Below are positions 1-45,286 of a stretch of 45,286 nt of DNA, in pieces. The notes beneath the pieces were generated by a model that was given only the letters and a program-made list of their open reading frames with translations, made no database searches and had not been told where the DNA came from. A program made the translations under genes and the position numbers. Every line of letters starts with the position of its first letter. Positions within the stretch are counted from its first letter, which is position 1. This stretch comes from Pseudomonadota bacterium (GTDB taxonomy: Bacteria; Campylobacterota; Campylobacteria; Campylobacterales; Sulfurospirillaceae). The stretch is taken from contig JAGDMU010000017.1 in assembly GCA_017860615.1 (NCBI GenBank), positions 1-45,286 of the forward strand, written 5' to 3'.

Positions 1-130
1 TGAGATAGAGAAGATCAATGTGATCTCTAAAGAGAATGTTGGAAGTATTGACAATGTCTCTCAAGCTTCTGAACACCTTCATGTCATGACGGAAAATCTC
101 AACAACGAGCTGGGTAAGTTTAAGTCGTAA
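1..130 (+). CDS. methyl-accepting chemotaxis protein, 3' end only
   Basis: The reading frame from base 2 to the TAA at 128-130 encodes the last 42 residues of a chemotaxis receptor; the rest lies upstream of the window. The tail is 39/42 identical in protein to the end of the next gene (306-2186), including the final residues ELGKFKS, while the DNA is only about three quarters identical. The two are therefore tandem paralogues kept similar by selection on the protein. In the family this stretch is the C-terminal part of the cytoplasmic signalling coiled coil. Ligand specificity cannot be judged because the sensor domain is missing. Confidence 0.9.
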   Translation, partial: EIEKINVISKENVGSIDNVSQASEHLHVMTENLNNELGKFKS

Positions 131-153
131 CCACTTCATTATCCCCTTTTATA

Positions 154-180
154 CGCCAAGTAGTAAGAGACTACTTGGCG
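154..180 (+). terminator. stem-loop terminator after upstream MCP
   Basis: A perfect 11-bp inverted repeat (CGCCAAGTAGT at 154-164, its complement at 170-180, 5-nt loop) follows the stop at 128-130. Only a weak T-rich stretch follows the stem, so termination strength is uncertain. It separates the two tandem receptor genes, which are probably transcribed separately. Confidence 0.7.
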
Positions 181-265
181 CTTTATCTAATAGATCTTTC
201 CAAAAAATTTTTACCAAAGATGAATTTTTGTGCATAAAAGTTACACACTTGTAATGACATGGCGC

Positions 266-300
266 TATACTTTAACCTTGAATTTAACCTTTTCAAGGAG
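266..300 (+). promoter_or_regulatory. promoter -10 and ribosome-site hairpin of MCP gene
   Basis: A TATACT -10-like box lies at 266-271. Downstream, CCTTGAA (276-282) is perfectly complementary to TTCAAGG (292-298). The second arm contains most of the AAGGAG ribosome site of the receptor gene starting at 306. Folding would pair the Shine-Dalgarno bases, so translation could be modulated. Promoter assignment is tentative because no clear -35, sigma-28 or sigma-54 consensus is visible. Confidence 0.4.
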
Positions 301-305
301 CCTTT

Positions 306-2186
306 ATGTCGTTTAAAGCCAAGATCATCGTAACCATTTCACTCTTAATGTTTTTAAGTTTGAGTATCTTTAGTATGATTAGTTATTTTGATACGAAAAA
401 GAACAGCGTTATGCAAATTGAAACCACGTTGCATATGTCTTCGCAATCCTTAGCAGATTACATTGATCTGTGGATTAGTACCAAGAAAAATGGTGTTGAA
501 AGCACCGCGCGTTTTATGCAAGATATTGACTTGATGACACCCAATGATTTGATTGCAAAGCTGCAAGAGACAACCAAAGTGTTAGGGGCAATGGACTCTT
601 ATGTGGGTTTGGAAGATGGAAGTATGACGATGGGCTCAGGCTCTAAGCTTCCTGCTGGGTATGACCCAAGAATCCGTCCATGGTATGTCAAAGCCAAACA
701 GACAGGGCAGCTGGGCATTACCGATGTTTACATTGATGCGACGACCAATAAGCCTATTGTGACGGTTATGGCGCCTATTATAAGAGAAAAGGTATTGATA
801 GGTGTTTTTGGAGTTGACCTTAGTCTTGATGCACTAGTTAAAGCGATCAGCAATGTCAACTTTAACGGAGGTTACGGCATTTTGCTTGACAGCAAAGGCG
901 TGATGATCGCGCATCCTGATCAAAAACTTTTAGGAAAAGAGTTTAGTGTGATTGCCTCTGATGCCAGCAAAGAAGTGAGTGGTAAAAAAGATGGCATTGT
1001 TTACTTTACCGCACAAGGTGATGAAAAAATCTTTTCATTTAATACCGCGGTGGAGTCTTCGTGGAAGATGGGTGTTTTGTATGACAAAAACATTGCTTAC
1101 AGTTTTTTAACGAAACAGATGAGTGAGCTGTTTTTTGCAGGGTTTATGATGTTAGCCCTTTCTATCGGCATTATGGTTGTATTGATCAAAACACTGCTTC
1201 GTCCATTAAATACACTCAATGATGTTGTCCAAGAACTTTCAAGCTCAGAGGGCGATCTTCGCCAAAGGCTTGAAGCCTCTTCACACGATGAATTTGCATA
1301 CGTTTCGCGCAACATCAATAAATTTATTGAAAAATTGCATGAAATTGTGAAAAGATCAAAAGAGATTAGCAACGAAAACGCCTCTATCTCGGAAGAGCTT
1401 TCAAGGACGGCATCTGAGGTCGTACACAATGTGGAGAGTGAATCCAAGATTATGCACAATACCAAAGAAGAGGGTATCGCTTTGGTTCAAAGCCTTGAAA
1501 CCTCTGTGTTGAAAGCAAAAAATTCACAAGAGGCACTGAGTCGTACACAACATGACATCTCAGAAGTCAAAACCAAAGTCGAACAGCTTGAACATACCAT
1601 GCAAAGTACCGCAGCCAAAGAGCAAAGCTTGGCAGATAGACTTAACCATGTAAGCCATAATGCCAATGAAGTCAAAGATGTTTTAGGCGTTATTCGTGAT
1701 ATCGCCGATCAAACCAACTTACTAGCCCTTAATGCGGCGATTGAAGCAGCAAGGGCAGGGGAGCATGGACGTGGTTTTGCTGTCGTTGCGGATGAAGTGC
1801 GAAAGCTTGCAGAGCGTACTCAAAAAAGCTTAGTAGAGATTGATGCAACCATCAATGTTGTGGTTCAATCCATCATGGATGCTAACACGGACATCGCGCA
1901 TAATGCGCAAGAAGTTCAAGCGCTGGCTTCTATTACAGCAGAGCTTCAAGATGGCATGAATAATGTCTCAGAGATTATTCATGCTACCATTGATGAGAGT
2001 CATTATACGGTCAGCGATTTTATTGATACATCTTCTAAAATCAAGAAAATCGTTGATGAGATTGAAAAAATTCATGTTATCTCCAAAGAGAATGTGACCA
2101 GCATTGACAACGTTTCAAAAGCAAGTGAACATTTACATGTTATGACGGAAAACCTTAACAATGAACTGGGTAAATTTAAGTCATAA
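306..2186 (+). CDS. methyl-accepting chemotaxis protein with periplasmic Cache sensor
   Basis: This is a 626-residue transmembrane chemoreceptor. Order: TM1 at about 7-29, periplasmic dCache-like sensor at about 35-270, TM2 at about 272-296, HAMP linker at about 297-350, then the long cytoplasmic coiled coil. The highly conserved hairpin tip that contacts CheA and CheW lies at about 465-510 ([16 protein letters not shown] followed by [18 protein letters not shown]). No C-terminal CheR/CheB-docking pentapeptide is visible. The start is set by AAGGAG six bases upstream. It follows a paralogue whose C-terminus is nearly identical. By family the sensor binds a small molecule such as an amino or organic acid, but the ligand cannot be read from the sequence. 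Confidence 0.96.
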
Positions 2187-2205
2187 CAGCACCTCATATA
2201 TCTTG

Positions 2206-2242
2206 AAATTGCCCATGCAGTGTTACATCGCGTGGGCAATTT
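2206..2242 (+). terminator. stem-loop after MCP gene
   Basis: A 13-bp stem with one G-U pair (2206-2218 pairing with 2230-2242, 11-nt loop) lies 20 nt after the receptor stop and before thiE. No clear T-run follows. It probably ends the receptor transcript. Confidence 0.6.
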
Positions 2243-2291
2243 AAGCTTTGGGCTTGTACAATCTTTGTAAAAAATTATACAGAGAGTTTCC

Positions 2292-2918
2292 ATGTTAGAT
2301 AAATCCCTCCTCAAAGGACTTTATGTCCTCACCGACGCAACACTTACTCCAGAAGAGACAATGCTTGAACAAATAGAGCGCGTTTTAAAAAGCGGTGTCA
2401 AGGTCATTCAATACCGCGATAAAGAGGCTACAGATGAAGAAGCGGAAAAACAGTGTCTAAGACTTCAAGCTTTGTGCGACTACTACGAAGCGGTTTTTAT
2501 TATTGATGACAGACTTGGGCTTGCCCATCGAATCAATGCCGATGGTTTGCATGTGGGAGAAGATGATGTGAGTTATGAAGAAGCACGCGCACTTTTAGGG
2601 GCTGATAAAATCATCGGAGTTTCCTGTTATGGAAATATCGAACGTGCACAAAAGTATGCCAATTTAGGAGCAGACTATGTTGCATTTGGTTCATTTTTTC
2701 CTTCGCCTACCAAGCCTCATGCGAAAGTGGTTGAACCTGATGTCCTTAAAATCGCAAAAGAAACACTCAGTGTGCCCATTTGTGCTATTGGTGGCATTAG
2801 TGAGGAAAATATAGAGCTGCTTTCTTGTTACGATATTGCGATGTATTCGCTGATCAGTGCAGTGTATAAAGAGGATGCTATCGAGGAAAATTTAGAAAAA
2901 TTACACGCAAAAATTTAG
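2292..2918 (+). CDS. thiE: thiamine-phosphate synthase (ThiE family)
   Basis: A 208-residue TIM-barrel protein of the ThiE/TenI family. ThiE condenses HMP-diphosphate with the thiazole phosphate to thiamine phosphate in the cytoplasm. Visible signatures are QYRDK at 40-44 (pyrophosphate-binding Lys), FIIDDRLGLA at about 69-78, LHVGEDD at about 86-92, FGSFFPSPTK at about 131-140, and AIGGI in the phosphate-binding loop at about 166-170. Length and motifs fit a true ThiE; a TenI-type regulator is less likely because the catalytic-type motifs are intact. The start follows AGAGAG. No other thi genes are adjacent. The 3' end carries a short tandem duplication (2887-2929) whose second unit holds the stop codon. 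Confidence 0.88.
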   Translation: MLDKSLLKGLYVLTDATLTPEETMLEQIERVLKSGVKVIQYRDKEATDEEAEKQCLRLQALCDYYEAVFIIDDRLGLAHRINADGLHVGEDDVSYEEARALLGADKIIGVSCYGNIERAQKYANLGADYVAFGSFFPSPTKPHAKVVEPDVLKIAKETLSVPICAIGGISEENIELLSCYDIAMYSLISAVYKEDAIEENLEKLHAKI

Positions 2919-2929
2919 AAAATTACACG
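2887..2929 (+). repeat. imperfect 20-bp tandem duplication at thiE 3' end
   Basis: AAAATTTAGAAAAATTACACG at 2887-2907 is repeated with one base missing at about 2910-2929. The thiE stop codon lies in the second unit, so a slippage duplication may have reshaped the C-terminus. No function is evident. Confidence 0.7.
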
Positions 2930-2946
2930 TTACCAAAGGAGCGGGC

Positions 2947-3933
2947 ATGGTTCTAGAAAAGTTTGATGTCTCCATCACCAATGCGAGTAAAGGAATGGCG
3001 CTGATGCTCATCTTGTGGCATCACCTTTTCTATGAGAAGCCTGAATCTGGTTTTATCGTTTTTCAAACAGCGCTTTTGGCTAAAGTATGTGTGGGCATCT
3101 ACGTAGTATTGAGCGGATACGGTTTGGCAGAGTCTGTGAAGAAAAAAGGGCTTGAAGTAGGGGCTTTTTACAAACGGCGGTTACTCAAACTGTACATGAA
3201 TTACTGGCTGATCGCGCTTATTTTTGTGCCTTTTGGCGCATGGTTTATGGGCAGAACACTCTCTAGTGTGTATGGAGAGCATGTATTTCAAGGCTTTATC
3301 ATTCAAATGCTAGGGCTTCAGATGTTTACGTGGGTGAGTTATGGCTATAACGCTACGTGGTGGTTTATGAGCCTTATCATCGTGTTGTATGCGATTTTTC
3401 CCTTTGTTTATACACTCACAAAAAAGTTTAATCTTTGGTTTTTGGCTTTAACAGCACTCCTTTTGTTTGTTCCGATTCCTTTGGTCAATGACTGGATCTT
3501 TCCGTTTGCGGTGGGCGTGTATCTCTCGCAAAAAGATGGTTTTGTCAAAATGCTCATTTGGTTTGACAAGCAAGGCAAATGGCGCTTTTTAACACTGGTG
3601 GTTTTTACGGCATTTGTAGCGTGGTATAGGCAAAATGGCTGGCTTTTTGACAGTATCAGAGCAGACACATTTTTTGCGATTTTGCTCATTCTTTGGACAA
3701 CAGAATTGGTTGTTTTCTCTGCTTGGGCGAAGAAGGCATTTGAGTTTGTAGGCGTGCATTCGTTCAATATCTTTTTATTTCACACGTTTATTTACTACTA
3801 CTATTTTCCTGAGTTTATCTACAAATTTCACAATCCTGTATTGATTTTTGCAGTACTCTTAGGTGTTTGTTTGGTTATTTCTGTAGGGATTGAGAGTTTT
3901 AAAAAGAAGATAGGGTTTGATAAACTTATCTGA
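2947..3933 (+). CDS. acyltransferase 3 family membrane protein
   Basis: This 328-residue, strongly hydrophobic protein has about ten predicted membrane segments. Near the N-terminus it has a His-His pair (LWHHLFYEK, about 23-31), typical of the acyltransferase_3/OafA family that O-acylates surface glycans, lipids or peptidoglycan. A further family-like segment is FLFHTFIYYY near residue 280. The start is set by AGGAG closely upstream, 28 nt after thiE, so the two may be cotranscribed. The acceptor is unknown. A flippase-like role is an alternative for this fold family. Confidence 0.75.
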   Translation: MVLEKFDVSITNASKGMALMLILWHHLFYEKPESGFIVFQTALLAKVCVGIYVVLSGYGLAESVKKKGLEVGAFYKRRLLKLYMNYWLIALIFVPFGAWFMGRTLSSVYGEHVFQGFIIQMLGLQMFTWVSYGYNATWWFMSLIIVLYAIFPFVYTLTKKFNLWFLALTALLLFVPIPLVNDWIFPFAVGVYLSQKDGFVKMLIWFDKQGKWRFLTLVVFTAFVAWYRQNGWLFDSIRADTFFAILLILWTTELVVFSAWAKKAFEFVGVHSFNIFLFHTFIYYYYFPEFIYKFHNPVLIFAVLLGVCLVISVGIESFKKKIGFDKLI

Positions 3934-3940
3934 TAGATAA

Positions 3941-3969
3941 AGAGGATGCCCTAATTTAGGGCATCCTCT
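3941..3969. terminator. bidirectional terminator between convergent genes
   Basis: A perfect 14-bp inverted repeat (AGAGGATGCCCTAA at 3941-3954, complement at 3956-3969) lies between the acyltransferase gene and the convergent rubrerythrin-like gene. A-rich sequence upstream and T/A bases downstream allow it to work in both directions. Confidence 0.8.
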
Positions 3970-3974
3970 AAAGA

Positions 3975-4487
3975 CTATAACAACGCTGTTTTTTGCACAA
4001 ATTTAGAGCTAAGATGGTTAAACTCAGCGCTTTCCACCCAACTTTCAGGCGCACTCACATACTCGACCAAATTTTCCAAGAGAACATAATGCGCTCTCTC
4101 TTCCTCTGCTATGCGTAAAAAGGCCTGCTTTTGCTCACCTTCTTCAAGCATTAAAGCTTTTTCGGTATAAAATTTGTAACTACTTTCTTCAGAACGTAAA
4201 GCGCTTTTATAAAACTCTATCTGATCTTGGCTAAAGCTTGGTGTCTTATTCTCTTTTTGCATCTTTTCAAAGATGTTTTTAGTGTGTTTGAAAATATCAA
4301 CGCTCGGTTGTGTTGGGATGATCTGATTTTTACTCATTTTATCAAACACAATATAATGTTTTACCTCTTCATCGGCTAGCATTGTCAAAATGGACTTGAC
4401 CCCTGCATCATTGGTTTTAGATGCAAGTTCACGGTAGTATCGCTCTCCATCTTTTTCGACTTTCATTGCATATTCATAGACATTCAT
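3975..4487 (-). CDS. rubrerythrin-like ferritin-family diiron protein
   Basis: A 170-residue four-helix protein with the ferritin-like diiron pattern: EKDGERYY (about 11-18), DEEVKHY (about 39-45), SEESSYKFY (about 94-102) and EEERAHY (about 128-134). These supply the repeated E and ExxH ligands. It lacks the C-terminal rubredoxin Cys4 domain of classical rubrerythrin, so it is a rubrerythrin-like or erythrin protein. Family members reduce peroxide or handle iron in microaerophiles and anaerobes. The start follows AAAGGGGTGTACG. The upstream AT-rich region has a TATAAA -10-like box; no Fur or PerR site could be assigned with confidence. Confidence 0.85.
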   Translation of the reverse strand: MNVYEYAMKVEKDGERYYRELASKTNDAGVKSILTMLADEEVKHYIVFDKMSKNQIIPTQPSVDIFKHTKNIFEKMQKENKTPSFSQDQIEFYKSALRSEESSYKFYTEKALMLEEGEQKQAFLRIAEEERAHYVLLENLVEYVSAPESWVESAEFNHLSSKFVQKTALL

Positions 4488-4575
4488 CGTACACCCCTTT
4501 TATGATATTTCGATAAGATAAATCTACACTCATTTTATAAGAAATCTATGATAAAAATCTGATAAAGAATTGGGC

Positions 4576-5217
4576 TTAATCCAATATCAGTAACAAAACG
4601 ACAAAGAAGTGAAAAATAGACCCTCCCAGTACAAAAAAATGCCAAATGGTATGGCTGAAATGGAGCCCTTTCCAGACATAAAACACGATGCCAACCGTGT
4701 AAATAAGACCTCCACTCACCAGTAACGAGAGTGAAAGTGTATCAAGATGGGTGATCAGTGGCTCAATGGCACCTACCACCATCCATCCCATCAGTGCGTA
4801 CAAAGCCAAAGAGAGTTTTTGAAAACGCTGTGGGTAAAAAATCTTTAAGCTAATACCAAGTGCTGCAATAGCCCATGCAATGCCAAAGAGTACCCATCCC
4901 TCAGTCCCTTGAATACCCAGTAGACTGATGGGTGTATACGTTCCTGCAATGAGGATGTAGATAGCACAGTGGTCTACTTGGCGCAAAATGGATTTTATTT
5001 CAGGAATACGAATCGCATGGTAGAGTGTTGACGCGCCATACATCACCATCAGCGAAAGTCCGAAGACTAATGCGCTAGCGATTTTTGCCCCATCTCCACT
5101 TTGTCCTGCGAAAACGCATAAAAGGGTCAATGCACTCACACTTAGTAAAAGTCCAATACCATGAGTTATGCTATGCCAAAGCTCTTCAATCAAAGAGTAA
5201 GAATGTGATGTTTCGAT
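4576..5217 (-). CDS. PAQR / hemolysin III family membrane protein, apparent ATC start
   Basis: A seven-TM protein of the hemolysin III (YqfA/TrhA) branch of the PAQR family, linked to membrane lipid homeostasis. Conserved motifs are SITHGIG near the N-terminus, ASTLYHA, DHCAIYILIAGTYTP, and the C-terminal HTIWHFFVLGGSIFHF, which carries the metal-binding histidines. The usual start codons give TTG at 5193, but that has no ribosome site and cuts off the family-conserved YSLIEE. The frame stays open upstream. A strong AAGGAG (about 5223-5228) sits five bases before an ATC codon at 5215-5217, giving (M)ETSHSYSLIEELWHS. I therefore place the start at ATC. A G-to-C sequencing error or mutation is the alternative. 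Confidence 0.85.
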   Translation of the reverse strand: METSHSYSLIEELWHSITHGIGLLLSVSALTLLCVFAGQSGDGAKIASALVFGLSLMVMYGASTLYHAIRIPEIKSILRQVDHCAIYILIAGTYTPISLLGIQGTEGWVLFGIAWAIAALGISLKIFYPQRFQKLSLALYALMGWMVVGAIEPLITHLDTLSLSLLVSGGLIYTVGIVFYVWKGLHFSHTIWHFFVLGGSIFHFFVVLLLILD

Positions 5218-5309
5218 GGTGTCTCCTTTTCGTAGATTTTTGAGAGAAACCTTGTTTATTATACTGCGATTTTGCCGATTTAGTTACTAAAACCATTACG
5301 AGAAAAACA

Positions 5310-6302
5310 ATGCGCATAGAATCATCAAATCTTACCTTACTCCATTACCATGACGAGTTCCAAAATAGCATGAGCTTCTCTCAAACAACACAAGATGAAG
5401 TTCAAACGCTGACACGTTTTCAAGAGTCAGAAACACTCTCTTTGGTAGCACAAGGAACCATTCAGACCGAAGATGGAAAGACTATTAACCTTTCAATGCA
5501 AAATGAGATTTCTCGTTACGATAGCTATAAAATAGAGACGCGCCAAAGTTTAGCTTCGATGGTTGATCCTTTAGTCATTAACCTAGAGGGTGGATTGGTT
5601 CACGTGGATGAGAGCGAAACCTTTGGCTTTGATCTTAACAGCGATGGCGAAAAAGATGACATCTCTTTGTTAGGGAAAGGCAGTGGTTTTTTAGCGCTGG
5701 ATCGCAATGAAAATGGCATGATTGATGATGGTAGTGAACTCTTTGGAACGCAAAGTGGCGATGGCTTTTCTGATTTGGCTGCGTTTGATGAAGATGGTAA
5801 TGGCTGGATTGATGAAAACGATAGTGTGTTTTCGAAGCTTCAGATTTGGCAAAAAAGCGCAATGCAAGATCATCTAATAAGTCTTGATCAGGCTAAAGTA
5901 GGGGCATTGTTGCTCTTTAGTGTTGAATCTTCGTTTACCTTTAAAGAAGGTTCTGATACCAATGCAAAGCTTAAAGAGAGCAGTGTGGTACTTTTTGAAG
6001 ACGGTAGAACAGGGTGGATGTCGCATCTTGATTTTTCAGTAACACCTCCTGCAACAGGGCAAACATCAAATAGTACTACGGCACAGAGTGAAACAGGGGC
6101 TAAAATTTCCCTAAATCCGACCTTTTTATCCAAACTCAAATCGTCTACTGCTGAGGTCAATGAAAGTATTATTGATTCACTCAAAAGCAGACTTAAACTG
6201 CTTGAAGGTAGGCTCGCTAAAGCGTCAGACCCAACGGATAAAAATAGCATCATGATTCAAATTCTGAAAATTTCTATGCAAATCGCTCAATTGGGTGGGT
6301 AA
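5310..6302 (+). CDS. EF-hand-type calcium-binding protein, function unknown
   Basis: This 330-residue protein is acidic and Ser/Thr-rich, without a clear signal peptide or TM. The middle carries calcium-loop-like segments: DLNSDGEKDD (about 109-118), DRNENGMIDDGSELFG (about 131-146) and DEDGNGWIDEND (about 160-171). These resemble the EF-hand/dockerin-like loops found before cadherin- or RTX-type modules. The C-terminus (about 280-330) is helical, with heptad-like SLKSRLKLLEGRLAK. The N-terminal 90 residues match nothing I recognise. It stands alone, with its own SD-like GAGAAA, between two unrelated genes. Calcium binding is inferred from the loops only. Location and role are unknown. Confidence 0.7.
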   Translation: MRIESSNLTLLHYHDEFQNSMSFSQTTQDEVQTLTRFQESETLSLVAQGTIQTEDGKTINLSMQNEISRYDSYKIETRQSLASMVDPLVINLEGGLVHVDESETFGFDLNSDGEKDDISLLGKGSGFLALDRNENGMIDDGSELFGTQSGDGFSDLAAFDEDGNGWIDENDSVFSKLQIWQKSAMQDHLISLDQAKVGALLLFSVESSFTFKEGSDTNAKLKESSVVLFEDGRTGWMSHLDFSVTPPATGQTSNSTTAQSETGAKISLNPTFLSKLKSSTAEVNESIIDSLKSRLKLLEGRLAKASDPTDKNSIMIQILKISMQIAQLGG

Positions 6303-6360
6303 ACTAAGGCTTTTGGCAGTACAATTTCCTCAAATCTTTAACCCGTAAAAGGAGATTGTA

Positions 6361-6987
6361 ATGCTTGAACTTCAAACGATTGTGATGTTTGTGACCGCTT
6401 CAACGCTTTTAGCGCTCGCCCCTGGACCTGACATACTCTTTGTTTTAACCCAATCCATGACCAAAGGAAGCAGAGCTGGTATCGTGATAGCATTAGGACT
6501 TTGCAGTGGACTCATCTTTCACACAACAGCTGTTGCACTAGGCGTTGCCGTTATCTTTCAAACATCCATTCTCGCTTTTAGTATTCTTAAATTTGTGGGA
6601 GCTGCTTATCTTTTATACCTTGCTTTTATGGCGTTTAAAGATGCCAGCAAGAGTAAACTAGAGAGTGACAAAAGCCCACTTAGCTTTAAAGCACTTTACA
6701 AACGTGGTATTTTTATGAACATCACAAATCCAAAAGTCTCCATCTTTTTCTTAGCCTTCCTTCCTCAGTTTACCAACCCCGAAGTAGGCAATGTGACAGC
6801 GCAAATTTTTGTACTTGGAGCGTTGTTTATGGTAAGTGCCCTTGTTGTATTTACATTGGTTTCATTGCTGGCGGGTCGTGTGGGGGCATGGTTTTCTAAG
6901 ACACAAAATGGTGAGAAAATCCTCAACCGTATAGCGGGTACTGTTTTTGCAGGCTTGGCTATAAAACTAGCCCTAACATCTCGATGA
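6361..6987 (+). CDS. LysE/RhtB family amino-acid exporter
   Basis: A 208-residue inner-membrane protein with about six TM segments and the family signature APGPDILFVL (about 20-29) after an N-terminal helix. A conserved mid-region FMNITNPKVSIFFLAFLPQF lies at about 118-137. LysE/RhtB proteins export amino acids such as homoserine, threonine, lysine or leucine; the substrate cannot be told from sequence. The start follows AAGGAGATTGTA. Its TGA overlaps the ATG of a 30-codon ORF (6984-7076), which suggests translational coupling. Confidence 0.88.
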   Translation: MLELQTIVMFVTASTLLALAPGPDILFVLTQSMTKGSRAGIVIALGLCSGLIFHTTAVALGVAVIFQTSILAFSILKFVGAAYLLYLAFMAFKDASKSKLESDKSPLSFKALYKRGIFMNITNPKVSIFFLAFLPQFTNPEVGNVTAQIFVLGALFMVSALVVFTLVSLLAGRVGAWFSKTQNGEKILNRIAGTVFAGLAIKLALTSR

Positions 6988-7076
6988 AAAAGTCTCAACT
7001 TTTAGCCATCATTCTTGCACTTTTTTTTGGAGTGTTACTTATTGAAATCATTTTAGAAAATATTTTAGGCTCCTAA
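6984..7076 (+). CDS. 30-residue single-TM peptide coupled to LysE gene
   Basis: A short ORF begins with an ATG overlapping the LysE stop (ATGA at 6984-6987) and ends with TAA at 7074-7076. It encodes a basic start (MKKSQ), a hydrophobic stretch LLAIILALFFGVLLIEII and a short tail ENILGS, which is a typical single-pass small membrane protein. No homologue is recognised. The overlap and the clean hydrophobic span support translation, but chance cannot be excluded for so short a frame. It may be a small partner of the exporter. Confidence 0.5.
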   Translation: MKKSQLLAIILALFFGVLLIEIILENILGS

Positions 7077-7142
7077 AAAATATCATACGTTTGTGTGACA
7101 TAGCTGTTACGATAAGGTAAAAATTATGGTAATGGAGTATGT

Positions 7143-7886
7143 ATGAAAATAGGCCTTTTTATCCCCTGTTTTATGAATGAGCTATACCCTGAGGCTTCCA
7201 TGTCAACGCTTAAGGTACTGGAAAACTTGGGGTTAGATGTTGAGTATCCGCTGGAGCAAACCTGTTGTGGACAAGCCCAAGCCAATACAGGCTGTGCTAA
7301 AGAAACGGGTGTTCTTGCTGAACGCTTTTTTAAAATCTTCAAAGATTATGACTATATTGTTGCTCCTAGTGGAAGCTGTGTCAGTATGGTACGTCACAAT
7401 TATGCGCAGTTTTTAGAAGGTCGTGAGGGGTTTGAGCGTATGCGAAGCCATACGTATGAGCTTATCGAATTTTTGCACGACGTCATCAAACCAACGTCTA
7501 TGAATGCTACCTTTCGCCACAAAGTTGGTATTCACAACAGCTGTCATGCACATCGAGAACTTGGCATGGCAAGTATGAGTGAGAAGAACGTACCCGAGTT
7601 TTCCAAAATCAAAAACTTACTCGATAAAGTTGAAGGCATTAGCTACTCTGAGTTAACACGCAAAGATGAGTGCTGTGGTTTCGGTGGAACCTTTGCGATT
7701 ACCGAAGAGGCAATGAGTGTGGCTATGGGACGTGCACGTTTGCAAGATCATCTTGATGCTGGAAGCGAATACATCACGGGTGTCGATATGTCTTGTTTGA
7801 TGCACATGCAAGGCGTAATTGATCGTGAAAAAATGCCACTGAAGACGATTTATATTGCCCAAATCTTAGCAGGAGATGTCCAATGA
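7143..7886 (+). CDS. lutA: LutA/YkgE-type Fe-S oxidoreductase subunit
   Basis: A 247-residue protein with two CCG (cysteine-rich) domains: EQTCCGQAQANTGC (about 37-50) and a second site at DECCGFGGTFA (about 178-188), plus NSCHAHRE in the middle. This is the LutA/YkgE subunit of the three-part L-lactate dehydrogenase (LutABC, LldEFG), which oxidises L-lactate to pyruvate and feeds electrons to the respiratory chain. The start is set by ATGGAG five bases upstream. It overlaps lutB by 4 nt (ATGA). A promoter-like TACGATAAG lies about 30 nt upstream. Confidence 0.93.
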   Translation: MKIGLFIPCFMNELYPEASMSTLKVLENLGLDVEYPLEQTCCGQAQANTGCAKETGVLAERFFKIFKDYDYIVAPSGSCVSMVRHNYAQFLEGREGFERMRSHTYELIEFLHDVIKPTSMNATFRHKVGIHNSCHAHRELGMASMSEKNVPEFSKIKNLLDKVEGISYSELTRKDECCGFGGTFAITEEAMSVAMGRARLQDHLDAGSEYITGVDMSCLMHMQGVIDREKMPLKTIYIAQILAGDVQ

Positions 7887-9256
7887 GTCACAACCATCCT
7901 GAACTTGCCGAAAAATTCGCCTCTAACGTTGAACGTATGAAATGGCACGATAAGGCGCTCTGGTTTGTGCGTGTCAAACGTGACAATCAAGCTAAAAGTT
8001 TGGATGAGTGGGAAGAACTTCGTAACACCGCCGATAAGATCAAATCCCATACACTCAGCCATCTGGATGAATACCTTGAAATTTTTGAAAAAAACGCCCA
8101 AGAGAGAGGTATTCACGTGCATTGGGCGAAAGACGCCAAAGAGCACAATGACATAGTACTGGAGATTTTACGCTCTAAAGGCGTAAAGATGATCGTCAAA
8201 AGTAAGTCCATGTTAACAGAAGAGTGTCATCTCAACCCTTACCTTGAAAAAAATGGCATTGAAGTGGTCGATACAGACCTAGGTGAGCGCATTGTACAAC
8301 TTCGTAATGAGCCACCTTCCCATATCGTTTTACCTGCTATTCACCTCAAAAAAGAGGATGTTGGTACTACTTTTGAGAAGTTTTTAAAGACTGAAAAAGG
8401 CAACTCGGATCCTACGTATCTGACTCGTGCGGCGCGTGCGCATTTGCGTGAGAAGTTTTTGGGAGCTGATGCTTCTATGACAGGCGTAAACTTTGCCATT
8501 GCTGAAACGGGTGGCATTGTGGTTTGTACCAATGAGGGAAATGCAGACTTGGGTGCAAGTTTGCCGAAGCTTCATATTGCATGTATGGGTATTGAGAAGA
8601 TTATTCCTCGTCTTAAAGATTTAAGTGTTTTTACACGTCTTTTAGCCAGAAGTGCAACAGGTCAGCCCGTTACAACGTATACTTCACATTATCATGGTGC
8701 TGTTGAGGGTGGTGAGATGCATGTCGTTATCGTGGACAATGGCAGATCAAAAATCCTCAGCGACGAGCGTTATGTTAAATCGCTTCAATGTATTCGCTGT
8801 GGTGCGTGTCTCAATACCTGCCCGATTTACAGACGCAGTGGCGGGTATAGTTATGGTTACACCATTCCAGGACCTATTGGCTCAACGCTCGCTCCTAGTC
8901 GTAATCTTAAAAAATACTACAGTTTACCATTTGCTTGCTCACTGTGTTCATCATGCTCGAACGTTTGCCCTGTCAAAGTGGATTTGGCACAACAGCTCTA
9001 CTTAAAACGTCAAGACGTGGTAGAAGCTGGCTATTTGAGTCCTGTAAAACACAATGCCCTAAAAATAGCAACATGGCTTATGTGCCGTCCTAAACTGATG
9101 GACTTTGCAGGATTTATGGCGCGTAAAATGGTGCCTATCTTGCCGCGTTTTCTGGTCTATTCTAAGTTTAACCTATGGGGTAAAAATAGGGAACTACCGC
9201 CGTTTCCAAAAAACAGTTTTAAAGAACTTTACAAAGCGAAAAAGGGAATCAAATGA
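7883..9256 (+). CDS. lutB: LutB/YkgF-type iron-sulfur subunit
   Basis: This 457-residue subunit of the lactate oxidation complex has an N-terminal LUD domain and two ferredoxin-like 4Fe-4S sites: CIRCGACLNTCPIYRR (about 303-318) and CSLCSSCSNVCPVKVD (about 351-366). Length matches LutB/LldF. The start overlaps the lutA stop and the end overlaps lutC by 4 nt, so the three are cotranslated. In Campylobacter a homologous set acts as a non-flavin L-lactate oxidase. No lactate permease gene is adjacent here. Confidence 0.94.
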   Translation: MSHNHPELAEKFASNVERMKWHDKALWFVRVKRDNQAKSLDEWEELRNTADKIKSHTLSHLDEYLEIFEKNAQERGIHVHWAKDAKEHNDIVLEILRSKGVKMIVKSKSMLTEECHLNPYLEKNGIEVVDTDLGERIVQLRNEPPSHIVLPAIHLKKEDVGTTFEKFLKTEKGNSDPTYLTRAARAHLREKFLGADASMTGVNFAIAETGGIVVCTNEGNADLGASLPKLHIACMGIEKIIPRLKDLSVFTRLLARSATGQPVTTYTSHYHGAVEGGEMHVVIVDNGRSKILSDERYVKSLQCIRCGACLNTCPIYRRSGGYSYGYTIPGPIGSTLAPSRNLKKYYSLPFACSLCSSCSNVCPVKVDLAQQLYLKRQDVVEAGYLSPVKHNALKIATWLMCRPKLMDFAGFMARKMVPILPRFLVYSKFNLWGKNRELPPFPKNSFKELYKAKKGIK

Positions 9257-9837
9257 GTTCACGCAAAGCCATTTTAAAAGCGATCAAAGAGGGCAGACCA
9301 CACAATGAAAATGCTCTACCAGAGGTCAATATTTTTCATACAACCTATGAAGACTTGGATGCGAAGTTTGCCACAACTCTGGCTAGTGTCGGTGGAAATG
9401 CGGTTCATTTGGAGACTTTAGATTCAGTGAAAAATTACATCAAAGAGCACTATAAAGACGCATCTGTCATTGTCTCAACGGTGAGTGGACTTGAAGGCAC
9501 AAAAGAGCTTAGTGCAACCGATGATCCTCATACGCTTAAAGATGTTGATCTTGCGATCATCAAAGGTGAGTTTGCAGTAGCAGAAAATGGTGCAGTATGG
9601 GTTAAAGAGGCAGATGCTAGACATCGTGCGCTTTATTTCATTGCTCAAAAGTTGATGATTATTGTGCCAAAAGGTGAAGTCGTTCACAGTATGCACGAAG
9701 CGTATACACGGGTGAATTTTGGCGACAAAGATGTTTTTGGTCTTTTTATCAGTGGTCCTTCAAAGACCGCAGATATTGAACAGTCCCTCGTTATTGGTGC
9801 GCATGGTGCAACGGAAGCGTGTGTGGTATTTGTCTAA
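9253..9837 (+). CDS. lutC: LutC/YkgG-type LUD-domain subunit
   Basis: A 194-residue protein of the LUD (lactate utilisation) domain family and the third member of lutABC. Family-typical segments are VSGLEGT (about 76-82), a segment with ITDVD-like DVDLAIIKGEFAVAENGAVW (about 97-116), and VPKGEVVHSMHEAY (about 138-151). It overlaps lutB by ATGA. It is followed by a structured repeat element (9848-9943), probably part of the transcript end. Confidence 0.93.
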   Translation: MSSRKAILKAIKEGRPHNENALPEVNIFHTTYEDLDAKFATTLASVGGNAVHLETLDSVKNYIKEHYKDASVIVSTVSGLEGTKELSATDDPHTLKDVDLAIIKGEFAVAENGAVWVKEADARHRALYFIAQKLMIIVPKGEVVHSMHEAYTRVNFGDKDVFGLFISGPSKTADIEQSLVIGAHGATEACVVFV

Positions 9838-9847
9838 TTCTGATACG

Positions 9848-9943
9848 CTCTGAGGGCAAAGCCCCCAGAGCTACGCTAACGCTAAGTTTCCTTCGGCAGG
9901 AAGCCCACGCACCTTTGGTGCTTTTACTTCTTGCAAATAAAGA
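9848..9943 (-). repeat. structured intergenic repeat, copy A
   Basis: Read on the minus strand from the eamA stop: TTGCAAGAAG, TAAAAGCACCAAAGGTGC (hairpin GCACC/GGTGC at 9909-9921), a TTCCT/AGGAA hairpin (9887-9903), AGCGTTAGCGTAG, then a terminal hairpin 9848-9857 with 9861-9870 (10 bp, one mismatch) closing on GCTTTGC. Copies B (20791-20881) and C (23577-23670) share the layout with different arm sequences. On the plus strand the GCACC/GGTGC hairpin is followed by TTTT and could also terminate lutC transcription. Confidence 0.7.
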
Positions 9944-10849
9944 TTAAAGAATCTTCTCTTTTGCTCGAAAGCGAGGGAGTTGAGAGATAATAATTCCTCC
10001 AAAAATCACAAAGCTTGCCATCATCTCCGTTTGACTGAGCACTTCGCCTAAAAAGATATAGGCAAGAAGGACTGTAAAAACAGGAATGAGATTGACAAAG
10101 ACCGAGGCGCGAGAGGCTTCGATGCGGCTTAGGGCTAGGTTAAACATACCATATCCCCCTAATGTTACCACAATGCCCAAATAGCAAATCCAGCCAAAGA
10201 CTTCCCAAGTCAGGGTCATAGGAAGTGTAAAGTACTCCCAAAGAGCCAGTGGCGCAAAGAAAATCGTGCCAATAAACGCTTGAATCGCCGTCAAGAAAAG
10301 CGCTGAAAACCTTTGGCTAAGGTAACGCACGGAGATAGCGTACCATGTACCACAGATCATCGCACAAAACTCTAGGAAATTGCCCAACAGTGGGTTACTA
10401 GCATGTTCACTGCTTTGTGCCCCAAGGCTCAGCCAAACAGCACCCACAACGGCTAAAATAGAACCTATAACGACACGCTTGCTTAGGTACTCTTTGAGCA
10501 CAAAACTGGCAGCAATAGCTGTCATAAGTGGCATCATGGAGGTGATCATACCTGCTTGGGAAGCAGTGGTGAGTTGTAGGGCTTTTGCTTCAAAGATAAA
10601 GTAAAGGCATGGCTCAAAAAGAGTCAACAATAGAATGTATTTGAGATCTTTCTTGGTAAATTCAAGTTTGCGAAATTGGTTGATAAAATAGACAAAACAG
10701 AGGCTTGCCACAACCATACGTCCAAAGACAACACTCATAGGTCCTAAAGGTCCAATTGCTGCTTTAAGCGCTATAAACGAACTCGCCCATGTCAACATGG
10801 CGGTGAGTAAAAATACAATACCAATCAAATCAATGCGTTGTTGCTTCAT
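9944..10849 (-). CDS. EamA/DMT-family transporter
   Basis: An inner-membrane protein of 301 residues with ten predicted TM helices in two EamA repeats (about 5-140 and 152-292). Typical segments are WASSFIALKAAIGPLGP near the N-terminus and the end-of-repeat motif LIPVFTVLLAYIFLGEVLS. The family exports metabolites such as amino acids or nucleotide precursors; the substrate is unknown. I use ATG at 10849; a GTG lies one codon earlier. It is divergent from the GDSL esterase gene and convergent with lutC across repeat copy A. Confidence 0.88.
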   Translation of the reverse strand: MKQQRIDLIGIVFLLTAMLTWASSFIALKAAIGPLGPMSVVFGRMVVASLCFVYFINQFRKLEFTKKDLKYILLLTLFEPCLYFIFEAKALQLTTASQAGMITSMMPLMTAIAASFVLKEYLSKRVVIGSILAVVGAVWLSLGAQSSEHASNPLLGNFLEFCAMICGTWYAISVRYLSQRFSALFLTAIQAFIGTIFFAPLALWEYFTLPMTLTWEVFGWICYLGIVVTLGGYGMFNLALSRIEASRASVFVNLIPVFTVLLAYIFLGEVLSQTEMMASFVIFGGIIISQLPRFRAKEKIL

Positions 10850-10918
10850 CACGTAATCTCTTTGTCAAAAAATGTTTGTAATTGTATCTTTTGTTTGCTA
10901 AATCCAGCGGTCATGATG

Positions 10919-10924
10919 TACAAT
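10919..10924 (+). promoter_or_regulatory. -10 box of esterase gene, possible leaderless start
   Basis: TACAAT lies six nucleotides before the ATG at 10931. If this is the -10 box, transcription would start at or next to that ATG, and no ribosome site is visible for it. A leaderless mRNA is an inference. Confidence 0.35.
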
Positions 10925-10930
10925 GAGTTC

Positions 10931-11578
10931 ATGGAACTTTTTAACCTACGCAACATCATTCTTGTCATTGTTCTCATTGTTGGCATCAACTACTACAAAA
11001 GTAAGCAGGAGGTTGATGTGCAAAGTCTCTCTTTACCACTGGATACTAAAGTGCTCACATTTGGCGATAGCCTGACATTTGGGTATGGCGTAGCACGTGA
11101 TAAAAGTTACCCTTCTGTGCTCGTGGATCTTTTGCATGTCACGGTTATCAATGAAGGCATCTCAGGAGAGCTTAGTAGACAAGGAATGGAACGCTTACCA
11201 ACTGTTCTTGAACGCCATAAGCCCGATATTTTGGTGTTGTGCCATGGTGCCAATGACATACTACGAAAGCAAGACTTAACCCAAACCAAAGCCAATCTCA
11301 ACCAAATGGTCAAAATGGCAAAAGACAAAGGCATCTATGTCCTTTTAGTGGGCGTGCCGAGTTTTGATATTTTAACCTTTAATGTGCCATCCTTTTACTA
11401 TGAGGTTGCCAAAGAGAACAGCATCGAAATCGAAGATAAAAGTCTTAAAAAGATTATGGATGGTGAAAATCTCAAATCTGACCAAGTGCATCCCAATGAG
11501 CAAGGTTATGACTTAATGGCTAAAAATATTGCACGATTATTGAGCGAAAACTACCACTTATCCGCGAAAACGTTTTAA
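10931..11578 (+). CDS. SGNH/GDSL esterase, TesA-like, membrane-anchored or exported
   Basis: A 215-residue protein with an N-terminal hydrophobic anchor (about 8-20, RNIILVIVLIVGINYY), then an SGNH hydrolase domain: block I GDSLTFGYG with the nucleophile Ser (about 44-52), block III GAND (about 109-112), and the C-terminal catalytic pair DQVHPNEQGY (about 187-196). The layout resembles TesA/arylesterase enzymes that cleave thioesters or lysophospholipids at the envelope. The frame is open to 10838, and ATGs at 10913, 10916 and 10931 are in frame. I chose 10931 because the anchor then starts normally, though none has a clear ribosome site. Its 3' end overlaps the convergent gene at 11558 by 21 nt. 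Confidence 0.88.
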   Translation: MELFNLRNIILVIVLIVGINYYKSKQEVDVQSLSLPLDTKVLTFGDSLTFGYGVARDKSYPSVLVDLLHVTVINEGISGELSRQGMERLPTVLERHKPDILVLCHGANDILRKQDLTQTKANLNQMVKMAKDKGIYVLLVGVPSFDILTFNVPSFYYEVAKENSIEIEDKSLKKIMDGENLKSDQVHPNEQGYDLMAKNIARLLSENYHLSAKTF

Positions 11579-11818
11579 AATCCCTTTGAGATACTCTTCT
11601 GCTAGGCTTGCAATTTCAGTTTCGTTCAGTGTAATAGGTGCTGCTTGAGTGGGTACATTATTAAGTAACACAGAAAGTTGTGTACAGGTTTTGAAAAGCT
11701 CTTCGGGGCTCATTTTGACCATGATCTGTAAAACATCATTGGGGAGATTTTTAGGCTCTAGCTGGTGAAGGGCTGTGATATTCGCTAAAAATGTTTCAAT
11801 CGTTGGATGCAAGTTCAT
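11558..11818 (-). CDS. small conserved-looking protein of unknown function
   Basis: An 86-residue mostly helical protein starting MNLHPTIETFLANITALHQL and ending in a basic tail KRFRG. No family is recognised. The ATG at 11816-11818 follows AAGGAT very closely, an unusually short spacing, and a CATAAT -10-like box lies about 20 nt upstream. A TTG seven codons upstream would fall inside that promoter. The gene overlaps the 3' end of the convergent esterase gene and is divergent from the DUF294 regulator. Codon use is like its neighbours. Confidence 0.65.
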   Translation of the reverse strand: MNLHPTIETFLANITALHQLEPKNLPNDVLQIMVKMSPEELFKTCTQLSVLLNNVPTQAAPITLNETEIASLAEEYLKGILKRFRG

Positions 11819-11943
11819 ATCCTTATTTTTTGTGTGCAATTATGCCACATTCTTGGCGTATCTTGAGGATTAACTTTTTCATGTAAGCATGAACTCTAGT
11901 GTTCCACGTTACAATCAAAGTCATTTTAGCAGAAGGGCTTTGC

Positions 11944-13761
11944 ATGAGTATGTACGATCTTGAGGCGTTTTTACGCTCCATCCATCCGTTTCAACTGCTT
12001 TCCAAAACCGAGATAAGCAAAGCCATAGGGGCTATGAACATCGCTTACTACAAAAAAGAGACGGTACTTCTCTCCCCTTCTAAACCGTCTGAATTTCTCT
12101 ACATCATCATCAAAGGCGAAGTAGGGGAGTATAACGAAGAAGAACTGCTCAAAGTCTATAGCAAGTCCAACTCGTTTGATGCGGATGCCCTCATTTACAC
12201 CAAAAGCGAAAGCACCTTTAAAGTTCTCGAAGAGCTCATCTGTTACGAGCTAAAGAAAGAGGACTTTTTAGCACTTCTTGATAGCAATGCCGCATTTAAG
12301 GCATATTTTATCCAAGACCTTGCCAACAAAATCCAATCTGCTAAACAAAAAGAGTACACCACCGAACTTTCTGGTTTTATGATGGCACGTGTGCAAGACA
12401 GCTATTTACACGAGCCGACCATTGTCGAAAAAGAGTGCTCCATCATGGATGCTTTAAAACAGATGGAGGCAAAAAAGAGCAGTTGCATCATCGTTCGTAA
12501 TGGTGATGGTTATGAGTATGGCATTGTAACGGACAGTGTGGTGCGCCGTCATGTTTTATTTAACGAATACGATAAACACGGCTCCATTGGTCCCATAGCG
12601 CTTCATCCCATCATCACCATCGAAGCCGATGACTATCTTTTTAACGCACTTTTAGCTTTTACAAAACATTCCATTAAGCGCATTGTTGTGACACGTGATG
12701 GCGAGATTATCGGCATTTTAGAGCAACTGGATCTGCTGAGCTATTTTGCCAATCACACGTATCTGGTAGCGGTTCAGATACGAAAAGCAACGACGATCGA
12801 AGAGTTAAAACAAGCCAGTTCGGATCTCATCAACATCGTAAAAAAATTACATGCCAAAGGTACGAAGGTTGATTATATTGCGAAGCTTATCTCTGAGATA
12901 AATGAGAAGATTTACGAAAAGCTCTATGGTCTGATTGTGCCAGAAGAGCTTGGCAAAAAAGCCTGCTTGATTGTCATGGGAAGTGAAGGACGCAAAGAGC
13001 AGCTCCTTAAAACCGACCAAGACAACGCTCTCATCATTGATGATGGGGTGGATGAAAGCCTCTATACCCCTTATATGCAGCGCTTTACCGAAACGCTCAT
13101 CGACTTTGGCTTTCCTCGCTGTGAGGGTAACATCATGGTTTCAAATCCGTACTGGTGTAAGCATTGGAGTACTTACCATAAAGAGATTATACGATGGTTT
13201 GATGCCCCCAATATGGAAGATGTGATGAACCTTGCGATCTTTTTTGACGCGATTTCTGTGGCAGGTGATGCGTCGATGTTGCGCAAACTTAAAGCGGAGG
13301 TGTTTGAAAGGGTTGAGGAGCAAAGCCCATTTTTAGCCAACTTTGCAAATGCTGCAACGGCGTTTGAAACACCCATCGGCATCTTTACAACCCTCATTTC
13401 CGAGAACAATAAAATCGATGTGAAAAAAGGCGGCATCTTCCCCATCGTTCAAGGCGTGCGTGCCCTTGCGTTGGAGCATAAGATAGAGTCAACCGATACG
13501 GTGACGCGCATCAAAAAACTGGCAAAACTCGATGTCATAGACAGCGATTTTGCAGGCGCACTCGTCGAAGCACTGGACACACTTTTGAACTTGCGCCTCA
13601 AAGAACGACTAGCTAGGGGTGAAGACAAAGGGCTTGATAATTTCGTGAACATCGAAAATCTCAACCAATTAGAGCTAGAACTTCTCAAAGACAGCTTCAA
13701 AATCGTTAATAAATTTAAGAAGTTTTTGACGCATCATTTCAAACTTTCGATGGTAAGCTAA
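11944..13761 (+). CDS. cNMP-binding / CBS / DUF294 nucleotidyltransferase-like signalling protein
   Basis: This 605-residue cytoplasmic protein has a cyclic-nucleotide-binding-like domain (about 8-120), a CBS pair (about 150-265) and a DUF294 nucleotidyltransferase domain with GSEGRKEQLLKTDQDNALI (about 344-362). That motif matches the GS...D-x-D pattern of GlnD-type enzymes. An all-helical DUF294 C-terminal domain follows. Such proteins are often encoded next to a DnaQ-like exonuclease and, in other bacteria, acetate permease genes; here the exonuclease follows after 1 nt but no permease is present. The start at 11944 follows AAGGG six bases upstream; the open frame begins earlier without a ribosome site. 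Its target is unknown. Confidence 0.9.
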   Translation: MSMYDLEAFLRSIHPFQLLSKTEISKAIGAMNIAYYKKETVLLSPSKPSEFLYIIIKGEVGEYNEEELLKVYSKSNSFDADALIYTKSESTFKVLEELICYELKKEDFLALLDSNAAFKAYFIQDLANKIQSAKQKEYTTELSGFMMARVQDSYLHEPTIVEKECSIMDALKQMEAKKSSCIIVRNGDGYEYGIVTDSVVRRHVLFNEYDKHGSIGPIALHPIITIEADDYLFNALLAFTKHSIKRIVVTRDGEIIGILEQLDLLSYFANHTYLVAVQIRKATTIEELKQASSDLINIVKKLHAKGTKVDYIAKLISEINEKIYEKLYGLIVPEELGKKACLIVMGSEGRKEQLLKTDQDNALIIDDGVDESLYTPYMQRFTETLIDFGFPRCEGNIMVSNPYWCKHWSTYHKEIIRWFDAPNMEDVMNLAIFFDAISVAGDASMLRKLKAEVFERVEEQSPFLANFANAATAFETPIGIFTTLISENNKIDVKKGGIFPIVQGVRALALEHKIESTDTVTRIKKLAKLDVIDSDFAGALVEALDTLLNLRLKERLARGEDKGLDNFVNIENLNQLELELLKDSFKIVNKFKKFLTHHFKLSMVS

Positions 13762-13762
13762 G

Positions 13763-14374
13763 ATGTTCGCCTCTTTTTTTGCCAAACGTAATGCAAGGAA
13801 GCTCAAAGACGAGCAGTACCGCTTTTTATTTGAGGAAGCACCTCTTGATGAGGTCGTGGTGTTTGACACCGAAACCACAGGACTTAACCCTAAAAAAGAT
13901 GAGATTCTCTCCATCGGAGCGGTCAAACTTAAAGGCAATAAAATCTTGATGTCCGAGAAGTTCGAGCTTTTCGTCAAACCCACACGTGAAGTGGGCGAAC
14001 AAAGCATCAAAATTCATCAAATTCGCAATATCGACTTGGCGAATGGATGCGAAGCACGCGAAGCCATCACGCAGTTTTTACACTTCATAGGCTCACGCCC
14101 ACTGGTTGGCTATTACCTTGAGTTTGACATGAAGATGATCAACAAATACGTCAAGCCGTGGCTTGGCATCAACTTACCAAATCCCCAAATCGAAGTTTCA
14201 GGACTCTACCACGATAAAAAGATAAAATTCATTCCCGATGGTGTGATAGACCTACGTTTTGATGTCATGATGAAAGAGTTGGGCTTGCCCATCTTTGGGA
14301 AGCATGACGCGCTCAATGATGCGGTGATGACGGCGATGATGTATATTAAGCTTCAGAATATTGAGAGGGTGTAG
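13763..14374 (+). CDS. DnaQ-like 3'-5' exonuclease (DEDDh)
   Basis: A 203-residue protein of the Pol III epsilon/RNase T superfamily. Exo I is FDTETTGLNP (about 34-43) with the catalytic D and E. Exo II is around LEFDMKMINK (about 118-127). Exo III is HDALNDAVMTA (about 180-190), placing the DEDDh His and last Asp. It lacks the alpha-binding C-terminal domain of replicative epsilon, so it is a stand-alone exonuclease. It starts one nucleotide after the DUF294 gene and is almost certainly cotranscribed with it. Substrate unknown. Confidence 0.9.
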   Translation: MFASFFAKRNARKLKDEQYRFLFEEAPLDEVVVFDTETTGLNPKKDEILSIGAVKLKGNKILMSEKFELFVKPTREVGEQSIKIHQIRNIDLANGCEAREAITQFLHFIGSRPLVGYYLEFDMKMINKYVKPWLGINLPNPQIEVSGLYHDKKIKFIPDGVIDLRFDVMMKELGLPIFGKHDALNDAVMTAMMYIKLQNIERV

Positions 14375-14400
14375 GGAAAGCCTCAGACGATATGTGGTTA

Positions 14401-15423
14401 TTATATGCCATAGCACTCAGAACTAGAATTAAATACCTTTTGATGACACTGTGAAACAACGTGCTTGTTATATTGTTCTAATGCACTCAAATCGTTGATT
14501 ATATGATGTAACTTAATCGATTTAGGCGCTGCCTTATATTTTTCGACAATATTTTGAGGAGTTCTTTTAGATGTAAGAGCCTCATCAATAAAAGCATATC
14601 TAATAAAACCATGTGAATACAGGTTGAAATCCCATGCTTGATGTTCATTTTCAGGAAATGGGAAACTATAACCGCGATCAGAGAGAAGACAAGTTTTATC
14701 ATCATAGGTATATATCATTACACCAATATATATTTCTGGATCTTCATAATACCCTTTTATCATTTGTTCTAGAAAATTTGGCTGATTTTCTTTAAAAGAG
14801 GAGAGTGATAAGAATATCATTGCAAGCCAATCTCTATATTCTTCTTCAGATATATTTAATTGCTTGCAAAGATAGCTTTGATGAGGTTTCCTTCCATTGA
14901 GTACACGTTCGAAGTTTTTATGATGAAGAGGATTGGTTGGATATTTGTTTTTTAGCGAAGCAAATGTCTTTAGAACTTTTTTTATTGAATAAGGATTCCG
15001 AACAAAATTTAAAAACTTGGAGAGAAAAATATTGAGTATTTCTGACTTTATATCAGCGCTGGGGCAGGATAATTTTGAAATCAGACTTTCAGTATTAGAT
15101 TTTATATTGGCTTCGTATTGATAAAATAGTTTTTCGAAGTTATATCTGGTAGGCTCTCTGTCTAACACATCAAAGCTAAATATATCGTTCAAACTGAGAG
15201 TTTTTACAATCTTGGAGCCTTCTTCCGAATCAAGGTGAATAGAATATGACTCACGATCAATTAAACTAAAGGAATAGATTTTTTGTTTTTTCTTGTTATC
15301 TGAAGGATTAATCGCATTAAGCCTTTGTTCAATTTGAGGTACAAAATGTTGGTTTATTGTTACATCCTGCAAATTCACGCTTAATTCCCCATTCGCATCT
15401 AATTTAATAGATATTATATTCAT
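14401..15423 (-). CDS. DUF4238-like protein in AT-rich stretch
   Basis: This 340-residue protein has NQHFVPQIEQRL (about 23-34), then a strand-rich part with IYSFSLIDRESY and an acidic helix FEKLFYQYE. That is the typical opening of DUF4238 proteins (HYVPQ, then interface strands). A later part with LLSDRGYSFPFPENEH (about 247-262) fits the second conserved block of that family. Assignment is by motif memory and uncertain. The DNA is visibly more AT-rich than its neighbours, no ribosome site precedes the ATG (only TATATAAAT), and no partner gene is present. It looks like an acquired single-gene insert. Defence or mobile-element roles are possible but unproven. Confidence 0.6.
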   Translation of the reverse strand: MNIISIKLDANGELSVNLQDVTINQHFVPQIEQRLNAINPSDNKKKQKIYSFSLIDRESYSIHLDSEEGSKIVKTLSLNDIFSFDVLDREPTRYNFEKLFYQYEANIKSNTESLISKLSCPSADIKSEILNIFLSKFLNFVRNPYSIKKVLKTFASLKNKYPTNPLHHKNFERVLNGRKPHQSYLCKQLNISEEEYRDWLAMIFLSLSSFKENQPNFLEQMIKGYYEDPEIYIGVMIYTYDDKTCLLSDRGYSFPFPENEHQAWDFNLYSHGFIRYAFIDEALTSKRTPQNIVEKYKAAPKSIKLHHIINDLSALEQYNKHVVSQCHQKVFNSSSECYGI

Positions 15424-15474
15424 TTATATAGAAATGACCAAATGAATAAAAGTTTAGCTCTGGCACCTTTTATT

Positions 15475-15501
15475 CACACTTGGCACACAAGGCGAATGAA
15501 T
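15475..15501 (-). pseudogene. short relic of metE
   Basis: 27 bases match 16931-16957 inside metE at 25 of 27 positions. On the minus strand it would read IHSPCVPS against IHSPRVPS in MetE. Flanking bases no longer match, so this is a fragment rather than a gene. It lies about 50 nt upstream of the DUF4238-like gene and may mark an old recombination junction. Confidence 0.55.
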
Positions 15502-15637
15502 TTGAGTTATGCTATTTTCATGCTACACACTTGATATAAAATATTTTGATACAATATTTGAGACTGAGACAAAGTTGCTGGTGTGAACTAGCTCGTTTAC
15601 AGCAGTTGCTTGTTTTTATAGAACAGGCAATTTCAAT

Positions 15638-15653
15638 CAATATATGTTGATAT
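15638..15653 (+). promoter_or_regulatory. ArsR-like operator before acr3
   Basis: ATCAATATATGTTGAT is an inverted repeat (ATCAA-N6-TTGAT) ending 15 nt before the acr3 start. This matches the general half-site pattern of ArsR/SmtB repressors. Two further TTGAT half-sites lie at 15531-15535 and 15546-15550. No arsR gene is in the window, so regulation in trans is an inference. Confidence 0.4.
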
Positions 15654-15668
15654 GTAAAGGATGTTGTG

Positions 15669-16724
15669 ATGAACGACGAATCAACTGTTGCTATCGAAAG
15701 TATGGGCATTTTTGCACGTTATCTTACGGTGTGGGTGGTGTTGTGTATTATTGCGGGTGTGGCTATCGGTCAGTTCTTTCCCGTCATTCCCCAGACTTTG
15801 AGTCAGTTTGAATATGCGAACATCTCCATTCCTATTGCCATTCTCATTTGGCTCATGATTTACCCGATGATGCTCAAAATTGACTTTGCAAGTATTTTGG
15901 ATGCAGGCAAAAAACCCAAAGGGCTGTGTGTTACGTGTACGGTAAATTGGCTGATTAAACCGTTTACGATGTATCTTATCGCGGCTTTGTTTTTTAAAGT
16001 GCTTTTTGCGAATATTTTACCTGAAAATCTTGCCAACGAATACTTGGCAGGCGCTATTTTACTAGGTGCGGCTCCTTGTACGGCGATGGTGTTTGTATGG
16101 AGCCATCTTACCAAAGGTGATGCGGCTTATACCTTGGTGCAAGTGGCTGTTAATGACCTAATTTTGCTGATTGCATTTACGCCCATTGTGGCTTTTTTAT
16201 TGGGGGTTAACGATGTATTTGTGCCTTATGACACCTTGTTTTTATCGGTTATTTTGTTTGTTGTGATCCCTTTATTGAGTGGTTATCTCTCAAGACGGTA
16301 CATCATCAAACACAAAGGGCTGAGTTACTTTGAAAATGTGTTTATTAAAAAATTCGACAACACTACCATTATAGGGCTTTTGCTCACTCTTGTTATTATC
16401 TTTACATTTCAGGGTGATGTTATTTTAAACAATCCTCTGCATGTTCTCTTAATCGCTATTCCATTGACCATTCAAACTTTTTTTATTTTTTATATAGCGT
16501 ATGGTTGGGCACGTGTATGGAAGCTTCCTCATAACATTGCAGCACCCGCTGGGATGATAGGTGCGAGTAACTTTTTTGAACTTTCCGTTGCCGTAGCGAT
16601 CACGCTCTTTGGTTTACAATCAGGTGCGACACTGGCGACGGTGGTGGGTGTGCTCGTGGAAGTGCCTGTCATGCTTGCCCTCGTGCACATTGCGAACAAT
16701 ACACGACATTGGTTTGAAAAGTAA
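15669..16724 (+). CDS. acr3: ACR3-family arsenite efflux permease
   Basis: A 351-residue membrane protein with about ten TM segments and clear ACR3 motifs: IYPMMLKIDF (about 63-72), KPKGLCVTCTVNW (about 83-95), and the conserved LLGAAPCTAMVFVWSHLT (about 137-154), whose Cys is essential in characterised ACR3 carriers. VNDLILLIAFTPI follows. The protein extrudes As(III) using the membrane potential. The ATG at 15669 follows AAAGGA with suitable spacing; a GTG one codon earlier is less likely. No arsR, arsC or arsenate reductase is adjacent, so it is a solitary detoxification gene. A rho-independent terminator follows. Confidence 0.92.
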   Translation: MNDESTVAIESMGIFARYLTVWVVLCIIAGVAIGQFFPVIPQTLSQFEYANISIPIAILIWLMIYPMMLKIDFASILDAGKKPKGLCVTCTVNWLIKPFTMYLIAALFFKVLFANILPENLANEYLAGAILLGAAPCTAMVFVWSHLTKGDAAYTLVQVAVNDLILLIAFTPIVAFLLGVNDVFVPYDTLFLSVILFVVIPLLSGYLSRRYIIKHKGLSYFENVFIKKFDNTTIIGLLLTLVIIFTFQGDVILNNPLHVLLIAIPLTIQTFFIFYIAYGWARVWKLPHNIAAPAGMIGASNFFELSVAVAITLFGLQSGATLATVVGVLVEVPVMLALVHIANNTRHWFEK

Positions 16725-16744
16725 GTGGAAATTGAACCATGGTA

Positions 16745-16779
16745 ACCACGAGAGGAAAACTCCTCTCGTGGTGATTTTT
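16745..16779. terminator. strong terminator between acr3 and metE
   Basis: A perfect 12-bp stem (ACCACGAGAGGA at 16745-16756, complement at 16761-16772, loop AAAC) is followed by GATTTTTA on the plus strand. It lies between convergent acr3 and metE and can serve both. Confidence 0.88.
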
Positions 16780-18973
16780 AGCGCGCTAAATGCACCGCTT
16801 TTATCATGTTGGTGAGTGCCGCTTTGGTTTCACTCCAACCTCTGGTTTTAAGCCCGCAATCAGGGTTGATCCAGAGTTGTTCTTTAGGAAGTACCTGCAA
16901 GAACGCTTTGATCTGCTCGCTCATCTCCTCCACGCTTGGCACACGAGGCGAATGAATGTCATACACACCCGGTCCAATTTGTGCTCTGTAGTTGGCTTTT
17001 TGGAACACTTTAAGCAGTTTATTGCCACTGCGTGAGGTTTCGATGGTGATGACATCGGCATCCATTCGCTCGATGGTGTCGATGATGTCGTTAAAGTTGC
17101 TGTAACACATATGGGTGTGAATTTGTGTTTGATCCCATGCCGTTCCTACAGAAGCTTTAAAGCTATCAACCGCCCATTTTTCATAGGCTTTGATCTTCTC
17201 CTCGCGTAATGGATAACCCTCTTTAAAGGCTGCTTCATCGACTTGGATGATCTGAATGTCGTGGCGTTGAAGATCATCGACCTCTTCTGCAATCGCTTTG
17301 GCAACTTCAAAGGCAACTTCGCTTTTCGGGATATCATCGCGTACAAACGACCAGTTGAGGATGGTCACAGGACCTGTTAACATACCCTTCATTGGCTTGT
17401 CCGTTAAACTTTGCGCATACACTGTCCAGTCAACGCTGAGCGGTTGTTTTCGGCTCACACTTCCGTATAAAAGCGGTGGCTTAACGCAACGACTACCATA
17501 ACTTTGTACCCAACCATTTTGACTAAAGGCAAAGCCTTCTAAGAGTTCGCCAAAGTACTCAACCATGTCATTGCGCTCGAACTCACCATGCACTAAAACA
17601 TCTAGTCCTAATGCTTCTTGAATCTCAACGCACTCTTTGATGGATGCTTTTAACGATGCTTCGTATTGTTCTTGTGAAATCTCACCCTTTTTATAAGCAT
17701 TGCGTACTGCTCTGGTCTCTTTAGTTTGTGGAAAAGAGCCGATGGTGGTGGTTGGGAAAAGTGGTAAGTTCAGTGCTTTTTGTTGCAGTAAAAAGCGTGT
17801 TGCATAAGGGGAACGTGCATAAAAAATACCAGCATGTTTAAGAGGTGTTGCTTTTTTTAAGCATTCCGTTGCCACAGGTTTTTGGCGTTTTTTCCACAGG
17901 GTGTTGATCTGCTCTAACTCAGCTAGTTTTTCCAGTGCAAAGCTCAGGCGACTTTTTACTTCAGATGCCATATTCTCTTCAAAACGGGTACTAAAAGGTA
18001 CATGCAACAATGAACATGACGTGGAGAGGATGATATGTTGCTCATCAACCGTTGCGCTGATCTGTTCCAAAAGGGTGTAGGTTTTTGAAAGATTGTTTTT
18101 CCAAACATTGCGACCATCAATGATACCTGCTATGAGCACTTTGTCTTTAAGGTGTGAGAGTGCTTTGAGGTTCTCTTCTCCATAAACAAAATCAAGCCCA
18201 ATCGCCCAAATAGGGCAATTTCCTAGCACTTCCACCGCCTCATTGGCACGATCAAAATAAGTTACAACTGCAATTTTAAGTGATGGGCTGACAACACCTA
18301 AACGATCGTATGCAATTTTTAAAAGGCTTAGAAATTTTGCTTCTAAGGTTTTAGCAAAAAGTGGTTCATCGAATTGCACCACTATGCCTTCACCCAAACT
18401 CTCGATAGCTTTAAGAACTTTTTCATATGCTTCTACGATGCCATCAAACAGTGAAAACAGATCGCTTCCATCGACAGAATTGCAGAGTGCAAGGAAGGTT
18501 AGAGGACCCACAAGGTTTATTTTGGGAGTGAATCCTAACGCTTTAGCTTCAAGATACTCTTCAGCGATTTTGGATATATCGACTTTAAAGGTCATATTGG
18601 CGTGAATTTCAGGAACGATGTAGTGATAATTGGTGTTAAACCACTTGGTCATTTCCATCGCGGCACGATCCTTGTCGCCTCTAGCCATTGCAAAGTAACG
18701 TGCTGTTTTGTCTTCAATATTTGCAAAGCGTGGAGGAATGGCTCCTAACATAACGGTCGTGTCAAGCATCGTGTCATAAAGAGTAAAGTCATTGCATGAG
18801 ATGAAGTCTATATGATGCTCTTTTTGGTAATGCCAATGGCGTTCTTTCAATGTTTTTGCAACCGTTTTAACCTCTTCAAAAGAGGAATTTCCAGCCCAAA
18901 ATGCTTCTAATGCAAATTTGAGCTCACGTTTTTCCCCAATGCGAGGAAACCCTGTAACGTAAGTTTTTGACAT
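16778..18973 (-). CDS. metE: cobalamin-independent methionine synthase
   Basis: 5-Methyltetrahydropteroyltriglutamate-homocysteine methyltransferase of 731 residues, the full family length. The N-terminal domain begins TYVTGFPRIGEKRELK. The C-terminal catalytic barrel contains TTIGSFPQT and the zinc site (HTHMCYSNF and NPDCGLKTRGW). It makes methionine from homocysteine without vitamin B12. The start is taken at ATG 18971-18973, which follows AAGGA; an ATG six codons earlier has no ribosome site. Upstream lie a U-rich stem-loop (18999-19021) and an orphan ORF on the same strand. I saw no SAM or cobalamin riboswitch signature in the leader. Confidence 0.96.
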   Translation of the reverse strand: MSKTYVTGFPRIGEKRELKFALEAFWAGNSSFEEVKTVAKTLKERHWHYQKEHHIDFISCNDFTLYDTMLDTTVMLGAIPPRFANIEDKTARYFAMARGDKDRAAMEMTKWFNTNYHYIVPEIHANMTFKVDISKIAEEYLEAKALGFTPKINLVGPLTFLALCNSVDGSDLFSLFDGIVEAYEKVLKAIESLGEGIVVQFDEPLFAKTLEAKFLSLLKIAYDRLGVVSPSLKIAVVTYFDRANEAVEVLGNCPIWAIGLDFVYGEENLKALSHLKDKVLIAGIIDGRNVWKNNLSKTYTLLEQISATVDEQHIILSTSCSLLHVPFSTRFEENMASEVKSRLSFALEKLAELEQINTLWKKRQKPVATECLKKATPLKHAGIFYARSPYATRFLLQQKALNLPLFPTTTIGSFPQTKETRAVRNAYKKGEISQEQYEASLKASIKECVEIQEALGLDVLVHGEFERNDMVEYFGELLEGFAFSQNGWVQSYGSRCVKPPLLYGSVSRKQPLSVDWTVYAQSLTDKPMKGMLTGPVTILNWSFVRDDIPKSEVAFEVAKAIAEEVDDLQRHDIQIIQVDEAAFKEGYPLREEKIKAYEKWAVDSFKASVGTAWDQTQIHTHMCYSNFNDIIDTIERMDADVITIETSRSGNKLLKVFQKANYRAQIGPGVYDIHSPRVPSVEEMSEQIKAFLQVLPKEQLWINPDCGLKTRGWSETKAALTNMIKAVHLAR

Positions 18974-18998
18974 AGTTTTTTCCTTGTTCATTTACACA

Positions 18999-19021
18999 TC
19001 AAAAAAGCAGTGCTTTTTTGA
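18999..19021 (-). terminator. stem-loop between orphan ORF and metE
   Basis: TCAAAAAAGCA and TGCTTTTTTGA form an 11-bp inverted repeat around a single base. On the minus strand the second arm has six consecutive T, so it can work as a terminator for the orphan ORF or as an attenuator just ahead of the metE ribosome site (about 25 nt away). Confidence 0.6.
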
Positions 19022-19026
19022 GAAAA

Positions 19027-19425
19027 TTAGGCCAGCTTCAGTGCGTGGCAAAGCATGTTATGGAGTGGTTGTAAAAAAGGAAAAAATGGAGGGTGGATGC
19101 CTGAACGGCGGAAGCTAAAGTAGCGGCAGTTGCAGTTAGATTTACGTCTTATTTTGGCACGCTTTATGGCGGAGTGTGCACGTTTTGCAAAAAGTCGACT
19201 GCATTTACAAAGGCGAGGTCGATAGGTTGAGATAAATCCTAAAAGAGTGGCAGATAAAGGAGGCGGATCGTCTTCAACTTCTTCTTGGTCACAGGTGTCG
19301 GCAAACAGACGAGTGGTATGAAGCAGACGTGCATGAACGCGTTTGGTTTTCACTTCGCTGGTCGAAGCTTGTATAGCGGCAAGAGAAAAGTAGCCTTTTT
19401 TACCAAAGCCCTGAGGCAGTCTCAA
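19027..19425 (-). CDS. orphan basic, Cys-rich protein with TTG start
   Basis: A 132-residue ORF with a TTG start at 19423-19425. AAGGAG sits five bases upstream (19431-19436) and a consensus TATAAT box lies at 19452-19457, so expression signals are unusually good. The protein is rich in Arg, Lys and Cys (CKCSRLF, CNCRYFSFRR), with an acidic patch CDQEEVEDDPPP at about 45-56 and no TM. No family recognised. It sits between htpX (divergent) and metE (same strand). A structured leader RNA or a domesticated relic is an alternative. Codon use is compatible with the host. Confidence 0.5.
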   Translation of the reverse strand: MRLPQGFGKKGYFSLAAIQASTSEVKTKRVHARLLHTTRLFADTCDQEEVEDDPPPLSATLLGFISTYRPRLCKCSRLFAKRAHSAIKRAKIRRKSNCNCRYFSFRRSGIHPPFFPFLQPLHNMLCHALKLA

Positions 19426-19451
19426 CGTATCTCCTTCTGTTTTGTTGGCGC

Positions 19452-19457
19452 ATTATA
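19452..19457 (-). promoter_or_regulatory. TATAAT -10 box of orphan ORF
   Basis: On the minus strand TGTTATAATG gives a perfect -10 hexamer about 27 nt before the TTG start, followed by AAGGAG. No good -35 is visible, as is usual in Campylobacterota. Confidence 0.55.
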
Positions 19458-19540
19458 ACACATTGGTTTCGTAAATCGTGTGTAAAATTTATTTACCATT
19501 CTGGTGTAAAATACTCTATGATATTGACAAAGGAGAATGT

Positions 19541-20392
19541 ATGGAAGTCGTTAAAACCGTTGTATTATTGACCTTGATGACACTGTTGTTTGTGTGGGTT
19601 GGTGGCATGATGGGAGGAACGCAGGGAATGATGATCGCGCTTGTATTAGCAGGTGTGATGAACTTTGTGAGCTATTTTTATTCTGATAAACTCGTCCTTC
19701 GCCACTACAATGCTGTGCCTATAACCGTTCAAGAGGCGCGTGGGCTTTACACCATTGTTGAGGGCTTATGCGCTAAAGCCAATCTTCCGCTACCACAGGT
19801 GTATATTATCCCAGATTCCACACCCAATGCATTTGCAACAGGACGCAATCCCTCACATGCCGCAGTAGCGGTGACTGAAGGGCTGTTAGAACTTTTAGAC
19901 GATGAAGAAGTGGAAGCCGTTTTGGCACATGAGTTAAGCCATGTAAGACACTATGATATTTTAGTTGGAACCATTGCCGCGACCATTGCAGGAGCTATTG
20001 GTGTCATTGCCAATATGATGCAGTTTGGCGCTATGTTTGGAGGAGATCGTGAAAATCGACCTAATCCCATTGTGATGATTGCGCTTGCTATCATTTTACC
20101 GCTTGCCGCAGCCGTGATTCAAATGGCGATCAGCCGTAACCGTGAGTACATGGCAGATGAGGGCGCGGCTCGTTTGACCCGTCATCCTGAGTGGCTGCAA
20201 AGTGCTTTAGCCAAACTCTCCAATTATAACCGTCAAGGCATGGTACACGAAGCAACGCCAGAGAGTGCACACATGTTTATCATCAACCCTTTTTCGGGGA
20301 AAAATATCTCCTTTGCGTCACTTTTTTCAACGCACCCCTCCACGGAAGATAGAATTGCAAGGTTAGAAGAGTTAAAATTTGAAATAAAATAA
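19541..20392 (+). CDS. htpX: HtpX membrane zinc protease (M48)
   Basis: An inner-membrane metalloprotease of 283 residues. The catalytic HExxH is in [11 protein letters not shown] (about 129-139), with the third zinc ligand in [10 protein letters not shown] (about 203-212). N-terminal TM helices lie at about 5-45 and two more in the middle. HtpX degrades misfolded membrane proteins and is often stress-induced. The ATG at 19541 follows AAAGGAG six bases away; the frame is open to 19478 but without a ribosome site. TATGAT at 19517-19522 is a probable -10. A cupin gene follows after 20 nt. Confidence 0.94.
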
Positions 20393-20412
20393 TTTACAGG
20401 TAAAGGTTATAG

Positions 20413-20790
20413 ATGAAAAAATCACTCCATGAAATTCCAAGCACACCTCTTCAAGCAGGTGAGGGTGCGAGTATGCAGATGCTTATTTCTCCAGAGATGG
20501 CTCCTCATTTTGCGATGCGTAAATTTGTTATTAAGAAAGAGGGGTTTATGCCTTTGCACACCAATACGGTTGAGCATGAGCAGTATATTTTAAAAGGCAA
20601 AGCAAGAGTAGAATTGGGCGAAGAGAGTTTTATCGCAGTCAAGGATGATATTATCTTTGTGCCAGCAGGTGTGCCTCATTCGTATCACGTAATCGGCGAT
20701 GAAGATTATGAATTTTTATGTTTGGTTCCAAATCAAGAAGACAAAATTGAACTGCTAAAGTCCACACCACGTTGTGAATGTGGATGTTAA
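20413..20790 (+). CDS. small cupin-domain protein with Cys-rich tail
   Basis: A 125-residue single cupin_2 barrel. Metal-binding motif 1 is PLHTNTVEHEQYILKG (about 47-62) and motif 2 is VPAGVPHSYHV (about 87-97). The C-terminus is CECGC, an unusual cluster that may bind metal. Such proteins often sense or bind small ligands or act as dioxygenase-like enzymes; the substrate is unknown. It is 20 nt after htpX and likely in the same operon. Repeat copy B begins directly after its stop. Confidence 0.85.
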   Translation: MKKSLHEIPSTPLQAGEGASMQMLISPEMAPHFAMRKFVIKKEGFMPLHTNTVEHEQYILKGKARVELGEESFIAVKDDIIFVPAGVPHSYHVIGDEDYEFLCLVPNQEDKIELLKSTPRCECGC

Positions 20791-20881
20791 GCAAGCGCTT
20801 GTAAAAACACCAAAGGTGCGCGAGTACTCTGCTGATGAGAACCCAGTGTTAACATAGTCTTTAAAGCTTTGCTTTAAAGAC
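20791..20881 (+). repeat. structured intergenic repeat, copy B
   Basis: Directly after the cupin stop: GCAAGCGCTTG, TAAAAACACCAAAGGTGCG (hairpin about 20808-20818), a weaker middle segment, AGTGTTAACATAG, then a perfect 11-bp terminal hairpin GTCTTTAAAGC/GCTTTAAAGAC (20857-20867 with 20871-20881) closing on GCTTTGC. It aligns with copies A and C in the same order, but its terminal arms differ completely while staying complementary. Confidence 0.7.
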
Positions 20882-20922
20882 GTGTCAGGATCTTACAAGA
20901 ACTCCAATCATAAAAAGGCTTT

Positions 20923-21459
20923 TTAAGCACGTCGTAGTTGTCCTAAGTAAGCATTTCCTTCTTCCCATGTGCCAATATCGCTCGCACTATTGATATGCCC
21001 TTTATCTCCTACATTGACCAATGCACTGCCCCATGCTTTTGCTAAACTTTTCGCATAATCTATACTGGCGTAAGGGTCATTGGTGCTTGCAATAATAATA
21101 CTTGGAAAATCAAGCAATCCCATCGGTGTTTTTTCAAATCCCTCAGCAGCAGTTGGAAAGACAGCTGAAGTTGAATCGGGAGGTGCAACAAGAAGAGCTC
21201 CTTTGATAGAAGAGTGCATCTTTTGAGCATCCCAATGCGCAATGACCAAACACGCAAGGCTGTGTGCAACAAGAATCACGTCTTCGCCCGCTTCTGCAAC
21301 AGCTTCTTCAAGCTTCGCTACCCACTCTTGGCAGACTGGATGTTCCCAATCACGCTGAATAACACGTTTAAAATCAGGATTTTCCCTCTCCCAAAGCGTT
21401 TGCCAATGCTCAGCTCCTGAGTCTTGATACCCTGGTAATATAAGCACAGATGTTGCCAT
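20923..21459 (-). CDS. RBBP9/YdeN family serine hydrolase
   Basis: A 178-residue alpha/beta hydrolase with the family opening LILPGYQDSGAEHWQTLWE (about 6-24), nucleophile elbow VAHSLAC (about 64-70), DP motif in ASTNDPYA (about 125-132) and catalytic His in GDKGHINSASDIG (about 151-163). The family hydrolyses esters or peptides of unknown nature in the cytoplasm. The start follows AGGAATTT. It is convergent with the cupin gene across repeat copy B and divergent from the isochorismatase-like gene. Confidence 0.9.
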   Translation of the reverse strand: MATSVLILPGYQDSGAEHWQTLWERENPDFKRVIQRDWEHPVCQEWVAKLEEAVAEAGEDVILVAHSLACLVIAHWDAQKMHSSIKGALLVAPPDSTSAVFPTAAEGFEKTPMGLLDFPSIIIASTNDPYASIDYAKSLAKAWGSALVNVGDKGHINSASDIGTWEEGNAYLGQLRRA

Positions 21460-21557
21460 AAATTCCTCATCTTATAAAATTAAGTATCTATTGTAGTCTA
21501 GCCTGACTTAATTAAGAGCGAGTAGGTTATGATTATGGCAAAAAATAAGGAGTTTTT

Positions 21558-22106
21558 ATGCGCCTTTTCCCTGATCAAACAGCGATGTTATTGGTTGATG
21601 TTCAAGAACGCCTTTTTGGGCACATACAAGACCATGCGTTTATAGAGAAACATTTAGTGGCACTTATTCAAGGGCTTCAACATTTGGAGATTCCGATTTT
21701 ATGCAACCAACAATACACACAAGGCTTGGGTGATACGATTGCATCGTTGCGCGCTGTACTTCAAGAAAAAACGGTGTATGAAAAGCGCACTTTTAGCTGT
21801 TGTCAAAACGATGATGTCATGATGCAGCTAAAAGCTTTCAATGTAAAATCAGTGGTTGTCGCTGGCGTGGAGAGTCATGTATGTGTCTTGCAAAGTGTAC
21901 GTGATCTTATTGAGGCAGGATTTGAGGTTATACTGTGCACAGATGCCATAGGTTCGCGTAAACACAATGACCATGCGATTGCGTTACGTCGTATGGAAAA
22001 AGAGGGTGCATGGCTGTGCACAACAGAATCGCTTTTATTTGAGCTTCTTCAAGGTGCAAGTCATCCGCAGTTTAAAATGATCAGTGCTTTGGTTAAAGCA
22101 CTTTAA
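21558..22106 (+). CDS. isochorismatase-like cysteine hydrolase (YcaC-type)
   Basis: A 182-residue Rossmann-like hydrolase. Catalytic Asp is in LLVDVQERLF (about 12-21), Lys in EKRTFSC (about 75-81) and the nucleophile Cys in VVVAGVESHVCVLQS (about 97-111). YcaC-group members act on amides or nicotinamide-like compounds; the substrate is unknown. The start follows AAGGAG. Transcription ends at the inverted repeat shared with cheR. Confidence 0.88.
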   Translation: MRLFPDQTAMLLVDVQERLFGHIQDHAFIEKHLVALIQGLQHLEIPILCNQQYTQGLGDTIASLRAVLQEKTVYEKRTFSCCQNDDVMMQLKAFNVKSVVVAGVESHVCVLQSVRDLIEAGFEVILCTDAIGSRKHNDHAIALRRMEKEGAWLCTTESLLFELLQGASHPQFKMISALVKAL

Positions 22107-22108
22107 AG

Positions 22109-22134
22109 TGTCAAGAAGTTAAGACTTCTTGACA
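22109..22134. terminator. bidirectional terminator overlapping cheR stop
   Basis: A perfect 11-bp inverted repeat (TGTCAAGAAGT and ACTTCTTGACA, loop TAAG) sits between the isochorismatase-like gene and cheR. The cheR stop codon (22119-22121) lies inside it, so the end of cheR is part of the terminator. Confidence 0.75.
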
Positions 22135-22961
22135 TAGTATGAGAGTCGATGATCGGTGTGCTTGATAAAATAAGGGTTGTCTGGGATGATGTCTGCATGT
22201 CCTAAAAAGAGTTTACCATCAGGTTTAAGCAATGTAGCAAAACGCTCAATGGTTTTGAGACGAAATTCATCATCAAAGTAGATGAGCATATTGCGTGAAA
22301 AAATGATGTCAAATTTTCCTAAAGAGAGAAATTCATGCTCAAAAATATTGACCTTAGTAAATGAGGTAGACGAAAAATACTCTCGTTTTACTCGGTAAAA
22401 ACGCTCTTCATGTGTGAAAAATTTCTCTTTGAGTCGTTGGTCTAGCTTATGTAAAGAACGCTCCGAAAAGAGCCCTTTTTGCGCTTTCTCAATGGCTTCA
22501 GAATTAATGTCAATTCCTGTAATACTAAATTCTCTAGGCTCTCGTCTGCGCTCTTGTAACATCATAGAAAGTGAGTAAACCTCTTCACCCGAAGCACACG
22601 GGGCACAGAGAATTCTAACATTGGGAATGGTAAGTGCAAAATTTACTGCCATATCCAGTTGCGACTCTTCACGGTAAAAATAGGTTTCATTGACAGTGAC
22701 TAAGTCAATGAGATCTTGTCTAAGCATTTTGTCATGTTGGAGTGCTTCAAAAAGTTTGCGAAAGCTGTAAATCTCTTTGCGTTCGCAAAAGAGGCGGAGT
22801 TTGGTTTCAATAACACTGTTTTTAGAAAGCAGATCAACACCAATTTCGCGTTTGATGTAATGCAAAAGATCTTGAAGCCCAAAGGTATTAAACTCTTGAG
22901 GTACGACAACTTCATTTTTGAGTGCGATCTGGGGCTCTTTTTTCTTTTTCCAAAACAACAT
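22119..22961 (-). CDS. cheR: chemotaxis protein methyltransferase CheR
   Basis: A 280-residue SAM-dependent enzyme that methylates glutamates of chemoreceptors. It has an N-terminal all-helical CheR_N domain (about 20-85), then the catalytic domain with VRILCAPCASGEEVYSLSMM (SAM-binding GxxxGEE-type motif, about 110-129), GIDIN, and FSRNMLIYFD (about 226-235). The ATG at 22961 shares bases with the cheB stop (TGATG) and follows GGAGAG. A TTG one codon upstream is less likely. It forms a cheB-cheR pair that adapts receptors such as the two at the left of the window. Confidence 0.95.
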   Translation of the reverse strand: MLFWKKKKEPQIALKNEVVVPQEFNTFGLQDLLHYIKREIGVDLLSKNSVIETKLRLFCERKEIYSFRKLFEALQHDKMLRQDLIDLVTVNETYFYREESQLDMAVNFALTIPNVRILCAPCASGEEVYSLSMMLQERRREPREFSITGIDINSEAIEKAQKGLFSERSLHKLDQRLKEKFFTHEERFYRVKREYFSSTSFTKVNIFEHEFLSLGKFDIIFSRNMLIYFDDEFRLKTIERFATLLKPDGKLFLGHADIIPDNPYFIKHTDHRLSYYVKKS

Positions 22962-23530
22962 CAAGACTCTCCAAATTTTTTAATGGTTTGTACAATATCG
23001 TCCAGTGCTAACGAGACAATATTGGGGTTGATTTCTACGGCGCGCTTTGGCATTCCATATACTATAGCACTTTTTTCACTCTCCGCAATACATTGTGCGC
23101 CATTTTTTTGTAATTCACTGAGCCCATTGGCACCGTCATGCCCAATTCCAGTAAGTAAAACAGCTAAAATTTCAGCATCTTTGATACACTCAACACTGGA
23201 AGAAAAGAGTGAGTCAATGCTTGGGTTATAAGGAGTTTCTCCCTCTTCAACAGGTTCGATTTTAGGTGAAAAATCCCCTTTTTTAAGACGGCAATTTTGA
23301 GGACAGATGTAGATATTGGAGTTGTGTAAGCTCATTTTTTTATCCACAGCATGTACAGGCAGATGCAGTTCATTTTGAAACTGGCTGATGAAACTGGGGA
23401 TAAATGTTGCATTCATATGCTGAGCAATAACAATAGCACCGTTGAAGGTTGGTGAAATCGCAGATAAAATCTTTTTAAGATGACCAGGGCCTCCGGTAGA
23501 AGCTCCGATCAACACAATTTTGGGTTTCAT
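22961..23530 (-). CDS. cheB: CheB-type methylesterase without receiver domain
   Basis: This 189-residue protein is only the CheB catalytic domain. Active-site residues are Ser in GASTGGP (about 9-15), His in AQHMN (about 36-40) and Asp in GIGHDGANG (about 127-135). There is no N-terminal phosphoacceptor domain and the upstream sequence does not encode one, so activity cannot be controlled by CheA phosphorylation in the usual way. The same architecture is known in Campylobacter. The ATG at 23528-23530 follows GTGGAG with good spacing; the frame extends four codons further upstream. cheR follows with overlap. Confidence 0.94.
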   Translation of the reverse strand: MKPKIVLIGASTGGPGHLKKILSAISPTFNGAIVIAQHMNATFIPSFISQFQNELHLPVHAVDKKMSLHNSNIYICPQNCRLKKGDFSPKIEPVEEGETPYNPSIDSLFSSSVECIKDAEILAVLLTGIGHDGANGLSELQKNGAQCIAESEKSAIVYGMPKRAVEINPNIVSLALDDIVQTIKKFGES

Positions 23531-23549
23531 TAGACTCCACATTTGTATG

Positions 23550-23567
23550 AGAGTTCCGTAGAACTCT
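23550..23567 (+). terminator. small hairpin upstream of cheB
   Basis: AGAGTTC (23550-23556) and GAACTCT (23561-23567) form a perfect 7-bp stem with loop CGTA between repeat copy C and cheB. The role is unclear; it could be a leader hairpin of the cheB-cheR transcript. Confidence 0.45.
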
Positions 23568-23576
23568 TATGATAAC

Positions 23577-23670
23577 GGTTTATGAGCAAAGCCCATAAAC
23601 CTACGTAAGCGCTAGGTTACTTAAGCTTACCTCTTTTGAGGTAGAATCTTCTTGCAAAAGCAAGAAGATT
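23577..23670 (-). repeat. structured intergenic repeat, copy C, with terminator-like hairpin
   Basis: Read on the minus strand from the pepA stop: a perfect 11-bp hairpin AATCTTCTTGC/GCAAGAAGATT (23645-23670), which overlaps the pepA stop; an ACCTC/GAGGT hairpin (23629-23642); AGCGCTTACGTAG; and a terminal hairpin GGTTTATGGGC/GCTCATAAACC (23577-23587 with 23591-23601) closing on GCTTTGC. It aligns with copies A and B. It separates pepA from cheB-cheR and probably ends the long folD-to-pepA transcript. Confidence 0.7.
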
Positions 23671-25120
23671 ATTTTTTATTTTCTTCAATCATCCAGTAAA
23701 GATTCATTCTAACCCCAGCACCTGTTGCGCCAAATTGGTTGTACCCCCATGCTTTTTCAAGGTAAGCAGGCCCTGCGATGTCGAGGTGTAACCATTTGTC
23801 TTTGTTCGCTTCTTCAATAAAATTATCTAAGAATAGCCCTGCTGTAATAGCGCCACCATAACGGCTTGAGCTAATGTTTGACATATCGGCAACCGAGCTT
23901 TTGAGCAGTTTTTTAAGGTACTTGTTAAACGGCAATATTCCACTTAATTCACCGCTTTTATCACTTGCTTTGCGCATGGAGTGTTTAAGCTCGCTGTTAT
24001 GCCCCATAATGCCTGTTGTGTACTCACCCAAAGCTACCACACATGCACCTGTGAGCGTTGCCATATCCACGAGCAAATCTGGGTTAAGTTCTTGCGCGTA
24101 GCAGAGGCAATCCGCTAAGACCAAGCGACCCTCAGCATCAGTGTTACGCACTTCAATGGTTTTTCCATTTTTAGCAACCAACACATCATCAGGTTTGTAC
24201 GCATCGCCACCGATCATGTTTTCGGTTGCTCCAATGATGGCGTGAATCTCATAAGGGAGTTCAAGCGTTGCAGCCCCTTTTAAGATCGCCATAACCGCAG
24301 CAGCACCGCTTTTATCAGCTTTCATGGTGACCATGTGTTCACTTGGCTTTAAGCTAAGTCCACCGCTATCGTAGGTTAATCCTTTGCCAACATACACAAG
24401 GCGCTTTTTAACCTCTTTGGGTTTATAGGTCAGATGAATGAGACGAGGAGGATGGACACTTGCACGATTGACGGCTAAAAATGCGTTCATACCTTGTTCT
24501 TTTAAAAAGTTTTCATCCATCACTTTACATGTCACATTTGGAATCGAAGTGAGCGTTTGAGCAACATCGGCTAGTGCAATAGGAGTCATGTCTTGAGGTG
24601 TTGCATTGACAATTTCCTTAGCAAAATTCGTTGCTTCTGCTACGGCTGTTGCAGCACGTAGTGCTTTGTTTGCCGTCTCCATAGAAACATCTGTGCGGCT
24701 ATAATCTTCCAAACAGATCGTAATTTTTTCAAGTTTTGAAGGCTCTTTTTTACTTTTATAGGTATCAAAGGTGTAGCTTCCTAAGATAAAACCTTCAACA
24801 AGTGCTTTGATATTAACCCCTGGGCAGTCATTGGAGTATGTGCCAATAGCAAGCGTTTTGAGATTGGTCTTTTTGATGCTTTCTAGTGCTTTTGAAGCTG
24901 CAAGACGTACTTCATCCGCATCCAAAGAGTCGCATCCTACATAAATGGTTTTACTTGAAGGCACAAAGAGTGTCTCTTCGCTTTCGCCTTTAAAACCTAA
25001 AAGCTCTAAAGTTTCTTTATCTGTGATCGATGCGTGGGTTAGATCTTTATTAATAACAAAGACGATTTTAGCGTCTGAGGTTGCTTCGCTAAGCTTTTTA
25101 TTGAGTAATTCGATTTGCAT
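23669..25120 (-). CDS. pepA: leucyl aminopeptidase (M17)
   Basis: A cytosolic M17 aminopeptidase of 483 residues. The C-terminal catalytic domain shows the dinuclear-metal and catalytic residues: VYVGKGLTYDSGG, then MKADKSGAAAVM, and the signature NTDAEGRLVLADCL. It removes N-terminal residues from peptides. The ATG at 25118-25120 follows AAGGA; the longer open frame (to 25177) lies inside dedA and has no ribosome site. The gene overlaps the end of dedA by 23 nt. Repeat copy C follows its stop directly. Confidence 0.96.
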   Translation of the reverse strand: MQIELLNKKLSEATSDAKIVFVINKDLTHASITDKETLELLGFKGESEETLFVPSSKTIYVGCDSLDADEVRLAASKALESIKKTNLKTLAIGTYSNDCPGVNIKALVEGFILGSYTFDTYKSKKEPSKLEKITICLEDYSRTDVSMETANKALRAATAVAEATNFAKEIVNATPQDMTPIALADVAQTLTSIPNVTCKVMDENFLKEQGMNAFLAVNRASVHPPRLIHLTYKPKEVKKRLVYVGKGLTYDSGGLSLKPSEHMVTMKADKSGAAAVMAILKGAATLELPYEIHAIIGATENMIGGDAYKPDDVLVAKNGKTIEVRNTDAEGRLVLADCLCYAQELNPDLLVDMATLTGACVVALGEYTTGIMGHNSELKHSMRKASDKSGELSGILPFNKYLKKLLKSSVADMSNISSSRYGGAITAGLFLDNFIEEANKDKWLHLDIAGPAYLEKAWGYNQFGATGAGVRMNLYWMIEENKK

Positions 25121-25799
25121 GTTTTTCCTTAAATGTCTTGTCAGTAACTTTGTGAAAATAATACGAGATGCCTCCACCGATGATGGCGGCTAATGGAATG
25201 GCAAAATACCAGTGCTGTTTTGCCCAATGAATCACAATGAGAATTTCTTGTCCAAAATACCATGTTGGAACAATGGTAAGTGCTGCCCAAAACCATGCAG
25301 AGATGAGATTGATGAAGGCAAACATTTTACCACTGTAACGTGTCAAACCTATAGAAATAGGGATAACGGTACGAAGACCATAGAGGTAGCGTTGAATGAA
25401 AATAATAGGCCAACCGTACCTTTTGAGTAAAAGGTGTGCAAGTGCCAGTTTGCGGCGTTGACCTTTCAATTTTTTGTGAACAAATTTTTTGTTAAAACGT
25501 CCAATGTAAAAATAGACTTGATCGCCTGCAAAGCCGCCAAGACCTGCTACAAAGATAGCAATAAAGAGGTTCATATCGCCTGTATGGGTGAGTAAGCCTG
25601 CCATAACAAGCCCCATTTCACCCTCTAACATTCCCCAGAAAAAGAGAATGATATAGCCATACTCTTTCATGAGGTAGATAAATTTGTTCTCCAACCCTTC
25701 CACAGGAGCCATGTACAAAACATAACCTAATGCCGAAAGGATCGTAACCATAAAAAGAGTGAAAAGTTTTCCTGAGTGTTTATTGAAAAATTCACTCAT
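25098..25799 (-). CDS. DedA-family membrane protein
   Basis: A 233-residue inner-membrane protein with re-entrant/TM segments and DedA motifs: GEMGLVMAGLL (about 60-70), GLGGFAGDQVYFYIGR (about 86-101) and RYLYGLRTVIPISIGLTRYS (about 137-156). DedA proteins are implicated in lipid carrier or phospholipid flipping and envelope homeostasis. The last 23 nt overlap pepA. It follows trpB after 4 nt, within a long minus-strand operon. Confidence 0.9.
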   Translation of the reverse strand: MSEFFNKHSGKLFTLFMVTILSALGYVLYMAPVEGLENKFIYLMKEYGYIILFFWGMLEGEMGLVMAGLLTHTGDMNLFIAIFVAGLGGFAGDQVYFYIGRFNKKFVHKKLKGQRRKLALAHLLLKRYGWPIIFIQRYLYGLRTVIPISIGLTRYSGKMFAFINLISAWFWAALTIVPTWYFGQEILIVIHWAKQHWYFAIPLAAIIGGGISYYFHKVTDKTFKEKHANRITQ

Positions 25800-25803
25800 T
25801 CCA

Positions 25804-27009
25804 TTATCCTATGTTCAAGATAGATTTTGCTTGTACCATGTCTTTATCTCCACGCCCAGAGAGATTGACAATAATGACTTTGTTTTTGATCTCGTCTTTA
25901 GGGATTTTTTTGAGGTATGCCACGGCATGGGCACTCTCAAAGGCAGGAATAATGCCTTCTTTTCGGCTCAACCACACAAAGGCATCCAATGCTTCTTGGT
26001 CGGTGATATTATCATATTTCGCGACACCTAACTCTTTGAGATACGCATGTTCTGGTCCAATGCCTGGGTAATCAAGACCTGCGGAAATAGAGTGCGCTTC
26101 AAGAATCTGTCCATCATCATCTTGAAGAAGGTAGCTCATCTGTCCGTGAAGCACACCAGGGCTTCCTTTGGCAAGGGAACAGCCGTGTTTATCGGTATCG
26201 ATGCCATGTCCACCTGCTTCGATGCCAATGCACTGAACACCCTCATCGCCTAAGAAGTGGCTAAAAATACCCATAGCATTACTGCCACCACCAATACAGG
26301 CAACGACCATATCAGGAAGACGTTTCTCTTTGACTAAGATTTGCGCTTTAGCTTCATAGCCAATGATCGCTTGAAAATCACGTACCATCATAGGGTATGG
26401 ATGAGGCCCTGCAACGGTTCCGATGATGTAAAAAGTATCACGCGCATGAGTAACCCAGTAACGAATAGCCTCATTCATGGCATCTTTAAGTGTTTTGCTT
26501 CCGCTTTTAACCGCATGGACTTTAGCACCCAAAAGCTTCATGCGAAAAACATTGAGTTCTTGTCTCTCAACATCTTTTTCACCCATAAAGACTTCACATT
26601 CAAGCCCTAACAAAGCGGCAACAGTTGCCGTAGCCACACCGTGTTGTCCTGCACCTGTTTCAGCGATGACACGTTTTTTGCCCATTTTTTTAGCAATTAA
26701 GCCTTGTATTATCGTATTGTTGATTTTATGGGCACCCGTGTGGTTAAGGTCTTCACGTTTGAGATAAACTTTCGCACCCAGCTCTTGAGAGATATTTTTA
26801 GCATAATAAAGCGCTGAGGGACGACCTACATAATCTTTCATGTAGTGTTCGACTTCCATCCAGAAATTTTCATTGAAACGAAGGTTTTGGTACTCTTTTT
26901 CAAGCTCCAAAAGAACAGGCATCAATGTTTCAGGAACATATCGTCCACCAAAAATACCAAAGTGTCCATTTGAATCGGGGTCAAATTTTGAAGCTCTTGG
27001 CATATACAT
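25804..27009 (-). CDS. trpB: tryptophan synthase beta chain
   Basis: A 401-residue PLP enzyme of the TrpB1 type. The opening [14 protein letters not shown], the PLP lysine in [10 protein letters not shown] (about 90-99), ETGAGQHG (about 116-123) and the phosphate-binding GGGSNA (about 241-246) are intact. It joins indole and serine to tryptophan, normally with TrpA. No trpA or other trp gene is adjacent; instead it starts one base into the apt stop (TAATG) and precedes dedA. It may be a relocated sole copy or a second, stand-alone trpB. Confidence 0.95.
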
Positions 27010-27566
27010 TAGAACACCTCTAATACAGAGTAAACGGACGTGGTTTTTTTAATGTCAAGATCACCTTGTAAAAAGGTAAGGTTGATGACAAAACACGCTT
27101 CAATACACTCAGCGCCTGCTTTATTAATGAGATTGACCGCAGCCGTCGCGGTTCCTCCTGTAGCGATAAGATCATCGATTAAAAGGACTTTTGGTTTTGC
27201 TTTGCCCGCTGTTTGAAAAGCATCAATGTGAATGGAAACAGCATCGACACCATATTCCAAAGAGTATTTTTCACTAATCGTCGTATAAGGAAGCTTACCA
27301 GGCTTACGAATAGGAACAAAACGTGTTTTAAGACGCGCTGCTAATGCCGCTCCAAAGATAAACCCACGACTTTCAATGCCTGCAATATAATCAATTTCCA
27401 TAGTGGTATATCGCTCAACCAAATGATCCATCAAAAGGGTAAATGCTTTTGCATCGCCTAAAAGAGTTGTAATATCTTTGAACTTAATACCTGGTTTTGG
27501 AAAATCTTCGATCTCACGAATAGAATTTAAAAGATAAAGTTTATCGGCTTCACTTAAATGACTCAT
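27009..27566 (-). CDS. apt: adenine phosphoribosyltransferase
   Basis: A 185-residue purine salvage enzyme that makes AMP from adenine and PRPP. The PRPP-binding motif [14 protein letters not shown] lies at about 129-142, and [12 protein letters not shown] (about 59-70) and RKPGKLP (about 87-93) are typical of Apt. The start follows AAAGG. It is the first gene after a 67-nt gap downstream of the coiled-coil gene and overlaps trpB by one base. Confidence 0.96.
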
Positions 27567-27633
27567 ACAAGAACCTTTTTCATAATTTTACATGTAATAG
27601 TGAACACAAAAAGACGATAGCCACACAAGCCCA

Positions 27634-27972
27634 TTACAAAAGTGCCTCGATCTTTCCTTCGAGCTCTTTGATATGTTGGCGTAATTTGTCGCCTTCCATG
27701 CGGTATTGACTGTTTCGGGTACGAAGTGATTTGAGGTCATTTTTGACCTTTTTGAGTTCGTCACTTAAAATATCAATATTTCCTAAAGATCGTTGAAGCT
27801 GAACTTGATATTTGCGGATGACGACTTCCGCATCATTGAGGGTTTGTTTGACCACAATATTACTGCGCTTCTCTTTACGTAGAAGCGTTTTAAAGTAGAA
27901 CACCATAATCAACAAATAGGTACATGCTGAAAACAGTACCGTTGTTATAATCCATTCTACTGCCATGGTCAT
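27634..27972 (-). CDS. membrane-anchored coiled-coil protein, unknown function
   Basis: A 112-residue protein with an N-terminal TM segment (about 6-27, WIITTVLFSACTYLLIMVFYF) followed by a long helical, charged coiled coil (about 35-112). The topology predicts a cytoplasmic helix. The ATG overlaps the rpiB stop as ATGA, showing translational coupling; MAVEW two codons later is an alternative start. No family is recognised with confidence. It sits between rpiB and apt in the operon. Confidence 0.8.
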   Translation of the reverse strand: MTMAVEWIITTVLFSACTYLLIMVFYFKTLLRKEKRSNIVVKQTLNDAEVVIRKYQVQLQRSLGNIDILSDELKKVKNDLKSLRTRNSQYRMEGDKLRQHIKELEGKIEALL

Positions 27973-28397
27973 AACTCTATTTTTTCAACACGAAGAGCGT
28001 GTCTGCCACCTTCAAATGAGGTAGTACACCATGCTTTGAGCATAGACTCGATAACACCAAGCCCAACAATACGTTGACCAAAACAGAGGACATTGGCATC
28101 ATTGTGCGCGCGTGCCATCTCTGCTGTGTAAGCATCGTGGCAAAGAGCGGCTCGAATACCCTCATGTTTGTTAGCTGCCAAGCTCATACCGATGCCTGAT
28201 CCGCAGATGAGAATACCCTGCGTTCCACTGTTTTTAAGAACTTCAAGGCAAAGTGCGTGTGCGTAGTCAGGATAATCAACGCGTTCATCATTAAATGGTC
28301 CAAGGTCAATGACTTCGTGCCCCATATGTTGGAGCATGACAATGACATCGGGTTTGATGGCAATACCTGCATGATCGGTTGCAATAAAAAACTTCAA
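27969..28397 (-). CDS. rpiB: ribose-5-phosphate isomerase B
   Basis: A 142-residue LacA/RpiB isomerase that interconverts ribulose-5-phosphate and ribose-5-phosphate. Visible are ATDHAG near the N-terminus (about 6-11), the catalytic Cys in ILICGSGIGMSLAANK (about 62-77), and HDAYTAEMARAHNDANVLCFG (about 87-107, split here by position: HDAYTAEMAR then AHNDANVLCFG). The start follows AAGGAAATG-like sequence. A strong terminator lies upstream, so a promoter for rpiB-(coiled coil)-apt-trpB-dedA-pepA probably lies at 28398-28455. Confidence 0.95.
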   Translation of the reverse strand: MKFFIATDHAGIAIKPDVIVMLQHMGHEVIDLGPFNDERVDYPDYAHALCLEVLKNSGTQGILICGSGIGMSLAANKHEGIRAALCHDAYTAEMARAHNDANVLCFGQRIVGLGVIESMLKAWCTTSFEGGRHALRVEKIEL

Positions 28398-28450
28398 GGA
28401 AATGTCCTTTAATAAGGGAATAAGGACGATTATAGCACAAGGATTATTAT

Positions 28451-28484
28451 AAATTCCAAAAACAGACCTCCCTTAGGAAGTCTG
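28451..28484 (-). terminator. intrinsic terminator after M50 protease gene
   Basis: On the minus strand CAGACTTCC-TAAG-GGAGGTCTG (9 bp with one G-U, 28463-28484) begins right after the M50 stop and is followed by TTTTT. It separates folD-lepB-M50 from rpiB and downstream genes. Confidence 0.88.
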
Positions 28485-29138
28485 CTAATACAACCATCCG
28501 ATAACGTAGCGAATAGGCATAAAAAAGTAGTGTGAGAGTGGTGTTGCAATGAAGAGAATTAAGATGACCATGCCGTAGCGCTCCATGGATTCATAGAGGC
28601 GAACCAATGAATGCCATCCCATAATCATACCAAGATAGGTAAGGGCATGAGAACCATCCAGTGGCGGGATGGGGTAGAGATTAAAAAGTCCTAGGACCAC
28701 ATTATAAACAAGTGATTGAATGAAGAAAAAGATGACAAAAGCTTCAAGGAAGCTATTCGCTTCTCTTAGATCTGGTAAAAAGCTCAAAACACCAGCACAC
28801 ACAAGTGCCAGTGAAAAGTTATAAGCAATACCCGCTAAAGAGACATGAATGGCTGCTTTATACCCACCGTTTCGAATAACGGTAGGAATAAAAATAGGCA
28901 CAGGTTTTGCCCAACCAAACATAAATGGAGCACCACTAAAAAAGAGCACTGCAGGTACGATAATAGTACCTACAAGATCGACGTGCACAATAGGGTTAAT
29001 GCTAAGACGCCCTTGGTATTTGGCCGTGTTGTCACCATAACGATACGCTACATAACCGTGCATGATCTCATGCCCGATAATCGCCATCATTAGGCCTAAA
29101 ACGGTAGCGGTGATTTCAATAAACTTAAGTTCATCCAT
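28485..29138 (-). CDS. site-2 protease family membrane metalloprotease (M50)
   Basis: A 217-residue intramembrane protease with HExxH in IIGHEIMHGYVAYRYGD (about 21-37) and the second zinc site NLYPIPPLDGSHAL (about 153-166). Several TM segments and no PDZ domain make it a minimal S2P-type enzyme. Substrates are unknown. It overlaps the end of lepB by one base, and the pair is conserved in Campylobacterota as I recall. A terminator follows directly. Confidence 0.92.
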   Translation of the reverse strand: MDELKFIEITATVLGLMMAIIGHEIMHGYVAYRYGDNTAKYQGRLSINPIVHVDLVGTIIVPAVLFFSGAPFMFGWAKPVPIFIPTVIRNGGYKAAIHVSLAGIAYNFSLALVCAGVLSFLPDLREANSFLEAFVIFFFIQSLVYNVVLGLFNLYPIPPLDGSHALTYLGMIMGWHSLVRLYESMERYGMVILILFIATPLSHYFFMPIRYVIGWLY

Positions 29139-30028
29139 TAGAAAAAGCTTTCATCGTATTGCATCGTCTCTACAAAACGACCGATGCGATTCCATCTGAT
29201 TTTATACTCATCCAATTTTTTCCATACATCCAACTCACTGTTTGAGAGAAGCTTTTCTTCTTCTGCACCTTTTTTCTCCCAAGAGAAATAGATAAACCAT
29301 GGTTTTCCAACAATGAGTCTGTAAGGAACGCTTCCCCAAAAACGGCTGTCATTGGAGTGGTCACGGTTATCACCCATCATAAAGAAGTTGTCTTTATCCA
29401 CTTTAGTGTAAAAAGCGTTAAAGCTATAACCTGAAATAGTAGGAAGTTCTTGCACAAGAGCGGGCTTCATTGCGAGTTGATTTGCCCCTAAATGGAGTAC
29501 CATTTGCTGAAAAAGATCGATAGAATCATCGTACTGAATCCCATGAAATTTCTCTTTATACGGGTTGTTGACCCAAAGTTTACCTGCAATGGTTTTGATT
29601 TTTTCTGCTGGATAGTTGGCTTTGATATACTCATCACCTTCGCTAAAGTGGATATAAAGATTTTTCTCTTGGAACAAAATTTCATCGCCCTCTGTGGCGA
29701 CACAGCGTTTGACGTAGTGAACTTTTTCATCTTTTGGATAGCGAAATACAACAATATCACCACGTGCTGGTCTGCTTCCTTCTATCAGGTGACCGTTACC
29801 ATTAAAATCAGGAAATACAGGAATTTCAAGCCACGGAATGTGTGGAGTAGCAATACCATACGAGAATTTTTTAACGAAAAGGTGGTCTCCAACAAGAAGG
29901 GTTCTTTTCATTGAACCACTTGGAATAACAAACGCTTGTGCCACGAAGAAAATAACAAATAAAACGATAACAAGTGTACCCGTCCAGCTATTGGAAAAGG
30001 TATAAAAACGGTTGAGTAAATTTTTCAT
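29138..30028 (-). CDS. lepB: signal peptidase I
   Basis: An inner-membrane signal peptidase of 296 residues, S26 family. The N-terminal TM segment is at about 14-33, the catalytic Ser is in FVIPSGSMKRTLLVGDHLFV (about 33-52), the catalytic Lys is in YPKDEKVHYVKRCVA (about 112-126), and box E is GDNRDHSNDSR (about 238-248). It cleaves Sec and Tat signal peptides. The ATG at 30026-30028 follows AGGAAATT; the longer open frame lies inside folD. It lies 11 nt after folD. Confidence 0.96.
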   Translation of the reverse strand: MKNLLNRFYTFSNSWTGTLVIVLFVIFFVAQAFVIPSGSMKRTLLVGDHLFVKKFSYGIATPHIPWLEIPVFPDFNGNGHLIEGSRPARGDIVVFRYPKDEKVHYVKRCVATEGDEILFQEKNLYIHFSEGDEYIKANYPAEKIKTIAGKLWVNNPYKEKFHGIQYDDSIDLFQQMVLHLGANQLAMKPALVQELPTISGYSFNAFYTKVDKDNFFMMGDNRDHSNDSRFWGSVPYRLIVGKPWFIYFSWEKKGAEEEKLLSNSELDVWKKLDEYKIRWNRIGRFVETMQYDESFF

Positions 30029-30039
30029 GAATTTCCTAA

Positions 30040-30882
30040 TTATAAACGGTGTTTGGCAGCTTTGATGGTGTTTTCTAACAACATCGCGATGGTCATAGGA
30101 CCAACGCCTCCAGGAACAGGAGTGATGTAACTGCATTTTGGAGCAACCCCTGCATAATCCACATCACCGACAAGGCGACCCTCTTCGGTTTTATTGATTC
30201 CAATATCAATCACAATGGCTCCCTCTTTCACCATATCTGCGGTGATAAGGTCTCGTTTACCTACACCGACGATGACAAGGTCTGCTTTTTGCGTATGGGC
30301 TTTAAGGTCTTTGGTGAAAATATGGCAAATATCAACGGTTGCGCCTGCATTAAGCAGCAGGTTCATCATTGGTTTTCCAACGATATTGCTTGCTCCCACA
30401 ACACACGCATCGAGTCCTTTTGGGTCAATGTTATAGTGTGCTAAAAGACGCATAACGCCAAGAGGTGTGCAGGGTACAAAACTATCAAGTCCTGCTACTA
30501 AACGTCCGACATTAAACGGGTGGAATCCATCGACGTCTTTTTTAGGGTCAATCGCTTCAATAATTTTGGTGGTATCGATATGTTTTGGAAGAGGAAGTTG
30601 AACAAGTACACCATCGATATTTGGGTTGTTGTTAATCATATGGATCGTTTCTAAAATCTTCTCTTGTGAAATGGTGGTTGGCATTTTATGAATAATCGAA
30701 TAAATTCCTGCGGTATCACACGCTTTTTCTTTCATTTTGACATAGGTTTGACTCGCGGCATCATCGCCGACTAAAATAACAGCAAGTCCTGGGGTAATAC
30801 CTTTTTCACCTAGCGCATCGCTCTCTTTTTTGAGTTCAATTTTGATTTGATCTGACAGTGCTTTTCCATCGAGGATCTGCAT
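30040..30882 (-). CDS. folD: methylenetetrahydrofolate dehydrogenase/cyclohydrolase
   Basis: A bifunctional one-carbon enzyme of 280 residues. The catalytic Lys is in TYVKMKEKACD (about 50-60), DGVLVQLPLPKH is at about 94-105, and the NADP-binding part has GASNIVGKPM (about 162-171) and PVPGGVGPMTIAML (about 255-268). It converts 5,10-methylene-THF to 10-formyl-THF. First gene of the block folD-lepB-M50, divergent from the cytochrome-hemL block; the 70-nt gap must hold both promoters. Confidence 0.96.
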   Translation of the reverse strand: MQILDGKALSDQIKIELKKESDALGEKGITPGLAVILVGDDAASQTYVKMKEKACDTAGIYSIIHKMPTTISQEKILETIHMINNNPNIDGVLVQLPLPKHIDTTKIIEAIDPKKDVDGFHPFNVGRLVAGLDSFVPCTPLGVMRLLAHYNIDPKGLDACVVGASNIVGKPMMNLLLNAGATVDICHIFTKDLKAHTQKADLVIVGVGKRDLITADMVKEGAIVIDIGINKTEEGRLVGDVDYAGVAPKCSYITPVPGGVGPMTIAMLLENTIKAAKHRL

Positions 30883-30952
30883 TCAAACATCCTTTTAGTT
30901 CATTTTTGGTACTATACCAAATTACGAATAAAGAGAGGATAAAGCAGTTTTG

Positions 30953-31297
30953 ATGCGGTTTTTGCTTACTTGTCATGTGTTCTTATTTTTGTCGATAACA
31001 CCCCTTTTGAGTGAAGATTTTATCACGAAAATGGAATATGCCAAGATGCTTTATTCCAACCCAAGAGGTATTGGCTGTAACAAGTGCCATGGTGAAAAAG
31101 GAGAGGGGTCAATCATCTCTCAATACCAGCACAAAGGCAAAATGGTTGCACTTGAAGCTCCGAATATTACCAACGTACCTAAAGAGCGTTTTTTCCAAGC
31201 CTTGACATCTCAGCATAAGGTAATGCCAACGTACTTTTTAACATGGCAAGAGATCGATAGCTTGTATTATTACGTCTCCAGCGAAGTGAAAAAGTAG
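30953..31297 (+). CDS. small exported c-type cytochrome
   Basis: A 114-residue protein with an N-terminal signal peptide (about 1-20, ending SITPLLS) and one heme-c site CNKCH (about 42-46). The rest fits a monoheme class I cytochrome, with a candidate axial Met in HKVMPTYFLTWQE. It acts in the periplasm as an electron carrier. The ATG at 30953 has a distant GAGAGGA; a TTG lies one codon earlier. It leads a co-directional block with hemL and mqnC, genes for heme and menaquinone. Confidence 0.88.
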   Translation: MRFLLTCHVFLFLSITPLLSEDFITKMEYAKMLYSNPRGIGCNKCHGEKGEGSIISQYQHKGKMVALEAPNITNVPKERFFQALTSQHKVMPTYFLTWQEIDSLYYYVSSEVKK

Positions 31298-31352
31298 TTT
31301 GTTTAGAAACTTTCTGTAAAATAATCAAAAAATGAATTAAGGAATTGTGACA

Positions 31353-32639
31353 ATGCACTATCAAAAAAGCATTAAAGCGTATGAAAAAGCACGAAATGTT
31401 ATTCCTGGTGGTGTTGATTCGCCTGTTCGTGCGTTTAAAAGTGTCGGTGGAACACCTCTGTTTATCAAAAAAGGTGAGGGTGCTTATCTTATCGATGTGG
31501 ATGGAAACCGTTATGTAGATTACGTTCAAAGTTGGGGTCCATTGATTTTTGGACATGCCAATAAAACGATCGAAAAAGCGGTGATTAAAGCAGTCAAAAA
31601 AGGGCTTAGCTTTGGTGCTCCCACTAAGGCTGAAACCAATCTTGCAAGCCTGATCTGCTCACTCTTCCCTGAGATGGATAAAGTCCGTTTTGTCAGCAGT
31701 GGAACCGAAGCGGTGATGAGCGCGATTCGATTAGCGCGTGGATTTAGCGGCAAAGATGATATCATCAAGTTTGAAGGCTGCTACCATGGGCATAGTGACT
31801 CGCTTTTGGTTCAAGCGGGCAGTGGAGCGGTTACATTTGGAAGCCCAAGTTCACCTGGTGTGCCAGCCGATTTGACAAAGCATACACTTTTAGCCAAATA
31901 CAATGATATTAAAAGTGTTAAAAAATGTTTTGAAAACTCTAAAAATATTGCATGTATTATTATTGAGCCGATTGCTGGGAATATGGGTTTTGTCCCTGCT
32001 GATCCAAAATTTTTAGAAGAGTTACGTGCATTGTGTGATAAGCACGGCACACTTCTGATTTTTGATGAGGTGATGAGTGGGTTTAGAGCAAGCCTAAAAG
32101 GGGCACAAGGTATCTATCCAACCGTTCCTGATTTAGTAACGTTTGGTAAAGTTATCGGTGGGGGAATGCCTGTGGGCGCATTTGCAGGACGTGCTGAAGT
32201 GATGGATAAACTCTCACCTGATGGACCAGTTTATCAAGCAGGAACACTCAGCGGTAATCCTGTCGCAATGGCAGCAGGTTTGGCTTCTTTGGAGCAAATT
32301 GTTGATGAGTCAGATTTATATGTAAGACTTGAAAAGAAAGCAAAAAAGTTGGTTGAAGGGCTTAAAGAGGCTGCGAAAGAAGCAGGCATACCGCTTCAAG
32401 TAGGTGCTATTGGCTCTATGTTTGGCTTCTTTTTTAATGACAAACCTGTCAAAAATTTTGATGATGCCCTTAAATCAGATACAACCCGTTTTGCGGCATT
32501 CCATCAAGGGATGCTTAGAGAGGGTTTTTACTTCGCATGTTCCCAGTTTGAAACAGGTTTTATCTGTGACGCTATGAGTGATGAGATGATTGAAGAGACC
32601 ATCGAAGCAGCTCAAAAAGTCTTTAAAGAGATTGCATGA
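31353..32639 (+). CDS. hemL: glutamate-1-semialdehyde 2,1-aminomutase
   Basis: A 428-residue class III PLP aminotransferase that makes 5-aminolevulinate for heme. The N-terminus has [29 protein letters not shown] binds the cofactor phosphate; the PLP Lys is in [15 protein letters not shown] (about 263-277). The ATG at 31353 follows AAGGA; the frame extends two codons upstream. Its TGA overlaps the atpZ-like start (ATGA). Confidence 0.97.
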
Positions 32640-32938
32640 GCGATAAACAGAAACCAAAGTATGGTAAACTCATTGAAGGGGCTGAACAGCTCTCTTTAGG
32701 TATTTCTATTGTTGTCGCCATTCTTATTGGTATTGGTTTGGGCATGTTGATGAGCGACTGGTTCAACACACCTTGGCTTTTATGGGTCGGTGTTTCGTGG
32801 GGTATTGGTGGAGCAATTCTCAACGTTTACAAAGCGTATAAGAAAAATGTGGCTTCACTGGATGAACTCAAAGATGATGTGCGCTATAAAAAATACCAAC
32901 AACCAAAAGATGATGATGAAGATGACGACGACAAGTAG
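32636..32938 (+). CDS. AtpZ/AtpI-like membrane protein
   Basis: A 100-residue protein with two TM helices (about 19-40 and 46-66) and a charged C-terminal tail ending in a run of Asp (DDDEDDDDK). This is the AtpZ/AtpI family, linked to F-type ATPase assembly or Mg/Ca transport, although no atp genes are near. The ATG overlaps the hemL stop by 4 nt. The tail-coding DNA also contains the start of the next gene. Confidence 0.82.
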
Positions 32939-33422
32939 GTTTTTACGTTTTTATTTTTTAGGCGATATCCTTGTGGTCTTGTTTTCATTAGTCCAAGGTG
33001 GCAATTGGCTACTCAATACTCAGATGGCTTTTGTATGCTCACTGCTGATTACTTTGGCATCGTTTCGCTCGTATCACACCTTTGTTCAGCGCCGCGTTGA
33101 TGCAGGGCTGATTCCTGATGATAAGTTCGATAAATACTATGAAGACGATAAAGAAGATGATGATGAGAAAGAGAGCGTTGCACCAAGGGTCGCTAAAGTA
33201 GGCTTTAAACAGAGCTTTCAAAATCTCGCTTTAAGCTATAAAAGTGCCCTTTCGCTGTATCGTATCGTCTCGTATGGCGTGCTATTTTTAGCGGTACTGT
33301 TTTTAATTCGTCATGATACGTTAGATGCGATTGCATTTTTTGTGGGCTTAAGCGTGGTGCCACTCTCAAGCTTTTTATCTGTTGTGTTTGTTAAAAAGGG
33401 TTTGAATGAAACGAATGAGTAA
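32922..33422 (+). CDS. membrane protein of unknown function
   Basis: A 166-residue protein with four probable TM segments in two hairpins (about 8-24, 30-46, 110-127 and 133-155) around an acidic cytoplasmic loop (DKYYEDDKEDDDEKES, about 66-81). The ATG at 32922 lies inside the preceding gene (17 nt overlap); upstream frame is open but has no start signal. No family recognised; a similar small membrane gene near hemL occurs in related genomes as I recall. Its end overlaps mqnC by 17 nt. Confidence 0.8.
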   Translation: MTTTSRFLRFYFLGDILVVLFSLVQGGNWLLNTQMAFVCSLLITLASFRSYHTFVQRRVDAGLIPDDKFDKYYEDDKEDDDEKESVAPRVAKVGFKQSFQNLALSYKSALSLYRIVSYGVLFLAVLFLIRHDTLDAIAFFVGLSVVPLSSFLSVVFVKKGLNETNE

Positions 33423-34455
33423 TGAAGAAGCCTTACGCCTGATTCGTGAGGCAGATTTGAATACATTAGGTGAAATGGCGATGAAGCGAAAGATGGAGCT
33501 TCATCCAGAAAACATCACCACCTTTGTGGTCGATCGCAACATTAACTACACCAATGTCTGTTGGGTTGATTGTAAGTTTTGTGCCTTTTACCGCCATCAT
33601 AAAGAAGATGAAGCATATGTCCTTTCTTTCGAGGAGATTGGTCAAAAAATTGAAGAACTGATTGAAATTGGTGGAACGCAAATTCTTTTTCAAGGCGGTG
33701 TGCATCCGAAGCTCAAAATCGAATGGTATGAGGAGTTGGTCGAGTGGATTAGTACGAATTACCCTAGCATCACGATTCATGGATTTTCCGCTATTGAGAT
33801 TGATTATATCGCTAAAATTTCTAAAATCAGTTACCAAGAAGTGCTCCTTCGCCTTCAAAAAAAAGGGCTTTACAGTATCCCTGGCGCTGGAGCTGAGATA
33901 CTGAGTGATCGTGTTCGTGATATTATCGCACCTAAAAAATTAGGGAGTGAAGAGTGGCTTGGCGTACACAGAGCAGCCCATAAAATCGGTATGCGCTCCA
34001 CTGCAACAATGATGTTTGGAACGCTAGAAACGGATGAAGAGATTATAGAGCATTGGGAAAAAATCAGAGAGCTTCAAGATGAAACAGGTGGTTTTAGAGC
34101 GTTCATTATGTGGAGTTTTCAAAGTGATCATACGAAGCTTAAAGAGGAACATCCTGAGATCAAAAAACAGTCATCTAATCGCTACCTTAGACTTTTAGCT
34201 GTCAGTCGCTTGTATCTTGATAATTTTAAAAATATCCAAAGTTCATGGGTAACGCAAGGCAGTTACATCGGTCAGCTTGCTCTCATGTTTGGGGCAAATG
34301 ACTTGGGTAGTACGATGATGGAAGAAAATGTGGTCAAAGCCGCGGGTGCAGCTAATAGAATGAATCAAGCTGAGATGATTAAACTCATCAAAGACATCGG
34401 TTCCATTCCTGCCAAACGTGATACGTCGTACACGATTTTGGAGAAGTTCGCATGA
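33406..34455 (+). CDS. mqnC: cyclic dehypoxanthinyl futalosine synthase
   Basis: A 349-residue radical SAM enzyme of the futalosine pathway to menaquinone. The cluster motif is CWVDCKFCAF (about 49-58), preceded by DRNINYTNVC. Later GAGAEIL and MFGTLET are typical MqnC segments. It cyclises dehypoxanthine futalosine. The start follows AAGGG and overlaps the upstream gene. The order mqnC, M16-like gene, recG matches the Campylobacter arrangement. Confidence 0.93.
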   Translation: MKRMSNEEALRLIREADLNTLGEMAMKRKMELHPENITTFVVDRNINYTNVCWVDCKFCAFYRHHKEDEAYVLSFEEIGQKIEELIEIGGTQILFQGGVHPKLKIEWYEELVEWISTNYPSITIHGFSAIEIDYIAKISKISYQEVLLRLQKKGLYSIPGAGAEILSDRVRDIIAPKKLGSEEWLGVHRAAHKIGMRSTATMMFGTLETDEEIIEHWEKIRELQDETGGFRAFIMWSFQSDHTKLKEEHPEIKKQSSNRYLRLLAVSRLYLDNFKNIQSSWVTQGSYIGQLALMFGANDLGSTMMEENVVKAAGAANRMNQAEMIKLIKDIGSIPAKRDTSYTILEKFA

Positions 34456-35750
34456 AAAAAATGTTGTTAACAATAATGATTTTGGTACAAGGAGTATTAG
34501 TGGGTCAAGAGGTCAGTCAAATCAACGTAAATGGTGTCGAAATCCCTGTGGTATTTGAGAAAGATACCTCTTTGCCTATTGCTTCAGTCCAATTGGTGGT
34601 TAAAAACGCAGGTAGCATGGAAGATGGTGCCAATGAAGGTATCGCTAAATTTTTAGCAGCCATGCTAGGAGAAGGAACCAAAGAGATGGGTGCTACTGCC
34701 TTTGCAGAAGAACTCGAATTTCGTGCTATTAGTCTTGGCGCCCATAGTGGTGTCGAAACGCTTGTCTTTGAAGCTTCTGCCCTTAAAGAGCAGTTTCCTT
34801 ACGCTATGGATATGCTCAAAAAATTGCTGAAAAGTCCAAATTTCAGCAAAGAGAGCTTCGATAAAATCAAGCTTTTAACCCTTGGAATGCTCTCGAACAA
34901 AGAGAGTGATTTTGACTACATTGCAAACCTCAATCTTCAAAAACTGATTTTTGAAAATACCCCTTTTGCACACGCGTACAGTGGTGATGTCAAAAGCATT
35001 AAAGCGCTTAAACTCAAAGATGTTGAGAGCTTTTATAAAGAGCGTGTTAATTTAGAAAGCCTTATCATTGTTGCAGGTGGAGACATTGAGTTAGAAGAGC
35101 TTAAAAAGTTGCTTTTACCCGTTCTTGCTGAAATTAAACATGGTAAACGCCGTGAAATTACCCATTTTGATGCGAATAAAAACGCCAAAGAGCTGATTGT
35201 TGATAAAGAGAGTGAGCAGGCTTATATCTATTTTGGGGCACCTTTTTATATGAAAAGTGGCGATCCTGAAGCGTATAAGGCTAAAGTTGCAAGCTTCATT
35301 TTAGGAGAGAGTGGTTTTGGAAGCCGTTTGATGGAAGAAGTACGTGTGAAGCGAGGCTTGGCATATTCAAGTTACAGCAGAAGCAGTATTGGCAAGTCAA
35401 GTAGTAGCTTTACAGGGCATCTTCAAACGAAAAACGAGAACTTGGAAGAGGCTAAAAAAGTGGTTGCTTCTGAGATCAAACGCTTTGTGGATGAAGGGGT
35501 TAGTGAAGAGGAACTCGCTCAAGCCAAACGCTTTTTATTAGGCAGTGAACCGCTTCGCAACGAGACACTTTCTCAACGTCTTTCTCGCGCTTTCTTTGAG
35601 TATTACAGTGGATTTGAGTTAGGACACTCTAAAAAACAGTTAGAGAAAATTGAAAAGTTAAGTTTGGAAGAACTTAATAGCTTTATTAAAAAACACGATG
35701 AGATCACAGCCCTTAGCTTTTCGGTAGTCACGAAACGTGCAAAACCTTGA
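34452..35750 (+). CDS. M16 peptidase-family protein lacking the HxxEH zinc motif
   Basis: A 432-residue protein with an N-terminal signal-like hydrophobic segment (about 3-17) and two M16 domains. Where active M16 enzymes have HFLEH within GxxHFLEHxxFKGT, this one reads GIAKFLAAMLGEGT (about 64-77), so zinc-binding His and Glu are absent. The C-terminal domain keeps the substrate-binding type R-Y region GFGSRLMEEVRVKRGLAYSSY (about 291-311, as two parts around EEVR). It is probably non-catalytic or a partner subunit in the periplasm. The ATG overlaps the mqnC stop (ATGA) and its 3' end overlaps recG. Confidence 0.9.
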   Translation: MKKMLLTIMILVQGVLVGQEVSQINVNGVEIPVVFEKDTSLPIASVQLVVKNAGSMEDGANEGIAKFLAAMLGEGTKEMGATAFAEELEFRAISLGAHSGVETLVFEASALKEQFPYAMDMLKKLLKSPNFSKESFDKIKLLTLGMLSNKESDFDYIANLNLQKLIFENTPFAHAYSGDVKSIKALKLKDVESFYKERVNLESLIIVAGGDIELEELKKLLLPVLAEIKHGKRREITHFDANKNAKELIVDKESEQAYIYFGAPFYMKSGDPEAYKAKVASFILGESGFGSRLMEEVRVKRGLAYSSYSRSSIGKSSSSFTGHLQTKNENLEEAKKVVASEIKRFVDEGVSEEELAQAKRFLLGSEPLRNETLSQRLSRAFFEYYSGFELGHSKKQLEKIEKLSLEELNSFIKKHDEITALSFSVVTKRAKP

Positions 35751-37569
35751 CCCAATTGACAAAGAACGCTTTAAAAAAATAGGGGTAGGAACGCTTTTAG
35801 ATTTAGCGCTCCTACTGCCTCATTCGTATGAAAACACAACCCTCACACCTACACCTCTTTTAGATCAAATCAACACGGTTGCGGTTAAAGTACTCTCTCT
35901 CAAACAAAGTCCTAAAGTCTTTCAAATAGTTTTTTATGCTGAAATGTGGAAAACAAACCTAGATGGTGTCATCTTTGCCGCAAAACCTTATCATAAAGCT
36001 CAATTTAGAGTAGGAAGTGAGCTCTTCATCCATGGTAAAGTGAGCTACAATGGTGGCAGGCTGCAAATGGTTCAGCCTAAAATCATCACGTCCATCAATA
36101 CCTTAGTTCCTAAGTATAAAACACAACTTCAAAATAAAACAGTGATAAGCTTAATACAGCGTTATCTTACCCTTCATGCACTGCTACATGAAGGACTGAG
36201 CGAAAAAGAAGCTAAAACGCTTTTAAGTCTGCATTTCCCCAGTGCTAAAGAAGCAAGCCAAATAGGCAGTTTTGGTTACTCGGAATCCATACTCAAAGTG
36301 CTTAAATATGTCGAAATCCATAACTATCTTAAAAAACTCTCTGGGAAAAAGGTCAGTTTTCCTTCATGTGCTAAGCTTGATGGTGATGAAAAACCTTTTA
36401 TAGTCTCACTTCCTTTTACTTTAACCGCCGATCAGCAAAAAGTCATTGGTGAGATCAAGCGAGATTTTCTAAGCGAGAATGCAGCAAAGCGCGTTATTAT
36501 GGGAGATGTGGGGTGTGGTAAAACGATGGTTATATTGGCTTCTGTCATGATGGCATACCCTAGAAAAGCCGTTTTGATGGCACCTACTACGGTACTTGCC
36601 AACCAACTGTTTGAGGAAGCTGTAAAGTATTTACCAAAGCATGTTAAGACGGTTTTGATCACTCAAGAAGCTGATAGCAAGGAAAAAGTGGAGGATTTTG
36701 ACTTTATCATTGGAACACACGCTTTACTTTATAGAGAACTTCCAAAGTGTGCCTTGGTGATGGTGGATGAGCAGCATCGTTTTGGTACGAAACAGCGTTC
36801 ATTGCTCTCTGCTCTTGTCTCAAAGCAGGCGTGGCATCCACACTATTTGCAATTTTCTGCAACGCCTATTCCACGGACTCTCAGTATGATTCAGTCTTCT
36901 TTGGTTGATTTTTCGTTCATTAAGATGCTTCCTTTCCCCAAAGATATTACAACAAAGGTTATCGCTAAAAAAGATTTTAAAGCTTTGGTAGAGCATATTA
37001 AAAATGAAATTACACAGCATCATCAGTGCATCATTGTCTACCCGCTTGTGGAAGAGAGTGAGATGGTCAATTATCAGTCCATCGATGAAGGGCGTGGTTT
37101 TTGGGAGAAAAACTTTGAAAAAGTCTATGTAACGTATGGAAAAGATAAAAACAAAGAAGAAATCCTCAAAACATTTAAGGAGGAGGGCAATTTACTCATC
37201 TCTACCACCGTTGTCGAAGTGGGCATATCGCTTCCAAGGCTTTCTACCATCGTCATTGTAGGCGCAGAACGGCTTGGACTTGCTAGTTTGCATCAGCTTC
37301 GTGGACGTGTGAGTCGCAATGGTTTAAAGGGGTATTGCTATCTTTATACGAATCTAGCGCAGAGCGAAAGACTTGCGAAGTTTAGTCAGACGTTGGATGG
37401 CTTTGAAATTGCAGAGCTGGATCTGGCATACCGTCAAGGGGGTGATGTGGTGGAAGGTAGCATTCAAAGTGGTAAAAAGCTGGTTTGGTTTGAAATGGCA
37501 CATGATGAGGAAATTTTAAAAGAGGCAAAAAGAAGATTAGAGGAGGCAAAAAGCCTCCCCGAAGTTTAG
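35737..37569 (+). CDS. recG: ATP-dependent DNA helicase RecG
   Basis: A branched-DNA helicase of 610 residues, shorter than the roughly 690 of E. coli, as usual in this phylum. A wedge/OB domain lies at about 40-130. Helicase motif I is GDVGCGKTMV (about 257-266), motif II is VDEQHRFG (about 341-348), and VVEVGI...RGRVSR lies in the second RecA domain (about 495-530). It starts at GTG 35737, inside the preceding gene by 14 nt; no better ATG is near. A hairpin lies within its last codons. Confidence 0.95.
   Translation: MQNLDPIDKERFKKIGVGTLLDLALLLPHSYENTTLTPTPLLDQINTVAVKVLSLKQSPKVFQIVFYAEMWKTNLDGVIFAAKPYHKAQFRVGSELFIHGKVSYNGGRLQMVQPKIITSINTLVPKYKTQLQNKTVISLIQRYLTLHALLHEGLSEKEAKTLLSLHFPSAKEASQIGSFGYSESILKVLKYVEIHNYLKKLSGKKVSFPSCAKLDGDEKPFIVSLPFTLTADQQKVIGEIKRDFLSENAAKRVIMGDVGCGKTMVILASVMMAYPRKAVLMAPTTVLANQLFEEAVKYLPKHVKTVLITQEADSKEKVEDFDFIIGTHALLYRELPKCALVMVDEQHRFGTKQRSLLSALVSKQAWHPHYLQFSATPIPRTLSMIQSSLVDFSFIKMLPFPKDITTKVIAKKDFKALVEHIKNEITQHHQCIIVYPLVEESEMVNYQSIDEGRGFWEKNFEKVYVTYGKDKNKEEILKTFKEEGNLLISTTVVEVGISLPRLSTIVIVGAERLGLASLHQLRGRVSRNGLKGYCYLYTNLAQSERLAKFSQTLDGFEIAELDLAYRQGGDVVEGSIQSGKKLVWFEMAHDEEILKEAKRRLEEAKSLPEV
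37542..37558. terminator. terminator hairpin inside the recG 3' end
   Basis: GGAGGC (37542-37547) and GCCTCC (37553-37558) form a 6-bp stem with a loop of five A on the plus strand. On the minus strand it follows the hpf stop and is trailed by TCTAATCTTCTTTTT, so it fits a terminator for hpf. It is embedded in recG codons. Confidence 0.65.
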
Positions 37570-37571
37570 TC

Positions 37572-38060
37572 CTAGTAAAGTCCAAATCTTCCGTCAGTTT
37601 TTTTATACATAACGCGGAATTTGTCTTCCATATCGTGGAAAACGATAAATTGTCTGTCTGAAGCTTTAAGTTCATTCATAGCATCTTCAACTTCAACAGG
37701 TTTGTAGCTGTTAAGACGCATTGGAACGATCTCGTCATCGCTTCCTTCACTGTTTTCTTCGACAGCAATGAGTTCTTCAGCTTTATAATTGGTAATTTTA
37801 TCATGGTGACGACGTAAAACTTTTTTAGCTCTCTCAACGGCTAGATCAACCGCAGCATAGACATCTTTGTCTTTTTGTTGAATGACAACGGTGTTTTTAT
37901 GCGCCATGTTAATTGCAAACTCGACATTGAAGCCTTTTTTGCCATTTTTTTCATCCGCTGAGATCACAGTACGCACAGAGATAATGTCCAAATTGTATTT
38001 GCCAAGAGCATCAACCGCTCCTTCAACATAAGCCTTGATTATGGAGTCAGTATAACAAAT
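37572..38060 (-). CDS. hpf: long-form ribosome hibernation factor, no canonical start codon
   Basis: The product matches long HPF/RaiA: N-terminal S30AE domain with NLDIISVRTVISADEKNG and DVYAAVDLAVERAKKVLRRHHDK, then a C-terminal dimerisation domain (KPVEVEDAMNEL to the end RFGLY). It dimerises and silences 70S ribosomes. The first usual start is TTG at 37991, which would delete the first strand and helix. The frame stays open and family-like upstream (TDSIIKAYVEGAVDALGKY) up to a TAA at 38067-38069, yet contains no ATG, GTG or TTG. I tentatively start at ATT 38058-38060, preceded by AAGG. Truncation of the 5' end is the alternative. Confidence 0.8.
   Translation of the reverse strand: MCYTDSIIKAYVEGAVDALGKYNLDIISVRTVISADEKNGKKGFNVEFAINMAHKNTVVIQQKDKDVYAAVDLAVERAKKVLRRHHDKITNYKAEELIAVEENSEGSDDEIVPMRLNSYKPVEVEDAMNELKASDRQFIVFHDMEDKFRVMYKKTDGRFGLY
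38049..38054 (-). promoter_or_regulatory. -10-like box within the hpf 5' region
   Basis: TATACT on the minus strand (context TGTTATACTG). If used, transcription would begin near 38042, at the ATA codon of the conserved frame, which bears on where hpf translation starts. Confidence 0.3.
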
Positions 38061-38087
38061 AAAACCTTAAATGAAAAGGAGGTTTTA
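38060..38087 (-). terminator. hairpin after the pilus-tip operon
   Basis: TAAAACCT and AGGTTTTA form an 8-bp stem with a 12-nt loop, followed on the minus strand by TTTGTTAT. It lies just after the last pilin gene and overlaps the putative hpf ribosome site (AAGG), so hpf expression by readthrough would be affected. Confidence 0.5.
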
Positions 38088-38096
38088 AAGCTGAAA

Positions 38097-38558
38097 TTAC
38101 GGCTTTTGGATGGTACGGCGATGAAGTCTGATAGGCTCTGTAGAGATGTTATTGTCTAATGTCGTTGAGACAACAGTGTCAATGATAACCGTAATATTTG
38201 AGTCAGCAGTAGCAACCGTATCGCTGAGGATATTGCAGTTATTATTAGAAGCAGTTGCAAGTCCACTTCCTAAGTAATTGATTGTGATATTAATGTCAAA
38301 AAGAGCAGTAGCTCCCGCTTGTGGATATTGTGCGTTTATAGCGTTTAAACAACCATTGGTTGTGTTGATGTCATGCCCACTAATGGCAAGTAGGGCAAAT
38401 TCAGTACCACTTTGTACCAAGAGTTCTGCTTGTTCGCGAAGAAAGAGATCACTGGTTTGTTTAGTCGAAAATGTTGAAAAAGAGAGCGCAAGTGCTGCTA
38501 TAGAAGCGATAAGAACGATAAAAATAATCGCCGTGAGGAGTGAAAAACCTTTACGCAT
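38097..38558 (-). CDS. minor pilin-like protein (MshP/PilX-type)
   Basis: A 153-residue protein with a short basic leader and class III-type prepilin N-terminus: MRKGFSLLTAIIFIVLIASI, with processing expected before FSLL and a hydrophobic helix (about 5-27). The remainder is a small Ser/Thr/Asn-rich globular part with two cysteines (NGCLNAI, NNCNIL). It contains four D/E-X-N-X-S/T sequons (DINTT, DINIT, DSNIT, DNNIS). Last gene of the pilus-tip operon; start overlaps the upstream stop by one base. Confidence 0.82.
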   Translation of the reverse strand: MRKGFSLLTAIIFIVLIASIAALALSFSTFSTKQTSDLFLREQAELLVQSGTEFALLAISGHDINTTNGCLNAINAQYPQAGATALFDINITINYLGSGLATASNNNCNILSDTVATADSNITVIIDTVVSTTLDNNISTEPIRLHRRTIQKP

Positions 38559-39532
38559 TAGAATATCGCCTTTTCTTTACATGCACTAAAGTCAAAGTTA
38601 CCGCTTTGATTATTGTCGTGGATACAGAGTTTGATACGAATGGTATCGCCTGTTTGAATGATACGAAATGTACTCACATGTTCCGCAAGAACTGAGAGTG
38701 TTCCATTTGCATAGGTCTCGCCTTCCCATGGTTGGTAGTTGTAGCGAAGGGTTAGATTAAAATCAGCAGCATTTCCAACAGGAACAAGAGCATAAGCAGA
38801 ATGCGAAAGATAATACTGCTCAAAAAGATCACCTACTAAGTCTCCATCGTAGTCAATCAAGTCATCATTGGCGGCATTAGAATTGAGTTGAAGAATGGTA
38901 AGATTAGCTGCACAATTACTATTTACACAACGTACACGTCTTGCGTATGGGTTGTTGGCTATGGTTGTTGCATTTTCGTAGTAATTAGAAAACGTACCTG
39001 GTTTTGAACCTTTAAAAAAGAGTGCAGGTCGTTGTGCTCCAGCGGTTCCATCCATTGCAATCGCATTGTTTGTCAGTGTCTTGATAATGTCATTTGCAAA
39101 ATCAAGCCTGCTGCCAGGGGATGAAAGTGTTCTATTGGCATGGCTTGTGTTGTTGACATCACTCATATCAATCAACCCACTCCATCCTGGTACAACAGAG
39201 GTTCCATTGTGTTCTCCTAAAAAACTTTCATTACTAATGCCGATCCATTCGATGATATTGTATCCAGGAACGGCACTAGAAAGGGCAACCCAGTTGGCTG
39301 CTGCACCGTTATTATTGTTAGCTCTTACACTATCTTTAATGCGGTATTGCAGGCGTTTAGCTATTTGCTCCAACACGATTTTTGTTTGACTTTCAAGACG
39401 GTTAATGGCCCGTGTCCGAAGGTAGTTCTCATAAAGTTTAGCAACAATCTCCGCTCCAATGCTGGCAACGATACCAAAAACCACAATGACCATGACTAAC
39501 TCTATCATCGTAAAAGCAGGGTGCTTTCTCAT
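38558..39532 (-). CDS. minor pilin-like protein (MshO/PilW-type)
   Basis: A 324-residue prepilin-like protein: leader MRKHPA, then FTMIELVMVIVVFGIVASIG, the conserved N-methylation motif with Glu at position 5 of the mature form. The body is larger than a major pilin and ends in a Cys pair region (CIHDNN...SACKEK). Four extended N-glycosylation sequons are present (EHNGT, DVNNT, DFNLT, DNNQS). The ATG at 39530-39532 overlaps the upstream stop (ATGA); the longer open frame has no ribosome site. PilW/MshO-like proteins sit at the pilus tip complex. Confidence 0.85.
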   Translation of the reverse strand: MRKHPAFTMIELVMVIVVFGIVASIGAEIVAKLYENYLRTRAINRLESQTKIVLEQIAKRLQYRIKDSVRANNNNGAAANWVALSSAVPGYNIIEWIGISNESFLGEHNGTSVVPGWSGLIDMSDVNNTSHANRTLSSPGSRLDFANDIIKTLTNNAIAMDGTAGAQRPALFFKGSKPGTFSNYYENATTIANNPYARRVRCVNSNCAANLTILQLNSNAANDDLIDYDGDLVGDLFEQYYLSHSAYALVPVGNAADFNLTLRYNYQPWEGETYANGTLSVLAEHVSTFRIIQTGDTIRIKLCIHDNNQSGNFDFSACKEKAIF

Positions 39533-40218
39533 AGGTATGGCCTTGAAGGAAGCAAAGAAGATTCTCCTATATTGCATGAAAATGCACGTAAAGTAATATT
39601 TTGATTACCTCCCGTAACTGTGACAGCAATAGTTTTTATATTTGTAGGCGTGGCTGGTGCATTAGCAGGATTGAAAGTAAAATTAGTTAACGTCGAATTT
39701 CTATATGTTGCAGTGTCACTTGCATAAGTAATAGTTGGTGTGAGCGTCAATGCAGTAAAGACATAGTCAAGTGTTCCAGCCGTTTCTAGTGTCCTAGCAA
39801 TAGTTGTAGCTTGCCCACTAAAATCATCAATATCATCTAAATCGCCACCATCAGCACCGATAGCTGAAGCTGATCTATCATTAAGAACGACTGTTGCATC
39901 ATACAATTTGCGTCTATAATCTGCATTGATATGACCTATGCGTTGATTGGTCGTTCCAACACGACTAAGCGTTCCATCACCATTAGCCGTATCTAAAACA
40001 AAAGAACGTTGTGCTATGGCATCATAGCTATTATCATCCCATTCATGCGTGAGAATATCGCCGATTTTTGTTTTTGCGGCAAGAATGGCTTCTTGTTGCA
40101 AAGCAAAGGCATTGTTCGTCTGTACTTGCGTGAGAATCAGTGGCAGACTCATAACAGCAATTCCCATAATGACTATGGCAAAAACAAGCTCTAGCATCGA
40201 CATGGCTGAACGCATCAT
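39529..40218 (-). CDS. minor pilin-like protein (MshD/PilV-type)
   Basis: A 229-residue prepilin-like protein with leader MMRSAMS, then MLELVFAIVIMGIAVMSLPL, a type IV pilin hydrophobic helix with the position-5 Glu. The rest is Thr/Asn/Asp-rich with only one Cys. It has no D/E-X-N-X-S/T sequon, unlike its operon partners. The ATG at 40216-40218 overlaps the adhesin stop (TAATG). By order and size it resembles MshD/PilV. Confidence 0.84.
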   Translation of the reverse strand: MMRSAMSMLELVFAIVIMGIAVMSLPLILTQVQTNNAFALQQEAILAAKTKIGDILTHEWDDNSYDAIAQRSFVLDTANGDGTLSRVGTTNQRIGHINADYRRKLYDATVVLNDRSASAIGADGGDLDDIDDFSGQATTIARTLETAGTLDYVFTALTLTPTITYASDTATYRNSTLTNFTFNPANAPATPTNIKTIAVTVTGGNQNITLRAFSCNIGESSLLPSRPYL

Positions 40219-43200
40219 TACCACTCCATCTTTCGATTCGTTCGAGTAGAAGTATTGACATCAACGGTTCTTCCAAGACTTCCTTGTCCCGCCCAACTAC
40301 CAGAAGTAATAAATTCAACATTAAAATCATTGGTTGTTGCATTTGTATTGTATGGATTGAAAATGAGCCATGGAGAAGGTGCCATGCGAATACGGTCTGT
40401 ATAAGGGGCAGGGGTTGCATTTGGCAACCTAAGTGTGTTGTTCTCAAGTCCATTGGCTATATTACCTGAAATTGCAGTATCTGCACCATTAATTAATGTT
40501 GTTCCTACGGATGTAAATCCATTTGTTGTGACATTACCATCCGCATTTACATGCAAACTATTTTGGTACCAGTTTAATGATAATGGGCTTTGTGCTCCAG
40601 TGATATTAAAATTAGCTAGAGTACAACCGTTACAATAGACTTCATAACGAATCGTTGTTTGAATGGGACTTGGATCTCGATAATCTATAGAATAGACTCG
40701 ACCATAGTAAAAAAGAGAGCTTTGGTTAATATCAGACGACCCTTTTATCATATCATCATCGCTTACATTAACATCTCTTAGAACAAAGGAAAAGGGATTG
40801 GATGGCTTAGTGATATTCCTATCAAAATTTATTTTTATTTTAGGAAAAGCAGAACCATTATGATCGGTGGCGAAGATAGATTTATAGAGATTATTAAGCG
40901 TCATAGTGTGATTGATTGAAACGTTCCCTTCCTTAGAGGTGTTGGTCTCAATATATTTGATTGTTGATAATGCGTTTGCTGGTGTAATGGTTAAATTATC
41001 GTAAGATATGGTATAGTCTGTTCTCTTGGCATAACAGTCATAATTATAATTTTGAGTTGTAACGTTGTCTTCTTTTTGCGCTGTAATGTTTAAATCTAAA
41101 ATAAGTGACATATTTAAATCACTAGAAATATAGGTATAAGCATTAGCACCATTTGTAATCGTTCCTGTAACACTAAAGTGATCAGGTGTATAAGTCCAGT
41201 TTTGATCATACGGTGTAATATAGCGCTCACTATCTGGAGTATCACTTGCGTCAATTTCTGCAAATTCAGCGCCTTGCGTTTCCTTGATTTTAATATTAAC
41301 TACGCCAACTTCACTGTACGAAAGGCTTGGTATGTTTTTTATACCATTTGTAAATGTCAAATTCGACAAATTCGTATCGTATACGCCAGTGATACAATTT
41401 GATAATGTCTCAGTAGGAGTAAGTGGTATCTTCTCATTATAATTTGCGGTATTGTTATTGGTATAATCTTTTGCGTAGAAAGATACATTGTAAGATTTAC
41501 CAGCTTTGTAAGGAGTTGTTCCCGTGATATCAACATCAAATTTATTCGGACGCAGTGCAAATTTATCAAGTGAATTGGCCTGTGCACAATATGATTCATA
41601 TCCTGGTTTACATGTTGCTACATTGCTACTAAGCGTCCAACAATCTGTCCACTCTTTCACAGAAATATCGCTTATTGCACAATATTTGAAGGTAAAGAAA
41701 AGACTTTTATTGGCTTTATCCCATGTATTACTTCCAGATGGCCACGCCGAAGCAGGAAGTTCAAAACGCCCTGTTGATTTTAGAGTATTAAAGGTTCCAG
41801 TACTATATTTTTTGATATCACCAAAATAGTAAAGATCTCGTGATACTCCATTATTGTCATCATCAAGGAATATTCCAACGCTAACATTCTTATCAGGTAC
41901 TAATGTAGTCTTTGAAGTATCATCAAGAAGAAGAATGTCAAATCGTAATGTATTATTCACAATTTTAGTTGTTAATACGGTATCTGTAGCTTCTCTTCCA
42001 GAAGCAGTAGAATGTTCAATGGCATTAAATGGACCAGCAATAAGTGTGTAACGTGTTGTAAAATCATAATTGTCTTCTGCCATACACATATAATCATAAT
42101 ATGGATATGCATTATTTAAGTCATCAAGATGACGTACTCTTCCAAAGCTATCATAAAGGAAATTCACCCAAGCACCAGCGTAATAGTTACCATTAGGCTC
42201 ATAATATGGGTAATTGCCAATACTACTAAAATTATCACCTGCTCCTGTACGGGAGATAAACCACTCATTGGTTTTATTAAGATCGGCAGATCCTAAAATA
42301 GAAACCCACCCTTTTGCTCCCATAGTATCAGCATACGTATATTGATTTGTAGCTGTTACCGTATCTGTACTGCTATAATGACCCCAACTATAATAATTTC
42401 GGTTTGTACCATCATTAAAACGATCATAGTCAGTTGTAATAGATTTAATATTGTGCATAGGAGAGCCACTCATCCATCCCGTTTTATTGGTTGCGGAACC
42501 TCCCCATGTTTGTGGATTATTCCCTGCATAGGGAAAATATACTCCAAAAGAACCATAAGGCCAAATCGCTCCATCATATTCTGTACTTAGATAATAATTA
42601 CTATTGTTGTTGAACATCTTAAATTTTTCATTATTTGTTCCTGTGTAATTAATCCACTGTGATTTTTTATCGGTTAAGAATGCTCGTACTCTATCAAATG
42701 TTTTTTCATTGTTAGGGACGAAAGGGAATAGACCAAATTTTGAACATGTATCCGCTTTATTAGTCAAGTCACTCTTTGTATTTGTTACTTTTCCATCCAT
42801 TGCTAGTGAAAATGTCCAGACCCAATCTAAGTCAGTTTGGTACCAACAATAGACAACAATAGGTCGCTTAGCAGATGTTATATCTGTAGAATTGTAACTC
42901 CTCGCATTTAAAGAAGGCGAAATCCAGTAGTGTCCTTGGATTGAAGAACTTGCAAGAAAACTTTCTGGAACGTTTTCTGCCATCGTTTTACAGCTTTTTT
43001 GTAAAACCTCATTGCCATTGTATTCCAAATAACGGTAGTCATCGAGTAATTTGAGCTTCATTTTATCAATATTACAGATCGCTTTTGAGTCATAATCGAG
43101 TGTATTGATTTTAACATCTTGACCATAATAGGCTTTTCTTAATTTTCCTTCTGTACAGTTTGAAATGGTGGTATTGCTCCAGTCAATCGCAAAAGGCGTT

Positions 43201-44630
43201 GCTGTTAAATTAATGTTGCTAAATGAAGATCCCATTGTTTTAAAGCTACCAACGGTTTGCGGTGTTCTTAGTGAAGCATTTGTAATAACCTCTAAGGTAT
43301 ATGCGTTAATTTCTATAGCATCAAAAGCTAACCCATTACTAGAAGCTTCATTGTAGTAATTGCTGGTTGATAACGAATTGCTGTTGAAAACAAAGTTGTT
43401 AGAGGTGTTTTGATTTGGTAAGGCTATAAAATCACGGTTATTGTAACAAAAGATTTCGATAGATTTATTGATGTCATTAAAAGGATTTACAACATGAAAA
43501 CCTGTGGAAAGGTTGTTACTTGCACAATAACTTTTATCATCGTTTATAATGGTTCCTATAGCTGATGTCGTTGCAAGAGTAGCATTGATTTCATTTGAAA
43601 GTGATAGAGTAAAAGTCTCATTGTTCTCTATTATTCGATCTCCTGAAATTGGCACTGAAATCGTTTTAGTAAGGTTGGTATCTGATGTTTTAAAAATTAA
43701 TGTTCCAGTAGTTTGATTATAGTCACTTCCTGCGGTAGCTGAGCCATCGGTAGTTGCATATTGCACAGAGGCGTTAGCGGATTCTGAAATAGTAACGGTA
43801 AAATTCATATTGCTATAGCTGGTATTGCCTTCTACTAAACTTGCATCAGCAATAGAGATTGTTGGTAGATACCCTATACCTTGAATAGAGAAATTGTAAG
43901 GATTCTCATTTGAGTCATTGTTACTTAGCGAAAGTGTTGCATTACGCGTACCTATTGCACTCGGAGCAAAACGAATTGTAAATGAGGTAGAGTTATTGGG
44001 AGTGACAGATGTTGAAGGTTGTGATGTGACAGTAAAGTTGCTGGCATTTGTCCCTCCAATACTAACACTACCAAGCGTAAGATTTGCAGTTCCTGTATTA
44101 TATACTGTAAAGATTTGTGATACAAAACCTTCATTTACCAAAATATTTCCAAAATTTGTCCCATCTATACTTGAGGGAGTAGCATCGCCATCTGTAATAC
44201 TAATATTGTTACCACGAATATCAATTTCGGGACTAGTAACCGTAATGGCATTGGTCATTGTCTCAGTATCGGTTGTTCCTCCACAAATGTTATTACTAGA
44301 TGCCATAAAACTGACAGAATAGGTACCTGCTGTATTGGGGGCAGTAATGTTGAATGTTTCAGTATAACTACCTTCTATATCGTGATTTGCATGATTAACA
44401 CATGTAATGCTTCCAGTACCAATGCGCCATGAAGTTGATCTCCAGTCTGTACTATTTGTTGTCGTTATATTAAGAGTCGCAGTAATTGTTGCATTTGTAG
44501 CGACAGTAATATTGGAAAGACCATTAAGTGTTGCTGAAGTAATACTTATAGCTGCATAGGCAGTATTTGGAAGCATAAATATAAGAATGAATAGTAAAAA
44601 ATAAAAGTGAAGATGGATCATTTTTTTCAT
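40218..44630 (-). CDS. giant exported pilus-tip adhesin (MshQ-like)
   Basis: This 1470-residue protein has a signal peptide (about 1-26, cut after AYA), an Ig-like N-terminal part (27-130), a choice-of-anchor D-like domain (about 134-253), a Calx-beta domain (about 257-364, with DGSATAGSDYNQTTGTLIF), and a GON-like Cys-containing domain (about 368-530). Next comes a large Trp/Tyr/Gly-rich region. The C-terminal part, with FYYGRVYSIDYRD (about 1307-1319) and APSPWLIFNPY (about 1417), resembles MshQ/DUF6701 proteins. It is rich in Asn, Thr and Ser and holds 21 D/E-X-N-X-S/T sequons. The start follows AAGGTGA. It leads the minor pilin operon. Domain names are by recognition; the adhesin role is inferred. 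Confidence 0.85.
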   Translation of the reverse strand: MKKMIHLHFYFLLFILIFMLPNTAYAAISITSATLNGLSNITVATNATITATLNITTTNSTDWRSTSWRIGTGSITCVNHANHDIEGSYTETFNITAPNTAGTYSVSFMASSNNICGGTTDTETMTNAITVTSPEIDIRGNNISITDGDATPSSIDGTNFGNILVNEGFVSQIFTVYNTGTANLTLGSVSIGGTNASNFTVTSQPSTSVTPNNSTSFTIRFAPSAIGTRNATLSLSNNDSNENPYNFSIQGIGYLPTISIADASLVEGNTSYSNMNFTVTISESANASVQYATTDGSATAGSDYNQTTGTLIFKTSDTNLTKTISVPISGDRIIENNETFTLSLSNEINATLATTSAIGTIINDDKSYCASNNLSTGFHVVNPFNDINKSIEIFCYNNRDFIALPNQNTSNNFVFNSNSLSTSNYYNEASSNGLAFDAIEINAYTLEVITNASLRTPQTVGSFKTMGSSFSNINLTATPFAIDWSNTTISNCTEGKLRKAYYGQDVKINTLDYDSKAICNIDKMKLKLLDDYRYLEYNGNEVLQKSCKTMAENVPESFLASSSIQGHYWISPSLNARSYNSTDITSAKRPIVVYCWYQTDLDWVWTFSLAMDGKVTNTKSDLTNKADTCSKFGLFPFVPNNEKTFDRVRAFLTDKKSQWINYTGTNNEKFKMFNNNSNYYLSTEYDGAIWPYGSFGVYFPYAGNNPQTWGGSATNKTGWMSGSPMHNIKSITTDYDRFNDGTNRNYYSWGHYSSTDTVTATNQYTYADTMGAKGWVSILGSADLNKTNEWFISRTGAGDNFSSIGNYPYYEPNGNYYAGAWVNFLYDSFGRVRHLDDLNNAYPYYDYMCMAEDNYDFTTRYTLIAGPFNAIEHSTASGREATDTVLTTKIVNNTLRFDILLLDDTSKTTLVPDKNVSVGIFLDDDNNGVSRDLYYFGDIKKYSTGTFNTLKSTGRFELPASAWPSGSNTWDKANKSLFFTFKYCAISDISVKEWTDCWTLSSNVATCKPGYESYCAQANSLDKFALRPNKFDVDITGTTPYKAGKSYNVSFYAKDYTNNNTANYNEKIPLTPTETLSNCITGVYDTNLSNLTFTNGIKNIPSLSYSEVGVVNIKIKETQGAEFAEIDASDTPDSERYITPYDQNWTYTPDHFSVTGTITNGANAYTYISSDLNMSLILDLNITAQKEDNVTTQNYNYDCYAKRTDYTISYDNLTITPANALSTIKYIETNTSKEGNVSINHTMTLNNLYKSIFATDHNGSAFPKIKINFDRNITKPSNPFSFVLRDVNVSDDDMIKGSSDINQSSLFYYGRVYSIDYRDPSPIQTTIRYEVYCNGCTLANFNITGAQSPLSLNWYQNSLHVNADGNVTTNGFTSVGTTLINGADTAISGNIANGLENNTLRLPNATPAPYTDRIRMAPSPWLIFNPYNTNATTNDFNVEFITSGSWAGQGSLGRTVDVNTSTRTNRKMEW

Positions 44631-44692
44631 AACATCACCTTTGCTAAATCTTTAAAAGTAAAGGCTGAAAATGTGTAAAGAAAATACACGGT

Positions 44693-45088
44693 TTACTCAG
44701 ATTTTTCTTTATTTAAAAAGGTTGAAATACTCTCCATCAAACCAAATTCAGGGTATTGATTGGCGTCTAAAACAACTTGTGCAACGCTTCCATTGTCCAC
44801 ATTGAATACGAGTGGGGCGATGAAATTAATCGTTGAGGTTTCAATCGGCGTTGCGATGATCATAATGTTTAAAATAAGAATGTTAGCGTTCTCTTTAATG
44901 TCCAAAAGTGCTCTAAAGTACTCAGGAATTTCAAATTCGTAAGGGCGAAGCATAAAAGGATTGATGAGTGTAAAAGTGGTAGTATCGGATTTTGAGATAA
45001 ATTTGACAAAAAATTCATCAATTTTTTCAATTTCAACCTCTTTGATGGTTTCAAATCCAGGGATCGGCGCTTTCACAGAGAAGATCAT
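44693..45088 (-). CDS. fliW: flagellar assembly factor FliW
   Basis: A 131-residue protein starting MIFSVKAPIPGFETIKEVEIEKID, with the family segments FTLINPFMLRPYEFEIP (about 41-57) and VFNVDNGSVAQVVLD (about 95-109). FliW binds flagellin and the regulator CsrA, coupling flagellin translation to filament assembly. The ATG at 45086-45088 follows AAAAGGA; the longer frame has no signal. It lies 62 nt upstream of the adhesin gene; only a weak 5-bp GTGTA/TACAC hairpin with a T-run separates them, so some readthrough is possible. Confidence 0.93.
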   Translation of the reverse strand: MIFSVKAPIPGFETIKEVEIEKIDEFFVKFISKSDTTTFTLINPFMLRPYEFEIPEYFRALLDIKENANILILNIMIIATPIETSTINFIAPLVFNVDNGSVAQVVLDANQYPEFGLMESISTFLNKEKSE

Positions 45089-45254
45089 ACTATTCCTTTT
45101 AAAAAACAAATATTTCATCTATTGTATCATTTTGTATGTTAAATGAGACAAGTTGCTTGAAAGAAATCGACTTCAAAGCGAAAAAATCTATTTTTATTTT
45201 AAGATAACAAAAAAGAAGATACAATAGGTTTTTTTAACACAAAGGATAGAGTGA

Positions 45255-45286
45255 ATGAAGATAGCAAATGTTCTTATTGTGGCGTC
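45255..45286 (+). CDS. start of an unidentified plus-strand gene (partial)
   Basis: An ATG at 45255 preceded by AAAGGA opens a frame reading MKIANVLIVA to the window edge. TACAAT at about 45218-45223 is a likely -10. Too short to identify. Confidence 0.5.
   Translation, partial: MKIANVLIVA

Follow-up and report, generated by a model that had tools for sequence, protein, structure and literature searches.

A pseudoknotted GTAG-hairpin element dispersed through the genomes of Campylobacterota

An initial annotation of the window, i.e. the whole stretch of 45,286 nt of DNA that was analysed, described three copies of a dispersed intergenic element with a covarying terminal hairpin. That observation is real but understated: the family is far larger than three copies, and the copies belong to an element of ~80-90 nt that has no protein of its own and the fold of which is under selection. 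We propose that this GTAG-hairpin element is probably, though by no means certainly, a non-autonomous REP-like mobile family of Campylobacterota, i.e. pseudoknotted GTAG REPs that are mobilised in trans in a folded, single-stranded form.

Anatomy, copy number and host range

Comparison of copies across families revealed two types, A and B, that occur together and share the common core PK2-GTAG-H3-CGT, in which PK2 is a small H-type pseudoknot. H3 has a stem of 10-11 bp with the loop TTT and the apex GCTTTGC, and GTAG is the consensus tag in the genome from which the window comes (G000, the own genome) as well as in other genomes. From 5' to 3', type A consists of H1 (e.g. GCACC-AAA-GGTGC), PK1, PK2, GTAG, H3 (eight free base pairs plus GC-TTT-GC) and CGT. 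Its PK1 reads X3, one nucleotide, four bases, X3', GA and four bases, with X3 pairing with X3' and the four-base runs pairing with each other, and its PK2 reads X3, NNA, GY, X3', A and RC. Type B has a different H1 (TGCC...GGC) that is followed by AAGCTTTAG, PK2, GTAG, H3 and CGT. One type B copy, L065 (G000:C21:51463-51541), has an extra small palindrome, CAAGGAAACTTTG, inside the stem of the terminal hairpin.

The three window copies are present and, in agreement with the initial annotation, have their parts in the same order when c1 and c3 are taken from the minus strand and c2 from the plus strand. c1 and c2 are type A and c3 is a degenerate type B in which PK2 pairing has been lost; of the three, c1 is thus nearly perfect, while c2 and c3 have decayed. 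Their parts are as follows.

9839..9922, minus strand: c1, type A, whole conserved unit (covariance-model match G000:C17:9839-9899:-, 63 bits, E 2.8e-15, extended upstream over the 5' hairpin)
9909..9921, minus strand: c1 5' hairpin H1, GCACC AAA GGTGC (fold; H1 arms co-change across genera)
9889..9905, minus strand: c1 PK1, GGC t TCCT GCC ga AGGA, with GGC:GCC and TCCT:AGGA (A5 helices 1 and 2, 100% and 97.9% of cells paired)
9875..9888, minus strand: c1 PK2, AAC tta GC GTT a GC, with AAC:GTT and GC:GC (A5 helices 3 and 4, 100% paired, compensatory types)
9871..9874, minus strand: c1 GTAG tag (columns 59-62 of A5, invariant in this GTAG-selected set)
9847..9871, minus strand: c1 terminal hairpin H3, 11 bp, apex GCTTTGC, then CGT (A5 helix 5, 9 of 11 pairs changed on both sides)
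20807..20889, plus strand: c2, type A, whole conserved unit (covariance-model match 20829-20889:+, 63.7 bits)
20807..20819, plus strand: c2 5' hairpin H1, with CACC AAA GGTG inside (fold)
20823..20839, plus strand: c2 PK1, slightly degenerate, AGT/GCT and one mismatch in the second helix (sequence read against the A5 structure)
20840..20853, plus strand: c2 PK2, AAC cca GT GTT a AC, in which T-A replaces C-G (sequence; Y/R covariation)
20854..20857, plus strand: c2 tag, ATAG rather than GTAG (sequence)
20857..20881, plus strand: c2 terminal hairpin H3 (fold, covariation)
23569..23642, minus strand: c3, a degenerate type B unit without PK2 pairing (covariance-model match 23569-23628:-, 59.9 bits)
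23629..23642, minus strand: c3 type B 5' hairpin H1, ACCTC aaaa GAGGT (fold)
23601..23604, minus strand: c3 GTAG tag (sequence)
23577..23601, minus strand: c3 terminal hairpin H3 (fold; type B covariation)
23551..23566, minus strand: c3 outer 3' palindrome H4, GAGTTC-GAACTC (Sulfurospirillum-specific extension)
23648..23667, minus strand: c3 outer 5' palindrome H0, CTTCTTGC-GCAAGAAG (palindrome count)

The arms of the terminal hairpin differ among the three copies, yet in the fold they are complementary within every copy, as had been described. By contrast, what had been called a variable middle is not unstructured: a conserved pseudoknot, or two in type A, lies directly 5' of GTAG. The GCAAG-type end that had been listed as a part was seen as an outer hairpin but is missing from most copies (present in 6 of 54). 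The H0 palindrome is found in 6 of the 54 own copies; the flanking DNA (147 kb) contains it another six times, and it is probably accessory to the element. An H4-like palindrome (AGTTC-GAACT) follows 16 of the 54 own copies, compared with three occurrences in the 147 kb of flanking DNA, and extends the element at its 3' end in this lineage specifically.

The pattern GCGTAG-N(8-14)-GCTTTGC had 15 matches in the 2.79 Mb genome while the reversed pattern had none, and a covariance model (R1) made from 20 copies, a type of search that the initial annotation had proposed, returned 54 copies at E < 1e-3 in the own genome. Thus, the window copies are not the result of chance. Based on heuristic ORF calls, the own copies are intergenic (no overlap with an ORF exceeds 30 nt), and based on heuristic gene calls, 19 lie between tandem genes in sense, 12 between tandem genes in antisense, 14 between convergent genes and 8 between divergent genes. 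Many copies of the element lie just after stop codons.

Within the genus, each of the 24 genomes searched contained the element; in the order as a whole, 134 of 399 genomes, representing 25 of 87 genera, had it. Full counts were 58 in G128, 63 in G020 and 15-70 in each of seven genomes from other families. A pattern scan across genomes gave at least 80 loci, and every match listed contains a match to the model; the 80 matches listed are all labelled as Campylobacterota or epsilonproteobacterial, i.e. Sulfurospirillum, Sulfurovum, Sulfurimonas, Sulfuricurvum, Hydrogenimonas and relatives. These hosts are sulfur- and hydrogen-metabolising Campylobacterota. No Rfam family scored above its gathering threshold for the element, and no match was found in plasmids or in sequenced phages, for each of which one consensus was tried. 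A copy is present in the phage-like viral contig IMGVR_UViG_3300032212_000702 (L304:5681-5741), between the genes for a head maturation protease and a portal protein, and such a contig is a possible vehicle for transfer of the element.

Covariation and the folded strand

In the 20 model copies, 93.6% of the H3 cells were paired compared with 69.3% after shuffling, and 55 cells were double changes compared with 16.6. For larger sets, units were collected using a regular expression in which GTAG, the apex and some spacer positions are set while the bases that pair are left free; because the sets A5 and A6 were chosen with GTAG required, the invariance of the tag in them is selected. Among 36 non-redundant type A units in a gapless alignment, 98.2% of 828 cells were paired, compared with 78.8% after shuffling and at most 41.9% for any slide. 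Moreover, double changes were observed in 17 of 23 pairs, amounting to 186 double-change cells compared with 54.6 after shuffling, and the covariation was 0.622 compared with 0.224. Similarly, in the 26 type B units, 97.6% of cells were paired compared with 75.1% after shuffling, with 102 double-change cells compared with 32.0 and a covariation of 0.671 compared with 0.225. The structure was derived on copies of the same family, which flatters the percentages paired; shuffled controls leave relatedness in, and slid controls retain it and yet fall far below the observed values.

The short helices of the pseudoknots vary in the same manner. In type A, the PK1 variants were GGC/GCC (54), AGC/GCT (41), AAC/GTT (2) and GAC/GTC (1), and the PK2 variants were AAC/GTT (92), GAC/GTC (2), and AGC/GCT, ACC/GGT, ATC/GAT and GTC/GAC (1 each), with 298 of 300 type A PK2 cells forming Watson-Crick pairs. 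In both types, the inner pair of PK2 alternates between C-G and T-A. Several compensatory types in helices of 3 bp are hard to obtain without real pairing. In total, the counts on the 20 copies and on the type A and type B sets bear out the argument for selection on structure made in the initial annotation, and both further copies and covariation beyond the first three were found.

On the GTAG strand, H3 contained 41 G.T pairs in type A and 24 in type B, compared with 4 and 5 A.C pairs, respectively (65:9 overall). One G.T among the apex-proximal pairs is widely inherited; with these positions set aside, there were 16 G.T versus 4 A.C pairs in type A and 11 versus 1 in type B (27:5 overall). 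Because G.T outnumber A.C pairs in H3, the GTAG strand is the folded one. This excess tells the strand and does not separate RNA from single-stranded DNA (ssDNA).

Mobility and the search for a mobilising enzyme

Most copies occupy equivalent positions in G128 and G020, which indicates that movement is slow now and counts against the explanation that we favour. Several copies do not, and some of those that differ show filled and empty sites. A type B unit is located between the 16S rRNA and tRNA-Ile genes in two rRNA (rrn) operons of G128 and in one of G020, after GAATGAA-GACAAGAAAA. The spacer is without the unit in another operon of each of these two genomes, and also in the operons read of G000, G250, G183, G161, G194, G204, G065, G078, G150 and G139. 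Since spacers without the unit are found in both G128 and G020 and across the genus, it is the insertion that is derived. This clean insertion shows that the unit is mobile, in line with the small mobile element that the initial annotation had considered. At this one site, there was no clear target duplication and the ends are not inverted; conserved ends or a target duplication were likewise not found for the element, which counts against the explanation that we favour.

The two G128 copies in rrn spacers (L340 and L341) are paralogues that stem from one insertion, and one of them lacks exactly the GTAG hairpin, apparently as a result of a deletion between short repeats. In these same two spacers, ~130 nt are missing between the tRNA-Ile and tRNA-Ala genes in comparison with the syntenic G020 spacer. 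Most copies of the element appear to be single or in direct tandem, and a few form head-to-head pairs (e.g. C24:155306/155426). Direct tandem arrays are present in several genomes with periods of ~75 to 125 nt, e.g. ~90 nt in L168:130-549, ~86 nt in L190, ~75 nt in L245 and ~124 nt in L146:5328-5631, and the length of a tandem array differs between G128 and G020. TTACATGTAA was considered as a target motif and rejected, as only 3 of its 17 instances lie at most 100 nt upstream of a copy.

The own genome encodes one Y1 (HUH) transposase of ~252 aa (L001:1391-2250; G000:C26 near 72547). The gene is flanked by its own inverted repeats, AGGGGTCAGGGCTAAACTTTTAAC, with GGGGTCAG as terminal repeats, and these are unrelated to the element. 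In PMC3733652, Y1 transposases with GGGGWSAS terminal repeats are termed TIRYT; the sole Y1 gene of the own genome is of this type and is not an element-flanked RAYT. Moreover, the element was not found within 1.5 kb of Y1 at any of 31 loci in the own family or of 9 loci in seven element-rich genomes from other families, and 43 of the 134 element-bearing genomes, complete ones included, gave no Y1 match. Thus, with 0 of 40 Y1 loci carrying the element, GGGGTCAG ends on the own Y1 gene and many hosts without Y1, we rejected a RAYT as the partner, and an arrangement as in a REPtron, i.e. a RAYT flanked by the repeats, was not found at these 40 loci with flanks of 1.5 kb. These Y1 results also count against the explanation that we favour. 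The presence of Y1 and that of the element are correlated outside the genus with an odds ratio of 2.5 that is not corrected for phylogeny, and this correlation may reflect genome type only. In four genomes, Y1_Tnp domains lie in unusually long frames of 466-485 aa, the architecture of which differs from that of the 250-aa kind (G128:C1:2794026, G331:C144:5898, G295:C254:8562 and G239:C21:8561).

Among 21 element-rich genomes, none had a TnpB zinc-ribbon over the cut-off and two had a reverse transcriptase; both candidates were rejected as partners because they are nearly absent from these genomes. The own genome has a reverse transcriptase gene (RVT_1) in a frame of 571 aa at G000:C21:20551-21108. 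Finally, clustering of 553 neighbouring ORFs identified no recurrent transposase or integrase beside the element.

Known systems and competing explanations

In group 3 REPs, exemplified by REP-Sm of Stenotrophomonas with its palindrome of 8 bp, GTAG lies directly 5' of a perfect palindrome with a 3-nt loop, as it does here; these REPs are high-copy and intergenic, as is the element (PMC8266576). The stem sequence of group 3 REPs is largely free while GTAG and the loop matter to the group 3 TnpA-REP in vitro (PMC8266576). The same pattern of a free stem with a fixed GTAG and loop is seen in H3, which supports the REP reading; this was among the suggestions of the initial annotation and, together with mobility, fits best, given the GTAG at the foot of the hairpin and the intergenic position of all own copies. 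By contrast with group 3 REPs, the element has one or two pseudoknots and a 5' hairpin ahead of GTAG, is ~80-90 nt rather than 23 nt long (PMC8266576), and none of the 40 Y1 loci is a RAYT flanked by it.

According to PMC3733652, GTAG-tagged palindromes sort into 24 families and also occur in Sulfurovum sp. NBC37-1, and the superfamily shows G.T pairing and a location downstream of genes. The element shares the tag at the foot of the palindrome, a stem of 6-13 bp, a short loop and many extragenic copies with the superfamily, and the Sulfurovum repeats reported there are likely the H3 part of the element. However, that survey describes hairpins of 20-40 bp only, mentions no pseudoknot body in the sections consulted and reports that tandem head-tail pairs are rare, while the element is 80-90 nt with pseudoknots and forms tandem arrays in several genomes. 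In the literature, we found nothing relevant on the element in Sulfurospirillum or on pseudoknotted REPs, and no description of the pseudoknotted body.

REPINs and BIMEs are likewise non-autonomous and form within-genome populations of copies; however, they are inverted pairs, while the units of the element are directional and appear to be single, mostly alone or in direct tandem. ERIC/IRU, RUP and BOX are structured intergenic units of ~100 nt without a gene, as is the element. They are not known to have pseudoknots or a GTAG tag, which sets them apart. An integron attC site was rejected on inspection, as the R boxes RYYYAAC/GTTRRRY are not conserved: there is no conservation past CGT on the 3' side, and the sequence on the 5' side is not a match. 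What is new is the larger, pseudoknotted unit of which the hairpin forms the 3' end; it exists as two types across several families, and no partner enzyme was found for it.

In the mechanism that we favour, the unit would be recognised as a folded single strand, namely the GTAG strand, and we infer that the mobile form is ssDNA and the mover an HUH enzyme. The 3' module, i.e. GTAG and a perfect hairpin with a 3-nt loop, has the layout that is cut by TnpA-REP (RAYT, HUH-type Y1) in group 3 REPs, and the 5' module, i.e. the covarying pseudoknot, or two in type A, and the 5' hairpin, probably provides a second protein contact or selects the right end. An enzyme supplied in trans would cut the folded unit and rejoin it into intergenic DNA, and arrays would grow by tandem duplication. 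A farther-reaching proposal, which we put forward tentatively, is that the element represents a new class of selfish nucleic acid of less than 100 nt that is free of protein and spreads by means of its pseudoknotted fold as RNA or ssDNA, with types A and B maintained side by side in several Campylobacterota families and with a mover that is not a RAYT, a reverse transcriptase or TnpB.

The main rival is that the selected form is RNA, i.e. a dispersed structured RNA, selfish or domesticated, in which the pseudoknot or pseudoknots and the GUAG hairpin are bound by a host protein and spread as DNA may be secondary. Helices of 2-4 bp with loops of 1-3 nt would fit A-form RNA better than DNA, which counts against ssDNA, and such compact H-type pseudoknots match RNA geometry. 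Moreover, G.U is tolerated on one strand only, the fold is retained across several families of the order, and the copy in the rrn spacer sits in transcribed DNA in sense. However, copies are found in every orientation relative to genes, so that most do not occupy one position in a transcript; there is no conserved U-tract directly 3' of the unit and no Rfam match; and G.T wobble is the mildest mismatch in ssDNA as well. On balance, we regard a selected RNA as rather unlikely. The orientations also disfavour the 3'-UTR RNA suggested in the initial annotation. That the copies are common intrinsic terminators or 3'-UTR hairpins that became alike in shape by convergence would agree with the many copies just after stop codons; however, the hairpin is followed by an invariant CGT and no U-tract, copies also lie between divergent genes, and the sequence-conserved pseudoknot modules common to several families already refute convergence, leaving this explanation hardly credible.

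Two further origins were weighed against the REP-like family. A MITE of a double-strand DDE transposon, which moves through its terminal inverted repeats and duplicates the target site, would account for discrete insertions and for a small unit without an ORF; it is improbable given that the unit lacks terminal inverted repeats, that the rrn insertion, at its one site, has no target duplication, that the covariation occurs within the unit and that one strand is preferred. A remnant of an RNA-guided or reverse-transcribing element, i.e. TnpB/IscB omega-RNA, a retron or part of a group II intron, could explain a pseudoknotted structured unit adjoining variable DNA; this origin is more improbable still, as the search for the TnpB zinc-ribbon was negative in all 21 element-rich genomes, a reverse transcriptase is present in 2 of the 21, and there is neither a recurrent neighbour gene of such a kind nor an Rfam match.

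REPs are usually seen as simple palindromes that are cut by a RAYT, while here a REP-type hairpin ends a larger folded unit, the pseudoknot pairing of which is kept by compensation in dozens of copies per genome, in several families and often without any RAYT. This raises the questions of what moves REP-like repeats where a RAYT is absent and of which form of such repeats, ssDNA or RNA, is recognised. With the covariance model, the element can be annotated in the many intergenic regions of Campylobacterota that contain it.
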